A DNA stretch of 64,000 nt from Acidobacteriota bacterium (GTDB lineage: Bacteria > Acidobacteriota > Thermoanaerobaculia > Gp7-AA8): contig JAJPHC010000037.1 of assembly GCA_021325515.1 (NCBI GenBank), positions 186,001 to 250,000 of the forward strand. Direction: 5' to 3'. Within the stretch, counting starts at the first letter, position 1; each line of letters begins with the position of its first letter. The position numbers and the translations under genes were made by a program. The notes beneath the pieces were generated by a model. The model was not told where the DNA came from, ran no database searches, and saw only the letters and a list, made by a program, of their open reading frames with translations. This document shows, piece by piece, positions 1 through 64,000 of this stretch.

Positions 1-1
1 C

Positions 2-184
2 TATCCCTGGCCGGGTGTGAACGCCGGCGAGCTGAAGCTGATCGAGCTCGCGCGCGCGGAGAGCACGGAGGAAGGCGTCCTCGTGGAGTGTGGCGAAGGC
101 GCATTGCGCGTGATCTCCGTGCAGCGGCCAGGAAAAGCGCCGGTACGCGCGGCCGATTACATCCGCGGCGGCGGCACGTTGTGA
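2..184 (+). CDS. fmt: Methionyl-tRNA formyltransferase, C-terminal end (partial)
   Basis: Only the last 60 codons are present; the gene starts before the window. The frame opens YPWPGVNAGELK and ends with RPGKAPVRAADYIRGG. This matches the C-terminal OB-like domain of Fmt, which ends in a basic RPGKxPxxAxDFxxG signature. Fmt formylates initiator Met-tRNA using 10-formyl-THF. The TGA stop overlaps the GTG start of rsmB (GTGA), as in the fmt-rsmB gene order found in many bacteria. The identification rests on a short segment plus that neighbour. Confidence 0.85.
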   Translation, partial: YPWPGVNAGELKLIELARAESTEEGVLVECGEGALRVISVQRPGKAPVRAADYIRGGGTL

Positions 185-1290
185 GCGAGCGTCAGCGAGC
201 TCTTGCGATTCTCCGGAGGATCGAGCGCGAATCGTCATTCGCTGCGCCGCTTCTCGCCGGCGAGACCGGATTCATCCGCACGCTCGTCCTCGGCGTCCTT
301 CGCTGGCGCTCGCGCCTCGACTTTTCGATCGACTCGCTGGCCAAGCGCGAGATCGAGCCGGAGATCCGCGATGTCCTTCGCACCGGCGCCTACCAGCTCG
401 GCTACATGGATGTTGCGAAGTACGCCGCGGTGGCGGAGTCCGTCGATCTCGCGCCGAAGCGTGCCCGCGGATTCGTGAATGCGATTCTGCGCCGCATCGC
501 CGATGGAAAGGCGCCGCAGCCGAAGGATCTCGCGACGCGAACGGCACATCCGCAATGGCTGATCGATCGCTGGACGCGAATGTACGGAGCCGAGCGGACG
601 GCGCGCATCGCCGAGGCGAATCAGCAGCTTTCGTATCCGGACGTGTTCAGCGAAGTGGCGCCGCCGGACAGCGAGCCGTCGCCGCTCGTTCCGAACATGT
701 GGAGACTGCGCGGCTCGAGCGCGCAGGTCGCCGGCCATGTGCTCGATGAGGGGAGCGCGCTCATTGCGTCGATCGCCGCAGCGACGAGCGATGACGTGCT
801 CGATCTCGCAGCGGCGCCGGGCGGCAAGACGCTCGTGATGCGGGCGCGCGGCGCGCGCGTGGTCAGCAACGACCTCTCGTTCACGCGGCTCCGCATGCTG
901 CGCGGAAACGTGGTCGTGAGTGATGGCCGCAAGCCGCCGTTCCGCCGGCGCTTCCGCACGGTTCTTCTCGATGCGCCCTGCAGCGCCACAGGAACCATCC
1001 GCAAGAATCCCGAACTGAAGTGGCGGCTTCGCGAAGAAGATCTGCCCGCGTTTGCACGGCTCCAGCGCGAGCTTCTTCAGTCGGCCATGCAGCTCGCGGC
1101 AGAGCTCGTCGTTTACTCGACATGCTCGCTCGAACCGGAAGAGAACGACGACGTCGTTCATGGCATCGAGCGATGCGACATCGCGCGATTCGCGCCCGAG
1201 GGCGCACAGCCGTGGATCGAGGGAGACGTGCTGCGGTTGACGCCCGAGTCGGGCGCGGATGGGTTCACCGCGTTCGTGCTGAAGGTGTAG
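181..1290 (+). CDS. rsmB: 16S rRNA (cytosine-967 C5)-methyltransferase RsmB/Sun
   Basis: SAM-dependent m5C methyltransferase of the small ribosomal subunit, 369 aa (somewhat shorter than the ~430 aa E. coli protein). The N-terminal ~140 residues resemble the NusB-like RNA-binding domain. The catalytic half has the SAM loop DLAAAPGGKT (from residue 208), the motif IV cysteine in DAPCSATGT (Cys267) and the catalytic motif VI cysteine in YSTCSLEPEEN (Cys315). The GTG start at 181 is chosen because it overlaps the fmt stop by 4 bases and gives the usual SERQRALAIL beginning; a longer frame from 88 would lie inside fmt. The segment between the SAM loop and motif IV is short, which explains the reduced length. 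Confidence 0.93.
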   Translation: MSERQRALAILRRIERESSFAAPLLAGETGFIRTLVLGVLRWRSRLDFSIDSLAKREIEPEIRDVLRTGAYQLGYMDVAKYAAVAESVDLAPKRARGFVNAILRRIADGKAPQPKDLATRTAHPQWLIDRWTRMYGAERTARIAEANQQLSYPDVFSEVAPPDSEPSPLVPNMWRLRGSSAQVAGHVLDEGSALIASIAAATSDDVLDLAAAPGGKTLVMRARGARVVSNDLSFTRLRMLRGNVVVSDGRKPPFRRRFRTVLLDAPCSATGTIRKNPELKWRLREEDLPAFARLQRELLQSAMQLAAELVVYSTCSLEPEENDDVVHGIERCDIARFAPEGAQPWIEGDVLRLTPESGADGFTAFVLKV

Positions 1291-1305
1291 TGCCGGTTTG
1301 TCGGC

Positions 1306-1326
1306 GGACAAGCTGAGAGCTTGTCC
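1306..1326. repeat. Perfect 9-bp palindrome GGACAAGCT-GAG-AGCTTGTCC
   Basis: A 9-bp stem with a 3-base loop lies in the 49-base gap between rsmB and the GH15 gene. No T-run follows, so a classical intrinsic terminator is not shown. A near copy (two mismatches in the right arm) occurs at 15865-15885 between tlyA and rfbD, so this looks like a dispersed short palindrome rather than a gene-specific operator. Confidence 0.6.
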
Positions 1327-1339
1327 TACACTACGCGTC

Positions 1340-3322
1340 ATGCCGCGCGACCTTGTTATCGGCAACGGCTCGCTCCTCATCGCGTTCGATGCCCACTACC
1401 GTCTGGCCGACTTCTACTTCCCTCACGTCGGCATGGAGAATCACGCCGCCGCGCGCTTTCGTTTCGGAGTTCGCGTCGACGGTGTTCACTCCTGGATCGA
1501 AGACACCGCCTGGAAAAAGACGCTCGCCTATCTCCGCGAGACGCTCGTCACCGATGTGACGTGTCAGAACGAAGAGCTGGGGATTCGTCTGCGCTGTTAC
1601 GACACGGTCGACTCCGACGCGAACGTCTATGTCCGCAAGATCGTCGTGCACAACCTCGGCGATGCGAAGCGGGAGATCAAGCTCTTCCTGCACCACGACT
1701 TCGGCATTTATGGCCACGCCGTCGGCGATACCGCGATGTATGACCCGGCGACGCGCAGCCTCATTCACTACAAGGCCAACCGCTACTTCCTGATCAACAC
1801 GGATGGTGGAATTGCCGAGTACGCCTGCGGGCGCAGCGGGCTTGCGGGATCCGAAGGCACGTGGCGCGATGCGGAGGACGGCACCTTGTCGATGACGCCG
1901 ATCGCGCAGGGAGCGGTCGACTCGACGTTCGCGATTCCGATCACGCTCGAGCCGTCCGCCAGCCACACCGTGACGTACTGGGTCTGCGCCGGCCGCAAGT
2001 ACGGCGAGGTGCGCGATCTCGACCTGCGCGTGGAGAACGAGACCGCGGTAAAGGTTCTGGCGCGCACCGCGTCGTACTGGTACACCTGGGTGAACAAGCC
2101 GGCCGATGATCTGCGCGATCTGCCGGAGGAGATCGTCGAGCTCTATCGGCGGTCGCTGCTCATCATCCGCACGCAGTGCGACAACGACGGCGCAATCATC
2201 GCCGCGAACGACTCGGACATTCAGTGGGGCCACAACGACAACTATTCGTACATGTGGACGCGCGACTGCGCGTTCGTATGCGACGCGCTCGATCGCGCCG
2301 GCTTCACGGAGATCACGCGGAAATTCCTCGATTTCGCGGCGCGCGTCATCAAGGACGAGGGCTATTTCCTGCACAAGTACAACCCGGATGGCTCGCTCGC
2401 ATCGCTGTGGCATCCATGGGTCCGCGGCGGAAAACCGCAGCTTCCGATTCAGGAGGACGAGACGGCGCTCGTCATCTGGCTGCTGGCGCGCTATTACGAT
2501 CGAACGCGCGATCTCGAGCTCGTACGGACGCACTATCAGCGGCTCGTCCGGACGCCGGCGGACTTTCTCGTCTCCTATCGCGATGAGGAGACGGGATTGC
2601 CGCTTCCCAGCTTCGACATCTGGGAAGAGCGGCAGGGAGTGTTCACCTTCACCTGCGCGACGATCGTCGCGGCGCTGCAGGCGGCAGCGGAACTGGCGAA
2701 CCTCTTCAATGATTTCGAGCGCCGCGAGAAATATCAGCGCGCCGCGGGCGAGATCCGCGAGGCGATGAAAAAGCATCTCTGGGTCGACGACGAGAATCGC
2801 TTCGCGCGCGGGCTCGTGCTCGAGGGCGATGCGCTGCAGCTCGATCGCACGATCGACGCATCGTGTTTCGCAGTCTTCTACTTCGATGTCTTTCCGCCGG
2901 AGAGCGCCTGGGTGGAAGGGACGCTCGCCGCGATCCGCGCGCGGCTCTGGGTGCAGACGGAGATCGGCGGAGTGGCGCGATACGAATCGGATCGCTACCA
3001 CAAGATCTCGGATGACACCGAGCGCGTTCCGGGAAATCCGTGGGTGATCTGCACGCTGTGGCTCGCCGAGCATGTGATTGCGCGCGCGCGCAGTGTGGCC
3101 GATCTGCAGTCGGCGCTGGACATCGTCCGCTGGGCGCGTGCGAAGGCGCCGGCGTCGCTCGTTCTGCCGGAGCAGATCAACCCCTACGACGGCACGCCGC
3201 TTTCCGTTGCACCGCTGACGTGGAGCCATGCGCAACTCGTCTCGGTCGTGCGCGGATATCTCGACGCGCTGCGCCAGTTGCGCACGGCGGACTCCGTTGA
3301 CAATCGAATTGCAGTTACCTAG
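1340..3322 (+). CDS. Glycoside hydrolase family 15 (glucoamylase / trehalase-like)
   Basis: 660 aa cytoplasmic-type enzyme (no signal peptide). It begins MPRDLVIGNGSLLIAFD, the N-terminal β-sandwich signature of bacterial GH15 proteins, followed by an (α/α)6 barrel with YMWTRDCAF near residue 307. Two acidic catalytic sites fit GH15: the Glu pair in DIWEERQG near residue 428 and PEQINP near residue 610. Members hydrolyse α-1,4-glucans or trehalose from the non-reducing end; which substrate applies here cannot be read from sequence. The ATG at 1340 is preferred over an upstream in-frame GTG/ATG because the upstream stretch contains the palindrome and is unlike the family. Its stop codon lies inside the promoter of the next gene. 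Confidence 0.9.
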   Translation: MPRDLVIGNGSLLIAFDAHYRLADFYFPHVGMENHAAARFRFGVRVDGVHSWIEDTAWKKTLAYLRETLVTDVTCQNEELGIRLRCYDTVDSDANVYVRKIVVHNLGDAKREIKLFLHHDFGIYGHAVGDTAMYDPATRSLIHYKANRYFLINTDGGIAEYACGRSGLAGSEGTWRDAEDGTLSMTPIAQGAVDSTFAIPITLEPSASHTVTYWVCAGRKYGEVRDLDLRVENETAVKVLARTASYWYTWVNKPADDLRDLPEEIVELYRRSLLIIRTQCDNDGAIIAANDSDIQWGHNDNYSYMWTRDCAFVCDALDRAGFTEITRKFLDFAARVIKDEGYFLHKYNPDGSLASLWHPWVRGGKPQLPIQEDETALVIWLLARYYDRTRDLELVRTHYQRLVRTPADFLVSYRDEETGLPLPSFDIWEERQGVFTFTCATIVAALQAAAELANLFNDFERREKYQRAAGEIREAMKKHLWVDDENRFARGLVLEGDALQLDRTIDASCFAVFYFDVFPPESAWVEGTLAAIRARLWVQTEIGGVARYESDRYHKISDDTERVPGNPWVICTLWLAEHVIARARSVADLQSALDIVRWARAKAPASLVLPEQINPYDGTPLSVAPLTWSHAQLVSVVRGYLDALRQLRTADSVDNRIAVT

Positions 3323-3325
3323 ATT
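3297..3325 (+). promoter_or_regulatory. Sigma-70-type promoter of the HU gene
   Basis: A consensus -35 TTGACA at 3297-3302 is followed after exactly 17 bases by TAGATT (3320-3325), a good -10. The promoter overlaps the end of the upstream glucan hydrolase gene (stop TAG at 3320) and lies about 40 bases before the HU start, so HU can be transcribed alone. Confidence 0.6.
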
Positions 3326-3345
3326 GTCGATCCATCGCGACAATC
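3322..3345 (+). promoter_or_regulatory. Inverted repeat GATTGTCG...CGACAATC in the HU leader
   Basis: A perfect 8-bp inverted repeat with an 8-base loop spans the -10 end and leader of the HU gene. The same GACAATCGA word also occurs at 3299-3307 and 3339-3347, so the region has two direct and one inverted copy. It may be an operator or an mRNA hairpin; autoregulation by HU is only a guess. Confidence 0.4.
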
Positions 3346-3363
3346 GAGCAGGAGGACACTTCA

Positions 3364-3663
3364 ATGGCTGGAAAGAGTGACGTGATCACCGCAATCGCCG
3401 AGCAGGCCGGTATCTCGAAGAAGGAGGCTGCTGCCGCATTTGATGCATTCGTCGGCTACATCTCCGACTCCTGCCAGCGTGAAGAGCGTTGCTCGATTCC
3501 CGGCCTCGGCAGCTTCTCCGTCTCCCATCGTGAAGCGCGCGAAGGCCGCAACCCGCAGACGCGCGAGAAGATCATGATCCCCGCCTCGAAGAACGTGCGG
3601 TTCAAAGCAGGAAAGGATCTGCGCGATCTCGTGAATACCCGGAAGGGTGGGAAGAAGAAGTAG
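3364..3663 (+). CDS. hup: HU/IHF-family nucleoid protein
   Basis: 99 aa DNA-bending protein. It opens with AGKSDVITAIAEQAGISKKEA, the two-helix dimer body of HU. The β-arm signature GLGSFSVSHREAREGRNPQT follows, ending in the lysine-rich tail KGGKKK. The conserved RNP of the DNA-intercalating arm tip is present as GRNPQT. A strong ribosome binding site (GGAGG, about 10 bases upstream) supports the start. It is preceded by its own promoter and leader hairpin and followed by a GC-rich repeat, so it is probably monocistronic. HU or IHF subunit cannot be separated from sequence alone, but a single full-length HU homodimer is the usual reading. Confidence 0.93.
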   Translation: MAGKSDVITAIAEQAGISKKEAAAAFDAFVGYISDSCQREERCSIPGLGSFSVSHREAREGRNPQTREKIMIPASKNVRFKAGKDLRDLVNTRKGGKKK

Positions 3664-3699
3664 TTTTTTGGGGGCGCTGGGTTTTGGGTACGCGGTTGC

Positions 3700-3727
3700 G
3701 CGGGCTCGCGGGCTCGCGGGCTCGCGG
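3700..3727. repeat. Short tandem repeat, unit GGGCTCGC
   Basis: About three and a quarter copies of an 8-base unit follow the HU gene. The same unit appears as an inverted pair at 60751-60815, so it belongs to a dispersed intergenic repeat family. Confidence 0.6.
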
Positions 3728-3767
3728 TAATGGTGCAGCGAATCGTTAGACGAGCGAGAGGCCGAGG

Positions 3768-4046
3768 TCATATCTCCTGCGTTCGGATTACATAGAGCCA
3801 CGCGAGATCGTCGATCACCGGCGTCGACGTAACATACGTTTCAATGGCTCCGTCCATTGCCACCAAAGTCTCGCTTGCCATTCCTGCGAACAGAGCGTCC
3901 GTCACTTGTGGACGCCACTGGCCAATCAATCTCTCGTGCTCTTGCTTCCCCCACGTGCGGAGTGCTTGCCGCGGAGACCGGCCGCGATACTGAGACACGT
4001 AGGTGCCGCCGCGAAACTCGAGGATGAATGTAAACAGCGATGACAT
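3768..4046 (-). CDS. Small uncharacterised protein (92 aa)
   Basis: I do not recognise a named family. The protein starts MSSLFTFILEFRGGTYVSQ and reads as a compact α/β domain rich in aromatic residues, with WGKQEHERLIGQW in the middle; there is no signal peptide or membrane segment. The frame is open upstream to 4124, but that part only translates the CCCCAGCG tandem repeat (GRWGAGALG), so the ATG at 4046 is chosen. It lies downstream of dgt on the same strand, separated by that array. Protein-like composition that changes abruptly at the array supports a real gene. Confidence 0.55.
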   Translation of the reverse strand: MSSLFTFILEFRGGTYVSQYRGRSPRQALRTWGKQEHERLIGQWRPQVTDALFAGMASETLVAMDGAIETYVTSTPVIDDLAWLYVIRTQEI

Positions 4047-4052
4047 AGTCTT

Positions 4053-4108
4053 CCCCAGCGCCCCAGCGCCCCAGCGCCCCAGCGCCCCAGCGCCCCAGCG
4101 CCCCAGCA
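4053..4108. repeat. Tandem array of CCCCAGCG (7 copies)
   Basis: Six perfect copies and one copy with a final-base change of an 8-base unit fill the gap between dgt and the small downstream gene. The high purity indicates a recent slippage-type array. Confidence 0.9.
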
Positions 4109-4114
4109 CCCACA

Positions 4115-5143
4115 TCACGCCCACGGCCGCGGCATGAACAGCTTCTCGTACAGGCTCAGCGCGTAGCGATCCGTCATTCCTGCGATGAAGTCGATCGCGA
4201 GTTGTTCCACCGGCTCCTCGCTCTTTTCGCTGAAGAACTCCGCGGGGTGCGTCGTCACATACTCGAACAGCGACGTCAGAATCCGCTGCGCCTTTTCGAA
4301 CTCGCCGCGGATCTCGCGGATCAGGTACATGTGCTCGAACATGTAGCGCCGCAGCTCTTCGAGTGCTTCGAGCACGTCCGCCGACATCATCACCGCTTCG
4401 TAGTCGCAGGCCAGGGTCTGCTCGATCACGTCGCGCACCATCCGGTCGATCCGCTGTGAGGCCTTGCGGCCGAGCGTGTCGCGAATCGGCTTCGGGATGT
4501 CGTTCTCGCTGATGATCCCGGCGCGGATGCCGTCGTCGATGTCGTGATTGACGTAGGCGATGATGTCCGAGATCCGGATGATGTCGCCCTCGAGTGTGAG
4601 CGCGCGCGCCTTCGGTCGCTTGCGCAGCAGCTCTCCCTTCTCACCCTTGGAGTGCTTGAGAATGCCGTCGCGCACTTCGACCGTGAGGTTCAGCCCCTTC
4701 CCGTCGTTCTCGAGATACTCGACGACGCGCACAGACTGGCGATAGTGATCGAATCCGCCCTTCACCAGTTTCGACAGCGCAGCCTCGCCTGCATGTCCGA
4801 ATGCGGAGTGGCCGAGGTCGTGGCCGAGGCCGATCGCTTCGGTGAGAACTTCATTGAGGCGGAGAGACTTCGCGATCGTCCGTCCGATCTGCGTCACCTC
4901 GAGCACGTGTGTGAGCCGCGTCCGATAGTGATCGCCTTCCGGAGCGAGAAACACCTGCGTCTTGTGCTTGAGACGCCGGAACGCCTTGCAATGAATGATG
5001 CGGTCACGGTCGCGCTGATAGGAGGGGCGAAGATCGTCCTCGGGCTCGCGGCGATCGCGCCCGCGCGTCTCGGCAGATTTCGCCGCGCGGGGAACGAGGG
5101 TGTCGTACTCGATCTTCTCGAGCATCTCGCGGATCGTAGTCAT
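4115..5143 (-). CDS. dgt: dGTP triphosphohydrolase-like HD-domain protein
   Basis: 342 aa metal-dependent phosphohydrolase that, by family, cleaves dNTPs to nucleoside and triphosphate and so adjusts dNTP pools. The N-terminal DRDRIIHCKAFRRLKHKTQV and YRTRLTHVLEV carry the first His of the HD site. The HD motif itself is in IGLGHDLGHSAFGHAGE. The length fits the shorter dGTPase-like subfamily rather than the ~500 aa E. coli Dgt. It begins with an ATG; the gap upstream (5144-5228) contains the 9-base repeat array. Substrate specificity within the family is not predictable here. Confidence 0.9.
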   Translation of the reverse strand: MTTIREMLEKIEYDTLVPRAAKSAETRGRDRREPEDDLRPSYQRDRDRIIHCKAFRRLKHKTQVFLAPEGDHYRTRLTHVLEVTQIGRTIAKSLRLNEVLTEAIGLGHDLGHSAFGHAGEAALSKLVKGGFDHYRQSVRVVEYLENDGKGLNLTVEVRDGILKHSKGEKGELLRKRPKARALTLEGDIIRISDIIAYVNHDIDDGIRAGIISENDIPKPIRDTLGRKASQRIDRMVRDVIEQTLACDYEAVMMSADVLEALEELRRYMFEHMYLIREIRGEFEKAQRILTSLFEYVTTHPAEFFSEKSEEPVEQLAIDFIAGMTDRYALSLYEKLFMPRPWA

Positions 5144-5179
5144 GGGAGCAGCATTGTAGATGCGACCTACGCCCGCCTA

Positions 5180-5231
5180 CCCATCGGTCCCATCCGTCCC
5201 ATCGGTCCCATCCGTCTCATAAGTCCCATCA
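5180..5231 (-). repeat. GATGGGACG/C-type 9-bp repeat array
   Basis: On the minus strand about five to six units of GATGGGACN lie between dgt and the acetyltransferase gene. The TGA stop of the acetyltransferase is itself part of the first unit (TGATGGGAC). It is one member of a dispersed family in this window. Confidence 0.85.
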
Positions 5232-5666
5232 CAACAGCAGTTCCATGAACCGCGAGCCCTCGATCGGATTGAACCGGTAAGCCTCGATCTCCCGAAAACC
5301 GAGCTCCTCGTAGAGTCGCATCGCCGCCTGCATCGACGGAAGGGTGTCGAGCCGCATGCGTTTGTAGCCGCGCGATCGCGCCTCGCCGATCAGCGTTTGC
5401 ACGAGCTCGTGGGCGATTCCGCGCCCGCGAAACGCCGGCCGCACGTAGAGCCGCTTCATCTCGCAACAATCGTCATCGATGCGGCGCAGCGCGACGCATC
5501 CAGCGATTCCATCCGGTTCGCGCGCCAGGAGCACGAGCTCGTAAAAGCTCCCCAGCGATGCGAGCTCTTCTTCGAGATGCTGGAAGGAGAGGTCGACGCC
5601 GAGCCCTTGCGCGTACTCGGCGATCAGTTCGCGGACCGGAGTGAGCTCGGCCGCCGCTGCGATCAC
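5229..5666 (-). CDS. GNAT-family N-acetyltransferase
   Basis: 145 aa single-domain acetyl-CoA-dependent acetyltransferase. The CoA-binding signature is present as VRPAFRGRGIAHELV (R/QxxGxG/A type), with the core strand CEMKRLYV before it. LYEELGFREIEAYRFNP is the typical C-terminal motif. The GTG start at 5666 overlaps the TGA of the PhzF-like gene by 4 bases and is in frame, so the two are translationally coupled. No export signal. The sequence resembles small GNATs described as amino-acid or antibiotic acetyltransferases; the substrate is unknown. Confidence 0.88.
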   Translation of the reverse strand: MIAAAAELTPVRELIAEYAQGLGVDLSFQHLEEELASLGSFYELVLLAREPDGIAGCVALRRIDDDCCEMKRLYVRPAFRGRGIAHELVQTLIGEARSRGYKRMRLDTLPSMQAAMRLYEELGFREIEAYRFNPIEGSRFMELLL

Positions 5667-6448
5667 GGCAGTAGTTCGCCGTGGAAGATCGTGACGGCCT
5701 GGCCGCCGAGCTTCACGCGATCGTCTTCGACGCGGACCCGCACGACGCCGCCGCGCTTCGACGCCTGAAACGCCGTCAACTCGTTCTTGCCGAGGCGCGA
5801 CGCCCAGTAGGGTGCGAGACAGCAGTGCGCCGAGCCGGTGACCGGATCTTCGTCGATGCCCGATCCCGGTGCGAAGAAGCGCGAGACGAAATCGTACGCA
5901 TCGCTCGACGAGCGGCTCGTCACGATGATTCCTCGCACAGGAATCGAGCGGAAGCGTGCGTGCGCGGGTGCGAGCGCGCGCAACTGCTCCTCCGAATCGA
6001 TCTCGATGATGTAATCGAACGCATTGCGTCCGACATATCGCGGCGACCGGATCCCGAGCGCGTCGAGCAGCTCGGGCGGAGCATCCGATTTCTCTTCCGG
6101 CTTCGACGGAAAATCGAGCTCGATCCAACCCTCGCCCTGCCGCCGCGCCGTCAGCCGTCCACTCTTCGTGTGGAACCAGAGCAGCTCATCCTGCTCGCCT
6201 TCCAGCCAGAGCGCATGCGCGGAGGCGAGCGTCGCGTGGCCGCAGAGATCGACTTCCACTGCCGGCGTGAACCAGCGCAGCGCGTAGCCGTCATCGCGCT
6301 TCAGCAGAAACGCAGTCTCCGAGAGATTCATCTCTGCCGCGAGGCTCTGCATCCACTCCGCGGTTCGAATCTTGTCGAGGATGCAGACGGCGGCGGGGTT
6401 GCCGCGGAACGGCTCGGAAGTGAAAGCATCGACCTGATAAATGCGCAT
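5663..6448 (-). CDS. PhzF-family isomerase-like protein
   Basis: 261 aa, full length for the PhzF/diaminopimelate-epimerase fold. The first half has MRIYQVDAFTSEPFRGNPAAVC and NLSETAFL, whose Glu is the family's catalytic acid. The second half has GSGIDEDPVTGSAHC, the substrate-binding P-loop-like signature. PhzF isomerises trans-2,3-dihydro-3-hydroxyanthranilate in phenazine synthesis. No other phenazine genes are nearby, so this is probably a housekeeping homologue of unknown substrate. ATG at 6448 is taken instead of a GTG one codon upstream. It is followed by the overlapping acetyltransferase. Confidence 0.88.
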   Translation of the reverse strand: MRIYQVDAFTSEPFRGNPAAVCILDKIRTAEWMQSLAAEMNLSETAFLLKRDDGYALRWFTPAVEVDLCGHATLASAHALWLEGEQDELLWFHTKSGRLTARRQGEGWIELDFPSKPEEKSDAPPELLDALGIRSPRYVGRNAFDYIIEIDSEEQLRALAPAHARFRSIPVRGIIVTSRSSSDAYDFVSRFFAPGSGIDEDPVTGSAHCCLAPYWASRLGKNELTAFQASKRGGVVRVRVEDDRVKLGGQAVTIFHGELLP

Positions 6449-6511
6449 CACGACACCACGAAAAGGTGGAGGGACCGCGCGGCCGCGGCCCCTCGCACCG
6501 GCGTAACCAGG

Positions 6512-7297
6512 CTAGAAGCCCTGGACCTTCGTCGATTTTCCGTACAGCAGTCGCGTGGCGACGAAGCCGGCGATCACGACGCCGAGCGCGCAAACGTCGC
6601 GCATCGGATTCGAGTACATCGTCGGATAGTGATTGCTGATCATGAAGAAGACGAGCGGCACCGACATGTACGTGTTGTGCCGCGAGCGAAGACCGGCGAT
6701 CTTCACTTCCGGCGAGTCGGCCGCCAGCGGGTTGCCTTCCTTCAGTGCTGTGATGATCTTCTTCTGATTCGGCCAGATCACCATCCAGACGTTCATCGCC
6801 ATCATCGTGCCGAACGTGCCGCCGAGATGGATGTACAGCGAACGGCCGCCGAAGTGGCCGACATGCTCGAGCAGCAGATAGGCGCCGGCCAGCAGCACGA
6901 GGCAGATCGCAGCGGCGACATCCTTGTTCGCGAGCGCTTTCATGATCGCGTTGTAGACGACGAAGCCGACGCCCCAGATCACGAGCACCACGAAGAGCCA
7001 CAGCCAGGGATTGCCTTCCTTATCCTGCTCGAACAGCACGCCGCGCGTCTGGTAGTAGATGAGACCGACCAGCAGAACGCCGGTGATCCAGGTCCACGCT
7101 GCGCCCCAGCGGAACCAGAAGAGAGCGCGCGGCATGAGCTCGGGGTTGACTGCCTTTTTCGTCGGTCCATCGATCTTTCCCTGAAATGGGCCGTTGACCC
7201 AGTTGAAGAAATAGAGATGGCCGATCCAGGTAATGCCTGCAACGACGTGCGCCCATCGGAAGAAGAGCTGCAGAAACGTATTCACAACACTCGGCAT
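6512..7297 (-). CDS. Urate hydroxylase PuuD-type membrane protein (N-terminal domain only)
   Basis: 261 aa polytopic membrane protein with about seven hydrophobic helices. It matches the urate-oxidase N-terminal membrane domain (as in PuuD): RWAHVVAGITWIGHLYFFNWVNGP at the start, then HVGHFGGRSLYIHLGGTFGTMMAMNVWMVIWPNQKK. Histidines in the first and middle helices could bind haem. PuuD oxidises urate with a C-terminal cytochrome c domain; here the protein ends after the membrane part (KSTKVQGF) with no CxxCH, and no cytochrome is adjacent. It may donate electrons to another partner, or its substrate may not be urate. ATG start with a good upstream GAGG. Confidence 0.8.
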   Translation of the reverse strand: MPSVVNTFLQLFFRWAHVVAGITWIGHLYFFNWVNGPFQGKIDGPTKKAVNPELMPRALFWFRWGAAWTWITGVLLVGLIYYQTRGVLFEQDKEGNPWLWLFVVLVIWGVGFVVYNAIMKALANKDVAAAICLVLLAGAYLLLEHVGHFGGRSLYIHLGGTFGTMMAMNVWMVIWPNQKKIITALKEGNPLAADSPEVKIAGLRSRHNTYMSVPLVFFMISNHYPTMYSNPMRDVCALGVVIAGFVATRLLYGKSTKVQGF

Positions 7298-7367
7298 AGC
7301 CTCTCCTCAAGAAACTTTGATGTCAGTTCGGGTTGTCGGATAGCCTCGGCGATTATATGAGGGATCG

Positions 7368-8057
7368 ATGACGGGTGAATTCGAAGGACAAGTAGCGATT
7401 GTCACCGGCGCCTCGGCCGGCATCGGCCGGGCGACCGCCGAGCTGCTGTGCGAACGGGGTGCGAAGGTCGCTCTCTTTTCGCGCCAGCTCGAAGACAAAG
7501 TGGAGAGCCGACGTCTCGTCCGCTCCGGCGACATTACGAACGAGTCCGACGTCGAGCGCCTCTTCGCCGACACCGAAGCGCTCCTCGGGCCGTGCGATCT
7601 GCTGATCAACAACGCCGGCGCGATCGAGCCGGCGCTGCTGCACGAGATGAGCATCGATGCCTGGGAACGGACCTTCGCGGTGAACGTGCGCGGCGCATTC
7701 CTCACCTGCCGCCGCGCGCTTCCGGCGATGATCGCCCGCCGGAAGGGGACCATCATCAACGTCGCCTCGATTTCCGGAGTGATCGGTCCCGGGAAGTTTC
7801 CCGGCTTCACCGCCTACTGTGCGAGCAAGGCGGCACTGATTTCGCTGACCGAATCGCTGGCGGTGGAAGTGAAGGAACATGGCATTCGCGTGAACTGCGT
7901 CAGCCCCGGCTCAGTCGACACGAAGATGTGGGCGGATGTGAGCGGCGGAGCTCCGGCAGCGATGACGCCGCGCGAGATCGCCGAAGCGATTGCGTTCCTC
8001 GCAGGAGAAACATCGCGGCCGATGAATGGACAGAATCTGAATGTCTGGTCCGTTTGA
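7368..8057 (+). CDS. SDR-family NAD(P)-dependent oxidoreductase
   Basis: 229 aa classical short-chain dehydrogenase. It shows the nucleotide loop TGASAGIG (about residues 13-20), NNAGA in the middle, catalytic Ser in NVASISG, and the Tyr-x3-Lys pair in AYCASKAA. The C-terminus MNGQNLNVWSV matches the FabG-like pattern (xxGQxLxVDGG) without the final Gly pair. It is the first gene of a long plus-strand run; its last 17 bases overlap the alanine racemase start. FabG-like carbonyl reduction is possible but the substrate is unknown. Confidence 0.88.
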   Translation: MTGEFEGQVAIVTGASAGIGRATAELLCERGAKVALFSRQLEDKVESRRLVRSGDITNESDVERLFADTEALLGPCDLLINNAGAIEPALLHEMSIDAWERTFAVNVRGAFLTCRRALPAMIARRKGTIINVASISGVIGPGKFPGFTAYCASKAALISLTESLAVEVKEHGIRVNCVSPGSVDTKMWADVSGGAPAAMTPREIAEAIAFLAGETSRPMNGQNLNVWSV

Positions 8058-9108
8058 GCGTCCCACGTGGGCCGAGATCGACCTCGGCGCCTTCTCGCGC
8101 AACATCGATGCGATCGTGCGCCGGCTGCCGCAGGGCTCGCGTCTGATCGCGGTGCTGAAGGCGAACGGGTACGGGCATGGCGCGATCGAGCTCGCGCGGA
8201 AATGCGATCGCGAGCGCGTTGCGATGATCGCCGTCGCGCTCGTCGAAGAAGCGATCGAGCTGCGGCGCGCCGGCATCGAGCTGCCGATCCTCGTGCTCGG
8301 TCCGGCGAGCCACATCGATGTCGCGCTCGATCACGCCATCACGCTCGGCGTCACCGGGCCGGAAGAGCTCGCCGGTGTTTGCGAAGCCGCGCTGCATCGC
8401 GACGTCGGGATTCACCTGAAGCTCGACAGCGGCATGGGCCGCATGGGTGTCGTCGAGAGTGAGCTGCCGCGCGTGATCGAAATGATCCGCAACGCGCCGC
8501 GGCTGCACATCGATGGGATCTACACGCATCTCGCCAACGCGGACGAGCCGGGCGATTCGTACAGCGCGATGCAGCTCGCGAATTACGAGCGGATGCTGCA
8601 GGCGCTGCGCGAGGCCGGGATCGATGCGCCGCTGCATCACGTCGCGAACAGCGCTGCGGCGCTGCGCGGATTGGTGAAGCCTGGCGACTTCGCGCGCGCC
8701 GGCATCGCGCTCTACACGCTCTCGCCGGTGATGTGCTGGCGGACGCAGATCGTGCGCGTGAAGACGTTGCCGCGCGGCGCCGCGATCGGCTACGGCACGA
8801 CGTTCCACACGCAGCGCGAGAGCCGGATCGCGACTCTGCCCGTCGGCTACGCAGACGGATACCGGCGCGCGTTCTCGAACAATGCCGAAGTGCTCGTGCG
8901 CGGGAAGAGGGCGCCGGTGGTGGGGCGCGTGTCGATGGATCTGGTGACGATCGACGTGACCGACATCGACGCGCGGTATGGCGATGAAGTCGTGCTCCTC
9001 GGAGAATCGATCAGCGCGGACGAGCTGGCGGCGAAAGCCAATACAATCTCGTACGAGATCTTCTGTGGTGTGAGCGCGCGCGTGCCGCGGCGGTATCACG
9101 AGACATGA
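8041..9108 (+). CDS. alr: Alanine racemase
   Basis: 355 aa PLP enzyme that makes D-alanine for peptidoglycan. The PLP-binding lysine is Lys40 in LKANGYGHG; the opposing catalytic tyrosine is Tyr251 in IGYGTTF. VGYADGYRRAFSN and VGRVSMDLVTIDVT are further Alr signatures of the C-terminal β-domain. Length is normal. It starts within the SDR gene and its TGA overlaps the ATG of mlaE (ATGA), so it is embedded in a tightly coupled operon. Confidence 0.96.
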   Translation: MSGPFERPTWAEIDLGAFSRNIDAIVRRLPQGSRLIAVLKANGYGHGAIELARKCDRERVAMIAVALVEEAIELRRAGIELPILVLGPASHIDVALDHAITLGVTGPEELAGVCEAALHRDVGIHLKLDSGMGRMGVVESELPRVIEMIRNAPRLHIDGIYTHLANADEPGDSYSAMQLANYERMLQALREAGIDAPLHHVANSAAALRGLVKPGDFARAGIALYTLSPVMCWRTQIVRVKTLPRGAAIGYGTTFHTQRESRIATLPVGYADGYRRAFSNNAEVLVRGKRAPVVGRVSMDLVTIDVTDIDARYGDEVVLLGESISADELAAKANTISYEIFCGVSARVPRRYHET

Positions 9109-9875
9109 CTGCCGTACTCGAGCTTCTCGGCTACTACTTCCTGAACGTCTTCGAGCAGACGGGGCTCTGGTTCCGCATGCTCTGGCGGACGATTCGCTGG
9201 ACGTTCCGCCGCCCGTTCGAGCCGCGCGAGTGGCTCCGGCAGATGGTGCGGCTCGGCTGGGACTCGATCCCCGTCGTCTTCCTCACCTCGATGTTCACCG
9301 GCATGGTGCTCGCGCTGCAGACGTTCAACGGATTCCAGCGCGTGCATGCGGAGAACTTCGTCGGCAGCGTCGTCGCGCTGGCGATGTTGCGCGAGCTCTC
9401 GCCGGTGCTCGTCGGCCTGATGGTGACGGGCCGCGTCGGCTCGTCGATGGCGGCGGAGATCGGCACGATGCGCGTGACGGAACAGATCGACGCGCTGAAG
9501 GCGCTCGCGACGGATCCCGTGCAGTATCTCTTCGTGCCGCGCGTGATCGCCGGCATCGTCATGCTCCCGTTCCTCGTCGTCCTCGGCGACGCGCTCGGAA
9601 TCGGCGGCGGCTATCTCGTCGCCGTGAAACTGATGAACGCGAATTCTGTGCTCTACGAACAGAACACGTATCAGTTCCTGGAGCTGAATGACATCTGGAG
9701 TGGCTTGATCAAGGCCGCGGTGTTCGGATTGATCCTGACGCTCACCGGCTGCGTCCGCGGCTACTACACGCGCGGAGGTGCCGAAGGTGTGGGCCGCGCC
9801 ACGACGAATGCGGTGGTCAGCGCGTCGCTGATCATCCTCTTTACCGATTTCTTTTTGACGAAGCTGTTGTTTTAG
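9105..9875 (+). CDS. mlaE: MlaE-family ABC transporter permease
   Basis: 256 aa inner-membrane permease of the Mla type, which moves phospholipids between the membranes. Characteristic features are the N-terminal amphipathic helix region, VFLTSMFTGMVLALQ, ELSPVLVGLMVTGRVGSSMAAEIGTM and VTEQIDALKAL (the conserved MlaE stretch near residues 100-135). Five or so membrane helices follow. The start overlaps alr, and the ATPase partner mlaF follows after 34 bases. No MlaD (MCE) substrate-binding gene lies in this window, so that subunit must be elsewhere. Confidence 0.93.
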   Translation: MTAVLELLGYYFLNVFEQTGLWFRMLWRTIRWTFRRPFEPREWLRQMVRLGWDSIPVVFLTSMFTGMVLALQTFNGFQRVHAENFVGSVVALAMLRELSPVLVGLMVTGRVGSSMAAEIGTMRVTEQIDALKALATDPVQYLFVPRVIAGIVMLPFLVVLGDALGIGGGYLVAVKLMNANSVLYEQNTYQFLELNDIWSGLIKAAVFGLILTLTGCVRGYYTRGGAEGVGRATTNAVVSASLIILFTDFFLTKLLF

Positions 9876-9909
9876 GGGTGCGGGGGAGCGCCCGCGAGAC
9901 CGCGCAACC

Positions 9910-10692
9910 ATGATCTCTCTCCAGCACTTGTATAAAGCGTTCGGACCGAAGCAGGTCCTGAACGACATGTCGCTCGACGTCGAGCGCGGCGAGTCCGTCG
10001 TCATCGTCGGCGGCTCGGGCACCGGCAAGAGCGTCACGCTGAAGCACATCATCGGCCTGCTGCGGCCCGACAAGGGGAAGGTCATCATCGACGGGACCGA
10101 CATCTGCACGCTGAATCCCGTCGAGCTGAATGCGTTTCGGCGCCGCTTCGGAATGGCGTTTCAGGAAGGTGCGCTGTTCGATTCGATGTCGGTCTTCGAG
10201 AACATCGCCTTTCCACTGCGCCGCCACACGAAGATGACGGAGGAGCAGATCCGTGCGCGAGTGGAGGAGTGTCTGGCGCAGGTGCATCTCGAGCTTTCCG
10301 CGGGGGACAAGAGGCCGTCTGAACTGTCGGGCGGCATGCGGCGCCGTGTCGGATTCGCGCGCGCGATCTCGCTCAAGCCGGAGATTCTGCTGTTCGACGA
10401 ACCGACCACGGGCCTCGACCCGGTGATCAGCGACGTCGTCGCAGAGCTGATCTGCGAGATGGACCGGACGCTGAACACGACGACGGTGACGATCACGCAC
10501 GACATGAAAGTCGCGTTCAAGATCGCCGATCGCGTGGCGATGTTGTTTCAGGGCCAGATCATCGAGCAGGGAACGCCGGAGGTTTTCCAGCAGTCCTCGA
10601 ACGAGATCGTGCAGCAGTTCATCGAAGGACGCGCGGAAGGCCCGCTGACGGAGATCGAGACGGTCGACCGCCGCAAGCGCCTCCGCGAATAA
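9910..10692 (+). CDS. mlaF: MlaF-family ABC transporter ATPase
   Basis: 260 aa ATP-binding subunit for the adjacent permease. Walker A GGSGTGKS (about residues 35-42), Q-loop FQEGALFDSMSV, signature LSGGMRRRVGFARA, Walker B ILLFDEPTTGLDP and switch His in VTITHDM are all intact. The GALFDSMSVFENI sequence after the Q-loop is typical of MlaF rather than of other ABC ATPases. It is followed by a 44-base palindromic repeat and then xseA. Confidence 0.94.
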   Translation: MISLQHLYKAFGPKQVLNDMSLDVERGESVVIVGGSGTGKSVTLKHIIGLLRPDKGKVIIDGTDICTLNPVELNAFRRRFGMAFQEGALFDSMSVFENIAFPLRRHTKMTEEQIRARVEECLAQVHLELSAGDKRPSELSGGMRRRVGFARAISLKPEILLFDEPTTGLDPVISDVVAELICEMDRTLNTTTVTITHDMKVAFKIADRVAMLFQGQIIEQGTPEVFQQSSNEIVQQFIEGRAEGPLTEIETVDRRKRLRE

Positions 10693-10696
10693 ACGT

Positions 10697-10740
10697 CCCC
10701 CTCGCCCCGCAAAGCGGGGAGAGGGGTCAGGGGTGAGGGG
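10697..10740. repeat. GC-rich palindromic element (copy 1)
   Basis: CCCCGC-AAA-GCGGGG forms a 6-bp stem and is followed by GGGTCAGGGGTGAGGGG. A second copy of the whole ~44-base element lies inside apbE at 39697-39740. It occupies most of the mlaF-xseA gap and is a dispersed repeat; it may also act as a weak terminator hairpin. Confidence 0.8.
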
Positions 10741-10763
10741 TTGCCGCACGATAGACTTCCCCG

Positions 10764-12053
10764 GTGCGCACCTTCACCGTCAGCGATCTGATCCGCCAGA
10801 TCAACCTCGACCTCTTCAAATACAACGACATCTCCGTCGAAGGCGAGGTCTCGAACTTCACGCGCTCCAGCGCGGGTCACTGCTACTTCTCGATCAAGGA
10901 CGCCAAGGCATCGATTCGCGTCGTTCTCTTCGCGACCAATGCCCGCTTCCTGAAATTCCGGATCGAGAACGGGCTGCAACTGATTGTTAGAGGGCGGCTC
11001 ACGATCTATGAGCAGAAGGGCGAGTTCCAGCTCAATGCGACGGCGGCGGAGCCGGCCGGCCTCGGTGCGCTGCAGCTCGCATTCGAGCAGTTGAAAAAGC
11101 AGCTCGCGGCGGAAGGCCTATTCGACGCCGCGCGGAAGAAGCCGATTCCAATGCTGCCGCAGCGCATCGCGATCGTGACCTCGCCCACCGGCGCGGCCAT
11201 CCGCGATGTGCTCAACGTGATGGGCCGCCGCTTCGAGTCGATGCATCTGCAGATCTACCCGGTGCGCGTGCAGGGCAACACGGCGGGGCGCGAGATCGCC
11301 ACGGCCGTGCGGCATCTCTCTCGCTGGGAGCTGCACGACGTCGTTCTGATCGTGCGCGGCGGAGGCTCGCTCGAAGACCTCTGGGCGTTCAACGAAGAGC
11401 AGGTCGCGCGCGCCGTGGCCGAGTGCACGATTCCGACGATCTCCGGCGTCGGCCACGAGACCGACTTCACGATCTGCGACTTCGTTGCAGATCTGCGCGC
11501 GCCGACTCCATCCGCCGCCGCGGAGATCGTCGTGCGCGCGAAGAACGAGATCTGCATGCACGTCGACGCCGATCTGCGGCGCATCCGGCACGTCGTCGAA
11601 TCGCGCGTGCGCAACTACCGCCACGAGCTGCGGCATCTCACGTCGTCGGACCGGCTGTACGCATTGCCGCGCCGGATCGCATTCGCACGCGAACGGCTGG
11701 AGCGCCGGAGGCTGACGCTGTTTCGTCTGCTCGACGTGCAGGCGAAGATTCTTCGACGCCGCCTGGCCGCAACCGAAGAGCCGCTCGCGCGGTTTCCGGC
11801 GCGCATCGTCAAGCGGCGCGAGGCGCTGATGTCCGTCGCCGGACATCTACAGGCTGTATCGCCGCTGTCCGTTCTCTCCCGCGGTTACGCGATCGCGTTC
11901 TCGCGCACCAAGCGCGGGCGCAAACCCATTTTCGACAGCAATCAGGTGGCCATCGGCGACCGCATCGAAGTGCAGCTCAAGAAGGGCCGCCTCGAATGCA
12001 GTGTTGACGGGAAGACGATGGGGCTGGAGACTGTCTGGCCTGGTAACGAGTGA
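10764..12053 (+). CDS. xseA: Exodeoxyribonuclease VII large subunit
   Basis: 429 aa catalytic subunit of the single-strand exonuclease ExoVII used in repair. The N-terminal OB-fold (RTFTVSDLIRQINLDL... VEGEVSNFTRSSAGHCYFSIKD) is followed by the catalytic core with RIAIVTSPTGAAIRDV, IVRGGGSLEDLWAFNEE and GVGHETDFTICDFVADLRAPTPSAAAE. A coiled-coil region and the C-terminal segment SPLSVLSRGYAIAF complete it. Start is GTG at 10764. The stop overlaps the xseB start (TGATG), the usual coupling of the two subunits. Confidence 0.97.
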   Translation: MRTFTVSDLIRQINLDLFKYNDISVEGEVSNFTRSSAGHCYFSIKDAKASIRVVLFATNARFLKFRIENGLQLIVRGRLTIYEQKGEFQLNATAAEPAGLGALQLAFEQLKKQLAAEGLFDAARKKPIPMLPQRIAIVTSPTGAAIRDVLNVMGRRFESMHLQIYPVRVQGNTAGREIATAVRHLSRWELHDVVLIVRGGGSLEDLWAFNEEQVARAVAECTIPTISGVGHETDFTICDFVADLRAPTPSAAAEIVVRAKNEICMHVDADLRRIRHVVESRVRNYRHELRHLTSSDRLYALPRRIAFARERLERRRLTLFRLLDVQAKILRRRLAATEEPLARFPARIVKRREALMSVAGHLQAVSPLSVLSRGYAIAFSRTKRGRKPIFDSNQVAIGDRIEVQLKKGRLECSVDGKTMGLETVWPGNE

Positions 12054-12313
12054 TGGCCTCCCAATCCAACGAATTCGAGAAGTCCTTTCAGCAACTCGAG
12101 GAGATCGTAAAACGTCTCGAGGGAGAGAATCTCCCGCTCGACGAAGCGCTGCAGCTCTTCGAAGAGGGGATCCGCCTCTCGCGCTTCTGCAATCAGAAGC
12201 TCGAGGAGGTCGAGAAGAAGATCGAATTGATCCTCGCCGACGCGAAGGGTCAGCCGCGCGTGCAACCCTTCGAAGCGGAAGACGAGGAAGAGTCAGACGA
12301 TCGTGACGATTGA
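12053..12313 (+). CDS. xseB: Exodeoxyribonuclease VII small subunit
   Basis: 86 aa helical hairpin protein that binds many-to-one to XseA. It shows the family signature FEKSFQQLEEIVKRLEGENLPLDEALQLFEEG and LCxxKLxxxE-like CNQKLEEVEKKIELIL, plus an acidic tail (EAEDEEESDD). The ATG overlapping the xseA stop is chosen over a GTG one codon before. Its end overlaps the ispA start by 11 bases. Confidence 0.95.
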   Translation: MASQSNEFEKSFQQLEEIVKRLEGENLPLDEALQLFEEGIRLSRFCNQKLEEVEKKIELILADAKGQPRVQPFEAEDEEESDDRDD

Positions 12314-13214
12314 CGAGTATCTGAAATCGCGCCGCGCGATGGTCGAGGCCGCGCTCGAGCGCGAGTTGCCGCCGGCGAATACTCCTCCCGCCGTCATTCA
12401 CGAGGCCATGCGCTACGCCGTGCTCGGCGGCGGCAAGCGCATTCGTCCGATCCTCGCGATCGCGGCGGCCGAGGCATGCGGCGCGAAGATCGAGCCGCTG
12501 CTCAAGGCGTTCTCATCGCTCGAGCTGATTCATACCTACTCGCTCGTGCACGATGATCTGCCTGCACTCGACAACGATGATCTGCGGCGCGGACGCAAGA
12601 CGACGCATGTCGTGTTCGGTGAAGCGATGGGAATCCTCACCGGCGATGCGCTGCTGACCGAGGCGTTCTCGTGGCTCGCAGCTCCGGTCGAAGGGGTTGA
12701 TGCCTCGCGACAGTTGCGTGCGATCGCGGAAGTAGCGCGCGCGGTCGATTCGACCGGAATGATCGGCGGCCAGGTCGCCGATCTCGAAGCGACGATCGGT
12801 GGAGCGCGGACGCCGCGTCCACACGGCGCGGACGACGTCTCCGCCCTCCTCTTCATCCACCGCAACAAGACGGGCAAGCTGCTCACGGCGTCCGTCCTCC
12901 TCGGCGGAATCCTCGCCGGTGCAGACGACGACGAGCTCGCCACGCTGAGGCGATACGGCGAAGCGACCGGCCTCGCCTTCCAGATCGTCGACGATCTGCT
13001 CGATATCGAAGAGAGCGCTGCGACCCTCGGCAAGACCGCCGGCAAGGATGTCGAGCAGGGAAAGCTCACCTATCCCGCCCTCATGGGCGCCGAAGCCGCA
13101 AGGGCCGAGGCGGGGCGGCTCCTCGGGGAGGCCGTGGCCAACGCTGATATGATCAAAGGTCCGCTGAACTATCTGGCGGCGATCGCGCGTTTCATCTGCG
13201 ATCGCCGTTCATAG
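12303..13214 (+). CDS. ispA: Polyprenyl (farnesyl/geranylgeranyl) diphosphate synthase
   Basis: 303 aa E-type prenyltransferase condensing IPP with allylic diphosphates. The first aspartate-rich motif is DDLPALDNDDLRRG (from Asp84), the second is DDLLDIEE; LGGGKRIRP binds IPP. The two extra residues in the first motif (DDxxxxD) are typical of bacterial FPP synthases. GTG start overlaps xseB. The gene order xseA-xseB-ispA-dxs-tlyA is a widely conserved block, so the product probably feeds isoprenoid carriers made from DXS-derived precursors. Confidence 0.95.
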   Translation: MTIDEYLKSRRAMVEAALERELPPANTPPAVIHEAMRYAVLGGGKRIRPILAIAAAEACGAKIEPLLKAFSSLELIHTYSLVHDDLPALDNDDLRRGRKTTHVVFGEAMGILTGDALLTEAFSWLAAPVEGVDASRQLRAIAEVARAVDSTGMIGGQVADLEATIGGARTPRPHGADDVSALLFIHRNKTGKLLTASVLLGGILAGADDDELATLRRYGEATGLAFQIVDDLLDIEESAATLGKTAGKDVEQGKLTYPALMGAEAARAEAGRLLGEAVANADMIKGPLNYLAAIARFICDRRS

Positions 13215-13235
13215 CTAACGGCGCAACGGACTGAT

Positions 13236-15143
13236 ATGGCTCGACTTCTCGACAGCATCAACTCGCCAATCGACTTGCGCAAACTCGATCGGCGCCAGCT
13301 CCCGCAGCTTGCGCAGGAGATCCGCGACATGATCATCGACACCGTGTCGAGGATCGGCGGGCACTTCGGCGGCAATCTCGGCATCGTCGAGTTGACGCTC
13401 GCGCTGCATTACATCCTCGACACGCCGCGCGACCAGATCGTCTTCGACACGGGTCATCAGTCATATCCGCACAAGCTGATCACCGGCCGCCGCGATACGT
13501 TCCATACGATCCGCCAGCACAACGGCATCTCCGGATTCTGCAAGCGCGAAGAGTCGGAGTACGACGTCTTCAACGCGGGCCATGCCTCGACCTCGATCTC
13601 CGCCGCGCTCGGCATCGCGGTCGGACGCGATTTCCGCAACGAGGACTATCACGTCGTCGCCGTCATCGGTGATGGCGCGCTCTCGGGCGGGCTCGCACTC
13701 GAGGGGCTCAATCAGGTCGGCCATCTCAAGCGGAAGATGATGATCGTGCTCAACGACAACGACATGTCGATCTCGACGAACGTCGGAGCGATGTCGGGCT
13801 ACCTGAACTCGATCATCAAAGGTCAGCGCTACAACCAGCTCAAGGATCTCGCGAAGGGTGTGATGGACCGCATCCCTCTCGTCGGCGGCAAGCTGCACGA
13901 GGTCGCGCACGATGTCGAGCATCTGCTGAAGAACATGGTCGTGCCGGGAACTCTCTTCGAGGAGCTCGGCATCAAGTATCTGGGGCCGTATGACGGCCAC
14001 GATCTGCCGGCGCTGCTGGAGATCATCGAGAAGAACAAGGACTACAACGGCCCCATCCTCATTCATGTCATCACGAAGAAGGGGAAGGGCTACGAGCACG
14101 CGGAGAACAAGCCGATCTGGTCGCATGGCGTCACGCCATTCGACATTCCGTCGGGCGAGGTGAAGAAGCCTTCGACGCCGCAGCCGCCGTCGTACACGGG
14201 CATGTTCGCCGATACGCTGATCGAGCTCGGCAAGCGCGATCCGAAGATCGTCGCGATCACCGGCGCGATGCCCGAAGGTACGGGCCTCGACAAGTTCGCG
14301 AAGGTCTTTCCGGATCGCATGTTCGACGTCGGCATCGCGGAAGAGCATGCCGTGACGTTTGCCGGCGGCATGGCGACGCAGGGGATGAAGCCGATCGCCG
14401 CGATTTACTCGACCTTCCTGCAGCGCGCGTTCGATGAAGTGTTCCACGACGTCGCGATCATGGATCTGCCGGTTGTCTTTGCGCTCGATCGCGCGGGCAT
14501 CGCCGGCCAGGATGGCCCGACGCATCACGGCATCTACGACATGGCGTATTTGCGCGTCTTCCCGAACATGATCTGCATGGCGCCGAAGGACGAGAACGAG
14601 TTGCGGCACATGCTGAAGACCGCGTTCGAGACGGGACATCCGACGTCGCTGCGCTATCCGCGCGGCAACGGCATGGGTGTGAAGCTCGATCCGGAGCTGC
14701 TGTCGCTGCCGGTCGGCAAGGGCGAAGTCATGCGCGAAGGAGATGCGGCGACGATCTTCGCGATCGGCAACGAAGTGTGGCCTGCGGTGCATGCAGCGGA
14801 GATGCTCGCCGCAGAGGGCATGGAAGTCGCGGTCGTGAACGGCCGCTTCATCAAGCCGCTCGATGATGAGCTGATCCGGCGCTTCTGCAAGCCGGGGACG
14901 AAAGTCATCACGGTCGAAGAAGGCTCGCTGGCGGGCGGTTTCGGCTCCGCGGTGATGGAGCGCTGCGAAGAGCTCGGCCTCGCGAACGTGCAGTTCCATC
15001 GCATCGGCATTCCTGACGAGTACGTGCACCACGGCGCGCAGGATGTGCTGCGCGCGCAGTACGACCTGCACGCCGAGGGGATTGCGAAGCGGGTGCGCGA
15101 GTTCGTGAACGTGGCGGCGTTTTCCAGCGCTGCAGCGCGGTGA
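13236..15143 (+). CDS. dxs: 1-deoxy-D-xylulose-5-phosphate synthase
   Basis: 635 aa TPP enzyme, first step of the MEP isoprenoid pathway (pyruvate + glyceraldehyde-3-phosphate). Seen are GHQSYPHKLITGR, FNAGHASTSISAALG, the TPP/Mg motif VIGDGALSGGLALEGLN...LNDND, GKGYEHAE, and the transketolase-like EEHAVTFAGGMA with the proton-relay Glu. Full length for the family. It lies 21 bases after ispA; its stop overlaps the tlyA GTG start. Confidence 0.97.
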   Translation: MARLLDSINSPIDLRKLDRRQLPQLAQEIRDMIIDTVSRIGGHFGGNLGIVELTLALHYILDTPRDQIVFDTGHQSYPHKLITGRRDTFHTIRQHNGISGFCKREESEYDVFNAGHASTSISAALGIAVGRDFRNEDYHVVAVIGDGALSGGLALEGLNQVGHLKRKMMIVLNDNDMSISTNVGAMSGYLNSIIKGQRYNQLKDLAKGVMDRIPLVGGKLHEVAHDVEHLLKNMVVPGTLFEELGIKYLGPYDGHDLPALLEIIEKNKDYNGPILIHVITKKGKGYEHAENKPIWSHGVTPFDIPSGEVKKPSTPQPPSYTGMFADTLIELGKRDPKIVAITGAMPEGTGLDKFAKVFPDRMFDVGIAEEHAVTFAGGMATQGMKPIAAIYSTFLQRAFDEVFHDVAIMDLPVVFALDRAGIAGQDGPTHHGIYDMAYLRVFPNMICMAPKDENELRHMLKTAFETGHPTSLRYPRGNGMGVKLDPELLSLPVGKGEVMREGDAATIFAIGNEVWPAVHAAEMLAAEGMEVAVVNGRFIKPLDDELIRRFCKPGTKVITVEEGSLAGGFGSAVMERCEELGLANVQFHRIGIPDEYVHHGAQDVLRAQYDLHAEGIAKRVREFVNVAAFSSAAAR

Positions 15144-15865
15144 AGCAGCGGCTCGACCTCGCACTCGTGGAACGCGGTCTCGTCGACACGCGCTCGAAGG
15201 CGCAGTCGCTCATCATGGCGCGGCGCATCCTCGTCAATGGTCAACATGTTGACAAGGCCGGTGCCGCGGTCGCCGAGGACGACGAGCTGAAGATCGAGGA
15301 GCTCGAGCATCCCTGGGTCGGCCGCGGCGGAATGAAGCTGGCCCATGCGCTGCGCGAGTACGGAATCAGCGTCGATGGGAAGATCTGCGCCGACATCGGC
15401 GCGTCGACCGGCGGCTTCACCGACGTCATGCTGAAGAATGGAGCGCGGAAGGTCTACGCGATCGATGTCGGCTACGGCCAGCTCGACGTGTCGCTGCGGA
15501 ATGATCCGCGCGTCATCAATCGCGAGAAAGTGAACGCGCGGCACCTCACCGCTGCAGATTTCGAAGAGCGGATCGAGTTCGTCTCGATCGACGTCTCGTT
15601 CATCTCGCTGAAGCTGATCCTTCCCGCCGTCGCGACGTTCCTGCAGGGAGAGCTCGTTGCGCTGATCAAGCCGCAGTTCGAAGTCGGCAAGAAGGACGTC
15701 GGCAAGGGCGGCATCGTGCGCGACGACGCGAAGCGGACGGAAGCCGTTCAATCCGTGGCCGCATTCGCGCGCGAGATCGGGTTCGACGTGAAGGGCGTGA
15801 TCGAAAGTCCGGTCAAGGGAATGGAAGGCAACGTGGAGTATCTGATGTGGGCACAGACAGCGTAG
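15140..15865 (+). CDS. tlyA: TlyA-type rRNA 2'-O-methyltransferase
   Basis: 241 aa S4-domain plus FtsJ/RrmJ-type methyltransferase. The first ~60 residues (RLDLALVERGLVDTRSKAQSLIMARRILVNG) are an S4 RNA-binding domain. The SAM site is in CADIGASTGGFTDVML, with EFVSIDVSFISLKLILP and LIKPQFEVGKKDVGKGGIVRD carrying the catalytic K-D-K-E type residues. TlyA methylates ribose positions in 16S/23S rRNA, and its loss confers capreomycin resistance in mycobacteria. GTG start overlapping dxs. Ends at a short palindromic repeat shared with the convergent rfbD. Confidence 0.94.
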   Translation: MKQRLDLALVERGLVDTRSKAQSLIMARRILVNGQHVDKAGAAVAEDDELKIEELEHPWVGRGGMKLAHALREYGISVDGKICADIGASTGGFTDVMLKNGARKVYAIDVGYGQLDVSLRNDPRVINREKVNARHLTAADFEERIEFVSIDVSFISLKLILPAVATFLQGELVALIKPQFEVGKKDVGKGGIVRDDAKRTEAVQSVAAFAREIGFDVKGVIESPVKGMEGNVEYLMWAQTA

Positions 15866-15885
15866 GACAAGCTCTCAGCCTGTAC
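15865..15885. repeat. Imperfect copy of the GGACAAGCT palindrome
   Basis: GGACAAGCT-CTC-AGCCTGTAC matches the 1306-1326 palindrome with two changes in the right arm. It spans the convergent junction of tlyA and rfbD and includes the rfbD stop codon, so it may serve as a shared 3' hairpin. Confidence 0.5.
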
Positions 15886-16720
15886 GTCTCTCGAAATACT
15901 CCCGCAATCCATCCCGCCACGAATCCGGCTTCACGCCGGTGAGCCGCTCATAGCGCTCGGTCGACAGCACCGAATATGCGGGCCGTTTCGCCGGTCGCGG
16001 AAACTGGTCCGAGCTCACCGGCACGATCGCGGTTGGTGAGCCCATCTCTTCATGGATCGCGCAGGCGAAGTCGTACCAAGTGCACTCCGGCTCATCGGAG
16101 TAGTGAACGATTCCGGTGGCACCGAGCAGCCCGACGCGCGCGATCGCGCGAGCGAGATGCGGCGTGTAGGTCGGCCGCCCGCGCTGATCGCTGACCACGC
16201 GCAGCGGATTCGTCCCCTTGCGGATCTGATTGCGAATCGCTTCGACGAAGTTCGGTCCATGCACGCCGAACAGCCACGCCGTGCGGACGATGAGGTGCTT
16301 CTTCGCGCGGGCCGCGGCATGCTCGCCGATCAGCTTCGATCGCCCGTACGCCGACAGCGGGGCCGTCGGCGCGTTGATCTCGTACGGTGTCGACGACGAG
16401 CCATCGAACACGAAATCGGTCGACACCTGAATCAGCGACGCATCGACCCGGTTCGCGGCACTCGCGAGAAACTCCACGGCCGAACCGTTGATCGCATTGG
16501 CGAGCGACTCTTCGGTCTCCGCGAGATCGACCTTCGTGTACGCAGCACAGTTGACGATGATCTGCGGCGCGGTCTCTTCGACGAAGCGGATCACATCGTC
16601 ATGCGAGGTGATGTCGAGGTCATCCTTCGCGGCCGCAACGACGTCTTCTCCGCGCGAGAGCAGTTCCTCGCGCAGGTCGGTGCCCAGCATCCCGCCCGCG
16701 CCTGTGATGAGCCACTTCAC
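15875..16720 (-). CDS. rfbD: dTDP-4-dehydrorhamnose reductase
   Basis: 281 aa extended SDR that makes the last step of dTDP-L-rhamnose. The N-terminal loop WLITGAGGMLG is followed by D-x5-hydrophobic spacing, VNCAAYTKVDLAE, STDFVFDG and YGRSKLIGE with the catalytic Tyr-x3-Lys. RGRPTYTPHLARAI near the end is characteristic of RmlD. GTG start overlaps the stop of the DUF4388 gene (GTGA). RfbA/B/C are not in the window, so rhamnose genes are split in this genome. Confidence 0.93.
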   Translation of the reverse strand: MKWLITGAGGMLGTDLREELLSRGEDVVAAAKDDLDITSHDDVIRFVEETAPQIIVNCAAYTKVDLAETEESLANAINGSAVEFLASAANRVDASLIQVSTDFVFDGSSSTPYEINAPTAPLSAYGRSKLIGEHAAARAKKHLIVRTAWLFGVHGPNFVEAIRNQIRKGTNPLRVVSDQRGRPTYTPHLARAIARVGLLGATGIVHYSDEPECTWYDFACAIHEEMGSPTAIVPVSSDQFPRPAKRPAYSVLSTERYERLTGVKPDSWRDGLREYFERRTG

Positions 16721-17499
16721 GCGCCGGGCTTTCCGGTCTTGAGCTGGATCTTGATCTGTCCCGTCGCCTTGCGCGGCTCGATCAGGCGCAGCGCGTAGAG
16801 CGCGTAGAGAATGCGCGCGTTCTCGCCGGGTGTGAGCGGAGGTGTGGCGACGAGATCGGAGAGAATGCGCTTGCCGTCGGCGGAATCGAGGAGCCGCTTT
16901 TCTTCATCGGCAAGCTCGAGCCCCTCGATGCTCGCATCCGTGCGCACCAGAGTCGTGCTGCGCGTGCCGAGACGTGCCACGAGCGCTTTCGCGTCGGGCA
17001 TGCGGCGAACGCCCTGCATGATCGCGCGCGGGATCGAGATCTGCAGCTTTACGAACTCGAGATGCTTGTCGCGCCCCGGCCAGAACGCCACCGTGCCGTT
17101 GTCCCACGAGAAGATCGACCAGACGATCTCCTGAATCTGCTCGCGCACGGAGATGAAGAGCTCTTTCGGTTCGAGGATCTTCATCTCGGCGAGGATCGTC
17201 CCCTGGCGCTTGCCGGTCGTCTTCAGTCGGCGCACGCTCTCGGCGTACTGCTCCTGGGTGATCTTCCCTTCGCGCAGCAGCTTGTCGCCGAGGGAATCGG
17301 CGATGTTCGTGGACGAGGCGAAGATCATCTGACCGAGGTCGAAGAAGACCTTCTTCGTCTCCTCGCCGCGGCGGCACTCCAGCGTGCCGGGCGCTTTGTG
17401 CCGGTAGATCGTGAACAGAATCTCAGGCAGAGGAGTCTGCGAGAGCTCTGTTTGATACTGAGGTGCGGGGGAAGGTGAATGTTGCGTTGGGGAGGTCAC
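16717..17499 (-). CDS. DUF4388-domain protein
   Basis: 260 aa cytoplasmic protein. The first ~110 residues (TELSQTPLPEILFTIYRHKAPGTLECRRG, FFDLGQMIFASS, LREGKITQEQY) match the DUF4388/PATAN-type module found in signalling and gliding-related proteins of myxobacteria and acidobacteria. The remainder is a helical region including SIPRAIMQGVRRMPDA and an Arg/Lys-rich end. No catalytic residues can be assigned. It sits between tatA (27 bases upstream) and rfbD (overlapping) on the minus strand. GTG start. The role is unknown; a scaffold or sensor module is likely. Confidence 0.75.
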   Translation of the reverse strand: MTSPTQHSPSPAPQYQTELSQTPLPEILFTIYRHKAPGTLECRRGEETKKVFFDLGQMIFASSTNIADSLGDKLLREGKITQEQYAESVRRLKTTGKRQGTILAEMKILEPKELFISVREQIQEIVWSIFSWDNGTVAFWPGRDKHLEFVKLQISIPRAIMQGVRRMPDAKALVARLGTRSTTLVRTDASIEGLELADEEKRLLDSADGKRILSDLVATPPLTPGENARILYALYALRLIEPRKATGQIKIQLKTGKPGA

Positions 17500-17526
17500 T
17501 CGACCTTACTCCGGGACCAGGCGGGC

Positions 17527-17706
17527 CTACGACTGCTGCTTCTTGTCGTCGAGAGCAGGCTTGTCGTCGCCGCCCTTCAGACCCTGGCGGAAGTTCGAGA
17601 TGCCCTCACCGAGACCACGGCCGAGCTGCGGCAGCTTACCAGCGCCGAACAGCACCACGACGATGATCAGGATCAGGAGAAGTTCAGGAAATCCAAGTCC
17701 AAACAT
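17527..17706 (-). CDS. tatA: Twin-arginine translocase subunit TatA/E
   Basis: A 59-residue protein, easily missed because of its length. It begins [36 protein letters not shown]: a short membrane helix, the [17 protein letters not shown] hinge and amphipathic helix of TatA, then a charged tail ([16 protein letters not shown]). A good ribosome site (GGAGG, 7 bases upstream) supports the ATG. TatA polymerises to let TatC-bound folded proteins through the inner membrane. No tatC is in the window. It heads a minus-strand run with the DUF4388 gene and rfbD. Confidence 0.95.
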
Positions 17707-17803
17707 TGAGGCCTCCGAGACCGTTTTTGCGCCTTCCCCCCAAGGTCGCAGGACGAAGTGTATGTCGCAAGAGGAGGAACAGCAATGACAGTCGGGAACT
17801 TCC

Positions 17804-17847
17804 GATGGGGGGATGGGACGGATGGGACGGATGGGACGGATGGGAGG
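17804..17847 (+). repeat. GATGGGACG repeat array upstream of pcrA
   Basis: Four to five units of the 9-base repeat in plus orientation. They translate as [11 protein letters not shown] in the frame that continues into pcrA. Confidence 0.85.
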
Positions 17848-17907
17848 AGACTGCGCGACCTTTGGTGCGCCATCGCCGTCGAGGTCGTCGTAATAGAAGT
17901 GGGATCC

Positions 17908-17985
17908 ACGGATGGGACGGATGGGACCAATCGAGTTCTAACCCATCCGTCCTATCCGCCCCATCCGTCCCATCTGTCCTATCAT
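17908..17985. repeat. Inverted pair of GATGGGACG arrays upstream of pcrA
   Basis: About two direct units (17908-17928) are followed by an inverted half with about four units (17942-17985) running to 16 bases before the PcrA core start. The arms could fold as a hairpin in the leader. The 17707-17803 stretch before the arrays holds the region divergent from tatA; I see no clear promoter there. Confidence 0.8.
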
Positions 17986-18000
17986 GCGCCCTTCAGAAAA

Positions 18001-20256
<2,256 letters not shown>

Positions 20257-20266
20257 GAATCTCGCA

Positions 20267-22570
20267 CTAGTGCGAGATCGCGCGTGAGCGCGGCGGCGGG
20301 CCGGTACGCTCGATCGTCCGGATGAAGCCTCGCGGCACATCCGGATCGATGCGGCTGTACGCGAGCTCGCTGCCCATCAGCACCGGGTCGTAACCGGTGC
20401 CGATGTCGACCGGCGAGTCATCGAGCGGCTGCAGCTCACGATCGAACCGCATCACGCGAATCGTGTCGCCTGCCGCGTGATTCACGGCCCAGGCGAGCAC
20501 GAATTCGTTGCCGTTCCACGTGCCGGAAGGACTCGCGATGCCGGGGAACGACGGCGCGCAATCGATTCCGCCGCGCGTCTGAACCGTGTCGAGTGAAGCG
20601 TTGATCCAGGTCGCTTCGACGCAGCCGTTGTGCACGGACGTCAGCAGCGCGCTCGTTCCATTCCACGCGAGATCGCTCTTTTGCGAAAGACCGATGTCGT
20701 TCCAGAGCATGCGTGAAGCGGCCACCTGCATCGAGCCCGTATCGAGCCGGACGATCTCGAGCGCGGTGCGCGGAGGAGGAGGCGGCGACGTCAGAATGCT
20801 GCTGAAGTCCGACCAGCTCGACCACGCCACGAGCAGCTCGCGCCCCGTCCAGACGGCCCGCAGGCTCGAGCTCGCACCCATTTCCAGCGGAGCCGGAATG
20901 AAGACCGGCGACGGATCGAGGATCTCTCCCGAGGGCGCGATGCGCACCGCGCGGATCGAAGGCTGAGCCGTGTCGCCCGCCCAGTGGCTCCCGCTCCAGA
21001 GCACGATGAAGTTGCGGCCATCGAAGGCGGCCGCTGTTCCGAGCTCGATGCGCACGTAGTCGCGATCGCCGCCGAAGATCAGCACCGGCTGCGGATCGAT
21101 CGCGACTCCATCGGCTGTGAAGCGCCGCGCGTACGTTCGATAACCTGTCGTCGCGACGCTCTGCAGGCCGTAGGTCGAAGGGAGTGAGCGCCAGAAGACG
21201 AGGATCGTGTTGCCGCCGCGTGCGACCGATGGATCGACGAGATCGCGATCGCTGGACGATGCGGCTTCGACGATCGTTCCGCCGGCCGACAGCATGATGT
21301 GCTGATCGAGCGAGCCTTCCCTCCAGACGCGGATCGGCTGCGTTGTCGCCGCTGCCAGCTCGATCTGCGACTGTGCGCGCGCGCTCAGCACGGCAGGCTC
21401 TTTCAGCGCAGGCGTCGTGAAGAGCTCCGCAGTCGAGATGAACGCGCGGCGAAAGACGTCGGACATCGAATACCAGAGCATGACGGTCTGCAGGCTTGTG
21501 TTCGTGAAGCTCATCGTGGAAGCCGCACGGTTCGCGAGAACGGCCGGCGACGCGTCGACGATCGCATTCGCGGGCGACACGCGGAGACCTTCGATCTGAA
21601 TGTCCGCGACGGTCTGATCTGCGGCAGGTGCTGCAGGCCACGTCACGAGAAAGTTCTGGCCGTCCCAGAAAGCAGGTTGTCTTCCCTCGATCGCCAACTG
21701 CTTTTGAACGACGGTCTGCAATGGAGCGATGACATTGCCGTTGAGATCGATGACCATCGTTCGCACGTCGCTGTTGCCGAGGATCTCCAGGAGCAGCCGG
21801 TTGCCGCTGGAGGCCAGCGCCAGCGCTGTGCCGGTGTCGGTTCCACGAACGACCTGCTTGTCGAAGAGAGCGCCGTCATCCTGAATCCGCGCGAGGTGGA
21901 TATCCGGAGTACAGGGAAGAGCGGGGCATGGTCCGGTTCGATAGGCGAGCTGATAATCGCCGCCGGCGACGGCTGTTGCGCCGGCCGTCGCGCCGATCGC
22001 GCCTGTGCCGAGCGATCCGGTGGCCTGCACGGCTCCGGTTGCAGAGAGCAGCATCCAGATCATCGATGATCCGGCGGGAGTGACGAAGAGATACGAATGG
22101 CCGTTCGAGATCAGCTCGAAGTCGTAGGTGTAGTAGCTGGTTAGAGTCACCGGCGTCCCGGCCGGCGTTCCGTCGCCGCCGAGCGGCAGGAGATGGATGC
22201 CTGCGTCGTCCGAGTAAGCGGACATGAAGCCGCTGCCGTTCGAAGCGAGGCGCGCGGTCGATGCCGGTACCAGCGGTGTGCCGTTCGGATTGACGAGCGA
22301 TCCATCCTCGCGCATGGGGGAGACGCGGAGGTAACGCGTGGCCGGATGGCGCAATGCCCAGGAGTCCGCCGGATAGCGTCCGCGTCCATCGATCCAGGTC
22401 ATGAGACCTGTCCTGCCGTTCCATGCGGCGGCCGGCGAATACTGCTCTGATGCTGCAGCGCCGAGTTGGGGAGAGCTCAAGGGAGATTCCGGGCCGAGTT
22501 TGAGAGGAGCCGCGGATAGCGAAACGGTGAGGGCGAGGAGAACCAGGGAAACCGGGAGCATTCGGGGCAT
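20267..22570 (-). CDS. Large secreted repeat protein (β-propeller-like), paralogue 2
   Basis: 767 aa. A clear signal peptide (MPRMLPVSLVLLALTVSLSAAP) is followed by a long series of degenerate β-rich repeats with phrases such as AAWNGRTGLMTWIDGRGR, LASNGSGFMSAYSDDAG, WDGQNFLVTW, FDGRNFIVLWSG and WNGNEFVLAW. This spacing (about 50 residues, 'W-NG-x-F-x-V-x-W') is like a β-propeller or similar secreted fold; no enzyme motif is visible. The upstream neighbour (22605-24635) is a paralogue of the same type. The start is set at the ATG before the signal peptide; upstream codons lie in the intergenic gap. Function unknown, presumably exported to the periplasm or surface. Confidence 0.75.
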   Translation of the reverse strand: MPRMLPVSLVLLALTVSLSAAPLKLGPESPLSSPQLGAAASEQYSPAAAWNGRTGLMTWIDGRGRYPADSWALRHPATRYLRVSPMREDGSLVNPNGTPLVPASTARLASNGSGFMSAYSDDAGIHLLPLGGDGTPAGTPVTLTSYYTYDFELISNGHSYLFVTPAGSSMIWMLLSATGAVQATGSLGTGAIGATAGATAVAGGDYQLAYRTGPCPALPCTPDIHLARIQDDGALFDKQVVRGTDTGTALALASSGNRLLLEILGNSDVRTMVIDLNGNVIAPLQTVVQKQLAIEGRQPAFWDGQNFLVTWPAAPAADQTVADIQIEGLRVSPANAIVDASPAVLANRAASTMSFTNTSLQTVMLWYSMSDVFRRAFISTAELFTTPALKEPAVLSARAQSQIELAAATTQPIRVWREGSLDQHIMLSAGGTIVEAASSSDRDLVDPSVARGGNTILVFWRSLPSTYGLQSVATTGYRTYARRFTADGVAIDPQPVLIFGGDRDYVRIELGTAAAFDGRNFIVLWSGSHWAGDTAQPSIRAVRIAPSGEILDPSPVFIPAPLEMGASSSLRAVWTGRELLVAWSSWSDFSSILTSPPPPPRTALEIVRLDTGSMQVAASRMLWNDIGLSQKSDLAWNGTSALLTSVHNGCVEATWINASLDTVQTRGGIDCAPSFPGIASPSGTWNGNEFVLAWAVNHAAGDTIRVMRFDRELQPLDDSPVDIGTGYDPVLMGSELAYSRIDPDVPRGFIRTIERTGPPPRSRAISH

Positions 22571-22604
22571 GTTGAGTGTGATACGCCGCAACAGGTCTCT
22601 GCGT

Positions 22605-24635
22605 TTAGTGCGCGATGGAACGGAAGCGTCCGCCTCCAATGCGCAACACCTCCACGGTAAATGCTCGGCTCACGTCGTCATAGGGTTCCTCCGCTGCAAA
22701 CCGCTGGTAGCCGATCACGACCCCTTTGGGAGAGGTTGCGATCGAGGGCGCAATCGTTTCGCGATACGGGCGGCTGAGCGTAAAGGGCCCGTCGAGCAGC
22801 GACCCCTGCGGCGTCGCACGCAGTATGCGCAGCGCGCGATTCAACTGCGGAGAGACTTCATCCCATGCGATCACGAATTCGCTGCCGCTCCAGCCGATCG
22901 CCGGCGAGCTGATCGCCGCTCCCGTGCAATAGAGACTCTGAACGGCGAATCCTCCGTCGTCCAACTGCCGCGCGTCCATCAGACAGTTCTTCTCGTTTTG
23001 TTGTTCGATCCAGACGATGGCTGCCTCGCCGCGATCGTTGAATGCCATCGATGGTCGCGCGAGGCCGCCGCCGTTCGTCGTGACCGGACGTGTACTGCCG
23101 CCGCGGTTGTACAGGATCGTGTCCGCTCCATCGACGAACGTGATGGCGACATCCGTTCCGAAGCGCGCGGCCTTCACGAAGCGCGCATCGCCACTCGCGG
23201 GGATCTCCGCGGTTCCGATCGGAGCTCCGTTCGGAAGAACGCGCGTCTCGTACATATGCCCATTGGTCCACGCGACGACGAAACTCGCTCCGTCGAAGAC
23301 GACATCGGCAGAGGTGACCGAGCCGCCTTCGCTGATCACGAATGGTGCGTCATCGTTCACTTTCGCGAAGATCTGCCGTTGAGTGCCGCTCGCATCCCAG
23401 TCCAGCCAGACGACGATCGTGCTGCCGGCGCCCGTTGCGGCGACAGGCGCGTGCAGCGTGTGATTGGGCGCGGCAACGGCAATCGTGCCGCGTGGTGAGG
23501 CGACGAGCGAGCGGAACTCGCCTTCGATCCAGACGGGAAGATCGCGCACCGACACGTCCTGCTGCGGCGTGATGCCGAGGCTGGCGAGAATCGCCGGTGC
23601 CGTTTCGAGTGCGGCGATATCCGCCCCGGCGCGCGTGTAGACGTTGAACCCGTCGCTCCAGGCGATCACGATGCCGTCCGGCGCGCGCGCCGACGCGATG
23701 TCCAGCCCCGGCCCGTGCGGCTCGAGGCTGAAGGCGGACCCCGCCGTCAGGCCGGACGCCGCGATCCGCGCCGCATGCAGCGAATGGTTAGACGCCCACG
23801 CGAGGAGGAAGTCGTGACCGTCGCTCGTGAGAAAGAGCTTGTCTGCCTGCATCTCGAGATGGCTGCGCGCGATGAACAGGAGCTGAGGCGTCAGCTCCAG
23901 AAGCGCGATGCCGCTGGCGTCCGTCCAGGCCAGGAGGATCTCGCGCCCCGTCGTCGCTGCCGCGAGGACGTTGTTGAGCGGGACGTGCGGGACGAGCGTG
24001 TAATCTTCGAACGTCCCATCGGCGTGGATGACCGCATCCTGAATGGCACCGTCGCAATTGACCCCGCAGATCAGACCGGCGCGGATCACATGGTAGTCAG
24101 CGCCGATCGGGAACGCGGCAGAGCCGTTGCCGCCCGGTGACCGGACCTGCGCCGTCGCGATCGTCTCACCGCGATCGTCGAGGATCGTGCCGTAGATGTT
24201 CGAAGGGTCGGAGGTTTCCGCGAGGTACGTCGTGCCGTTCGTGATCAGGTTCTCGAGACTGCCGGTGATCGATTGTCCCGATGTGCCTGCAGGCCCGACA
24301 TAGGCAGGCCCGCCGTCGTCCTGCATCGCGATCAGCGGTGTTCCGCGGCCGTTGGCAGCGATGCGCGCTTTGCTGAGCGGCGCGGCGAGACGTGCGGCGA
24401 CGTCCTTCGGGCGGCCGGACGAATCGAGTTGTGCGATGCGGATGCTGGAGAAACTGCGCGTGTCGATCCATGTGGCCGCGATCGAGTTTCCGTACCACGC
24501 TAGCGACGGACCGGTCTGTGCGCCCGCGGCGGAGCTGATCGACGGCGGAGAAAGCGCGGTCTCACTCGTGACGATGAGGTTCGCCGCCTGCGCGGTCGCG
24601 GTGAACAGAAGTGCGGAAAGAAGTGCATGCCGCAT
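22605..24635 (-). CDS. Large secreted repeat protein (β-propeller-like), paralogue 1
   Basis: 676 aa. Signal peptide MRHALLSALLFTATAQAA, then β-rich repeats with the same style as the downstream gene: SLAWYGNSIAATWIDTRSF, IAANGRGTPLIAMQDDG, TTGREILLAWTDAS, FDGASFVVAWTNG and WSGSEFVIAWDEV. A shared SPSIATSPKGVVIGYQ-type ending is present. The two genes are 34 bases apart and likely arose by tandem duplication. The function is unknown. The zinc-ribbon TPR gene lies 42 bases upstream on the same strand, so all three may be co-transcribed. Confidence 0.75.
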   Translation of the reverse strand: MRHALLSALLFTATAQAANLIVTSETALSPPSISSAAGAQTGPSLAWYGNSIAATWIDTRSFSSIRIAQLDSSGRPKDVAARLAAPLSKARIAANGRGTPLIAMQDDGGPAYVGPAGTSGQSITGSLENLITNGTTYLAETSDPSNIYGTILDDRGETIATAQVRSPGGNGSAAFPIGADYHVIRAGLICGVNCDGAIQDAVIHADGTFEDYTLVPHVPLNNVLAAATTGREILLAWTDASGIALLELTPQLLFIARSHLEMQADKLFLTSDGHDFLLAWASNHSLHAARIAASGLTAGSAFSLEPHGPGLDIASARAPDGIVIAWSDGFNVYTRAGADIAALETAPAILASLGITPQQDVSVRDLPVWIEGEFRSLVASPRGTIAVAAPNHTLHAPVAATGAGSTIVVWLDWDASGTQRQIFAKVNDDAPFVISEGGSVTSADVVFDGASFVVAWTNGHMYETRVLPNGAPIGTAEIPASGDARFVKAARFGTDVAITFVDGADTILYNRGGSTRPVTTNGGGLARPSMAFNDRGEAAIVWIEQQNEKNCLMDARQLDDGGFAVQSLYCTGAAISSPAIGWSGSEFVIAWDEVSPQLNRALRILRATPQGSLLDGPFTLSRPYRETIAPSIATSPKGVVIGYQRFAAEEPYDDVSRAFTVEVLRIGGGRFRSIAH

Positions 24636-24677
24636 GGCGATAGATACGGCGCCCGCCTCGACGGCGTCGTCCCGTCG

Positions 24678-26534
24678 CTACGACGTCTTCGCGATCTTCC
24701 GGCGGCGTGCGTGCAGGCGGTCCATCAGCTTCGTGGTCGACCGCACCTGTTCGAGGATCTTCTCCTCGAGGCCCGAACCCTTCATCGAGAAGGATTTCGC
24801 GCGGCGGAAGACGGCGCGTGCGCGCTCCTTCTGCCCGCTCTCCAGCAGTGCCATGCCGAGGTGCATCAGGTTCGTTGCCGTGGGGCCGAGGTCTGCCGAC
24901 TTGCTGAGGAAGTCGACGGCGTTCGTGAAGTCGCGCCGCTTGAAGTAGACCCAGCCGAGTGCGGCGAGCGGGAATTGCTTCAGCTCTTTCGGCGAGTAGC
25001 GCAGCGCGAGCTGCGCGCTCTCCAGCGCTTCGTCGAGGTTCTCTTCCATCTCTGCGAAGTTGTACGCCTTCTCGTAGTACGCAATCGACTTCGCGTAATT
25101 CGAGTGATAGTCGCGCAGCATCTCTTCCAGCGCGCGGTTCGCTTCCTTGAAATTTCCCTCGGCCCGCAGCGCCTCGACGAGCGTCGTGTACGCGGCAGCG
25201 GCGACGACTTCCGTCGGATGCTCTTTCAGAATCCTTCGCGCGACGGCGATCGCCTCGCCGTTCAGATCGAGATGCGAGCAGAGCAGCGCATAGGGCATCA
25301 GGATGCTGACGTTCTCCGGATCGTTCTGCGATGCGCGGCGATAGAGATCGAGCGCTTCCTTGTAGCTTCCCTGATTGACGAGCCCCTCCGCCTCTTTGAA
25401 CGCTTCGGCGGCCGGGCCCTCCGGCGGCACATGTCCCGAGATGCCCTCGTAGATCTTGACCGCCTGCTGGTACTCCATCTTGTTCGGATTCAGCTCGAGC
25501 GCTTCCTGGAAGCATTGAATCGCTTTGCGATTCCAGTTGCGGTCGAGATAGCAGAGGCCGAGGTGATAGATCGCTTCTTCGTAATCGGGATCGAGCTTCA
25601 ACGCGGCCTGGAACGAACGGATCGCGCGCTCGAGCTGCCCCTTCTCGTAATAGATCGTGCCGAGGAGGAAGTGCGCCTGCGGGATGCTCTCGAGTTGAAT
25701 CGCTTTCTCGAGAAACTTCTGAGCGCGCAGCAGCTTTCCCTTGCGCGCGTAGATCGCGCCAAGGGAGAAGTAGGGGAGAAACGATTCCTGCGAGATCTGG
25801 ATCGCGCGCCGCAGCCAGCGTTCCGCGCCTTTGAGATCCTGGCGCTCGTGCAGCAGCACGCCGTAGAAAACCGCGGCGTCGAAATGATCGGGCAGCACTT
25901 CGAGTGTCCGCTCGAGGTACGACTTGGCGCGATCGAGATCGCCGCCGTTGAAGAACATCTCGCCGAGGAAGAAGGAGAGCTCGTAGTTGTCGCGGTCGAG
26001 CTTGAAGGCTTCTTCGAGCGCCTTCATGCCGCGATCGGGATCGAATGCGTCGATCGCCGCTTCTGCTTCCGCGATCAGCTCACGGAAGCGATCCTTCTTC
26101 TCGCCGTGAAAGAGCGACATGATGCGATCGCGCCGGTCGGTGAAGCGCTGCTTCTTTTCCAGCGCGAGCATCTGCTCGCCCATCTTCGATTCCCACAGCT
26201 CGACCAGCTCGTCCGGCGAGACGACGTTCTTCTTCTCGAGCAGCTCCTTCACGGAGAGCAGGCCTGTCTGATTGATGAAGATGGCGCGCTCGTGCTTCTG
26301 CACTGCTTCGACGACGCTGCGCAGCGTGTCGGCCGAACGCTTGACGATCTCTTCGATCGCCGAGACGCGCTCGAGGAGATGTTCGTCTAACGAAACGTCA
26401 TCATCTTCTTCGTAGTCTTCCGCCTCTTCCTCTTCGAAAGAGGTGATGCCGGAAAGCACGAGCAACTTGTTCTGGCAACGGGAGCAGAACTCACGCTCGT
26501 CGTCGTTGAAGGCACCGCAGGTCTGGCAGAGCAT
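24678..26534 (-). CDS. Zinc-ribbon TPR-repeat protein
   Basis: 618 aa cytoplasmic protein. The N-terminus MLCQTCGAFNDDEREFCSRCQNKL is a zinc ribbon (CxxC...CxxC). An acidic stretch (EEEEAEDYEEDDD) and a coiled-coil follow. From about residue 170 to 560 there are around ten TPR units, for example LGTIYYEKGQLERAIRSFQAALKLDP and LGLCYLDRNWNRKAIQCFQEALELNP. A basic tail (RLHARRRKIAKT) ends it. TPRs mediate protein-protein contacts; no partner can be named. The frame is open upstream to 26636, but that part is a repeat element, so ATG 26534 before the zinc ribbon is used. Confidence 0.85.
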   Translation of the reverse strand: MLCQTCGAFNDDEREFCSRCQNKLLVLSGITSFEEEEAEDYEEDDDVSLDEHLLERVSAIEEIVKRSADTLRSVVEAVQKHERAIFINQTGLLSVKELLEKKNVVSPDELVELWESKMGEQMLALEKKQRFTDRRDRIMSLFHGEKKDRFRELIAEAEAAIDAFDPDRGMKALEEAFKLDRDNYELSFFLGEMFFNGGDLDRAKSYLERTLEVLPDHFDAAVFYGVLLHERQDLKGAERWLRRAIQISQESFLPYFSLGAIYARKGKLLRAQKFLEKAIQLESIPQAHFLLGTIYYEKGQLERAIRSFQAALKLDPDYEEAIYHLGLCYLDRNWNRKAIQCFQEALELNPNKMEYQQAVKIYEGISGHVPPEGPAAEAFKEAEGLVNQGSYKEALDLYRRASQNDPENVSILMPYALLCSHLDLNGEAIAVARRILKEHPTEVVAAAAYTTLVEALRAEGNFKEANRALEEMLRDYHSNYAKSIAYYEKAYNFAEMEENLDEALESAQLALRYSPKELKQFPLAALGWVYFKRRDFTNAVDFLSKSADLGPTATNLMHLGMALLESGQKERARAVFRRAKSFSMKGSGLEEKILEQVRSTTKLMDRLHARRRKIAKTS

Positions 26535-26591
26535 GGTTGTTGTGCGGATTAGAACAAGGGACGAGCCCTTTGTCATCCTGCGAACGAATTC

Positions 26592-26686
26592 ATCCTGAGC
26601 GCAGCGAAGGATCAGCCAGGGCGCCGGGAGAATCAATCATCAGGCGCCGCGCCCGAACGTTGACGCTTCGCTGCGCTCAGCGTGAA
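26592..26686. repeat. MITE-like element with terminal inverted repeats (copy 1)
   Basis: About 95 bases bounded by CCTGAGCGCAGCGAAGG and its inverted counterpart (TTGACGCTTCGCTGCGCTCAG), with an inner GGCGCC pair. The same arrangement occurs at 34428-34534. It fills the gap between the TPR gene and the 3-hydroxyacyl-CoA dehydrogenase, and supplies the stop codon and last residues of the dehydrogenase. Confidence 0.65.
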
Positions 26687-27534
26687 GGCGGATACGAGTA
26701 GAACCCGCGTCCGCTCTTCCGTCCCAGCCATCCCGCGTCGACCATCTTCACGAGCAGCGGGCATGGACGGTACTTCGGATCGCCGAATCCATCTTCGAGC
26801 ACGCGCAGGATCGCGAGACAGACGTCGAGGCCGATGAAGTCGGCAAGCGTCAGCGGACCCATCGGGTGATTCATGCCGAGCTTCATGACGCCGTCGATCG
26901 CTTCCGGTGTTGCGACACCTTCGTACAACGCGAAGATCGCTTCGTTGATCATCGGCATCAGGACGCGGTTGGAGATGAAGCCGGGATAGTCGTTCACTTC
27001 GATCGGCGTCTTGCCCATGCGCTTCGAGAGATCCTCGACGCGCTGCCACGTCTCGTCATCCGTTGCGATGCCGCGAATGACTTCGACGAGCGTCATGACC
27101 GGCACAGGATTCATGAAGTGCATGCCGATGACTTTTCCGGGGCGCTTCGTTGCCGCGGCGATCTTCGTGATCGAAATCGAGGAGGTGTTCGACGCGAGGA
27201 TGCACTCCGGCTTCGTCAACCGGTCGAGTTTCTCGAAGAGCTGGACCTTCGCCGTCACGTTCTCGATGATCGCTTCGATGACGATGTCCGCATCGCGAAC
27301 CGCGCTTTCGATGTCGGTCGTCGACTGGATCCGGTCGAGGATCGTCTGCTTCTCCTCGGCTGTCATCTTTCCCTTGTCGACGCCGCGCTGCAGGTTGGAT
27401 GAGATCGTCTTCATCCCCCGATCGAGAAACTCCTGCGAGACATCGATGAGTGTCGTGGCGAAGCCGCTGGCCGCCGCGGTGTGCGCGATGCCGTTGCCCA
27501 TGGTGCCGGCGCCGATGACGACGATTTTTTCCAT
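26677..27534 (-). CDS. hbd: 3-hydroxybutyryl-CoA (3-hydroxyacyl-CoA) dehydrogenase
   Basis: 285 aa NAD(P)-dependent dehydrogenase of fatty-acid/butyrate metabolism. The Rossmann motif [12 protein letters not shown] is at the start. [32 protein letters not shown] (with the catalytic His) and the C-terminal [18 protein letters not shown] and [18 protein letters not shown] are family hallmarks. [10 protein letters not shown] is the usual end. Good ribosome site (GAGG) upstream of ATG. Length is normal, with the last few codons overlapping the MITE-like element. Confidence 0.95.
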
Positions 27535-27647
27535 TTGCCCATCCTCTGAGCGGGCGATGTGCCGCCGCTCACAAAGCGGGCGAATCTATATCACGTTGCA
27601 GGGGGCAGCGAACCCGCGTAACATCGTCCGTCCGGAGCGCCGGTCAA

Positions 27648-28898
27648 ATGCCCCAGAAATGCTTCATGTGCGGTGCAGTGATCTCAGACGGGATCCTGTG
27701 TAAGAAGTGCGATAAGCCGCGTAAACCGAAGTCGGAAAACGACGCGCCCGCGGTTACCGCAGCCGCTCCTGCTGCTCCTGCACCGCCGTCGCCTGCGCCT
27801 GCACCCGCACCTCCTCGTGCCGCCGCGCCGCAACCTTCGAAATCCGTCGGGTCTTCACCCGCAGCACCTGCGGCAGCCGCGGCGGTTGCGCTCGATGCAT
27901 TTCCCAAAGCGCCCGTGCTGCCGTTTCCCGTCGAGTCTGCATCGCCGGCGCTGACGAGCGTCGTCAGTCTCGTCATCGCCAGTGCGGTTCCCGCAGTTCT
28001 GCTCGGCGCGGACAGGGCGGTGAAATTCGTCAGCGATGAAGCGACTAAATTGTTCGGCGCATCGCAGTCGGACATGAAGTCGCTGAAGTTCATCGAACAG
28101 CAGATCGGCTCGCGCATCGGCGCGCTCTCCGTGCCGACGATGGCCGGCCTGCACATCGGCGGCCGCAACGTCCTCTACTCGCTCGTACCGTTGTCGGGTG
28201 GAGCGAGCGGCGCGGTGCTCGTCTTCCGTCCTGCTGCGGAGTCGCATGCATCGTTTGCGACGTATGTGCGCGAGACGGTGTTCGGTCCGCTGCGCGGCCT
28301 GCATGACTCGCTGGTCGCTGCATCGCGGACTCGCGGCAACGATCCCTTCCTCGGCGATTCCGCTGCGACCGTCGAACAGATTCTCTCCGCGCTGGAGCTC
28401 GCACCCGAAGTCGAAGAGCAGGAAGCGAAGCCGCGGCAGGTGACCGTGACGGATGTGGTGCGCCGCGTGGCGGATCGCTTCGTGCCGTTCGCGGAGCTCA
28501 AGAGCGTGCAACTGCAGGTCGATGCGCAGGATCTGGAGGAGCACTTCGCGGATCACGATCAGTTGTCCGAGGCGCTGAGCATCCTCATGGACAACGCGAT
28601 GCACTATGTGCCGGCGGGCGGGCAGGTCGTCGTCGGCGTTCGCTGGATGGAGCACAAGGGAAAGCCGCTGCTGCTTTTCTTCGTGATGGACAACGGTCCG
28701 CTCGTTCCGGAAAACCTGCGCACGCCGATCTTCGAACCGGAGTACGTCTGGAATCCTTCGGCGCCGGAGCGCACGGGGCGCAGCCTGTTTCGCGCGCGCG
28801 AGTTTGCCGTGGCGCATGCGGGATCCGTCTGGGTCGAGTCGAAGACGGGGAAGGCGTGCACGTTCTTCCTCCGCGTGCGGCCCGACAGCGCGCGGTAG
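27648..28898 (+). CDS. Zinc-ribbon protein with histidine-kinase-type ATPase domain
   Basis: 416 aa. Two CxxC pairs (Cys5/8 and Cys18/21) form a small zinc ribbon. A Pro/Ala-rich linker (about 33-78) follows, then a PAS-like segment (AVLLGADRAVKFVSDEATKLFG), a helical part with LRGLHDSLVAASR, and a GHKL ATPase domain. The ATPase has the N-box ILMDNAMHYV and a G1-like VMDNGPLVP. The C-terminal G2 box is weak (GRSLFRAREFAVAHAGSVWVES). The phospho-accepting His would be the one in LRGLHDS, but the H-box is atypical. No response regulator is nearby. I infer an orphan sensor kinase or a non-kinase GHKL protein. Confidence 0.7.
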   Translation: MPQKCFMCGAVISDGILCKKCDKPRKPKSENDAPAVTAAAPAAPAPPSPAPAPAPPRAAAPQPSKSVGSSPAAPAAAAAVALDAFPKAPVLPFPVESASPALTSVVSLVIASAVPAVLLGADRAVKFVSDEATKLFGASQSDMKSLKFIEQQIGSRIGALSVPTMAGLHIGGRNVLYSLVPLSGGASGAVLVFRPAAESHASFATYVRETVFGPLRGLHDSLVAASRTRGNDPFLGDSAATVEQILSALELAPEVEEQEAKPRQVTVTDVVRRVADRFVPFAELKSVQLQVDAQDLEEHFADHDQLSEALSILMDNAMHYVPAGGQVVVGVRWMEHKGKPLLLFFVMDNGPLVPENLRTPIFEPEYVWNPSAPERTGRSLFRAREFAVAHAGSVWVESKTGKACTFFLRVRPDSAR

Positions 28899-28960
28899 GG
28901 TTGTTCCACATGTAACCGCGGAAGTCGTCGCGGCATCGTATCGTTGGATCGGATACTCCC

Positions 28961-29488
28961 ATGCTCCGCAAGCTCCTGCTCGTTCTCGCGATGACGTTGC
29001 CACTCTCCGCGCAGCATTCGGACATCACGATCAACTCCGTGCTGTCAGGGATGAATCGAGTGCGGAAAGAGAAGGGGCTCGTTCCGCTGCGCGAAGACTC
29101 GCGGCTCGAAGCGGCGGCCAATGACCGGATGAAGGACATGGAAGACCTCGGCTACTGGGCGCACGTATCGCCCGACGGCCGCGAGCCGTTCGTCTGGTAT
29201 CGCCCGCATGGATACGACTTCTCGAGCGCCGGCGAGAACCTCGCGTCGGGATTCGAGACCGCGGAAGTGCTGATGGATTCGTGGATGGAATCGCCGGGAC
29301 ATCGCGAGAACATCATGAATCCGCTCTACGCCGACTGCGGCATCGCGATCATCGAAGGCTCGACGACCGGACCTGCCGCCGGCAAGTCGGTCGTCGTGCT
29401 GTTCGGCCGCCCGCTCGTGGCGTACGTCGAGGAGCCGCGGATCAGGCGACAGGCATCGAAGGCTCCTGCGAGCGCGCCCAGGCAATGA
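28961..29488 (+). CDS. Secreted CAP-domain (SCP/PR-1) protein
   Basis: 175 aa. Signal peptide MLRKLLLVLAMTLPLSAQ, then a single CAP domain: LEAAANDRMKDMEDLGYWAHVSPDG, GENLASGF and VLMDSWMESPGHRENIMNPLYADCGI, all hallmark CAP motifs with the conserved His and Glu residues. A short basic tail follows. CAP proteins are exported, often stabilising or binding lipids or acting as proteases; the role here is unknown. Its 3' end overlaps the convergent moeB by 47 bases. Confidence 0.92.
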   Translation: MLRKLLLVLAMTLPLSAQHSDITINSVLSGMNRVRKEKGLVPLREDSRLEAAANDRMKDMEDLGYWAHVSPDGREPFVWYRPHGYDFSSAGENLASGFETAEVLMDSWMESPGHRENIMNPLYADCGIAIIEGSTTGPAAGKSVVVLFGRPLVAYVEEPRIRRQASKAPASAPRQ

Positions 29489-30515
29489 GGCCGCCCGCGA
29501 GGTTGCGCACCCGCGTGAACCCGTTGTCCTTCATGAAGTGCTGCGCATGTGCACTGCGGCCGCCCATGCGGCAGTAGACGACGATTTCCTTGTCGCGCGG
29601 CACTTCGGCGAGACGCTTGGGAAGCTGCTGCAGCGGAATGTGAATCGCGCCTTCGAGATGGCTGACGTTCCACTCATGCGGCTCGCGTACATCGAGCAGC
29701 GTGACTTCGTTCAGTCTTCCCGCAAGCTCTGCGGGGGTGATGTCGTTTTCGTGCATGGGTGAGCAGAATCCTTCGTAGTCGATCAACTGCGTGACCGCAG
29801 CGTGTTGTTCACAGCGTTTGCGAAGCTTCATCGTGCGCCATGTCGCCTGCAGCGCATCGAACAACAGTAAACGTCCGATGAGGGGTTCTCCGATTCCCGC
29901 GAGCAGCTTGATGGCCTCATTCGCCTGCATCGTCCCGATGATTCCCGGCAGCACGCCGAGCACGCCACCCTCGGCGCAGTTGGGCACGAGGTGCGGCGGC
30001 GGCGGATCCGGATAGAGACAGCGATAGCAGGGACCGGTGCGTGCATCGAAGACCGAGACCTGACCTTCGAAGCGGAAGACGGAGCCATAGACGTTCGGCT
30101 TCCCGAGAATCGTGCAGGCGTCGTTGACGAGATAGCGCGTGGCGAAGTTGTCGGTGCCGTCGAGCACGACGTCATAGTCGGCGAGGATCGCGAGCGCGAT
30201 CTCGGACGTGAGCGCCTCACCATGCCCTTCGATCTGGATGTCCGGATTGAGATCGTTGAGGCGCCGTCCGGCAGCGCGGTACTTCGGTTCTCCGATGTCC
30301 TTTGTGCCGTAAAGCACTTGCCGGTGCAGGTTCGTGATGTCGACCTGATCGAAGTCCACGACGCCGATCCGTCCAACCCCCGCGGCCGCAAGGTAAAGGG
30401 CGGTCGGTGAACCGAGCCCGCCCGCGCCGATGATGACGACAGAGCTCTCCTGCAGGCGGCGCTGGCCTTCTTCGCCGAAGTTCGGGAGCGTGATCTGGCG
30501 TTGGTAGCGGTTCAT
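29442..30515 (-). CDS. moeB: MoeB/ThiF-type adenylyltransferase fused to rhodanese
   Basis: 357 aa. The N-terminal E1-like domain has RYQRQITLPNFGEEGQRRL, GAGGLGSPTALYLAAAGVG and D-x5-NLHRQ, and adenylates the C-terminus of MoaD/ThiS-type carriers for molybdopterin or thiamine sulfur transfer. The C-terminal rhodanese has VVYCRMGGRSA with the persulfide cysteine. The first zinc pair (CYRC) is intact. The second position reads RCEQHA (C-x2-H) instead of C-x2-C. The start is the ATG at 30515, where family homology begins; the open frame upstream only translates the repeat array. Overlaps the convergent CAP gene at the 3' end. Confidence 0.9.
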   Translation of the reverse strand: MNRYQRQITLPNFGEEGQRRLQESSVVIIGAGGLGSPTALYLAAAGVGRIGVVDFDQVDITNLHRQVLYGTKDIGEPKYRAAGRRLNDLNPDIQIEGHGEALTSEIALAILADYDVVLDGTDNFATRYLVNDACTILGKPNVYGSVFRFEGQVSVFDARTGPCYRCLYPDPPPPHLVPNCAEGGVLGVLPGIIGTMQANEAIKLLAGIGEPLIGRLLLFDALQATWRTMKLRKRCEQHAAVTQLIDYEGFCSPMHENDITPAELAGRLNEVTLLDVREPHEWNVSHLEGAIHIPLQQLPKRLAEVPRDKEIVVYCRMGGRSAHAQHFMKDNGFTRVRNLAGGLIAWARSQEPSMPVA

Positions 30516-30631
30516 GGGAGGAATGATGGGACGAATGGGACCGATGGGACGGATGGGCTGGCCCCCGCGGGTCCCATCTGTCCCATCCGTCCTATCCGTC
30601 CCATTCGTCCCATCCTCCCATGCTCCCATCA
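30516..30631. repeat. Palindromic pair of GATGGGACG arrays
   Basis: A direct half (30516-30559) and an inverted half (30571-30631) of the 9-base repeat flank a GC-rich centre (GGCCCCCGCGGG). This forms a potential ~45-bp hairpin between moeB and the YqeY gene. The YqeY stop codon is TGATGGGAG, the first unit. Confidence 0.85.
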
Positions 30632-31075
30632 CACCAGCAATCGCGCGACAATCTCCTGAATCTTCTTCCCATCCGCGCGCCCCTTGAACTTCGCGGTCGC
30701 TTCCTTCATCACCTTGCCCATGTCCTTCTTCGACTGGGCGCCGGTCGAGGCGATGATCTCGCGGACTCCGGCCTCGAGCTCTTCATCGCTCAGCTCCGGC
30801 GGGAGGTAGGTTTTCAGGATGTCGAGCTCCGACTGCTCCTTCGCGGCGAGGTCGGGGCGATTGCCTTTCGTGTACTGCTCGATCGAGTCCTGGCGCTGCT
30901 TTACGGCCTTGCGAATCACGACCATCGTCTCTTCGTCCGAAAGGTCATGCTTCACTTCGATCTGTTCGTTCTTGATGGCCGACTGCAGCATGCGCAGGAC
31001 GGAAGTCCGTTCCGCATTGCGTGCTTTCATCGACTCCGTCAGGTCCGCGCGGACCTGATCGCTCAACTTGCCCAT
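30629..31075 (-). CDS. yqeY: GatB/YqeY domain protein
   Basis: 148 aa helical protein homologous to the C-terminal tRNA-binding tail domain of GatB. It shows KLSDQVRADLTESMKARNAERTSVLRML, AVKQRQDSIEQYTKGNRPDLAAKEQSEL and LPPELSDEELEAGVREII, ending in KGRADGKKIQEIVARLL. In GatCAB the domain positions mischarged tRNA; the free protein's role is not settled. ATG start, divergent from pyrE (37-base gap, presumably with both promoters). Confidence 0.94.
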   Translation of the reverse strand: MGKLSDQVRADLTESMKARNAERTSVLRMLQSAIKNEQIEVKHDLSDEETMVVIRKAVKQRQDSIEQYTKGNRPDLAAKEQSELDILKTYLPPELSDEELEAGVREIIASTGAQSKKDMGKVMKEATAKFKGRADGKKIQEIVARLLV

Positions 31076-31112
31076 TTGCGTTCACCTCGGCGCCATTCTA
31101 TTCTCCGCGGCC

Positions 31113-31688
31113 ATGTCCCTCGATCTTCCCGCGCTCCTTGCCGAGACAGGCGCGCTCCTCAGCGGACACTTCCGTCTTTCCTCTGGGCTGCACAGTCCGA
31201 ACTACGTGCAATGCGCGAAGCTTCTGGAGCATCCGCGCAATGCGAATCAGCTCGGCTCCGCGCTGGCGGAAAAGATCCGGGCGCTCTCGGTGCAGAAAGT
31301 CGTTGCGCCGGCGATGGGCGGTGTGATCGTCGGCTACACGGTGGCGCAGGCGCTCGATGTCCCGTCGATCTTCACCGAGCGCAAGGATGGCGCGATGACG
31401 CTGCGCCGCGGATTTCAGATCGGCAGCGGCGAGCGCGTCGTGATCGTGGAAGACGTCGTGACGACGGGCAAGTCGACGCGCGAGACCGTCGCCGTCGTCG
31501 AGCAGCATGGCGGCGTGGTCGCCGGTTTTGCATCGATTCTCAATCGCAGCGGGAAGCAGAATCCGTTCGATGCGCCTTATGAAGCATTGATGGCACTCGC
31601 GCTCGAAACGTTCGAAGAGTCTTCCTGCCCGCTTTGCAGGAGCGGCGTGCCCCTCGACGCGCCGGGCTCGAGGTTTTCCGGAAAATGA
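31113..31688 (+). CDS. pyrE: Orotate phosphoribosyltransferase
   Basis: 191 aa type I PRTase of UMP synthesis. The PRPP loop VVIVEDVVTTGKSTRE is intact; RLSSGLHSPNYVQC and VVAPAMGGVIVGYTVA are OPRTase signatures, with ERKDG in the middle. The C-terminus has a CPLCRSG pair often seen in longer OPRTases. The start is ATG 31113, where homology begins, rather than the in-frame upstream ATG 31068 that would overlap the divergent gene. The TGA overlaps the next ATG. Confidence 0.94.
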   Translation: MSLDLPALLAETGALLSGHFRLSSGLHSPNYVQCAKLLEHPRNANQLGSALAEKIRALSVQKVVAPAMGGVIVGYTVAQALDVPSIFTERKDGAMTLRRGFQIGSGERVVIVEDVVTTGKSTRETVAVVEQHGGVVAGFASILNRSGKQNPFDAPYEALMALALETFEESSCPLCRSGVPLDAPGSRFSGK

Positions 31689-32158
31689 GCGAGAAGACGA
31701 TCACGATCCGCGGCGAGTCGCGCGATCTGGACATCGAGCGCGACGGCGCGAAACACCGCGCAGGCGAGCAGGAGATCGAAGTGCTCTCCGTGCGCGGCCA
31801 TGTTGCGGAGATCGTCGTCGCGGGGAAGATGCACGCCGTCCCCTTCGTCATCAACGGCAGCGAAGTCAGCTTCGCATTCGAAGGCGAGATCTACACGGCG
31901 GACGTAGTCGAGAAGGGTGCCCGCACGCGCGCGAAGCATCGCGATCATTCGATGAGCGCGCCGATGCCGGGCGTCGTCACGAAGATCCTGGCGAAGCCCG
32001 GCGATGTGGTCGCGAAAGGTGCGCCTCTGCTGATTCTCGAGGCGATGAAGATGGAGCACACGATCCATGCGCCGCGCGACGGCACGGTTGCCTCGGTCAA
32101 TTGTGTGGAAGGCGAATTGGTGCAGCCGGGCGTTGAGCTCGTAGGTCTCGAATCATGA
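31685..32158 (+). CDS. Biotin carboxyl carrier / biotin-lipoyl domain protein
   Basis: 157 aa. The C-terminal ~75 residues form a biotinyl domain with MSAPMPGVVTKILAKPGDVV and the biotinylation motif EAMKMEH (Lys modified). The N-terminal half is a β-rich region (EVLSVRGHVAEIVVAGKMHAVPF) like those in carrier subunits of acyl-CoA carboxylases. It overlaps pyrE by 4 bases and HMG-CoA lyase follows with a 4-base overlap. The carrier probably belongs to a methylcrotonyl- or propionyl-CoA carboxylase encoded elsewhere. Confidence 0.88.
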   Translation: MSEKTITIRGESRDLDIERDGAKHRAGEQEIEVLSVRGHVAEIVVAGKMHAVPFVINGSEVSFAFEGEIYTADVVEKGARTRAKHRDHSMSAPMPGVVTKILAKPGDVVAKGAPLLILEAMKMEHTIHAPRDGTVASVNCVEGELVQPGVELVGLES

Positions 32159-33093
32159 GAATTCTCGCCGACTCCGTGCGCATCGTCGAAGTCGGTCCGC
32201 GCGACGGACTTCAGAACGAGAAGGTCACGATTCCGACCGAGGCGAAGATCGCGTACATCACCGCGCTGGCCGATGCGGGATTGCGCACGATCGAAGCCGG
32301 TGCGTTCGTCAGTCCGAAGTGGGTGCCGCAGATGGCAGACACCGCGGAGGTGTATCGCGACATCCCGAAGGATCCGGGCGTCGACTATCCGGTGCTCGTG
32401 CCGAACGAGAAGGGACTCGATCGCGCGATCGAAGCGGGCGTGAAGTCGATCGCGATCTTCACCGCAGCTTCGGAGAGCTTCAACCAGCGCAACATCAACA
32501 TGTCGATCGACGGGTCGTTCGCGAATTACGCGCCGGTGGCGGCACGCGCGCGAGCGGAAGGAATCCGAGTGCGCGGCTATGTTTCCACCGCGTTCGGCTG
32601 TCCCTATGAAGGCGAGGTCCCGGCGGAGAAAGTGCTGGAGGTCGTCGCGCGTCTGCTCGATCTCGGTTGCTACGAAGTCTCGGTCGGCGACACCATCGGC
32701 GTCGGCACTCCGATGCAGGTGCAGGGCGTCGTCGGCGTGCTGCTGCAGGTCGTGCCTGCTTCGAAGCTCGCGATGCACTTTCACGACACGCGCGGCACCG
32801 CGCTCGCGAACACGCTCGCCGCGCTCGAGATGAACATCACGACCTTCGACGCCTCCTCGGGCGGACTCGGAGGCTGTCCGTATGCGCCCGGCGCCTCGGG
32901 CAATCTCGCGACCGAAGATCTCGTCTACATGCTCGATCGGATGGGAATCGATACAGGCGTCGATATGAACCGGCTGGTGAAAGCCTCATCGATCATCGCG
33001 CCGTATCTCGATCATCCGCTGCCGGGCCGCGTGCTGCAGGCGTGTACGAAGGGGACGATGCCATTCGCCACGGCAGGCAATACGGTGCAGTAG
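32155..33093 (+). CDS. mvaB: Hydroxymethylglutaryl-CoA lyase
   Basis: 312 aa TIM-barrel aldolase cleaving HMG-CoA to acetyl-CoA and acetoacetate in leucine degradation. VRIVEVGPRDGLQNE holds the catalytic Arg and metal Asp. VSVGDTIGVGTP, HFHDTRGTALAN and the flexible-loop GGLGGCPYAPGASGN with the catalytic Cys are all present. The last residue block (GTMPFATAGNTVQ) is normal. It is coupled to the biotin carrier, consistent with a leucine/isovalerate breakdown unit. Confidence 0.95.
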   Translation: MRILADSVRIVEVGPRDGLQNEKVTIPTEAKIAYITALADAGLRTIEAGAFVSPKWVPQMADTAEVYRDIPKDPGVDYPVLVPNEKGLDRAIEAGVKSIAIFTAASESFNQRNINMSIDGSFANYAPVAARARAEGIRVRGYVSTAFGCPYEGEVPAEKVLEVVARLLDLGCYEVSVGDTIGVGTPMQVQGVVGVLLQVVPASKLAMHFHDTRGTALANTLAALEMNITTFDASSGGLGGCPYAPGASGNLATEDLVYMLDRMGIDTGVDMNRLVKASSIIAPYLDHPLPGRVLQACTKGTMPFATAGNTVQ

Positions 33094-33126
33094 TCGCGTG
33101 CCGGACTCTGCGCGTAAACTAGAGCC

Positions 33127-33546
33127 GTGCCTGTTGAAGGGTGGTCGGACGGCTGGTACATCGTTCCCTGGCAAGTCGTGTTCCGCGATCTCGACGCGTT
33201 CGGACACGTCAACAATGCCGTCTTCTTCACGTACTTCGAGTGGGCGCGGACACGCCTCTGGTTTTCACTGACCGGCTTCGAGCAGGCGCATGAGGTCGGC
33301 TTCATCGTGGCGCGCGCCGAGTGCGACTTCCGGCAACAGCTGAGTCTCGAGCCGATCGAGCTCCGTACGCGCGTCGGCGAAATGCGCAATACCTCACTCG
33401 AATTTCTGAGCGAGATCAGACGCGACAATGGCCAGCAAATTGCTGCTACAGGTAGAGTTGTGGTCGTTTTCTATGATTGGAAGCGACAAACAAAGGTAGC
33501 CATCCCTGACGAATTTCGTCAGAGAGTATTGGAGTTACAAAAGTAG
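33127..33546 (+). CDS. 4HBT-type acyl-CoA thioesterase
   Basis: 139 aa hot-dog fold thioesterase. VFRDLDAFGHVNNAVFFTYFEWAR is the catalytic signature of the 4-hydroxybenzoyl-CoA thioesterase/YbgC group, with the Asp nucleophile or base. ARAECDFRQQLSLEPIELRTRV follows. No export signal. GTG start, 33 bases after mvaB in the same direction; it may hydrolyse acyl-CoAs from the same pathway, but the substrate is unknown. Confidence 0.9.
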   Translation: MPVEGWSDGWYIVPWQVVFRDLDAFGHVNNAVFFTYFEWARTRLWFSLTGFEQAHEVGFIVARAECDFRQQLSLEPIELRTRVGEMRNTSLEFLSEIRRDNGQQIAATGRVVVVFYDWKRQTKVAIPDEFRQRVLELQK

Positions 33547-33563
33547 GAGGAGCTCGCACTTCG

Positions 33564-34418
33564 ATGCAGTCGGGACGCGTTCTGACTCATCCGGCGCTTG
33601 CGCGCCAGCGTTTTCGGGAAATCGTCGAGATGCCCGAGGAACGGATCGATCTCGTGGAGACTTCGCTCGTCATCGCGCTTGAAGATCATCCGGGGCTGGA
33701 CATCATTCACTACCTCGATGAGGTTGGGGCGTGGAGCGGCGCGGTTCGCGAGCGGCTTCACGGCTCGCGCCACGTCGAGGAGATCGTGGAGTCGATCAAC
33801 CACCTGCTGTTCGAAGTGGAAGGCTTTCACGGCGAAGACGAGGACTACTACGATCCCCGCAGTGCGCTCGTCAACGAGTTGTTCGACACGCATGCGGGAA
33901 CGCCGATCACGCTGTCGATTCTCTACCTCGAGCTGACGAGGCGCGTCGGTGTCGATGCCGCCGGCATCTCGATGCCCGGCCGCTTTCTCGTGAAATTCAC
34001 CGGCGACTTCGGCCAGGTGATCGTCGATCCTTTCGACGGCGGCCGGATTCTCTCGACGGTCGAGATGCAGGCGATCCTCGACGAGCTCTACGGCGGCGGC
34101 GTCCGCCTGCGCGAGCATCATTTGCGGCCTCTCTCGCGCAAACAGATCGTGGCGCGCGAGCTGGCGCATCTGAAGTCTGCGTATCTGGCGCAGCACGATC
34201 TGACGCGCGCGGCCGCGTCCGCCGACCGCCTGCTGATTCTCGATGAGCGCGATCCTTTCGAGCTGAAGGACCGCGCCTCCCTGGCGATGCAGATGCACGC
34301 GTACGCAGTCGCCATCGAGTGTCTCGAACGGTATCTGGCGTTGCAGCCGAATGCCGACGATACTTCACGAATCCGGGAGCAGATCGCCTATCTGCGAGCC
34401 TGGATCGATCAGAACTGA
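33564..34418 (+). CDS. SirB1-like transglutaminase-core / TPR protein
   Basis: 284 aa. The sequence LFDTHAGTPITLSILYLELTRRVGVDAAGISMPGRFLVKF matches the SirB1/Transglut_core2 domain. The catalytic cysteine expected in active transglutaminases is not obvious here. The C-terminal ~90 residues are helical TPR-like (KSAYLAQHDLTRAAASADRLLILDERDP, VAIECLERYLALQP). Proteins of this type sit near protein-release or rRNA genes in other bacteria with unclear roles. It follows the thioesterase by 17 bases. Confidence 0.85.
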   Translation: MQSGRVLTHPALARQRFREIVEMPEERIDLVETSLVIALEDHPGLDIIHYLDEVGAWSGAVRERLHGSRHVEEIVESINHLLFEVEGFHGEDEDYYDPRSALVNELFDTHAGTPITLSILYLELTRRVGVDAAGISMPGRFLVKFTGDFGQVIVDPFDGGRILSTVEMQAILDELYGGGVRLREHHLRPLSRKQIVARELAHLKSAYLAQHDLTRAAASADRLLILDERDPFELKDRASLAMQMHAYAVAIECLERYLALQPNADDTSRIREQIAYLRAWIDQN

Positions 34419-34427
34419 CGATGTTTC

Positions 34428-34534
34428 TCCTGAGCGGAGCGAAGGATCAATCAAGGCGCCGTGTAGATCATGACTTCGGCGGCTGCGGCACGAGCAATCC
34501 GGCGCCCTGGTTGACGCTTCGCTGTGCTCAGCGT
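34428..34534. repeat. MITE-like element (copy 2)
   Basis: About 105 bases with the terminal pair CTGAGCGGAGCGAAGGATCAA / TTGACGCTTCGCTGTGCTCAG and an inner AGGCGCC/GGCGCC pair. This is the same plan as the copy at 26592-26686. It occupies most of the 148-base gap between the SirB1-like gene and the next gene. Confidence 0.65.
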
Positions 34535-34566
34535 GGAGCGCAGACTGCGCTACTATTCAGCATCCC

Positions 34567-35289
34567 GTGATCACTGGTTTCAACACCGATATCCGTCATA
34601 ACGACAAGGTCTACCACATCCAGACCGAGGACAAAGGTCTGTCCAATCCGTACATCGAATCGCTCGTGTACGTCGGCGGTGAGATCCTCGCGTCGAAGAA
34701 GACGTCCTACGCGGAGCAGGCGAAGACGGGCGGGATCGACGAGAAATGGATCGGCGGTCTCATGGAGCAGCAGCATCGGACGATGATCGCCGCGATCAAG
34801 CGCGGCCGTTTCGATGCGCCGGCCGATGCGACGAAGAGCGGGACGACTCCCTTGTCCGCGCCGACGGTCAGCGGCGGTGTTGCGACGCCGGCTCCTGCGG
34901 CACCGGCAGCTCCGGTTCCGATCGACGAGTCGAAGACTCTCGATCAGGTGATCATCGACTATCTCGCATCCGAAGCCGAGAGCGAGCATCTCGAGCTCGC
35001 GCTGCTGAACACGGTCGATTTCTACGCAGGCGCTCCCGTCGAAGTGCGCGTCGCCGCGCGCAAGAGCCTTTCGCAAAGCCCGATTCCCGCGGCCGCGATC
35101 GAAGTGAAAGTCATCTCCACGGTCGAGCCGCCGCGCGTGATTTTCCGCGGTAAGACCGCCGGCGACGGAACCGCCATCGTCCGCTGCAACATCCCTGCAT
35201 TCCGCGAGGGAACCGCGGCCGTGATCATCTCGGCGCAAAGCCCGATCGGCAACGACGAGGTGAAGCAACTGGTGAAGCGCAAGAAGTAG
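34567..35289 (+). CDS. Uncharacterised protein with GFNTDI N-terminal motif
   Basis: 240 aa, no signal peptide. Residues 1-50 (GFNTDIRHNDKVYHIQTEDKG, ESLVYVGGEILASKKTSY) form a conserved domain seen in unnamed proteins of acidobacteria and related groups. A Pro/Ala linker (about 95-118) separates it from a β-rich C-terminal part (LELALLNTVDFYAGAPVEVRVAARK, RVIFRGKTAGDGTAIVRCNIPAFREGTAAVIISAQS), which looks like an immunoglobulin-like or carboxypeptidase-regulatory-type domain. GTG start. Function unknown; the downstream AlkP-like fusion could be a partner. Confidence 0.8.
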   Translation: MITGFNTDIRHNDKVYHIQTEDKGLSNPYIESLVYVGGEILASKKTSYAEQAKTGGIDEKWIGGLMEQQHRTMIAAIKRGRFDAPADATKSGTTPLSAPTVSGGVATPAPAAPAAPVPIDESKTLDQVIIDYLASEAESEHLELALLNTVDFYAGAPVEVRVAARKSLSQSPIPAAAIEVKVISTVEPPRVIFRGKTAGDGTAIVRCNIPAFREGTAAVIISAQSPIGNDEVKQLVKRKK

Positions 35290-35368
35290 CTTCCCTCGCT
35301 GATCCCTCGCTTCGCTCGGGATAAACTGCATGTGACATTGGTTTCAACTCTGCATTACGCCAATCCGC

Positions 35369-37768
35369 ATGCTTCGTAGTCGCCTTTCCCGCACGCTGGC
35401 GCTGCTCGCCGGCATGGCGGTCACGCTGTACATCCTCGCCAGTCTCTATCTTCCGTCCTCGCGGCGGCTGATCCTCGGTGTCAACAAGCGGAGCGGCGCC
35501 GTGCGTCTCGTGCAGAGCCGCGTCACGTTTCTGCCGCCCTTTCAGTTCTACCGCCTCGTCTTCGATGAGCGCGACGGCTACGCGCAGCACAGCGGAAGCA
35601 TCCGCATCCTTTCGCAGGAAGGGGTGCCGGTCACGATCGGCTATCGGCTGCGATTCACGATCAAGAGCGATCACGTTCCCGACGCGAAGACACTCGTCGA
35701 GAAGGGATGGAGCGCGTGGGTCGGCAAGCGCGTCGCGGAGGCGGTCGATCTCGTAACGCGCCAGGTGCCGATCGAGGATCTGCTGTCGCCGAGCTCGCGC
35801 TTTACGATGCAGCGCGATGTGCTGCGCCGCGCGGTCGCGGCCTATCTGTCGAAGAGCGGGTTGAACGTCACTGCGTTCGAGATCGCACGGCTCGATGTCG
35901 ACAAGGCCGCGCTGCTGCAGCGCAAGAAGGCGGATCTGCGCCGTGAAGCGCGCGGCGTCGCAGGACGCGTCGCGGTCTTCGCGATCGACGGTGCCGACTG
36001 GGAATTGCTCAATGAACTGATCGGCGACGGTCAGTTGCCGAATCTCAAGGCGCTCGCGCGCGGCGGCACGACGGGCACGGTGCAGACGATCGAGCCGATG
36101 GTGTCACCGCTGCTCTGGACGACGGTCGCAACCGGACTGCCGCCCGATCGTCATGGCGTGCTCGATTTCTTTGATCGTGCGCACGCGCCGATCGAATCGT
36201 TCTCGCGGCATGCCCCCGCCGTGTGGGACGTCGCGCAGATGTTCGGACGGCCGGCGACGGTCGTGAACTGGTGGACTGCGTGGCCGGCGTCGGACTCCGG
36301 CGTGACCGTGTTCGATGCTCCGGTCGAACCGCTCGGCAACGCGATCGCGCCGCAGTCACTCGCATCGAAAGTGCAACCGGTCGAAGTGCCGGTGGAGACC
36401 GTCGGCTATCCGCAGGTCCGCAGGTTCATCAACATCACACCCGAGGAATATGCGAAGGCGATCAGCGGACCGGCGTCGGATCCGGTGAACGTCTTTCGCT
36501 CGATGCTCGCGAAAACGTGGACCGATCATCGCGCCGCGATCGAGTTGTACCGGCAGCAGTCGCCTCTGCTCTTCATGATGGAGTACGAGGGGACGGATGC
36601 GGTGAATCATCTGTTCGCGCCGTATCACCCTCCCTACCGCGAAGACGTGAGCCAGGACGGCTATCGCAAGTACTGGCCGGCGGTGACGAACTATTACGCG
36701 GAGATCGACCGGCTCCTCGGCGAGTGGATGTCGGTTCTTCCGCCCGACACGACGGTGATCGTGATGTCGGCACACGGTTTCCGCTGGGGAAAGAACAGGC
36801 CGCATCATCCGCCTCAGAGCGCCGCGCTCTCCGATCATCGCAATCCGGGCGTGTTCATCGCGTATGGCGGACATGTCGCGCGCACCGGCGGAGCGCATTC
36901 GTTTTCGGTGTTCGATCTAACGCCGACGGTGCTCGCGATTCTCGGGCTGCCGCAATCGGCGGAGATGCCGGGGCATGTGGCGACGTGGGCGTTTCGCGAC
37001 ATTCAGCCGGTGGAGACGGTGAAGGTCGTGAGCTACAGCGAGTTTCTCGATCTGAAGCCGGCGCCGGCCGCGGTCCGTCTGGATCCGAAGCCGTATCAGG
37101 AGACGCTGCAGGCGATCGGACATCTTTACGATCCGGGGCGCGCGCTGGTCCCGATGCTCGACGATGCGCCGGAAGCGAACGCGCCGGTGTCACCGCAGCG
37201 CTGGGGTCTCTACGCGTACTTCAACAACCTCGGCATCGAGTTGAGGAAACAGGGAAAGCCGAGCGATGCCATCGATGCATTCGACCGCGCGATCGACATC
37301 AATCCGACGCGTCCGATTCCGTATCTCAATGAGGCGATGACTCTCTTCGACCGCCAGCAGTACACGATGGCGGACGAGATGTTCATCAAGGCGGTGGAGC
37401 GCGGACTGCCGCAGCCTGATCGATGGTTCGTCGATTTCGCGGCGCTCTATCGCGAGAAGAACATGCCGTCGCGCGCGATCGCGCTGCTGTACAAGGGGAA
37501 GGAGCTTTTCCCGCAGTCGTACGTGATCGCCTCGAACCTGGGAGCGACGCTGGTGGCGTCCGATCGCTATACGGAAGGCCTTCCGGAGTTGCAGCGTGCG
37601 CTCGGCATGCAGCCGTCATCGACGCAGGTGCTGAACAACCTGGGAATCTTCTTCGCGAACCGCCACGACTACGCCAGAGCGCTGGACTTCTGGAACCGCT
37701 CGCTGGCGATCGACGGACACCAGCCGGCGATTCACAACGCAGCCGAGGCAGCGCGCACGCGGCTGTGA
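35369..37768 (+). CDS. SPFH-like / alkaline-phosphatase-superfamily / TPR fusion protein
   Basis: 799 aa, single frame. An N-terminal membrane anchor (TLALLAGMAVTLYILASLYLP) is followed by an SPFH/band-7-like part to about residue 195 (RLILGVNKRSGAVR, GVPVTIGYRLRFTIKS, KKADLRREARG). Next comes an AlkP/phosphodiesterase domain (about 200-590): FAIDGADW with a metal Asp, MVSPLLWTT nucleophile region, EYEGTDAVNHLF, and VIVMSAHGFRWG. The C-terminal ~175 residues are TPRs (LGIELRKQGKPSDAIDAFDRAIDINP). The phosphatase domain most likely faces the periplasm or cytoplasm depending on the single anchor; a hydrolase of phospho-glycans or lipids is a guess. The stop lies at the edge of a 9-base repeat array. 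Confidence 0.85.
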   Translation: MLRSRLSRTLALLAGMAVTLYILASLYLPSSRRLILGVNKRSGAVRLVQSRVTFLPPFQFYRLVFDERDGYAQHSGSIRILSQEGVPVTIGYRLRFTIKSDHVPDAKTLVEKGWSAWVGKRVAEAVDLVTRQVPIEDLLSPSSRFTMQRDVLRRAVAAYLSKSGLNVTAFEIARLDVDKAALLQRKKADLRREARGVAGRVAVFAIDGADWELLNELIGDGQLPNLKALARGGTTGTVQTIEPMVSPLLWTTVATGLPPDRHGVLDFFDRAHAPIESFSRHAPAVWDVAQMFGRPATVVNWWTAWPASDSGVTVFDAPVEPLGNAIAPQSLASKVQPVEVPVETVGYPQVRRFINITPEEYAKAISGPASDPVNVFRSMLAKTWTDHRAAIELYRQQSPLLFMMEYEGTDAVNHLFAPYHPPYREDVSQDGYRKYWPAVTNYYAEIDRLLGEWMSVLPPDTTVIVMSAHGFRWGKNRPHHPPQSAALSDHRNPGVFIAYGGHVARTGGAHSFSVFDLTPTVLAILGLPQSAEMPGHVATWAFRDIQPVETVKVVSYSEFLDLKPAPAAVRLDPKPYQETLQAIGHLYDPGRALVPMLDDAPEANAPVSPQRWGLYAYFNNLGIELRKQGKPSDAIDAFDRAIDINPTRPIPYLNEAMTLFDRQQYTMADEMFIKAVERGLPQPDRWFVDFAALYREKNMPSRAIALLYKGKELFPQSYVIASNLGATLVASDRYTEGLPELQRALGMQPSSTQVLNNLGIFFANRHDYARALDFWNRSLAIDGHQPAIHNAAEAARTRL

Positions 37769-37966
37769 GGATGGGAGGATGGGAGGATGGGACGGATGGG
37801 ACCTATGGGACCTATGGGACCTATGGGGAGAAGCGGCCTCCGCCCATAGTCCTATAGGTCTTGGTCCCATTGGTCCCATAGCCCCATTCCCCCTATGGGA
37901 CCAATGGGGAGAAGCGGCCTCCGCCCATAGGTCCTATAGGTCCCATTGGTCCCATAGTCCCATCCA
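37769..37966. repeat. Complex GATGGGAC(C/G)(T/G)-repeat locus with two repeated centres
   Basis: Direct and inverted halves of the 9-base repeat alternate twice around a conserved centre (GAGAAGCGGCCTCCGCC, at about 37834 and 37911). The result is two long hairpins between the AlkP fusion and fur. This ~200-base region has no gene. Confidence 0.85.
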
Positions 37967-38033
37967 TCACACCCACCAGTAATCGCCGTCACTTGACCCC
38001 CATCCTGACTCCCGCTATTCTCCCTTCTGCAAT

Positions 38034-38048
38034 TGAGACTCAGTCTCA
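38034..38048 (+). promoter_or_regulatory. Fur-box-like operator TGAGACTCAGTCTCA
   Basis: A perfect 15-base inverted repeat (7-1-7) lies 16 bases before the fur ATG. It closely resembles the Fur/PerR 7-1-7 box, so it is probably an autoregulatory site controlling the fur-iron operon. Confidence 0.6.
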
Positions 38049-38064
38049 TTTGTTGTGAGACGAA

Positions 38065-38580
38065 ATGCCACATACCGTGCGCACTGAAAAGGAAATCACC
38101 CGCTTCGCGGGCTTTCTGCAGGATCAGGGGCTCAAGCTCACCACCGAGCGAACCGCGCTCGTCCGTGAGATCTTCGCCACCCACTATCACTTCGAGGCCG
38201 ACGAGCTCCTCTTCAAGATGAAGGAGAAGGGCCTCAAGATCTCCCGCGCGACCGTCTACCGCACGCTCGAGCTCCTCGTGAAGTCCGGCATGGTGCGCCG
38301 CGTCCATCTCGGCGAAGACCACTATCACTACGAGCATGTCACCGGGAACTCGCATCACGATCACCTGATCTGCACGACGTGCGGCTCGGTGATCGAGTTT
38401 CATGATGATGTCCTCGAGCAGCGGCAGCGCGAGATCTGCGAGCGCAAGCGTTTCACTCCCACGTTTCACAACCTGCAGATCCTCGGCCTCTGCGCCGACT
38501 GCAGAAAGAAGGGCGAGCTGCCCGATGCACCGGACCGCGTGAAGATGATCGGCGCCGGCGCGACTCAACTCCGAAAGTAG
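38065..38580 (+). CDS. fur: Fur-family ferric uptake regulator
   Basis: 171 aa metal-responsive repressor. The winged-helix part reads LKLTTERTALVREIFATHYHFEADELLFKMK and ISRATVYRTLELLVKSGMV. The metal region HYHYEHVTGNSHHDHLICTTCG holds the His/Cys sites, with a second C-x2-C (CADC) near the C-terminus. The C-terminal ~25 residues extend beyond the usual ~145. It is the first gene of the iron/flavin operon and is preceded by a Fur-like palindrome, consistent with autoregulation. Whether it senses Fe, Zn or Mn is not settled by sequence. Confidence 0.93.
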   Translation: MPHTVRTEKEITRFAGFLQDQGLKLTTERTALVREIFATHYHFEADELLFKMKEKGLKISRATVYRTLELLVKSGMVRRVHLGEDHYHYEHVTGNSHHDHLICTTCGSVIEFHDDVLEQRQREICERKRFTPTFHNLQILGLCADCRKKGELPDAPDRVKMIGAGATQLRK

Positions 38581-38598
38581 ACAGGAACCCGACTGCCC

Positions 38599-39375
38599 AT
38601 GCTTCCAGCACTCGTCATCGTCTTTCGCGAAGGTTTCGAATCGTTCGTGACCGTTGCCATCATCCTCGCCTATCTGCGCAAGACGGGCCGTGACTGGCTG
38701 CGGCCGGCGGTTTACTGGGGCATCGCTGCCTCGCTGGTCGCGAGCGGCGCTCTCGGCTACGAGCTGAGCAGAGTCAGCGAGCAGTCGCTGTGGGAAGGCA
38801 TCCTCGGTCTCGTCGCCGCGTTCCTCGTCGCCAGCTTCGTCGTGCACGTCTGGCGCACCGCGCCGACGATGAAGCGCGATATGGAAGCGCGGCTCGAAGT
38901 CGCGTCCTCGCGCGATTCGAACCCGCTCGCAGTCATCGGTGTCTTCCTCTTCACGCTGCTGATGGTGACGCGGGAAGGGATGGAAGCCGCGCTGCTCCTC
39001 ATTCAGGTGCGCAGCAATCAGGGAATGCTCATCGGCTCGATCGCAGGTCTGGCCGCCGCAGCGCTGATGTCATGGGCGTGGGCGCACTACGGGCATCGCA
39101 TCAACATCAAGCGATTCTTCCAGGTCACAGGTCTCTTCCTGCTGCTCTTCACGATTCAGATCGTCTTCTACGCCGTTCACGAGCTCTCCGAAGCGAACGT
39201 CCTCGGGCGCTGGAGCGAGGCGATTCACAACGCGACCGAGCCGTACTCGCCGGTGGGCTACTACGGCAAGTGGGTCTCGATCGGTATGCTCGGATTCTGT
39301 GCGGCATGGCTGGCGGTGGTCTCCGTGAAGGACCGTCTTCGATCGCACCAAGAGCTGGCGGTGAAAGTCAGATGA
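38599..39375 (+). CDS. FTR1-family iron permease
   Basis: 258 aa with about seven membrane helices. The two iron-binding REGxE motifs are REGFE (residues 10-14) and REGME (125-129), both required for transport in FTR1/EfeU proteins. A good AGGAA site lies 11 bases before the ATG; the stop overlaps the apbE ATG. FTR1 permeases move ferric iron, classically after a ferroxidase or peroxidase step; here the partners downstream are redox proteins. It follows fur by 18 bases. Confidence 0.93.
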   Translation: MLPALVIVFREGFESFVTVAIILAYLRKTGRDWLRPAVYWGIAASLVASGALGYELSRVSEQSLWEGILGLVAAFLVASFVVHVWRTAPTMKRDMEARLEVASSRDSNPLAVIGVFLFTLLMVTREGMEAALLLIQVRSNQGMLIGSIAGLAAAALMSWAWAHYGHRINIKRFFQVTGLFLLLFTIQIVFYAVHELSEANVLGRWSEAIHNATEPYSPVGYYGKWVSIGMLGFCAAWLAVVSVKDRLRSHQELAVKVR

Positions 39376-40247
39376 CGCGCGCGGCCATCGTCGCCGCGCT
39401 TCTCGCCACGTTTCCCCTGGTTGCCGCAACACGCGCGCAGTACCTCATGGGAACCGTCTGCGAGATCGACGCGGATGTGCCCGCCGAAGCGGCGTTCGCC
39501 GAGACGGCGCGCATCGAGTCGATCGTTTCGACGTGGCGCGACGACAGCGAGCTCTCGCGCGTGAATCGCGGAGAGAAGCCTTCCGAGGAGTTGCATGCGC
39601 TGCTCGCGACCGCGGACTCGTACGTGGCGAGGACAGACGGCGCGTTCAATCCGCACATTCGAACCCTGTTGAACGAATGGGGAATCCGTGATGGTTCCTC
39701 TCGCCCCGCGCCAGCGGGGAGCGGGGCCAGGGGTGAGGGGCAGCCCGACTACGAGGAAGGCGGTTTCGCCAAAGGCTACGCGATCGACCGCATGCTCGAA
39801 ACCCTCGTGAACGAGAATGCGAAGCACGCGATCATCAACTTCGGCGGCCAGCTCGGCACTCTCACGCCGATCACGGCCACGATCGCCAATCCTCAGCATC
39901 GCGACAAGCCGGTCCTCGAGCTGAGACTCGAAAAGCGCTCGCTCTCCACCAGCTCCGGCTCGGAGAAAACCTTTGAGCGGAACGGCCGCGTTTACTGCCA
40001 CATCGTTGATCCACGCACGCGCGAGGCGCTTCCGCCGCGTGGCAGCGTCTCCGTCATCAGCGACTCGGCACTCGAAGCCGACATTCTCTCCACCGCGCTG
40101 TACGTGATGGGGCCGGAGCAGGGGCTCGCGTGGGCCCGCGCACACCGCGTCACGGCGATCTTCATCGACAACGGTTTCATCACAGCGTCCACCTCGATTC
40201 CCGGGATCAGGGTGCTCGACGCGCATTTCAGAATCAGGGAGCAGTGA
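39372..40247 (+). CDS. apbE: FAD:protein FMN transferase ApbE (with internal repeat element)
   Basis: 291 aa exported flavin transferase that attaches FMN to Thr of target proteins. Signal peptide MTRAAIVAALLATFPLVAA, then QYLMGTVCEI, AKGYAIDRML, IINFGGQLGTL, CHIVDPRT and the Mg/FAD-binding SALEADILSTALYVMGPEQGL of the family. Between WGIRDG and YEEGGFAKGY lies a stretch encoded by the GC-rich element (SSRPAPAGSGARGEGQ). This region is several tens of residues shorter than in typical ApbE. Core motifs on both sides are kept, so activity is plausible but uncertain. Overlaps FTR1 by 4 bases; the porin gene begins right after its stop. Confidence 0.9.
   Translation: MTRAAIVAALLATFPLVAATRAQYLMGTVCEIDADVPAEAAFAETARIESIVSTWRDDSELSRVNRGEKPSEELHALLATADSYVARTDGAFNPHIRTLLNEWGIRDGSSRPAPAGSGARGEGQPDYEEGGFAKGYAIDRMLETLVNENAKHAIINFGGQLGTLTPITATIANPQHRDKPVLELRLEKRSLSTSSGSEKTFERNGRVYCHIVDPRTREALPPRGSVSVISDSALEADILSTALYVMGPEQGLAWARAHRVTAIFIDNGFITASTSIPGIRVLDAHFRIREQ
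39697..39740. repeat. GC-rich palindromic element (copy 2) inside apbE
   Basis: Copy of the element at 10697-10740, with CCCCGC-GCCA-GCGGGG and GGGGTGAGGGG, here inside a reading frame and read as protein without a stop. It replaces a variable surface segment of ApbE. Confidence 0.75.
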
Positions 40248-41552
40248 ATGGTTAGACGACTTATGGTTCTTCTTTCGGCGATGCTCATCGCCTCGCCATC
40301 GTTTGCACAATCGGCTCAGGATCTCGAGCAGCGCCTCAAGGAGCTGCAGGCAAAACTCTCCGCCATCGACGAGATGAAGCGCGAGATCGACATCCTCACG
40401 CAGGAAATCGAAACGCTGAAGAGCGGCGCGACGAAGAAAGCCGTTGAGGCCGATCAGGCGCAGTACGGCATGGGCGCCGCCGCCTCGAAAGTGTATCGCA
40501 CGGATGCGGGAGTCTCGATCGGCGGCTACGGCGAGTTCGCGTACGACAATCCCCGGCATGACATCGCGCGCGCCGACCTGCTGCGCGGCGTGCTCTACAC
40601 CGGCTACAAGTTCTCGCCGCGCGTTCTCTTCAACTCCGAGCTCGAAGTCGAGCACGGAACGACCGAGAACAAAGGCGGCGATGGCGCCGAAGGAGGCGCG
40701 GTCGGACTCGAGTTCGCGTATCTCGATTATCTGATCCGGCCCGAGGCGAATGTGCGTGCCGGCGTCATGCTGATGCCGGTGGGTCTCATCAACGAGCAGC
40801 ACGAGCCGACCGCCTACTTCGGCGTCCACCGGCCGCTCGTCGAAGACGCGATCATCCCGACGACGTGGAGCGAGATGGGCGCGGGCATCTTCGGCGACAA
40901 GGGAGCGCTCACCTATCGCGCCTACGTGACGACAGGGCTCGACTCGTCGCGCTTCGAGAGTGAGTCTGGCATTCACGAAGGGAAGCAGAGCGGCGCGTCG
41001 GCGAAGGCGGAGGATCTCGCGATCGTGGCGCGCGCCGACTGGCATCCGTTCGAGGGCACGATGTTCGGCGGCTCGATTTACAACGGCGGCTCGGGGCAGG
41101 GCGCACGTACGGAAGACGGCCAGCGAATCAAAGGGCGTGTGCGTCTCGCCGAAGTCCACGCCGACTCGAAGTTCCGCGGTGCGTCGCTCCGCGCACTCTT
41201 CGCGCGCGGCTCCATCGGCGACGCCGCCCTCATCAACGAGCGGAACGGGCTCGAGGGCGACGAGAGCATCGGCAAGTCGTTCGGCGGCTGGTACCTCGAG
41301 GGCGGCTACGATCTCGCGTCGCGCGCGAACATCTCGATCACGCCGTACGTTCGCTACGAGCGCCTCGACACGCAGCGCAGCGTTCCGGCCGGATTCGAGC
41401 GCAATCCCGAGAACAACCAGCGCATCTTCACCGCAGGCTTCGCGTTCAAGCCGATCTCGCAGACCGTCGTGAAGATCGACTGGCAGCGCGCGAAGAATCA
41501 GGCGCACACCGGAGACAACAGATGGAACATCGGCCTCGGCTACATCTTCTGA
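40248..41552 (+). CDS. Porin-like outer membrane protein with coiled-coil
   Basis: 434 aa. Signal peptide (MLIASPSFAQ), then a coiled-coil of about 50 residues (QDLEQRLKELQAKLSAIDEMKREIDILTQ), then a long β-rich barrel region (GVSIGGYGEFAY, LLRGVLYTGYKFSPRVLFNSELEVEH, PVGLINEQHEP, LEGGYDLASRANISITPYVRYERL) ending in Phe (GLGYIF), as in outer-membrane barrels. This plan matches phosphate-selective OprP/O-type or similar porins whose N-terminal helix is periplasmic. It starts directly after apbE. It may bring iron or a small complex into the periplasm. Confidence 0.85.
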   Translation: MVRRLMVLLSAMLIASPSFAQSAQDLEQRLKELQAKLSAIDEMKREIDILTQEIETLKSGATKKAVEADQAQYGMGAAASKVYRTDAGVSIGGYGEFAYDNPRHDIARADLLRGVLYTGYKFSPRVLFNSELEVEHGTTENKGGDGAEGGAVGLEFAYLDYLIRPEANVRAGVMLMPVGLINEQHEPTAYFGVHRPLVEDAIIPTTWSEMGAGIFGDKGALTYRAYVTTGLDSSRFESESGIHEGKQSGASAKAEDLAIVARADWHPFEGTMFGGSIYNGGSGQGARTEDGQRIKGRVRLAEVHADSKFRGASLRALFARGSIGDAALINERNGLEGDESIGKSFGGWYLEGGYDLASRANISITPYVRYERLDTQRSVPAGFERNPENNQRIFTAGFAFKPISQTVVKIDWQRAKNQAHTGDNRWNIGLGYIF

Positions 41553-42052
41553 TCGCGCTGTCGGCCGCGTTGGCGTTCCGGCTCAACGCGCGAGTTCTGA
41601 TGACGCAGGACCAGGCGCTGGCCAGCGCGTTTCCGAACGCGAAGCCGGCGCGCCAGACGTTCTTTCTCACGAAACAGCAGCTCGACGCCGCTCGCCAGGA
41701 GAGCGGCGTCGACTTCCGGGAACAGCTCGTGATCCGGTACGCGACTCCCGCCGGCTTCGCCTACTTCGATTCGCATCGGGTCCGGACGCTGCCGGAAACG
41801 GTGATGATCGTCGTGACGCCGGATGGGAAGGTGGCGCGTGTCGAGATTCTCTCGTTCGACGAGCCGACCGACTATTTCCCGAAGCGCCGGTGGCTCGACC
41901 AGCTCCTCGGCCGTCATCTCGACGCGGATCTGTCGCTGAAAGGCGCGGTCCGTCCGATCTCCGGCGCGAGTCTCACGGGTCAGGCCATTGTGAACGCAAC
42001 GCGCAAGGTGCTGGCGCTCCATCACGTGCTGGCAGGAGTGGCGCCGAAATGA
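41522..42052 (+). CDS. Exported FMN-binding (FMN_bind) protein
   Basis: 176 aa. A hydrophobic N-terminus (LHLLIALSAALAF) suggests export or anchoring. The FMN_bind domain has IVVTPDGKVARVEILSFDEPTDYF and the flavinylation motif SGASLT (residues 147-152), whose Thr152 is expected to receive FMN from ApbE. Thus the substrate of apbE lies two genes downstream. The start at 41522 overlaps the porin by 31 bases and has GGAGA 8 bases upstream. Similar domains carry electrons in RnfG/NqrC and in extracytosolic respiratory systems. Confidence 0.9.
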   Translation: MEHRPRLHLLIALSAALAFRLNARVLMTQDQALASAFPNAKPARQTFFLTKQQLDAARQESGVDFREQLVIRYATPAGFAYFDSHRVRTLPETVMIVVTPDGKVARVEILSFDEPTDYFPKRRWLDQLLGRHLDADLSLKGAVRPISGASLTGQAIVNATRKVLALHHVLAGVAPK

Positions 42053-42516
42053 TGTCGCGGGCGCAGGTCGTCTACCTTCAGCTCTGCGTGCTGGTCACGA
42101 CGCTCACCGGCGCGGTGTTCGCGGTGATGAAGTACGCGATGAAGAGCAGCGACCCGTTCGCGGTGGCTAACCATCCGTTGCAGCCGTACATGTTGTCCGC
42201 CCATGTGCTCGTCGCTCCCCTGCTGGTCTTCGGTTTCGGCTGGGTATTCGCGAATCACATCTGGCCGGGATTCGCCAGCGGCATTGCGCGCAAGCGGAAG
42301 AGCGGGCTCTGGTCGATGGCTGCGATCGTGCCGATGGTGCTCAGCGGCTATCTGCTGCAGGTGTCGACCGCCGATGCCACACGCCAGGCGATGGCGATTG
42401 CGCACTGGGTGTCATCCGCGCTGTTCGCCGGCGGGTATGTGATCCACCTCGTGACGAAGAAGGCGGCGCGGGCCTCACGCCAGCCGTCGCCGAGCGCTCC
42501 GCTCGACGACGTTTGA
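42049..42516 (+). CDS. Four-helix membrane protein with paired histidines (cytochrome b-like)
   Basis: 155 aa, four hydrophobic helices. His52 and His70 in helix 2 (SAHVLVAPLLVFGFGWVFANH) and His119 and His133 in helix 4 (AHWVSSALFAGGYVIH) form the spacing expected for two haem groups, as in DUF4405-type or ferric-reductase-like cytochromes b. No CxxCH. It overlaps the FMN_bind gene by 4 bases. I infer it passes electrons across the inner membrane to the flavinylated protein; the haem assignment is not proven by sequence. Confidence 0.75.
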   Translation: MMSRAQVVYLQLCVLVTTLTGAVFAVMKYAMKSSDPFAVANHPLQPYMLSAHVLVAPLLVFGFGWVFANHIWPGFASGIARKRKSGLWSMAAIVPMVLSGYLLQVSTADATRQAMAIAHWVSSALFAGGYVIHLVTKKAARASRQPSPSAPLDDV

Positions 42517-42526
42517 TTACGCACCA

Positions 42527-43945
42527 TCACAGCCGCGCGATCAGCGCGTCCAGCCGCCGCAGCGTCCGCTCTTTGCCGAGGATCGCCGCCACGTCGAAAA
42601 TCGGCGGCGACGACGCGACCCCGAGCAGAGCGACGCGCAGCGGGTGAATGTACTTCCCTGCCCCCAGTCCCTTCGCTTCGGCGAGCTGGCGCAGCGCCTG
42701 CTCGGTCGCCAGCACGTCGAACGATCCCACTCCGGCGAGCGTCTCGCGCAGATCCTTCATGCGCTGCGGGAGGTCATCCCCTTTGATGTGCTTCTTCACG
42801 GCTTCTTCTTCGTAGACGAGCGCATCGTCGTCCGCGAGGTAGGGGATCATCTGTGCGGCGACGTCTTTCAGCGTGCGGCCGCGCGACTTGTTGATGTCGA
42901 TGACCGCGCGGATCTCATCCAGCGGTTTCACGTGATCGCCGAGAAACGGGACGAGGTGCGGATAGATCTGATCGGCGGCCATGCGCATCAGATACTGGCC
43001 GTTCATCCACAGCAGCTTTTCGTCGTCGAAGACCGCGGGAGCCTTGTGCACATCGCTGAGATCGAAGATCGCGGCGGCTTCGTCGGGAGTGATCAGCTCG
43101 CGATCGCCGCCCGGTGACCATCCGAGCAGCATCAGGAAATTGAACAGAGCCTCGGGGACGATGCCGAGATCGCGATACTCCTCCGCCGAGGTCGCGCCGC
43201 TTCGTTTGCTCAGCCGCTTCTTGTCGGCGCCGAGGATCAGCGGGAGATGGGCGAACACCGGCGGCTCGCAGTTGAACGCGCGAAACAGCAGGATGTGCTT
43301 CGGCGTGTTGGAGAGATGGTCGTCGCCGCGCGCGACGTGGGTGATCTCCATGTCGATGTCATCGACGACGACGGAGAGGTGGTACGTCGGATAGCGGTCG
43401 GAGCGAATGAGAACGAAGTCGTCGATCTCCTTCGCGTCGAAATGGACATCGCCGCGAATCAGATCGTGAAAGTCGATGGCTCCTTCTTCGACCTTGAAGC
43501 GGATGACGTGCGGCTCTCCCTCCGGCTGCGCTGCGCCGGCGTCCGCCTTCGCGCGGCAGCGGCCGGAGTAGCGATAGGACTTGCCCGTTCCCTCTGACGC
43601 CGCGCGATCGGCATCGAGCTCTTCGACCGTGCAGTAGCAGCGATAGGCGAGGCCGTGCTCGACGAGCTTGTTGGCGCGCTCGCGATAGCGATCGAGACGG
43701 TCGCTCTGGTAGATCGGCCCCTCGTCCCATTCGACGCCGAGCCACTTCAGCGAGCTGACGATCTGCTCGGCGTGATGCTGGCGCGAGCGCTCGACGTCGG
43801 TGTCTTCGATGCGCAGCAGCATGGTGCCGCCATGCCGGCGCGCGTGCAGCAGGTTGAAGATCGCGGTGCGGGCGCCGCCGACGTGGAGGTATCCGGTGGG
43901 CGAGGGAGCGAAGCGGAGTTTCACAGGGCCCGTGAGTCTACACAT
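42527..43945 (-). CDS. gltX: Glutamyl-tRNA synthetase
   Basis: 472 aa class I synthetase charging tRNA-Glu (possibly also tRNA-Gln in species using GatCAB). HIGH-type motif PSPTGYLHVGGART and KMSKS-type KKRLSKRSG are present; LRIEDTDVERSR and TYHLSVVVDDIDMEITHVARGDDHL are GluRS signatures. The C-terminal helical anticodon domain is complete. Start uncertain by seven codons: ATG at 43945 or GTG at 43924. It is divergent from the pseudopilin genes 19 bases away and convergent with the iron operon. Confidence 0.95.
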   Translation of the reverse strand: MCRLTGPVKLRFAPSPTGYLHVGGARTAIFNLLHARRHGGTMLLRIEDTDVERSRQHHAEQIVSSLKWLGVEWDEGPIYQSDRLDRYRERANKLVEHGLAYRCYCTVEELDADRAASEGTGKSYRYSGRCRAKADAGAAQPEGEPHVIRFKVEEGAIDFHDLIRGDVHFDAKEIDDFVLIRSDRYPTYHLSVVVDDIDMEITHVARGDDHLSNTPKHILLFRAFNCEPPVFAHLPLILGADKKRLSKRSGATSAEEYRDLGIVPEALFNFLMLLGWSPGGDRELITPDEAAAIFDLSDVHKAPAVFDDEKLLWMNGQYLMRMAADQIYPHLVPFLGDHVKPLDEIRAVIDINKSRGRTLKDVAAQMIPYLADDDALVYEEEAVKKHIKGDDLPQRMKDLRETLAGVGSFDVLATEQALRQLAEAKGLGAGKYIHPLRVALLGVASSPPIFDVAAILGKERTLRRLDALIARL

Positions 43946-43964
43946 CAGGGGCTACAATCGCCAG

Positions 43965-44357
43965 ATGCAGCGCCGTTCGCGGGGCTTCTCGCTGGTCGAA
44001 GTGCTCATCGCACTGCTGATCCTCGCCGTCGTCATCACCACGACGCTGACGATGTTCACGATGCGCGCGAAGAGGATGGCCGCGGCGAATGAGACGATTC
44101 TCGCCTGGCAGGCGATCGCGAATGAGGTGGATTACCAGCGCCGGGTGCCCTACAGCCAGCTCCAGAAGGGCTCGCTCGATTTCTTTACGTCGACAGAGAT
44201 CCTCACTCCTCTCGCTCCTTACGAGGCGAAGGTCGAGATCAGTGATCCTGTGAATTGGGTGAAGCAGGTGACCGTCTCGGTCCGCTGGCAGGGGGGAAAG
44301 CGGGTCGAGAAAATCACGATCAATCGCGTCGACACAGGAGGAAACAACCTGTGGTGA
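43965..44357 (+). CDS. Type IV pilin-like / pseudopilin protein 1
   Basis: 130 aa with a class III prepilin signal: basic MQRRSRG then FSLVEVLIALLILAVVITTTLTMFTMR, where cleavage after Gly and N-methylation of Phe are expected. Glu at +5 is present (FSLVE). The C-terminal β-rich part is short (VEISDPVNWVKQVTVSVRW). No major pilin or assembly ATPase is near, so a minor pseudopilin of a T2SS/T4P is likely. GTG-coupled to the next gene by a 4-base overlap. Confidence 0.85.
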   Translation: MQRRSRGFSLVEVLIALLILAVVITTTLTMFTMRAKRMAAANETILAWQAIANEVDYQRRVPYSQLQKGSLDFFTSTEILTPLAPYEAKVEISDPVNWVKQVTVSVRWQGGKRVEKITINRVDTGGNNLW

Positions 44358-44866
44358 AAACGCGGGACGCCGGCTTCACGCTTCTGGAAGTCGTCGTCGT
44401 GGTGGCGCTCTTCGGCGTGTTTCTCTGGATCATCGTCGTCCTGACGAACGACATGAGAACGTGGGAAAAAAAGATGCCCGTGAATCTCATGTCGCATCCG
44501 ATGGTCTCCGCGGTGGTGTCCCGCGTCAGGAAAGATGTCGAGGACGCGCAAGAGCCACGCTTTCCCAAACAGATTCCCGGAACGGATTGGACGCGGAGCG
44601 ACAAGGTCCTCCTCGTCACGATCTTCACGGATGCCGGCACTTACACGGTGGTGTGGGATTTCACGAAACCCAACGAGGTAACCCGGCTGACCTACATCGC
44701 GAATCAGGAGCAGTCCCGTTGGACTGCGCACGCGACCCCGCTATTCAGCGTGGCGTATCAGCCTGACATCGACGCAGACGACCCGCTTGCGATCGAGATC
44801 AGGGCGAATGATGAGAAAGGAAAGCTTGCGGTCGATCAAGTCATCTTCCCGCGGACGCACGGTTGA
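44354..44866 (+). CDS. Pseudopilin-like protein 2
   Basis: 170 aa. RDAGFTLLEVVVVVALFGVFLWIIVVL is a prepilin peptidase-type leader (cut after Gly, Phe +1, Glu +5). The globular part contains LMSHPMVSAVVSRVRKDVEDA and a β-strand ending. GTG start, overlapping the previous stop; a neighbouring GTG is also possible. It resembles the GspJ/PilW minor pseudopilin class by position and size, but the exact slot is not assigned. Confidence 0.85.
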   Translation: MKTRDAGFTLLEVVVVVALFGVFLWIIVVLTNDMRTWEKKMPVNLMSHPMVSAVVSRVRKDVEDAQEPRFPKQIPGTDWTRSDKVLLVTIFTDAGTYTVVWDFTKPNEVTRLTYIANQEQSRWTAHATPLFSVAYQPDIDADDPLAIEIRANDEKGKLAVDQVIFPRTHG

Positions 44867-45248
44867 CGCAGAGCGCGGCTTCGTCATCGTTGTCGCTCTC
44901 GTGCTGGCGGTCCTCTACTTCATGCTCATGGCGCTGATCATGATCGATTCCTCACGTGCGCAGGCGGAGGCGCAGAGATTTCGCGCACGGATGGTGGCGT
45001 CGATCCTGGCAGAGGATGGCGCGGAGGCTGCGTGCGTGCAGATGGTCAACAATCCGGGAGGTGGACCTGGACTCGTCCGGAACGAACACGGCGTGGCGAA
45101 GGGCGAATACACTCGAGTGGACAAAAACTTCAGCGTCGCTGCTTATGCAGATACCGCCGGCGTCATCCATCAGCATGCGGAAGTGAAGCTCGATGGGACC
45201 GTGATTGACGGTCATATTCGCATCGACTATTCAAGGCATTCCCAATGA
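44808..45248 (+). CDS. PilX-like membrane-anchored pseudopilin protein 3
   Basis: 146 aa. A short basic leader precedes RGFVIVVALVLAVLYFMLMALIMID, a hydrophobic helix like PilX/GspK-type proteins, which lack the +5 Glu. A soluble part with AEAQRFRARMVASILAEDGAEAA and a β-rich end follows. The start overlaps gene 2 by 59 bases; an ATG one codon later is equally possible. It completes a three-gene minor-pilin set. Confidence 0.75.
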   Translation: MMRKESLRSIKSSSRGRTVDAERGFVIVVALVLAVLYFMLMALIMIDSSRAQAEAQRFRARMVASILAEDGAEAACVQMVNNPGGGPGLVRNEHGVAKGEYTRVDKNFSVAAYADTAGVIHQHAEVKLDGTVIDGHIRIDYSRHSQ

Positions 45249-45252
45249 AGAG

Positions 45253-45271
45253 AGCGGACGAGACGTCCGCT
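45253..45271. terminator. Bidirectional hairpin between convergent genes
   Basis: AGCGGACG-AGA-CGTCCGCT is a perfect 8-bp stem with a 3-base loop in the 34-base gap between the pilin-like gene and the convergent small gene. No clear T-run follows on either strand; a terminator role is inferred from position. Confidence 0.5.
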
Positions 45272-45282
45272 CCCCTCATCAC

Positions 45283-45495
45283 TTACGACATTCTCTTCCT
45301 GCGAAGGAGTCCGGCTCCGATCGCTACGGCGGCGAGGCCGCCGAGAAGGGCGCCCGGATTGTTGCGCGCCATCTCGCGGGCCCGGCCGAGCATGTCGCCG
45401 AAGCCGTGTCCGGCCAGCGGCGCTTCGCTCTTCGGCGTTGTGTCAGGCGGTTGATACGGGTGGAACTGATTCGTCGGACTCATGTTGTCGACCAT
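45283..45495 (-). CDS. Small protein with C-terminal membrane helix (70 aa)
   Basis: Not recognised. The ATG at 45495 has a near-perfect ribosome site (AGGAGGAGCTAG just upstream), which strongly supports translation. A Pro-rich start (FHPYQPPDTTP) leads to a helical part (GFGDMLGRAREMARNNPG) and a hydrophobic end GALLGGLAAVAIGAGLLRRKR, i.e. a single C-terminal membrane anchor with a basic cytoplasmic tail. Divergent from the 64 aa gene 72 bases away. Confidence 0.65.
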   Translation of the reverse strand: MVDNMSPTNQFHPYQPPDTTPKSEAPLAGHGFGDMLGRAREMARNNPGALLGGLAAVAIGAGLLRRKRMS

Positions 45496-45567
45496 CTAGC
45501 TCCTCCTTTCCCGCTGGTTTGTAGTGCGAGTGGGGTGCCAGTAGAATGCGCTTCGCAAGGAGAGAGC

Positions 45568-45762
45568 ATGGCCGGAAATCCGCGTGAGAACGTGAAGGGC
45601 AAAGGCTTCTGGGACGGTGGCGCAGCCGGCCACAGCACGAACGCGCAGGCAGCCGGCCGCCCCAGCGGTTTTCCGGGACGACGCGTGACGAAGACCGCCG
45701 GCATCCGGACGGACGTCGAGTTCCCTCCTGAGGTCACGGCGGCGCAGGAACCCAAGAAGTAA
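45568..45762 (+). CDS. Small Gly-rich soluble protein (64 aa)
   Basis: Not recognised. AAGGAGAG 3-4 bases upstream of ATG is a strong ribosome site. The protein MAGNPRENVKGKGFWDGGAAG is rich in Gly, Pro and Lys, with GRPSGFPGRRVTKTAGIRTD near the end; no membrane segment or motif. It lies just before the ECF sigma gene in the same direction; whether they share a promoter is unknown. Confidence 0.55.
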   Translation: MAGNPRENVKGKGFWDGGAAGHSTNAQAAGRPSGFPGRRVTKTAGIRTDVEFPPEVTAAQEPKK

Positions 45763-45810
45763 ATCCGCTCTCGTTCGGCAGACGTAACATTCAGGTTGAC
45801 AACGGAACTG

Positions 45811-46371
45811 ATGGAAACGGTCAACGAAGCGCTGCTTCCTTCTGTCGCGCGCGGGGACACCGCCGCGTTCGAGGCGTTGTACGACCGTCATTCCGGTACG
45901 CTCTACGCGCTGCTGCTCCGCATCCTCGCCAATCCCGAAGACGCACAGGAAGTTCTGCAGGAGACGTTCGTCAAAGCGTGGACGAACGCGAAGATGTTCG
46001 ATGCGGCGCGCGGCAGCGAGGCGGCGTGGCTGATTTCCATCGCGCGCAGCCGCGGCATCGACAAGCTTCGCTCGCGCAAGATTCGTGTCGATCGTGAAAA
46101 CGATGCGGGACGAGAAATCTCGATTCACTCGTCATTCGTAGATTCAACGACTGGCGCCGATCGGGCGATCCAGTCGCAGGAAAGCAGCGCGGTCCGGAGC
46201 GCTCTATCCGAGTTACCTGAAGCGCAGCGAGTGGCCCTCGAGCTTGCTTATTTCGAGGGCTTCTCTCAGTCGGAGATCGCCGAGAAGCTCGGCGAGCCGC
46301 TGGGAACGATCAAAACGCGGATGCAACTCGGGATGAAGAAGTTGAGGGAGCGCCTACGGGATTTCCAATGA
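45811..46371 (+). CDS. ECF-type RNA polymerase sigma factor
   Basis: 186 aa with sigma region 2 (FEALYDRHSGTLYALLLRILANPEDAQEVLQETFVKAW) and region 4 (LSELPEAQRVALELAYFEGFSQSEIAEKLGEPLGTIKTRMQLGMKKLRERL). It resembles SigK/SigM-type ECF factors whose partner is an RskA-like anti-sigma, which is the next gene. ATG at 45811 is taken; an upstream TTG at 45796 is possible. The stop overlaps the anti-sigma ATG by 4 bases, giving coupled expression. The signal sensed is unknown. Confidence 0.92.
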   Translation: METVNEALLPSVARGDTAAFEALYDRHSGTLYALLLRILANPEDAQEVLQETFVKAWTNAKMFDAARGSEAAWLISIARSRGIDKLRSRKIRVDRENDAGREISIHSSFVDSTTGADRAIQSQESSAVRSALSELPEAQRVALELAYFEGFSQSEIAEKLGEPLGTIKTRMQLGMKKLRERLRDFQ

Positions 46372-47156
46372 CGCATGAGGATTTCGAAGCGATCGCCGCG
46401 CTGGACGCGATTGGTGCCGCAACACGCGATGAGGAGCGGATGCTCAACGGGCATCTCGCCTCGTGCGAGAGTTGTCGCCGCTCACGCGACGAGTTCGCCG
46501 AAGCCGCGACGCTGCTCGCGCGCCAGCTCGAGCCGGTCGCACCTCCAGCCGAGATCCGGAAGCGCGTCGTCGACTCGATCGAAGAGGATGATGAAGAAGA
46601 AAACATCATCCGCGCCGAGAGCCGCTTCAGCAATCGATGGTGGCTGGCCACCGCGGCCACGCTGTTCCTCGCCTTGTGGGGATGGCGTGAGTTCGGAATC
46701 CGCGTCGCGCGCGAACGTGTGAAATCGCAGGATGCGCAGATCGCCGAGTTGAAGTCGAAGCTCGAATCGCTTCGCGATCACGACGACAAGCTCGCGAGCG
46801 AGATGGCCGCGCTCGCGTCGCCGGAGACGAAGACGATCGCTCTCGCGGGACAGCAGGCCTCTCCGTCAGCATCCGCCCGTGTCTATCTGGAGCCATCGCG
46901 CCGCCGCGCCATCGTCTTCTTCCGCAACCTTCCCACCAATGCGAAGGACAAGAGCTATCAGCTCTGGATCATCCGCGCCGATCAGCCGAAGCCGCAAAGC
47001 GCAGGCGTGTTCGATGTCGCGAACAGCGGCAACGCTACGATCGTGATCGAAAACCTCCCCGTCGAGACGGAGATGAAAGCACTCGCGGTCACGCTCGAGC
47101 CGAAAGGCGGAGTGGAGCAGCCGACGAACTCGAATTTCTTCCTGATGGGAGGATAG
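46368..47156 (+). CDS. RskA-type anti-sigma factor (zinc-finger, membrane-anchored)
   Basis: 262 aa. The N-terminal anti-sigma domain has the H-x3-C-x2-C zinc site HLASCESC (near residue 30-36). One membrane helix (WWLATAATLFLALWGW) is followed by a coiled-coil (AQIAELKSKLESLRDHDDKLASE) and a C-terminal β-domain of the RskA type (ALAGQQASPSASARVYLEPSRRRAIVFFRNLP... YQLWIIRADQP). It is expected to hold the sigma factor at the membrane until degraded. Its last codons (MGG, TAG) are already part of a 9-base repeat array. Confidence 0.92.
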   Translation: MTHEDFEAIAALDAIGAATRDEERMLNGHLASCESCRRSRDEFAEAATLLARQLEPVAPPAEIRKRVVDSIEEDDEEENIIRAESRFSNRWWLATAATLFLALWGWREFGIRVARERVKSQDAQIAELKSKLESLRDHDDKLASEMAALASPETKTIALAGQQASPSASARVYLEPSRRRAIVFFRNLPTNAKDKSYQLWIIRADQPKPQSAGVFDVANSGNATIVIENLPVETEMKALAVTLEPKGGVEQPTNSNFFLMGG

Positions 47157-47255
47157 GACGATGGGACCTATAGGACCTATGGGACCTATAGGCAGATGGT
47201 CCCGCCCATTGGTCCCATAGGTCCTATAGGTCCCATACGTCCCATCCTCCCATCA
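47144..47255. repeat. Palindromic pair of GATGGGACCTATA-type arrays
   Basis: Direct and inverted halves of the 9-base repeat, around a centre near GCAGATGGTCCCGCCC, fill the gap between the convergent anti-sigma and fabI genes. Both genes' stop codons are within the array edges (GGATAG and TGATGGGAG). Possible bidirectional terminator or recombination site. Confidence 0.85.
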
Positions 47256-48026
47256 CAGCCCCACGATGTTGTACCCGCAATCGACGTACAGCACCTCGCC
47301 CGTGATTCCGCTTGCCATTCGCGAGCAGAGAAACAGCGCGGCGCTTCCGATCTCTTCGAGCTCTACGTTTCTCCGCAGCGGCGCGCGATCCGCGTGATGC
47401 TTCAGCATCGTCGTGAAGCCTTTGATGCCGCGGGCTGCGAGAGTGTTCACGGGGCCTGCGGAGATCGCGTTGACGCGAATCCCTTTCGGGCCGAGGTTGG
47501 CGGCGAGGTAGCGGACGGAAGATTCGAGTGAGGACTTTGCGACGCCCATGAGGTTGTAGCCCTCGACTGCCTTCACCGCGCCGTAGTAGCTCATCGCGAG
47601 GACGTTGCCGCCGCCGGACTTCTCGAACAGCGGGAGTGCGGCGCGCGTGAGCCCGACCAGCGAATACGCGGAGATGTCGTGCGCAGTCTTGAAACCATCG
47701 CGCGAGGTCCGGACGAAATCATTCTCGAGATCTTCGCGCGGAGCGAATGCGACGGAGTGGACGAGCGTGTCGAGCCTGCCGAATTTCTCATCGACCGTCT
47801 GAAACACTGCATCGATCTCGGCATCGATCGTGACGTCGCACGGCAGGATCAGAGGATCAGTCAACGTCGAGCAGAGCTCCTCGACGTTCTCCTTCAGCCG
47901 TTCGCCCTGATACGTGAAGGCGAGCCGCATCCCTTCGTTCGCGAGCGACTGCGCGATCGCCCAGGCGATCGAACGCTTGTTGGCGACACCGAAGATGATC
48001 CCCGTTTTCCCGTCCAGCAAACCCAT
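47253..48026 (-). CDS. fabI: Enoyl-ACP reductase (NADH)
   Basis: 257 aa, last step of fatty-acid elongation. GIIFGVANKRSIAWAIAQSL is the FabI nucleotide loop. HSVAFAPRED precedes the catalytic Tyr-x6-Lys in MSYYGAVKAVEGYNLMGVAK, and the substrate loop AGPVNTLAARGIKG follows. Full length. It is convergent with the anti-sigma gene and divergent from the S9 peptidase; the 48027-48092 gap likely holds both promoters. Confidence 0.95.
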   Translation of the reverse strand: MGLLDGKTGIIFGVANKRSIAWAIAQSLANEGMRLAFTYQGERLKENVEELCSTLTDPLILPCDVTIDAEIDAVFQTVDEKFGRLDTLVHSVAFAPREDLENDFVRTSRDGFKTAHDISAYSLVGLTRAALPLFEKSGGGNVLAMSYYGAVKAVEGYNLMGVAKSSLESSVRYLAANLGPKGIRVNAISAGPVNTLAARGIKGFTTMLKHHADRAPLRRNVELEEIGSAALFLCSRMASGITGEVLYVDCGYNIVGL

Positions 48027-48092
48027 TCCTCACTCCTTAAGCTTGTCCAACACCCCCCGCAATATATCAAGTCGCAGTAGACTTCCGCCGCC

Positions 48093-50249
48093 ATGAAACG
48101 ACTCTCACTTCTGCTCGCTATCTTTCTGCTTGCGACGACCGCGCTCGCCGATCGGCGCGCGTTCACGATCGAAGATCTCTATCGCCTCAAGACCGTCGGT
48201 GAGCTCGCGATGTCGCCGGACGGCAGGATGCTCACGTTCACCATCGCGACGCCGGACCTGCCGCGCGCCAAGCGCACGACCGCGGTCTGGGTGGTGAACA
48301 CCGATGGCAGCAATCTCCGCCAGGTGACGCGCGGCGAGAAAGACTCGGCGCCGCACTTCTCGCCCGACGGCAAGTCGATCGTCTTCGTCCGCTCGACGGA
48401 CGGCACGCCGAACGTCTGGATCCTTCCGCTGAATGGAGGCGAGTCGCGGCAGCTCACGCATGTCTCCACCGGCGTCTCCGATCCGCTCTGGTCGCCGGAT
48501 GGAAAGACGATCGCGTTCTCGACCGATGTCTATCCGGAGTGCAACGGCGACGACGCCTGCAACAAGAAGAAATCGGATCAGTGGGAAGCGTCGAAGGTGA
48601 AGGGCCACATGGCCAACAGCCTCCTCTATCGCCACTGGACGTCGTGGCGCGACTTCACCGTCACGCACACGTGGGTCGTCGACGTCGAGAGCGGCAAGAC
48701 TCGCGATCTGACGCCGGGCAAGTTCGACTATCCCCCCTTCCAGCTCGGCGGGCCGCTGCAGTACGCCTTCTCCCCGGACTCGAAGGAGCTCTGCGTCGTC
48801 TCCAATCACGATCCGGAGCCGGCGTCGTCGACGAACAACGATCTCTTCCTCGTGCCGGTCGATGGCAGCGCTGCTCCGCGCAACATCACCGCGGCGAACA
48901 AAGCGTTCGACGGCTCGCCGATGTATTCACCCGATGGCCGTTACATCGCCTATCGGATGCAGAAGCAGCCGGGCTACGAATCCGATCTCTTCCGCCTCGC
49001 GCTCTACGATCGCAAGACGGGAGAGTCGCGCGTGCTCACCGAGTCGTACAGGAACTGGATCGATGAATTCGACTGGGCGAGCGACTCGAAGGCGATCTTC
49101 TTCTCCGGTCCCGTCGAAGGCCGCAACCCGATTCAGAAACTCGATCTCGCCAGCGGTGCGATCACGAAAGTGTTCGATGACCGCACGATCGACGCCTTCA
49201 CGATGTCGAAGGACGACAAGTCGGTCTACTACATCGGCCGTTCCGTCGGCGAGCCGAGCGAGCTCTATGCTGCAGACCTCGCGGGCGGCGCCGCGAACCG
49301 CAAGCGCCTCACGCATGTGAACGACGCGGTGGTCGGCGAAGTCGACATCCGCCCCGCGGAAGTGATGTGGGTGACCGGCGCGGAAGGTGCGAAGGTGCAG
49401 GTCTTCGTCGTGAAGCCGCACGACTTCGATCCGAAGAAGAAGTATCCGCTGATCGTCAACGTGCACGGCGGGCCGCAGTCGCAGTGGGCGGACTCCTTCC
49501 GCGGCGACTGGCAGGTCTATCCGGGTGCGGGCTACATCGTCGCATTCCCGAATCCGCATGGCTCGACCGGATTCGGTCAGGACTACACCGCGTCGATCTC
49601 CGGCGACTGGGGCGGCAAACCGTTCGAAGACGTGATGAAGGTCGTCGACGAGCTCGAGAAGCTGCCGTACGTCGACAGGAATCGCATCGGCGCGATGGGC
49701 TGGTCGTATGGCGGTTACTTCATGAACTGGACCGAAGGCCATACGACGCGCTTCAAGGCGATCGCATCGATGATGGGTCTGTTCGATCTCCGTTCGATGT
49801 ACGGTGCGACGGAAGAGCTCTGGTTCCCGGAGTGGGATCTCAAGGGATTGCCGTGGACCTCGGAGCTCTATCAGAAGTGGTCACCGTCGAATTTCGTGCA
49901 GAACTTCAAGACGCCATGCCTCGTGATCAGCGGCGAGCGCGACTACCGCGTGCCCTACACGCAGAGTCTGCAGATGTTCACGGCGCTGCAGAAGATGCAC
50001 GTGCCGTCGCGCCTGATCATCTACTCGAACGCGGGACATTGGCCGAGCTGGTACGAGATGGCTCTCTACTACACCGCTCACCTCGAATGGTTCCACCAGT
50101 ACCTCGGCGGCGGCGCCGCGCCGTGGACGACCGAGCAGTTCCTGCGCAATGAGGTGTTCGACGTGTCGACCGGAAAGCGCATCGAGCCGGAGAATCCGCA
50201 GACGCCGCAGAATCTGCAGGGCAAGCCGGATCAGAAGCCTGTCGGTTAG
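48093..50249 (+). CDS. Secreted S9 family prolyl oligopeptidase-like peptidase
   Basis: 718 aa. Signal peptide MKRLSLLLAIFLLATTALA, then a WD40-like propeller (VGELAMSPDGRMLTFTI, ISPDGK-type repeats, SPDGRYIAYRMQ), then an α/β-hydrolase domain. The nucleophile is Ser538 in MGWSYGGYF; the acid is in SGERDYRVP and the His in SNAGHWPSW. HGGPQSQWADSF is the oxyanion strand. It probably cuts dipeptides or acylaminoacyl peptides in the periplasm. A strong hairpin at its 3' end is shared with the convergent Mpo1-like gene. Confidence 0.93.
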   Translation: MKRLSLLLAIFLLATTALADRRAFTIEDLYRLKTVGELAMSPDGRMLTFTIATPDLPRAKRTTAVWVVNTDGSNLRQVTRGEKDSAPHFSPDGKSIVFVRSTDGTPNVWILPLNGGESRQLTHVSTGVSDPLWSPDGKTIAFSTDVYPECNGDDACNKKKSDQWEASKVKGHMANSLLYRHWTSWRDFTVTHTWVVDVESGKTRDLTPGKFDYPPFQLGGPLQYAFSPDSKELCVVSNHDPEPASSTNNDLFLVPVDGSAAPRNITAANKAFDGSPMYSPDGRYIAYRMQKQPGYESDLFRLALYDRKTGESRVLTESYRNWIDEFDWASDSKAIFFSGPVEGRNPIQKLDLASGAITKVFDDRTIDAFTMSKDDKSVYYIGRSVGEPSELYAADLAGGAANRKRLTHVNDAVVGEVDIRPAEVMWVTGAEGAKVQVFVVKPHDFDPKKKYPLIVNVHGGPQSQWADSFRGDWQVYPGAGYIVAFPNPHGSTGFGQDYTASISGDWGGKPFEDVMKVVDELEKLPYVDRNRIGAMGWSYGGYFMNWTEGHTTRFKAIASMMGLFDLRSMYGATEELWFPEWDLKGLPWTSELYQKWSPSNFVQNFKTPCLVISGERDYRVPYTQSLQMFTALQKMHVPSRLIIYSNAGHWPSWYEMALYYTAHLEWFHQYLGGGAAPWTTEQFLRNEVFDVSTGKRIEPENPQTPQNLQGKPDQKPVG

Positions 50250-50260
50250 GGTTCGAGGAT

Positions 50261-50296
50261 GCGCGGGCGCGCGGTGGCTTCACCGCGTGCCCGCGT
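50261..50296. terminator. 16-bp GC hairpin between convergent genes
   Basis: A 16-bp stem (two G-T wobbles) around a GCTT loop lies in the junction of the S9 peptidase and the convergent Mpo1-like gene; the right arm is inside the Mpo1 stop region. No T-run. Position suggests a bidirectional terminator. Confidence 0.6.
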
Positions 50297-50603
50297 GCTT
50301 CGCCACTTCCCCATCCATCCTTCCCGCGAGCATCAGAAACAGCATGCGATAGTCGGCCGCCAGCGAGTAGAACGGGTGGCCGAATGTCGCCGGCTTGTTG
50401 TGCTCGACGAAGAAGTGCGCGTACCACGCGAAGGCGTAGCCGACGACAGGCACCGCGAAGAAGAACCAGCGGTTCGTCGCGAGTGCGATGCCCAGCGTGG
50501 CGATCGCGAGCACGGAACCGATTGCGTGCAGCAGCCGTGTGCGCGGCTTGGAGTGCGCACGGACGTAGTAAGGCCAGAAGTCAGCAAACGTCCGGATGTC
50601 CAT
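50280..50603 (-). CDS. Mpo1-like (DUF962) membrane protein
   Basis: 107 aa with two membrane helices. FADFWPYYVRAHSKPRTRLLHAIGSVLAI carries the first His set, AWYAHFFVEHNKPATFGHPFYSLAADYRML the second, as in the Mpo1/DUF962 family. Yeast Mpo1 is an Fe-dependent dioxygenase for 2-hydroxy fatty acid α-oxidation; a bacterial role is not known. The start is 92 bases downstream of the giant TamB-Omp85 gene on the same strand. Confidence 0.9.
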   Translation of the reverse strand: MDIRTFADFWPYYVRAHSKPRTRLLHAIGSVLAIATLGIALATNRWFFFAVPVVGYAFAWYAHFFVEHNKPATFGHPFYSLAADYRMLFLMLAGRMDGEVAKHAGTR

Positions 50604-50694
50604 GGCGGGAGATTATGGGCCGAAGGCCCGTCCGGACAATAGCGCGGCCTCCGAAAACGAAACGCTCCACGGCGTGGCGCCGGCGATTCCCCAA

Positions 50695-53600
50695 TCAGAA
50701 CGCGTAGCCGAGCGTGAGGAAATACGACAGCGGCTTTTCGCGCACCGGATTGCCTTCCGCGTCGAACCGCAGAATGCGGCGGTTCAGGTTGTAGCCGACA
50801 TCGAACCGGATCGGCCCGACTGGCGAAAGATAGCGAACGCCTGCGCCGGCTCCATAGCGGAGATCATTGAACTCGATCTTCCCGCGATAGACATTGCCGA
50901 TGTCCCCGAACACCGCGCCACGCACCGATGCGAAGATCGGGAAGCGATATTCGGCATTCATCAGCAGCAGTCCATTGCCGCCGATCGGCGCGACGACATC
51001 CTGGTTGTCTCCGACGAGCGCCAGCGTCGGCTTGCAGTTCTTCGGATCGCGCGGATCCTTGCACGTGGTGCCGAGCAGATCGAGCGGGAACGCGCGATGC
51101 GATGTGTCGCCGCCGGCCGTGAAGCGCTCCGAGAGCGGCACGTCGACGGAACCGAATTGCTGAATCATTCCCGCGCGGCCGCTGAGCACGAAGGTCGTCC
51201 GCGGTGTGAAGCTCAGATACCACGCGCCCTGCGCAAACTCCTTGAGGAAATCCGCGTCGGCCTTGAATGCGCGGAACGCGTACTCGACCGATGCGCTCGT
51301 GAAGAAGCCGTGATGCGGGTCGATCGTGTCGTCGCGCTTGTCCCAGAAGAACGACGGCGAGAGGCTCGAGATCTTGATGTCGAGTTGCGAGCGGTCGAGG
51401 CCGGGGATCAGTGCCTGTTCCGCCTCCTTGCAGACCTTTCCTTCGATGCAGCGGCTGATCTTGTATTCGTAGCGCAGCGACCAGCGCGTCTGATAGCGCG
51501 ACACCTTCGACGTCTCGAGGAACGTGCCGCGCTGCTGGATGTGCGTCTCGGTCTTCGTTGCGTCGTCCGTCTGGAAGACGGTGAGCTGCAGCGGAAGGTT
51601 GAGATTGAAGATGAACGGCTCGCGATACGTGAGGAACGCCTCGCGGTCGTTGCGCGCACGCACGATCTCCAGCCCGAGGTAGCGGCCGGTGCCGAAGAGG
51701 TTGCGATGCGCGATCGACGCGCCGACGCGCGGCGAGATCTTCTCGTTCGTCTGTTTCGTCACACCGAGCGAGCCGGCGACGGTGACGTCCTTCCCTTCTT
51801 CGACCGAGATCACGACGTTGCGCGAACCGACGGAGGTTCCTGCCTGCTCCGGCTGGACGTCGACGCGCTGGAAAATGCCGAGGCGATAGAGATTGCGCTG
51901 CGCCTCGAAGATGTTCGTGTAGCTGAACGGATCGCCTTTCTCCAGCTCCGACTTCCGAAGCACGATGCTCGGCTTCGTGTAGGTGTTGCCGCGCACCACG
52001 ACCTCACCGACTTCGACCCTCGGTCCCTCGGCGACCGTGTAGACGACGTGCGCCGTGGTCTTGTCGGGGGATGTATCGATGCGCGGCGCGACCTGCACTT
52101 CCGCGTAGCCGCGCTCGCCGTAGAACGTCTGCAGCGCGACGACATCGGAGCGCACATTCGCAGGATTCAGCGGATCGCCGGGCTGCATCAGAAGCTTGGG
52201 CAGCGTCCGGGCGCCGAACTTCTCCGTCCCTTCGACCTTCACATCGCTCACGAGCGTCTGCGGTCCCTCGACGATCGGGAAGTCGACCGTCATGGTGCCG
52301 TCCGCCTTCGTCGCGACCACGGGCGTAGCGATCTTCGCCTCCGAGAATCCGCTGAGGCGATAGAACGATTCGATCGCATCGCGATCGCCGTTGAGATCAG
52401 CGCGCGTCGGCGCGACGGCCTGGCGGAAGATCGTCGACATCAGCGTCTTGATCCCGCCGTGCGGTGTGATCGTCACGAGCTCCGAGAGCTTCTTGTCGGA
52501 GACTTTCTCGTTGCCGGTGAACGTCACGGCCGTGAGTTTGTATCGCTGTCCCGGATTGACGTGGAACGTCGTGATCCAGGTGCCGTTCTGCAGTGCGCTT
52601 TCCGTGTCGACCGCGGCGTTGTAGTAACCCTGCTGCTGATAGGCCTTCACGATGTCGTCCGCCGCGCGGTCGATCGCGTCTTCGCTGTATTCCTGATTGC
52701 GGCCGAACGGAATGAGACGGCGCACCGCGCGGCGCGGAACGCCTTCGACTTCGACGCGCACCTTCGGCCCCACGCTCGCCGAGTAGCGAAGTGTGACGGT
52801 GTGCATCGTCTTGTCATACGAGTCGCCGAGATAGCGAATGTCCGCCTTCCGGTAGTCGCGGCGGACGAGATAGCGCTGCATCCGCTCCGCGTCGGTGCGG
52901 GCATCGCCGATGACGAACGGCTTTCCGACGCCGCGCTTCATCTGTCGGGAGATGACCTTTTCGTCGAACGGAGCCAGCGACCCGTCGAAGTTCACGCGCG
53001 CGATCGTCGCCCGCGGTCCGGGCGTGACGTACATCTTCACCTCGGCGATATTGCGATCGCGGAAGTAGTCCGTCGCCGGATCGACCGTGGCCTCGAGATA
53101 GCCGGCGCGATTCAGCATCTCCTGGATGGCGGTGGAGCTGTGATCGACGGCGCTCAAGGAGAGGACGTCACCTTCGTGAATCGTCAGCTCCTTCGCCGCG
53201 CGCGCCTTGTCGGCATTCTTCAAACCGTCGAAGGCGATCTTGCCGATGCGGTAGTTGAGCGAGAGGTTGAACGTGACGTCGATGCCGTTCGCCGCCTCCG
53301 TGGTGTCGACGCGGATGTCGCGGAAGTTGCCGGTGGAGAAGAGCGTCTTGATCGAATCCTGCACGTCGCGGAGCGAGAGGGGCTGGCCGGTATGCACCAC
53401 GACGTACTGGTTGAGGATCGACGTATCGAAGCGGCCGTCCGATTTGAACGAGACATTGCGGACGGGAAGCGCGGCGGTTGCGGGCTTCGGCCGTTCGCCG
53501 TTTTCGCCGGCAGGCGAGACACCTGCCTGCTGCGGGCGGGACACATGCTCTCCAACCGCATGCACGACGCCGAAGCTGAAGACGTCGAACGGATTCTCGC

Positions 53601-56600
53601 CGCGCGAGCCCCACTTCCAGTGTCCTTCATATCTGCGCCGGAAGCGCGCCTCGCTGCGCCACTCCTGATGCGGCTGGTCGCGCGTGATCTGCAGCGTCCA
53701 CTCCGGATTCACCGTCCATTCGACGACTTCCTTGCTCTGGTGATCGTTGAGGTTGTAGACGACGAGGAAGCGGATGTTGTTCGAGATGCGCTTCTCGATC
53801 GTCACCTTCGTGCCCGAGCCCGTCGTCGCGTCGAGCAATCCCGGATCGATCGTGAACGAATCGGCGAAGGGAAGAATCTTCGAGCCGATCAGACTGCCGA
53901 GACTCTGTGCGATGAGCGAGCCGCCGGTGCTGAGTGCACTCGCGTTGGTCGTCGTCGTCGCCGTACGCGAGGTGCCGAGGTTGCCGACGCCGAGCAGCGA
54001 GAAGAGCGTGATGTCGGAGGCAGGAGGATCGCTGGTGATGGTCGGAGTCATCCGATCGATCGTGCCGGTGAGGTTCACCGTCACGTCGACCGCGCCGCTT
54101 TCCACTTCGGAGATGCTGCCCGAGATGCGGCCTTCGACGGTGATGTCGAAGTAGGGATCGATGCGGAAGGGGTTCTGGAAATTGATCGTGCCGCGGACGA
54201 CGCGATAGTCGATTTTCTGGAAGCGAACGGTTCCGCCTTCATTCAGCGTGACGAGACCGAGGACGACGGGATTCGCGAGTGTGCCGTTGACGTCGATGTC
54301 GGCGCTGCCGGTGACGTCCGCGACGTTGTCGCGTACGGCGAGTGTGTTCGGCGCCGAGAGATGCAGCCGCAGATCGACGCGATCCTGCCACGAGGCGGCG
54401 ACGATGGGCGTGACGCGGCTGCGCGACAGGAGCACATTGACGAGCGCCTGATTGAAATCGAAGTCCTTGAAGTAGAGCGCGCGGTTCACCGCGACTTCGC
54501 CCTGCAGCACCATGCGGTCCGTGCCGCCGGCGAGCGTGACGTTGAAGTTCGACTCGATGGTGAGGCCCTCGAAGTAGCGGATCGCGACATCCGTCCCCTG
54601 CAGCGTGATCCTCACGTTCTTCGGCTTGAGGCCTTCGACCGTCAGGAAGCCGCCGGCGAAGATCGTTCCGCCTCCCAGCGTCGCGCGCAGTTGCTCGATG
54701 TTGATCCGATCGCCGAGGAAGGTGAAGCGGCCATCGACGTTGTCGATGATCTGCGGGAATCCGGGGAACCGGAACTGTCCGTGCTGAACTTCCGCGCTTC
54801 CCGTCATGCGCGGATCGCTCATGGTCCCGGCGATCGCCGCGGCGACGGAGATCTCCCCTTCGGCCCGCAGCCCACTAACAAAGAGCTGCAGCAGCGCCGC
54901 TTCGATCGATCCGTTCAGGGAAATGCCGAGGCGTTTCGATCCGGTGAGGTCCGCGGTTCCGGTGACGGCGAACGTCGAGCCGGCATGCGCGAGCTCGAAC
55001 GACTCGAAACGGACGACGCCGTTCTGCAGCACGACGTGCGGCGTCTTCGGCGCGGTGAATTGGCTGCCGGCGATTCGGAGGTCGAGCTGCGTGATCGCTG
55101 CGTCGGCGACCAGCGACTCGATCGCCGAGAGCTTTCCGCCGAGTCTGGCTTCGATGACGACGTTCCCCGATGCCGGCAGCGTCTGCGTCTGCGGGAAGAA
55201 GGAGACGAACTTCGCGATGTCGGAAATCGCGATCTTTACCGTTCCATCGATCGCCGAGTCGGCTCCGAACGAGCCGTCGCCGTCGATCGTGAGCACGTCG
55301 GCCACGGAGCCGTGGATCGTCATCCGTCCGTTGTGGATCGAGAGGTAGATCGCAGGCGCAGGCGTTCCCGGCGGCAGCGACAATCCCTTGATCGTCGCGT
55401 CGTTGAGCGTGGCCTGCACCATCAGCTCCGGCTGATCGAATGTGCCGCCGCCGCGCGAGACGAATGTGATCTGCCCGCCGAGAAGATTCGCGAGCGACTC
55501 GAGCGCCTTCAGCTTCGAGAGATCGATGTTGCTCGAGGTGATTTCGTAGCTGAACTGATTCGTGTTGAGATTCAGCTCGGCCTGCCCCGTGATCACGCCG
55601 GCCGGCGCGGTCACGCTGACGTTCGTCGCCTTCATCGTTCCCTTCGAGAACGCGATCTCTGCCGACGCGAGCGTGACCGGCTCGCCCATGATGGTGCCGT
55701 TGCGGATCGTCACGGCGCCGGCGCCTTCGAGACTCGCCTTCGGCCCTTCGAGATGAAGCGTGCCGGTCACTTCGCCCGTGACGGGCAGCGAGCCCATGTC
55801 GAGGAACTTCGCGATGCCGGCAACTGGAAAGGATCGCGCCGCAACGTCGAGGTTGAAATCGATGTTTCCTTTGCCGGGCGCCCAATGAATGTCGCCGTTG
55901 AGGCGCATCTCGGCAGTGCCTTCGCGCACGACGAGATTCGCGAACCGGACGGTGCCTTCGTCCGGCGTGCCGTGGACGAGGAGCTTTCCGGTGCCGGTGC
56001 CGCCGATGTCGAGCTTCAGCGTCACGGCTTTGATCGCGTGGTCGACTGGATAGTTTTCCGCGTCGGCCGCGATGTCGAACTTCATCGGCTCGTTGTCGGG
56101 GAACGCGACGGTGCCGGTGAATGCCAGACGTCCGCCGGCGAGCCGGAAGTTCGCGCGATCGAACGTCAGAATCGACCTGATGCCGTCGTACTTGAGATCG
56201 ATCTCGCCATCGCCGAGAACGACATCGTTGAACTTCGTGCCGGTCGCGTTGATGTGCGCGGCGATCGCGGAGGTCTTCAGTTTTCCTTTGACCGATGCGT
56301 CGATGTCGCCTGCGCCGCCAAGGCCGAGGAGCGTGTAGTTCTTCTTGCCGGCAGACTTCGCGAAGTTGTAGGCGGCCCGATCGAGCTCCGCAAAATCTTC
56401 GCTGCGGATGTGAATCGCGAGGTCGGAGAACGCATCCTGAATCCGCAGCGAGCCCTGAAATCCGACGGTGCTCCTGCCGGTCGACAACTGCGCCTGCCTG
56501 AACCGGACGAGGCCCCGATCGAGTCCGAACTCCGCGGAGCCGCTGAGCGGAATCGGATACTTGGCGTCGGAGAACGCTTCGCTGTTCTTCGTGAGCGACG

Positions 56601-57900
56601 CGTTTCCTGCGCCTTCGCCGTCGAGCACGCGATCCTTCTCCCACCGGTACGTCAGCTTCCCTGTCGCACCGCCGCGCAGGCCGGTGTCCTTGATGTCCCA
56701 ATCGTTGAACAGCTTCTCGAGCGAGACGCCGTTGTAGCGGAGCTCGATCGCCTGCGGGTACGGCTCCGCGTATTTCGGGAGAACGTAATGCGCGCCGATC
56801 GTCCCGCCGCCGTAACGCGCGGTGGCGACGTCGACGACGGCGCGATCGCCGGTGACGTTGAGCGCTCCGCGGAGATCGGTCAGCTCGTAAGCGTCGGCCT
56901 TCAGCCGCGAGGAGACCCAGCCGCCGGCGAGCGTGAAGTCCCCGGCCTTGCCGCGAAGATTCGCATCGATCGACACGATTCCGTCAAGGGTCTTGTTGAC
57001 GCGGAAGATCTCCTTCACGCGATCGAGCCCTGTGTTGGAGCGGACGCGCAGGTTGTACACGGCGTCGGAGAGCGGATCGATGCGGCCGCTGAGGAACGCC
57101 TCGAGGTTGCGGCCGCGCAGCGCGACGGATTGCAGCAGTAAAACGTTAGGCGTGTAGCGGAAGCCGCCGCGCAGATCGAGATCGAAAGGAACGTAGTCCT
57201 GAATGCGCACGTGCACCAGCGGGCTCGTGGCAATGCCTTCGTACAAGTCTTCCGCACGCGTCACCTTGATCGTCGACGCCAGGCCCGAAGCATCAGCGGC
57301 GACGTCGTGCTTTCGGTCGAGGAAGTTGAACGCTCCGTTCGCCACGTACATCGTGCCGAGATCGAGATGCACGATCTCGTACTTGCTCGGCGGGCCGGAG
57401 CTCCAGTGCGGAAAGTTGTGCACGAGCTTCGAGCCGGCGGGATAGATCTCGAACCAGAGATGGGGCTCGATCACGTCCACGCGGCTCACGCGCACTTTGC
57501 GTCTCCAGAGCGAATCGACGCCGCCCGTGACCACGACTTCCTTCACCGTTGCGAAATACGGATTGACGGCGCCGGGCGAATTCGCAATGCGCAGGTCGCG
57601 CAGGATGACTTTCTGCGGACGGCTGCGGACGACTTCGACGGAACCGATCGTCACGACGCGGCCGAGGCGGTTCTCCAGCGTCTTCTCGATGCGGAGTCTT
57701 ATGAGGCCGGCGAAACTCGATGAACCGAGATACCAGTAGCCGCCGCCGATGACGATGACGAGCAACGCGATCAGCACGATCGCGCCGATGGCGATCGTGC
57801 GGAGACACCCCCACATCGGGCCTTTGCGCTGGCGTTCTCGCGCCGAGCGATGATGGCCTTCGTGATGCGGGGGCGGGGTCAGCGGTACCGTCTGATCCAT
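50695..57900 (-). CDS. TamB-like translocation module fused to POTRA/Omp85 barrel (2401 aa)
   Basis: One uninterrupted 2401-residue frame. After a His/Pro-rich cytoplasmic head, a membrane anchor (about 33-58, IGAIVLIALLVIVIGGGYWYLG) precedes a long AsmA/TamB β-helical region (60-1440) ending with the DUF490-type C-terminus (LFSLLGVGNLG, KVTIEKRISNNIRFLVVYNLNDHQ, VNPEWTLQITRDQ). A linker with PQQAGVSPAGENGERPKP (about 1456-1472) joins about seven POTRA units (1480-2040). The Omp85 barrel (2050-2401) holds YRFPIFASVRGAVFGDIG, VRYLSPVGPIRFDVGY and a terminal Phe. TamA and TamB are normally separate genes; here one chain would reach from inner to outer membrane. It presumably moves lipids or barrel proteins. 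Confidence 0.93.
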   Translation of the reverse strand: MDQTVPLTPPPHHEGHHRSARERQRKGPMWGCLRTIAIGAIVLIALLVIVIGGGYWYLGSSSFAGLIRLRIEKTLENRLGRVVTIGSVEVVRSRPQKVILRDLRIANSPGAVNPYFATVKEVVVTGGVDSLWRRKVRVSRVDVIEPHLWFEIYPAGSKLVHNFPHWSSGPPSKYEIVHLDLGTMYVANGAFNFLDRKHDVAADASGLASTIKVTRAEDLYEGIATSPLVHVRIQDYVPFDLDLRGGFRYTPNVLLLQSVALRGRNLEAFLSGRIDPLSDAVYNLRVRSNTGLDRVKEIFRVNKTLDGIVSIDANLRGKAGDFTLAGGWVSSRLKADAYELTDLRGALNVTGDRAVVDVATARYGGGTIGAHYVLPKYAEPYPQAIELRYNGVSLEKLFNDWDIKDTGLRGGATGKLTYRWEKDRVLDGEGAGNASLTKNSEAFSDAKYPIPLSGSAEFGLDRGLVRFRQAQLSTGRSTVGFQGSLRIQDAFSDLAIHIRSEDFAELDRAAYNFAKSAGKKNYTLLGLGGAGDIDASVKGKLKTSAIAAHINATGTKFNDVVLGDGEIDLKYDGIRSILTFDRANFRLAGGRLAFTGTVAFPDNEPMKFDIAADAENYPVDHAIKAVTLKLDIGGTGTGKLLVHGTPDEGTVRFANLVVREGTAEMRLNGDIHWAPGKGNIDFNLDVAARSFPVAGIAKFLDMGSLPVTGEVTGTLHLEGPKASLEGAGAVTIRNGTIMGEPVTLASAEIAFSKGTMKATNVSVTAPAGVITGQAELNLNTNQFSYEITSSNIDLSKLKALESLANLLGGQITFVSRGGGTFDQPELMVQATLNDATIKGLSLPPGTPAPAIYLSIHNGRMTIHGSVADVLTIDGDGSFGADSAIDGTVKIAISDIAKFVSFFPQTQTLPASGNVVIEARLGGKLSAIESLVADAAITQLDLRIAGSQFTAPKTPHVVLQNGVVRFESFELAHAGSTFAVTGTADLTGSKRLGISLNGSIEAALLQLFVSGLRAEGEISVAAAIAGTMSDPRMTGSAEVQHGQFRFPGFPQIIDNVDGRFTFLGDRINIEQLRATLGGGTIFAGGFLTVEGLKPKNVRITLQGTDVAIRYFEGLTIESNFNVTLAGGTDRMVLQGEVAVNRALYFKDFDFNQALVNVLLSRSRVTPIVAASWQDRVDLRLHLSAPNTLAVRDNVADVTGSADIDVNGTLANPVVLGLVTLNEGGTVRFQKIDYRVVRGTINFQNPFRIDPYFDITVEGRISGSISEVESGAVDVTVNLTGTIDRMTPTITSDPPASDITLFSLLGVGNLGTSRTATTTTNASALSTGGSLIAQSLGSLIGSKILPFADSFTIDPGLLDATTGSGTKVTIEKRISNNIRFLVVYNLNDHQSKEVVEWTVNPEWTLQITRDQPHQEWRSEARFRRRYEGHWKWGSRGENPFDVFSFGVVHAVGEHVSRPQQAGVSPAGENGERPKPATAALPVRNVSFKSDGRFDTSILNQYVVVHTGQPLSLRDVQDSIKTLFSTGNFRDIRVDTTEAANGIDVTFNLSLNYRIGKIAFDGLKNADKARAAKELTIHEGDVLSLSAVDHSSTAIQEMLNRAGYLEATVDPATDYFRDRNIAEVKMYVTPGPRATIARVNFDGSLAPFDEKVISRQMKRGVGKPFVIGDARTDAERMQRYLVRRDYRKADIRYLGDSYDKTMHTVTLRYSASVGPKVRVEVEGVPRRAVRRLIPFGRNQEYSEDAIDRAADDIVKAYQQQGYYNAAVDTESALQNGTWITTFHVNPGQRYKLTAVTFTGNEKVSDKKLSELVTITPHGGIKTLMSTIFRQAVAPTRADLNGDRDAIESFYRLSGFSEAKIATPVVATKADGTMTVDFPIVEGPQTLVSDVKVEGTEKFGARTLPKLLMQPGDPLNPANVRSDVVALQTFYGERGYAEVQVAPRIDTSPDKTTAHVVYTVAEGPRVEVGEVVVRGNTYTKPSIVLRKSELEKGDPFSYTNIFEAQRNLYRLGIFQRVDVQPEQAGTSVGSRNVVISVEEGKDVTVAGSLGVTKQTNEKISPRVGASIAHRNLFGTGRYLGLEIVRARNDREAFLTYREPFIFNLNLPLQLTVFQTDDATKTETHIQQRGTFLETSKVSRYQTRWSLRYEYKISRCIEGKVCKEAEQALIPGLDRSQLDIKISSLSPSFFWDKRDDTIDPHHGFFTSASVEYAFRAFKADADFLKEFAQGAWYLSFTPRTTFVLSGRAGMIQQFGSVDVPLSERFTAGGDTSHRAFPLDLLGTTCKDPRDPKNCKPTLALVGDNQDVVAPIGGNGLLLMNAEYRFPIFASVRGAVFGDIGNVYRGKIEFNDLRYGAGAGVRYLSPVGPIRFDVGYNLNRRILRFDAEGNPVREKPLSYFLTLGYAF

Positions 57901-57926
57901 CGCGAGTTAGCGAACCGTGGCGCTTG

Positions 57927-59066
57927 CTAGGCGCGGGCCAGTAGAAAGAGGTCTCGGAGGTTGTTCCCCGTCGGAGGAATCATAATCGCCCGGCCCAGCA
58001 TCTCGATGGCCTTCAACGAGTTGGAGTGATTCAACTCGGTGACGATCCGGGCGTGGTCAACGGATGGGTTCGGTGGAAGCAGCGCGGCGGCCGCGCCGCT
58101 GTTGCCGTCGACGCCGTCGGAGCTGCCGAAAAGGGCAGTGACGTCACGGAGTTCACGCAGCGCGAATCGCGCGGCGAGCTCGAAACATCGTCCGCCGCGG
58201 CCCTCCCCCCGCACGGCGACCGTCGGCTCGCCGCCTGCGATCAGAATCTCCCCCGGTCGCAACTGCGCTGCTGCAACGGATAGTTGGGCGGCGGCCTGCT
58301 CGACATCGTCTTCGAGTTGACCGGCGATGGTGCGCGGGGTCAGGCCTTTGCTTTTTGCGATCGCTGCGGCGGTGGCGACCAGGGTGGTGTTGTCGGCGAT
58401 GAGATGGGACTGATGGGACTGATGGGACGGATGGGACTGATGGGGAGCGTGGAGTTTTTTGGCTAGATCGTTTTCGCCGATTGCTTCGAGGATTTTCGTG
58501 GCTTCATTTCTGGTCGTGTCGCTTTTGAGTGTCGGGCCGGATGCGACGTCGGCCAGTCTTCCCGTCGAGACATCGGAGTAGACCATCGTCAGCGTTTTGC
58601 CGCGGACGCGCTGCGCGAGTTTTCCTCCTTTGATCGCGGAGAGCTCTTTGCGCACGGTGTTGATCTCGCGAATCGTCAGGCCGCTGGCGATCAGCTTGTG
58701 ATTGGCGGCGATCAACTCCTCCTGCGTGAAACCCTCGAGCGGCCATTCGACGCAGGCCGATCCACCGCCGGAGATGAGGAAGAGGATGTCTTCGTGTGCA
58801 TCGACGAACTCGAGGAGACGCCTGCCTGCCGCGAAGCTCGCGGCGGTGAGCTCGGGATGTCCTCCCTCGAGGCACTCCACCTCATCGGCGCGCGGATAGC
58901 CGGCGGGCACGATGACCAGCGCGTCGCGAACGGATGGCACGCCGCGAAAGAGGCCGGCGGCGCATTTGCCGAGCGCCACCACATTCTCCGGCGCGTTCGC
59001 CGGAACCTGGATCAGCCGCTCCGGCCTGCATTGCTCCAGCGTCTCGCGATAGATTTCTTCGAGCAC
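57927..59066 (-). CDS. Glycerate 2-kinase (MOFRL/GckA-type) with internal repeat
   Basis: 379 aa kinase of the glycerate/serine pathway (GK2/GckA, TtuD). VALGKCAAGL, SGGGSACVEWPLEGFTQEEL, VRKELSAIKGGKLA, VYSDVSTGRLADVASGPT and the MOFRL part IAGGEPTVAVRGEGRGGR and SSDGVDGNSGAAA are present. Between AKKLHAP and IADNTT the frame contains HQSHPSHQSHQSH, encoded by the 9-base repeat. This loop is not conserved in the family but keeps frame. GTG start. It is next to, and in the same orientation as, the TamB-Omp85 gene (26-base gap). Confidence 0.92.
   Translation of the reverse strand: MLEEIYRETLEQCRPERLIQVPANAPENVVALGKCAAGLFRGVPSVRDALVIVPAGYPRADEVECLEGGHPELTAASFAAGRRLLEFVDAHEDILFLISGGGSACVEWPLEGFTQEELIAANHKLIASGLTIREINTVRKELSAIKGGKLAQRVRGKTLTMVYSDVSTGRLADVASGPTLKSDTTRNEATKILEAIGENDLAKKLHAPHQSHPSHQSHQSHLIADNTTLVATAAAIAKSKGLTPRTIAGQLEDDVEQAAAQLSVAAAQLRPGEILIAGGEPTVAVRGEGRGGRCFELAARFALRELRDVTALFGSSDGVDGNSGAAAALLPPNPSVDHARIVTELNHSNSLKAIEMLGRAIMIPPTGNNLRDLFLLARA
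58399..58443 (-). repeat. 9-bp repeat inside the glycerate kinase coding sequence
   Basis: Four to five units related to GATGGGACN are read as HQS/HPS tripeptides. The unit length of nine and absence of stops in either strand let it sit in a gene without frameshift. Confidence 0.85.
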
Positions 59067-59083
59067 CAGTTATCCTTACACCA

Positions 59084-60304
59084 ATGCCCCAGCGGCCGAA
59101 ACTGCGCCGACGTGTTCTGCTCCTCACCTTCGCCTTCGCGCTCGCGCTGTTCGCCATCACCTTCGGACTGTCGTGGCGCGCGAAAGTTGCGCAGGAGCGG
59201 TGGACGCGGCTGATCTCCGTCGAGACCGAAGCGATCGCGCGGCTCGAGGAAGTGATTCGTGCGCAGAACGCATTTCGCGCGCGGCATGGCCACTACGGCG
59301 TCGTCGTACAACTGCTCAGCGATCCGGCCCTCGATGAAGTCGGCGTGACGCGTCTGCGCGGGCGGGTGAGATCGTTCGCCGCCATGCTCGACGATCCGGA
59401 GGTGACGCCGGCCGATCTCGATCTCGCGTCGAATGCGATCGTCGCCGACGCGCAGAGGATCATCGACGCGCGCAAGCAGATCGTCGCGAATCAGATTCCG
59501 GCGTTGGAGCGCGATACGGCCGCGATGATGTCCAGCGGGCTCGCAATCGCCTGGATCGTCGTGCTGGTCAGCTTCGCGGTCGTGCAGGTAACGCTGCGCA
59601 AAGTCGTCCGGCCGATCGAGGAACTCTCGTCCGCGGCCGACCGCATCGCAGCCGGCGACCTCACGGCGCGCGCTCCCGTTGCCGGCGATCTCGAGATTGC
59701 CCGCCTCGGCGCCGCGTTCAATCACATGGCCGACGAGTTGAAGGCGCGGGCCCGGACCGACGATCTGACGTCGATGCCGAACTTCCGCGCGTTTCGCGAG
59801 CGGATCGACGGCGAGATCGAGCGCGCGTCGCGCTACGAATCGCGTTTCGGCGTGCTCGTCCTCGACCTCGATCGCTTCAAGAGTTACAACGACACCTACG
59901 GCCATCTCGCGGGAAACGATGCATTGCAGCGCGTGGCGCGCGCGATCCGGGAAACGGTGCGCACCGTCGATTTCCCCGCGCGGTACGGCGGCGAGGAGTT
60001 CGCCGTCATCCTGCCGGAGATCGATGAGGCGTCGGCCTCGATGATCGCCGAGCGCATCCGCGCGGCGATCGAAGCGATGCCTGCGCCGGCGGGCGGTGCG
60101 AAGGTCACGGTGAGCATCGGCGCCGCGATCTATCCCGCGGACGGCTCGAGTCCGGAGAGCCTGTTCAAGACCGCGGACGAACGGTTGTACGCGGCGAAGG
60201 AAGGCGGGAGAAATCGCGTCGTGGCGCCGGGGCCGCGCGAGCGCGGCACGGAGCCGCCGCCTACGCTTCGAGCTCGGAAATCAGCCGGTCTACCGTCCGC
60301 GTGA
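59084..60304 (+). CDS. Membrane-bound HAMP-GGDEF diguanylate cyclase
   Basis: 406 aa. Two membrane helices (LLLTFAFALALFAITFGL; LAIAWIVVLVSFAVVQV) flank a periplasmic helical sensor. A HAMP-like segment (PIEELSSAADRIAAGDLTARAPV... FNHMADELKARARTD) leads to a GGDEF domain with DDLTSMPNFRAF, DRFKSYNDTYGHLAGN, and RYGGEEF as the active GGEEF motif. An inhibitory RxxD is visible upstream as RTVD. It makes cyclic di-GMP; target unknown. The 3' end overlaps the convergent MarR gene by 44 bases. Confidence 0.93.
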   Translation: MPQRPKLRRRVLLLTFAFALALFAITFGLSWRAKVAQERWTRLISVETEAIARLEEVIRAQNAFRARHGHYGVVVQLLSDPALDEVGVTRLRGRVRSFAAMLDDPEVTPADLDLASNAIVADAQRIIDARKQIVANQIPALERDTAAMMSSGLAIAWIVVLVSFAVVQVTLRKVVRPIEELSSAADRIAAGDLTARAPVAGDLEIARLGAAFNHMADELKARARTDDLTSMPNFRAFRERIDGEIERASRYESRFGVLVLDLDRFKSYNDTYGHLAGNDALQRVARAIRETVRTVDFPARYGGEEFAVILPEIDEASASMIAERIRAAIEAMPAPAGGAKVTVSIGAAIYPADGSSPESLFKTADERLYAAKEGGRNRVVAPGPRERGTEPPPTLRARKSAGLPSA

Positions 60305-60692
60305 GCGACTGCATGTCGCGCTGCGAGACGTCCTTGCCGAGCGTGCGGACCCATTCGTCGTAGGAGGGCCGCAGCTTGTCGACGAGTGCGCGGCCGCGCC
60401 GCGAGAGCTGAACCTTCGACGAGCGAAGATCTGCCGGGTCGGCCTCGCGCTCGGCGAGGCCGAGCTGCTCGAGCCGCGCCACCATGCCCGTCATGTTCTG
60501 TTTCGAGACGAGCAGCTTGCGCGCGAGACCTGCGAGCGACAGCGCCCCTTCCGACTCGCCGAGGACGGAGAGAACGGCCCACTGCTGGGGAGTTATCTTC
60601 GATTTTTCGAAGATCGGCGCCAGGCGCCGGGTGAGGAGATTCGCGAGCTGGATGACACCGACGATGAGATCGCGTTCAGTTGTGCCCGGCAT
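60261..60692 (-). CDS. MarR-family transcriptional regulator
   Basis: 143 aa winged helix-turn-helix dimer protein. ITPQQWAVLSVLGESEGALSLAGLARKLLVSKQNMTGMVARLEQLGLAEREADPADLRSSKVQLSRRG is a full MarR domain, with the wing DLRSSKVQL. Flanking helices form the dimer. Its targets are not evident; nearest genes on its strand are enolase upstream and the glycerate kinase farther on. It overlaps the convergent GGDEF gene. Confidence 0.92.
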   Translation of the reverse strand: MPGTTERDLIVGVIQLANLLTRRLAPIFEKSKITPQQWAVLSVLGESEGALSLAGLARKLLVSKQNMTGMVARLEQLGLAEREADPADLRSSKVQLSRRGRALVDKLRPSYDEWVRTLGKDVSQRDMQSLTRTVDRLISELEA

Positions 60693-60759
60693 GTGAGGTC
60701 AATATATTGACTATTCGGGCGGGAGTCAATGACGGGGTGAACTGTGGGCGCGCAGGCTC

Positions 60760-60802
60760 GCGGGCTCGCGGTGCCGCATGGGTGGTGGGACCGCGAGCCC
60801 GC
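60760..60802. terminator. GCGGGCTCGCGGT inverted repeat downstream of eno
   Basis: A perfect 13-bp inverted repeat around a 17-base centre in the 138-base gap between eno and marR. It is built from the GGGCTCGC unit seen at 3700-3727 and could end eno transcription. No T-run. Confidence 0.55.
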
Positions 60803-60830
60803 GTATCCGCGAGCCCGCTTAACCATCCAC

Positions 60831-62120
<1,290 letters not shown>

Positions 62121-62134
62121 CTATCGCTGAGGCA

Positions 62135-62255
62135 GTGAAGAGTGACGAGTGAAGAGTGAAGGAAGAGTGAAGAGTGAAGAGTGAAGAGTGACGAGTGAAG
62201 AGTGAAGAGTGAAGAGTGAAGAGTGACGAGTGAAGAGTGAAGAGTGAAGAGTGAC
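62135..62255. repeat. Heptanucleotide array GTGAAGA/GTGACGA (about 17 units)
   Basis: Seventeen or so 7-base units, with the C-variant (GTGACGA) recurring every fifth unit from unit 8 to unit 13, giving a 35-base higher-order period. An inverted tail of related units follows at 62261-62290. It fills the gap between eno and the rhodanese gene. Confidence 0.9.
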
Positions 62256-62292
62256 CTACTCATCACTCGTCACTCATCACTCGTCACTCTCT

Positions 62293-62748
62293 TCAATTAG
62301 GCCCTGTTGCCGTCGGCAGGCCTGCGGCGGTCCACTCGTTCCAGCCGCCGGCGAGTGCGGCGGCGTTCTTGAATCCGTGCGCCTCGAGGTCGACGACGGC
62401 CAGTGCCGCCGTGTGCTCGCGTACGCAGGCGCAATACGTGATCACGTATTTGCCGGCGGGGATTTCGCGGAAGCGTGCGATCAACTGGCTGCGAGGCACG
62501 CTGATCGCCCCTTTGATGTGGCCTTTGCTGTACGTCTCGAACGAGCGGATGTCGACGAAGACGGCCTTGCCCGATTTCACGAGCTGAATCGCCGCATCGC
62601 GCGGAATCCGCCGCGCGGTTTCCCATGATCCGGGCTGGACCCGCTGCGGTTGTGCCGCACCCTGAGGCGTGTTCCCCTGAACCTTCAGTTGCGCGCTCGC
62701 CGCGGTCGCGGCGAGAAGCGCAATCAACATCATCGTCGTACGTCGCAT
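62293..62748 (-). CDS. Exported rhodanese-like protein (Cys form)
   Basis: 151 aa. Signal peptide MRRTTMMLIALLAATAASAQ, then one rhodanese domain: AVFVDIRSFETYSKGHIKGAISVP, YVITYCACVREHTA, AALAGGWNEW. The active-site loop starts at Cys108, two residues after Cys106; this pair (CAC) is the site where the neighbour has Cys and TGA. It probably handles persulfide or thiol chemistry in the periplasm. It lies 21 bases downstream of the stop of the Sec-candidate paralogue on the same strand. Confidence 0.92.
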   Translation of the reverse strand: MRRTTMMLIALLAATAASAQLKVQGNTPQGAAQPQRVQPGSWETARRIPRDAAIQLVKSGKAVFVDIRSFETYSKGHIKGAISVPRSQLIARFREIPAGKYVITYCACVREHTAALAVVDLEAHGFKNAAALAGGWNEWTAAGLPTATGPN

Positions 62749-62769
62749 CGCTGGTTGAGTTCCTTTGGG

Positions 62770-63267
62770 CTATTTCTTCGTTTCTTTCTCGGTCTTGGCC
62801 GTCGGGAGGTTCTTCGCCCTCCACTCGTTCCATCCACCGAGGAGACACGCTACGTTCTTGATGCCGTGAGCATTGAGATCAAGCACCGCACGGGCGCTGG
62901 TGTGCTCGGCCACTCAAGCACAGTAGGTGATGATGAACTTGTTTTTTGGCAGCTCCTTCTCGCGCGCAGCGAGCTCGGAGAGAGGGATGTTGATCGCGCC
63001 CTTGATGTGCTCCACATCGTACGAATCCTTCGGGCGCACATCGACGAAGATGGCCTTGTGCTGCTCCACCATCCGGATCGCTTCATCCTGCTTGATCCGG
63101 CGCGCAGACTCGAGCGACGGTTCGGCAGGAGCGGGTGCGGGAGTGAGTGTTGCAGTCGAAGTTGCGTTGCTGTTGATGGCGGGCTGTGGCGCCGTCTTCA
63201 TCTGTCCCCAGGCCAATCCTGCGGTGAAGAGCGCCGCTGCTGCGGCTGCTGCTGCCGGAATACGCAT
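62770..63267 (-). CDS. Exported rhodanese-like selenoprotein candidate (in-frame TGA)
   Basis: 165 codons if TGA is read through. A signal peptide (AAAAAAAALFTAGLAWG) and rhodanese domain (AIFVDVRPKDSYDVEHIKGAINIP, FIITYCA) match the neighbouring protein. At codon 118 (62914-62916) a TGA stands exactly where the paralogue has catalytic Cys108. Beyond it the frame continues VAEHTS...LNAHGIKN...LLGGWNEWR, as in the paralogue, up to TAG at 62770. Strong ribosome site (AGGAGG) before the ATG at 63267. A hairpin sits right after the TGA. Selenocysteine insertion is the best explanation; a nonsense mutation is the alternative. Confidence 0.8.
62881..62907 (-). promoter_or_regulatory. Candidate bacterial SECIS hairpin
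   Basis: Six codon positions after the TGA the mRNA can pair GAGCAC with GUGCUU (6 bp, one G-U), with possible inner GC/GC pairing around a small GCCCGU loop beginning with G. The loop lies about 20-25 bases after the UGA, within the usual window for bacterial SECIS elements. Fold not computed. Confidence 0.45.
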
Positions 63268-63345
63268 CAGGCGAAATCCTCCTGTCAGTCGGATCACTTA
63301 GTCTCCGCCTGAAACGGAGCATTCGCCGTGGTTGTTCCCGGCTCC

Positions 63346-63987
63346 TCAGGTTGCGGCGACGATCGCGCGTGACATCGTTTCACGCATCTCGCGGAACACG
63401 TTCTCCGGCGGGACACCCAGCTCGCGGAACGTCGACGCGCGGCGGAGGAGATTTTCCGCCGATTTCTCGTCGAGAACGCGCGAGTCGATGGTGCGATTGT
63501 TGATCTCGCAGAATGCGAACAGCGAGGCGAGCGCAACGCGGCGATTGCCTCCGCGGAACGGACGGTTCTGCAGCAGCGCGAAAAGAAACGCGGCGACCTT
63601 GTCCGGGAACGTCGGATACGCTTCGCGGCCGAGCGTCGTCACCTGAGGCCGCTGCACCGCCTGCACGAGTCCGAATTGTGATTCCACGACGCCCGGATGC
63701 GCCTGATTGCCGCCGAACTCCGCACTCACCGCTTTGTGCAGATCAACGAGATCCTGCACGGTGAGATAGCGCGTGCCGCCGTCAGTCTGTGAGGCGCCGA
63801 AAAGCGTTGGAGTACTTCTTGACGGCACGCTTGAAGGCTGCGGCGACGATGGGGTTGCTGAAGCCTCCGGTGTCTGCGGCTTTGGTTTTGCCGTTTCCAC
63901 CTTTTGGATCGGCGGCTTTCGCTGGGGCTTGGGCGCCGCCTTTTTTGCCGGCGGCTTCTTTGCTGACGGTTTGGCTTTTGCCGCCAC
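63346..63987 (-). CDS. Degenerate Doc/Fic-type protein with basic Ala/Lys/Pro tail
   Basis: 213 aa from GTG 63987, but the frame stays open to the window edge (PARK precedes), so the true start may be outside. Residues 1-60 are Lys/Ala/Pro-rich (AKPSAKKPPAKKAAPKPQRK), like histone H1 tails. From YLTVQDLVDLHKAVSAEFGG to NRPFRGGNRRVALASL the domain follows the Doc branch of the Fic family. However, the catalytic His and acidic residue of H-x-F-x-D-G-N are Arg142 and Gly146 here, so AMPylation/phosphorylation activity is doubtful. No antitoxin partner is visible. Confidence 0.75.
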   Translation of the reverse strand: MAAKAKPSAKKPPAKKAAPKPQRKPPIQKVETAKPKPQTPEASATPSSPQPSSVPSRSTPTLFGASQTDGGTRYLTVQDLVDLHKAVSAEFGGNQAHPGVVESQFGLVQAVQRPQVTTLGREAYPTFPDKVAAFLFALLQNRPFRGGNRRVALASLFAFCEINNRTIDSRVLDEKSAENLLRRASTFRELGVPPENVFREMRETMSRAIVAAT

Positions 63988-64000
63988 TTTCCGGGCGGGC

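Follow-up and report, generated by a model that had tools for sequence, protein, structure and literature searches.

Does the compact operon on the plus strand at positions 38065-42516 of the window (the whole 64,000-nucleotide stretch of an Acidobacteriota genome analysed here) encode an iron-uptake version of extracytosolic flavin electron transfer, as an earlier note had proposed from the sequence alone, and which of its genes form the conserved unit? ORF calls gave the order fur, FTR1, apbE, porin, FMN_bind and a gene for a four-helix membrane (4TM) protein, all on the plus strand. The first encodes a 171-aa Fur family regulator (38065-38580; Pfam FUR, 8.7e-33) and the second a 258-aa FTR1 family iron permease (38599-39375; Pfam FTR1, 3.6e-28), in which both of the REGxE motifs claimed earlier are present as REGFE and REGME. 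They are followed by apbE for a 291-aa FAD:protein FMN transferase with a signal-peptide-like N terminus (39372-40247; Pfam ApbE, 4.2e-50), the gene for a 434-aa outer-membrane porin (40248-41552), the FMN_bind gene for a 176-aa predicted periplasmic flavoprotein (41522-42052) and the gene for the 155-aa 4TM protein (42049-42516). The genes had been described as contiguous, and the ORF coordinates bear out their order and overlaps, except for an 18-base gap between fur and FTR1; the remaining junctions are, in gene order, a 4-base overlap, abutting ends, a 31-base overlap and a 4-base overlap. Position 38034, given earlier as the start of the locus, turned out to be the first base of a perfect Fur-box-like 7-1-7 palindrome, TGAGACTCAGTCTCA (38034-38048, no strand assigned), 31 bases 5' of the fur start codon.

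The conserved unit is a four-gene cassette, apbE-porin-FMN_bind-4TM, with FTR1 as an optional partner. In the neighbourhoods of relatives this order is kept across families, and fur and FTR1 come and go. The earlier note had read the six genes as one system; the four-gene part of it does recur, but the whole operon was ruled out as the conserved unit because FTR1 is optional across both the neighbourhoods and the sister genomes. Two peptide patterns, applied to about 85,000 species genomes, recovered 165 FMN_bind relatives in about a dozen phyla, a number that is a lower bound because the search used two patterns only. Eighty loci were fetched, labelled as Acidobacteriota, Gemmatimonadota, Planctomycetota, Elusimicrobiota, Myxococcota, Verrucomicrobiota, Kiritimatiellota, Zixibacteria, Bdellovibrionota, Leptospiraceae, Aquificota and a gammaproteobacterial bin, although single assignments may be wrong as nearly all carriers are metagenome bins. 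The same core was present in most of the fetched loci, and the porin is an integral part of it.

Several loci show variations on this arrangement. In the Holophagales locus L035 and its relatives, a 134-aa protein with no Pfam match (7482-7883 in L035) precedes the porin, and apbE lies elsewhere in the genome. Another membrane protein, in which His residues are conserved, takes the place of the 4TM protein at L043:5329-5865, L049:9837-10379, L136, L094, L077, L085, L125 and L130, and in the Aquificaceae loci among L165-L184 this replacement appears to be duplicated within one chain. Some Aquificaceae (L165:6381-8072, L169, L172, L167 and L184) have, directly after the porin and often before FMN_bind, a protein some 510-570 aa long in which the CxxCH motif occurs twice; the one member scanned gave no Pfam family.

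The window's own family illustrates how the cassette and the iron permease are combined. Ten sister genomes (L137-L140, L142 and L145-L149) have fur and FTR1 side by side with no cassette, nine of them with a Fur-box-like site before fur, and in most of the ten the visible contig flanks are the same as in the window, namely a phosphodiesterase/TPR gene and gltX. The cassette of the window is thus the block between FTR1 and gltX; in another genome, G002, one other gene lies between the cassette block and gltX. Two further members of the family, G003 and G012, carry the cassette at another place, and FTR1 was not found in them. In the FMN_bind tree, the proteins of the window, G002 and G003 group as one clade (support 100/91), and the FTR1 and Fur trees did not distinguish gain of the cassette in this family from its loss. 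Those sister genomes that have fur-FTR1 but lack the cassette offer a natural comparison. The large protein kept upstream of fur-FTR1 in this family (35369-37768 in the window) contains phosphodiesterase and TPR domains and matches band-7 weakly. A 9-base repeat, ATGGGACCT, is clustered together with its complement, in both orientations, between genes at 37767-37963 and 47167-47239, with 13 matches to an 11-mer where 0.3 are expected.

The flavoprotein of the window matched Pfam FMN_bind at 2.6e-5, above the gathering score, and a profile of 66 family sequences matched RnfG (8.5e-7), the flavin sites of the two falling in register. In the published flavinylation motif, D-x-x-[ST]-G-A-[ST], FMN is carried by the residue right after GA (PMC12052999). 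This residue, position 150, is Thr or Ser in all 66 homologues (Thr in 58 of them) and Ser in the window, where the site reads SGAS. The SGASLT stretch pointed out in the earlier note is indeed there, but judging from the published motif and the 66-sequence alignment the flavin acceptor in the window is likely Ser150 (codon at 41969-41971, plus strand), not Thr152 as had been suggested. The Asp of the canonical motif is absent, its place three residues before the first Ser/Thr being taken by Arg144 in the window; since an Asp-to-Ala change had only a minor effect (PMC12052999), this Asp is not defining in practice. The alignment also contains a family motif, DxHxVRT (residues 83-89), of which D83, H85, V87 and R88 are invariant and which could bind iron or the cytochrome.

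In the window genome, which is 99.8% complete, the sole genes for ApbE, FMN_bind and FTR1 all lie in this operon. A genome search detected the FMN_bind protein in 29 of 60 relatives, and ApbE was found in every one of these 29 as opposed to 10 of the 31 relatives lacking the flavoprotein. ApbE was likewise present in 29 of 30 genomes of other lineages and missing only from a small Aquificaceae bin. The window's apbE contains, in frame, a dispersed GC-rich repeat (about 39700-39742, plus strand), recognized by alignment and by its copy number: a 25-mer core occurs at 36 places in the genome with two mismatches or fewer. The repeat encodes about 19 residues in place of about 35 amino acids in the relatives, and its presence means that flavinylation in the window genome may be impaired. 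The halves of ApbE flanking the repeat still align with solved ApbE structures.

Neither the porin nor the 4TM protein gave a significant match in the Pfam scan, and as their profiles had no useful sequence match to solved structures, we turned to predicted folds. The 4TM model (pLDDT 94.5) comprises helices at residues 3-29, 44-76, 82-104 and 108-142. His52, His70, His119 and His133 stand exactly where the earlier note had placed them, on helices 2 and 4, are predicted to pair as His52/His119 and His70/His133, and are invariant in 55 of 55 homologues. The best structural matches of the model were CybB, HyaC, FdnI, cytochrome b6 and designed di-haem bundles, led by 5oc0 (Z 11.4) and 4gd3 (Z 11.3), although helical bundles reach such values by common arrangement and a Z of about 11 is not by itself proof of a di-haem fold. 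Foldseek alone returned no significant match for the model, and the 4TM profile had no detectable match among PDB sequences. DUF4405 (PF14358) was matched by two of the 55 family members (best E 0.0043), the window protein not among them. On the basis of the invariant His residues and the model, the protein resembles a di-haem b cytochrome and we treat it as a predicted one. The loop that joins helices 2 and 3 is rich in Arg, which suggests that the His52/His119 pair lies near the periplasm.

The AlphaFold model of the porin (pLDDT 89.7) is a beta-barrel with an N-terminal coiled coil, and is closest to OprO and OprP (Z 26.7). Among 59 porin homologues, nine had a Porin_O_P match. The porin profile matched 42 of 61 Aquificaceae genomes, in which FMN_bind often comes after the porin. 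A Fur-controlled porin of Geobacter and Desulfuromonas, psp, with a homologue in Aquifex aeolicus, is described in Rodionov 2004 (PMC545781). Judging by its description and features, psp may be the same porin as that of the cassette.

We then asked how often the cassette is accompanied by signs of iron regulation and transport. Matches to the 7-1-7 consensus TGAKAATNATTMTCA with at most three mismatches were sought within 250 bases upstream, and such boxes were found before 35 of 60 non-redundant cassette operons versus 5 of the 476 other genes in these loci (Fisher p 2.6e-33); the consensus was fixed after a first look at the regions, which makes the comparison mildly circular, and its form is the classical 7-1-7. 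Palindromes with permuted arms hit on average 1.4 of the 60 operons, one near-identical permutation reaching 35 and the others 15 or fewer. By the same measure of three mismatches, 25 of the 60 operons have no box, including those of the Holophagales lineage with apbE elsewhere. The predicted boxes thus point to a cassette that is often under Fur control.

As for transporters, called by Pfam or by profiles built in this analysis, FTR1 was present in seven of 66 non-redundant loci (the window, L057, L065, L072, L125, L136 and, convergently oriented, L117) and FeoB in six (L060, L067, L088, L102, L113 and L135), where fewer than one such neighbour would be expected by chance according to a rough estimate. 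In the FMN_bind tree the FTR1 and FeoB loci occupy separate branches, and several of them also have Fur or DtxR regulators. At the other 53 loci, neither FTR1 nor FeoB was found within the examined stretch; the window genome has a separate FeoB on another contig. One locus, L072, combines the cassette with an FTR1-FtrD fusion, MacB-type permeases and a DtxR-like regulator, and is a bridge to P19-type systems.

We consider it probable, at roughly 70%, that the cassette is a ferric reductase of the periplasm, induced through Fur, which supplies FTR1 or FeoB. The iron-uptake reading put forward in the earlier note is thereby supported, by the Fur boxes, the FTR1 and FeoB neighbours, the invariant His residues, the co-occurrence of ApbE and the absence of EfeO and P19. 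At low iron, Fur would leave the putative box at 38034-38048, and the OprO/OprP-like porin would admit ferric iron or small ferric chelates to the periplasm. The 4TM protein, holding two b haems, one at His52/His119 near the periplasm and the other at His70/His133 near the cytoplasm, would pass electrons across the membrane, probably from quinol, as its invariant His residues, fold and charge pattern lead us to infer. ApbE would load the FMN_bind protein with FMN, Ser150 being the most likely site, the flavoprotein would hand the electrons to ferric iron, and the ferrous product would be imported by FTR1 here or by FeoB elsewhere. It is attractive to speculate, tentatively, that the cassette is a general, modular form of reductive iron uptake in diderms, which comes with a porin, a flavoprotein and a minimal di-haem cytochrome of its own, plugs into FTR1 or FeoB, and relies on cooperation between the porin and the flavoprotein.

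Fur control fits any low-iron response, and an adjacent iron transporter is missing at most loci. Both observations are also compatible with a low-iron bypass, in which a flavin carrier takes over from iron-rich c-type cytochromes and supplies a different reductase of the periplasm, with iron uptake as a mere neighbour function. We regard this as unlikely, as the porin is constant in the cassette, FTR1 or FeoB neighbours recur in unrelated lineages, the module still seems to require two haems, and no constantly linked periplasmic reductase was seen. Quite unlikely is a ferric-chelate (siderophore) reductase, a sub-case of the ferric reductase reading with a different substrate, in which the flavoprotein strips iron from chelates that have entered the periplasm, as in PepSY-like systems. 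Fur control, the presence of a porin and the analogy with the PepSY systems (PMC8238504) agree with it; nevertheless, we noticed no constantly linked TonB receptor in a non-exhaustive annotation of neighbours, and a pore of the OprO/OprP type is probably too small for most siderophores. A trans-envelope conduit, in which a complex of porin, flavoprotein and cytochrome delivers electrons to iron at the outer membrane or beyond it, is very improbable, for although a porin constantly accompanies the flavoprotein and some Aquificaceae insert the two-CxxCH protein between them, the window offers one flavin and no c-haem protein, and a multihaem protein was not noticed at most loci.

Parts of this picture are already in print. 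A 2021 study found flavinylation in the vicinity of iron transporters, P19-FTR1 clusters with FMN_bind among them (Meheust 2021, PMC8238504); its main text makes no mention of porins, Acidobacteria or Gemmatimonadota. The FMN-binding proteins of P19-FTR1 clusters have been proposed as a source of reducing power (Liu 2018, PMC6083913). The link between flavinylation and iron and the Fur-controlled psp porins are thus published, whereas no prior description of the four-gene cassette was found in the texts of the open-access papers searched. Ferric iron reduction and import are poorly known in most Gram-negative lineages outside Proteobacteria. The cassette, compact and often preceded by a Fur box, occurs in Acidobacteriota, Gemmatimonadota, Planctomycetota and Aquificota, among others, and is a testable candidate; it also suggests what psp-like porins may do and which reductase may serve FTR1 as well as FeoB. 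Two established memberships were considered for the window and rejected: the P19-FTR1 systems, since P19 (PF10634) is absent from the window genome, and EfeUOB, since EfeO (Peptidase_M75) is absent from it, which agrees with the earlier view that the operon is not of the usual EfeUOB type.

Comparison with known systems places the cassette among several of them. The operon of the window shares the FTR1/EfeU-type permease with EfeUOB, from which it differs by its reductive partner genes and by the lack of EfeO in the genome. The flavoprotein of the cassette has the FMN_bind domain and the [ST]GA[ST] site of RnfG and NqrC, but stands alone and carries DxHxVRT, absent from the RnfG sequence compared. 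In its model the 4TM protein resembles CybB, a superoxide oxidase, and other four-helix b cytochromes with two haems, and it has conserved His on helices 2 and 4 as they do; it differs from CybB-type cytochromes in having no detectable sequence match in the PDB and a flavoprotein as partner. Like the cassette porin, psp is a PF07396-like porin behind Fur boxes with an Aquifex homologue, and the passages on it (PMC545781) present it as hypothetical, with a possible role for ferrous iron, and show no flavoprotein or cytochrome partner. In the P19-FTR1-FMN_bind clusters, too, FTR1 adjoins an FMN-binding protein for which reduction of ferric iron has been proposed, and in Campylobacter a Fur box lies upstream, as it often does at the cassette, which adds the porin, apbE and the four-helix cytochrome and, except at L072, has no MacB-type permeases. 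With the flavinylation-based transmembrane electron transfer systems of the MsrQ-like, PepSY-like and DUF4405 types (PMC8238504, PMC10979944), the cassette shares ApbE, a predicted flavinylated extracytosolic protein and a predicted membrane cytochrome with His ligands. Those systems are linked to iron through VIT1, whereas the cassette has a shorter 4TM protein with no clear match to their Pfam families, a dedicated porin, and FTR1 or FeoB in the place of VIT1.

What the first reader, a model, noticed from the sequence alone, without database searches (positions are those of the whole stretch)
62770..63267. Probable selenocysteine in the catalytic position of an exported rhodanese
Seen: codon 118 is TGA, and codons after it keep the frame and align residue for residue with the neighbouring rhodanese (YCA-TGA-VAEHTS versus YCAC-VREHTA; then AHGIKN versus AHGFKN, GGWNEW in both) until TAG at 62770. 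Relative to canonical rhodaneses such as the MoeB C-terminal domain here (YCRMGGRS), the distance to the conserved GF and GG motifs places the TGA exactly at the catalytic Cys. Replacement of a catalytic Cys by Sec is the hallmark of selenoproteins; Sec-containing rhodanese-like proteins have been predicted in bacteria. An annotator would truncate the gene at 62914 or call a pseudogene.
Basis: partly seen in the sequence, partly recalled or inferred. Interest (0 to 1): 0.92.

Follow-up and report, generated by a model that had tools for sequence, protein, structure and literature searches.

The report
Exported rhodanese carrying a Cys-x-Sec motif
This bacterial gene looks broken by a stop codon but almost certainly reads that UGA as selenocysteine, giving an exported sulfur-handling enzyme with a Cys-x-Sec active-site pair; the kind is already known, but this branch is missed by the standard annotation model.

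Summary
Codon 118 of the minus-strand gene at 62770-63267 is TGA, and the frame stays open to TAG. The genome has selA, selB, selD and a tRNA-Sec(UCA). Eleven orthologues, in this and ten other genomes of its family, all carry one TGA at the same codon. Across 31 genes examined the motif is always Y-C-x-U, and all seven Cys copies of this family read Y-C-x-C. Downstream codons are under purifying selection (pN/pS 0.29). Codons +6 to +10 are almost frozen synonymously (pS 0.04 against 0.58 upstream and 0.69 in the Cys copies), where a bacterial SECIS-type hairpin sits 14-32 nt after the UGA. So this is a selenoprotein gene, not a pseudogene. The Sec has the spacing to the helix and GG motif of a canonical catalytic Cys. 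However, an invariant Cys two residues earlier occupies the strand-end position of that same residue, so the active site is a CxU pair in a loop two residues longer. CxU rhodaneses are known (review form 3, NCBIfam NF041203 rhodanese_LYCAU). This one scores 82 bits against a cut-off of 115. It is a new, unannotated branch of a known kind.

The parts
62770..63267 (-). Sec-containing rhodanese gene, 165 residues, TGA at codon 118, stop TAG
   Evidence: Pfam PF00581 70.3 bits
63278..63283 (-). AGGAGG, likely ribosome-binding site 10 nt before the ATG
   Evidence: read from sequence
63205..63267 (-). signal-peptide-like N-terminus (about residues 1-21, hydrophobic Ala-rich, then GQMK)
   Evidence: judged by eye from the translation; relatives keep a similar hydrophobic start ending in AQ; no signal-peptide program was run
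62812..63090 (-). rhodanese domain (residues 60-152)
   Evidence: Pfam; AF2 model pLDDT 87.6, VIA Z 18.0 to 3tp9
62920..62922 (-). Cys116, first residue after the strand, strand-end position of the catalytic Cys; invariant
62914..62916 (-). TGA codon 118 read as selenocysteine (C-x-U motif)
62881..62899 (-). SECIS-type hairpin, 14-32 nt after the UGA: stem AGCGCC / GGUGCU in this gene, loop CGUGC starting 21 nt after the UGA
   Evidence: synonymous codons +6 to +10 nearly frozen
62293..62748 (-). tandem Cys copy (YCAC), starts 21 nt after the Sec gene, ends in TGA used as a real stop
   Evidence: tree places it in a Cys clade among Sec rows

Best explanation
The gene encodes an exported single-domain rhodanese in which UGA-118 is decoded as selenocysteine by the organism's SelB/tRNA-Sec system, directed by a hairpin just downstream. 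Shown computationally: conserved in-frame TGA, Cys/Sec pairs, complete machinery, selection on the downstream protein, and frozen synonymous codons at the hairpin. Inferred mechanism (about 0.4 on its own): Cys116 and Sec118 form a C-x-U redox pair in the rhodanese active-site loop. The selenol attacks a sulfane sulfur or disulfide on an envelope substrate. Cys116 then resolves the intermediate as a Se-S bond, which a periplasmic thioredoxin-like donor re-reduces, making the enzyme a persulfide or disulfide reductase, or a sulfur carrier. The Cys twin next door is a selenium-independent version. The confidence below is for the selenoprotein claim.
For: selA, selB, selD and tRNA-Sec(UCA) present in a 99.8% complete genome. 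SelD itself has an in-frame TGA in its GGUACK motif. One TGA at the same codon in 11 of 11 orthologues; in 31 genes always Y-C-x-U; all seven Cys copies of the family are Y-C-x-C. pN/pS downstream of the TGA is 0.29, against 0.42 upstream. Synonymous divergence at codons +6 to +10 is 0.04, against 0.58 upstream in the same genes and 0.69 at the same place in the Cys copies. The hairpin lies 14-32 nt after the UGA with a G in the first two loop positions, fitting the bacterial SECIS rules quoted in PMC13188914. A model of UGA plus hairpin finds two strong sites in the 5.4 Mb genome, both TGA rhodaneses, and not the Cys copy. C116, C/U118 and E121 are invariant in 30 aligned sequences. Rhodanese fold is clear. 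TGA is a normal stop elsewhere, for instance in the Cys copy.
Against: No protein or 75Se data. Compensatory base changes in the hairpin are not above shuffles, because the sequence hardly varies. In this particular gene a competing fold is as stable, and the hairpin energy alone is not unusual. The redox chemistry, substrate, partner and export are inferred.
Confidence: 0.95

Rival explanations
1. A pseudogene or sequencing error: the TGA is an ordinary nonsense mutation in a dying rhodanese copy, backed up by the intact Cys twin.
For: An intact paralogue lies 21 nt downstream.
Against: The same TGA is in 11 separately assembled genomes and in more distant rhodanese groups, with no TAA or TAG inside the domain. 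Downstream protein is under purifying selection.
Confidence: 0.01
2. The UGA is read through or suppressed as another amino acid (Trp, Cys or Arg), or UGA is reassigned in this organism.
For: Frame is open beyond UGA; full Cys homologues exist.
Against: TGA ends other genes, including the neighbouring Cys copy. A complete Sec pathway with tRNA-Sec(UCA) is present. The frozen hairpin sits only in TGA genes.
Confidence: 0.02
3. Sec protein, but a classical sulfurtransferase: Sec118 simply replaces the catalytic Cys and carries the sulfane sulfur, and Cys116 is accessory. (A rival on mechanism, within the selenoprotein reading.)
For: Sec to GG is 26 residues and the helix starts at Sec+4, just as Cys to GG is 26 and the helix starts at Cys+4 in the MoeB domain. 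The loop-end residue at +5 is Thr or Ser in the Sec genes, a residue class used at that place by known rhodaneses (PMC8533005).
Against: Cys116 is invariant and directly follows the strand, as the catalytic Cys does. The two-residue insertion and C-x-[UC] pairing in all relatives suggest both residues matter.
Confidence: 0.35
4. Cys116 is the sulfur-carrying residue and Sec118 tunes or resolves it. (A rival on mechanism, within the selenoprotein reading.)
For: Strand-end register and upstream spacing put Cys116 on the canonical catalytic Cys; the best PDB alignment puts the gap after it.
Against: Evolution puts the costly Sec at 118, which usually marks the nucleophile (general knowledge of selenoproteins).
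Confidence: 0.25

Closest known systems
NCBIfam NF041203 rhodanese_LYCAU, rhodanese-related (seleno)protein; 'rhodanese-like domain-containing protein form 3, CxU' in PMC13188914
   Same: Rhodanese fold, C-x-U motif (YCAU), best family match for both the Sec gene and its Cys twin.
   Different: 82.3 bits (Sec read as Cys) against a curated cut-off of 115, so the model does not claim it. In 247 genomes of the phylum only one is over the cut-off.
TsoB rhodanese/DsbD fusion-like selenoprotein, NF045694
   Same: Contains a rhodanese-like domain with Sec; weak match 34.5 bits.
   Different: 572-position double selenoprotein model with UxxxxU; this gene is a single exported domain with CxU.
Rhodanese selenoproteins form 1 (UxxS) and form 2 (UxxG)
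   Same: Sec in a rhodanese domain.
   Different: Different motifs, as listed in PMC13188914; no Cys at -2 in the listed motif.
GlpE, PspE and MoeB-type rhodaneses
   Same: Same fold (1gmx Z 15.4) and domain size.
   Different: Cys-only; the MoeB domain in this window has a loop two residues shorter, of CRxGGR type.

Membership tests
Bacterial selenoproteins | In-frame UGA aligned with Cys in homologues | tested here: met
   31 TGA genes Y-C-x-U versus Y-C-x-C homologues
Bacterial selenoproteins | Sec biosynthesis and decoding genes in the same genome | tested here: met
   selA, selB, selD, tRNA-Sec UCA
Bacterial selenoproteins | SECIS hairpin directly downstream of the UGA | tested here: met
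   Hairpin position and loop fit the published rules; synonymous codons frozen. Covariation test uninformative.
Bacterial selenoproteins | Selenium found in the protein | not testable with these tools
   needs 75Se labelling or mass spectrometry
Rhodanese domain (PF00581) | Profile score over the gathering cut-off and rhodanese fold | tested here: met
   70.3 bits versus 22.2; VIA Z 18.0 to 3tp9
NF041203 rhodanese_LYCAU equivalog | Score over the curated cut-off of 115 bits | tested here: not met
   82.3 bits
NF041203 rhodanese_LYCAU / review form 3 | C-x-U motif in a rhodanese loop | tested here: met
   YCAU
Thiosulfate sulfurtransferase (rhodanese activity) | Transfers sulfane sulfur from thiosulfate | not testable with these tools
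   enzyme assay needed

The most novel reading that the evidence does not exclude
A phylum-wide set of unannotated CxU rhodaneses (exported, and fused to DedA membrane domains) forms an envelope selenium-based persulfide or disulfide redox system in which a rhodanese fold works as a two-residue selenol-thiol oxidoreductase instead of a sulfurtransferase.
Probability: 0.35. Interest if true: 0.65.

Novelty: new member of a known kind. Interest (0 to 1): 0.42.

Why it matters
It settles that a gene which annotation would truncate is very probably a real selenoprotein gene. It also shows that the public model for CxU rhodaneses misses nearly all of this phylum's members: 1 of 247 genomes is over the cut-off, while 37 of the 52 best matches contain a single TGA. 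Sec and Cys versions lying side by side give a natural pair for measuring what selenium buys in a rhodanese.

Tried and rejected
Pseudogene and code reassignment were tested and rejected. Covariation in the hairpin was tried and is uninformative, because the pairs hardly vary. Folding energy of this single hairpin is not distinctive. The second tRNA-Sec hit on C10 is a tRNA-Ser. Presence or absence of selB could not be correlated with the Cys or Sec form, since 57 of 61 relatives have selB over the cut-off. Weaker hairpin-model hits in the genome (L092, L093, L095, L101) were read and show no clear selenoprotein. Three alignment rows were first taken in the wrong frame and those alignments were replaced. 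The organism could not be named: the only named relative found is a Pyrinomonadaceae MAG at 41% identity that also has YCSU, so Acidobacteriota is likely but not shown.

Full report
What is there. The minus-strand frame 63267-62770 starts with ATG behind an AGGAGG, has a signal-peptide-like N-terminus and a rhodanese domain, and carries TGA as codon 118 (62914-62916), after which it runs on for 47 codons to TAG. Pfam places residues 60-152 in PF00581 at 70.3 bits when the Sec is read as Cys. Twenty-one bases further on begins an intact Cys version, 62293-62748, which itself ends in TGA.

Is the TGA decoded? The genome (5.38 Mb, 99.8% complete) has selA (473.6 bits), selB (373.6 bits) and selD (375.8 bits), all over their cut-offs, plus a tRNA-Sec with anticodon UCA. 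SelD lies on the same contig, about 40 kb beyond the window end, and has its own in-frame TGA in GGUACK. A search of 60 relatives found the ten best matches (54-65% identity, ten genomes of the same family) all with a single in-frame TGA at the same codon. A second group (YCTUPAEESS) and a third (YCTUPNEASS, partly DedA-fused) have the TGA at the same motif position. In 31 TGA genes read, the motif is always Y-C-x-U; every Cys copy of this family is Y-C-x-C.

Selection. By Nei-Gojobori counts over 11 Sec orthologues, pN/pS is 0.42 upstream of the TGA and 0.29 downstream, so the downstream part is translated and kept. Codons +6 to +10 (AGC GCC CGT GCG GTG) show pS 0.04, against 0.58 upstream and 0.69 in the Cys copies at the same place. 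That is a constraint on the RNA, and it coincides with a hairpin 14-32 nt after the UGA whose loop starts 21 nt after it with a G among the first two bases, as bacterial SECIS rules require. The hairpin is paired in 87% of cells over 29 sequences against 26-52% for slid controls, but compensatory changes are not above shuffles, so covariation gives no support either way. In this gene a rival fold of similar energy exists. A model of UGA plus hairpin finds only two strong sites in the genome, this gene (54.1 bits) and a DedA-rhodanese fusion on contig C3 (52.3 bits), and not the Cys twin. Because both are in the training set, this shows specificity more than discovery. In ten related genomes the strong sites that could be matched to genes already read are all TGA rhodaneses, and none is a Cys copy.

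Which residue is catalytic? In the MoeB rhodanese domain of this window the strand ends one residue before Cys, the helix starts at Cys+4, and Cys to GG is 26. In the Sec protein the strand ends one residue before Cys116, the helix starts at Sec118+4, and Sec to GG is 26. So the loop has two extra residues. Counted from the strand, Cys116 is the catalytic position; counted from the helix, Sec118 is. C116, C/U118 and E121 are invariant over 30 sequences. I take it as a C-x-U pair, with Sec118 the more likely nucleophile and Cys116 the resolving partner. That step is inference.

Evolution. In a tree of 30 sequences the seven Cys copies form one group (support 85/88, a moderate value) among Sec rows, which fits one duplication followed by Sec-to-Cys change. 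Three genomes keep both versions (G000, G005, G010).

Compared with what is known. Sec rhodaneses have been predicted in bacteria since 2005 (PMC1088965), and the 2026 review lists five forms; form 3 is CxU, NCBIfam NF041203. That model is the best match here, 82.3 bits for the Sec gene and 70.4 for the Cys twin, but below its cut-off of 115. In 247 genomes of the phylum, 110 have a match at 1e-12, one is over the cut-off, and of the 52 best matches 37 hold exactly one TGA and none holds TAA or TAG (counted by hand; the six-frame search reads stops through, which lowers the scores somewhat). So the kind is known, this branch is new to the annotation models, and no functional study of a CxU rhodanese turned up in the papers held.

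Noticed in passing
G000 contig C3:34050-34391 (L061, L091): A DedA(VTT)-rhodanese fusion with YCTU-PNEASAARV and the same hairpin is a second Sec rhodanese in this genome. DedA-rhodanese fusions are known, with the rhodanese link unexplained (PMC10127716); no paper found reports Sec in them.
   Followed up: partly
G000 contig C2:290240-291178 (L026): selD with an in-frame TGA (GGUACK), a Sec-type selenophosphate synthetase, about 40 kb past the window end.
   Followed up: partly
window 62134-62289: A 7-bp tandem repeat (about 18 copies of AGTGAAG, then a variant array) between the rhodanese pair and enolase.
   Followed up: no
L076 (G009), around 3900-13750: The order Sec rhodanese, eno, MarR-like gene, GGDEF protein, glycerate kinase is shared with the window; in G009 the other side holds sufBCD and an Rrf2-type regulator (named by eye).
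   Followed up: no
G203:C19:110909-111670, G130:C5:38463-39413, G177:C134:14321-16313: Neighbouring pairs of rhodanese matches in which both members contain one TGA.
   Followed up: no
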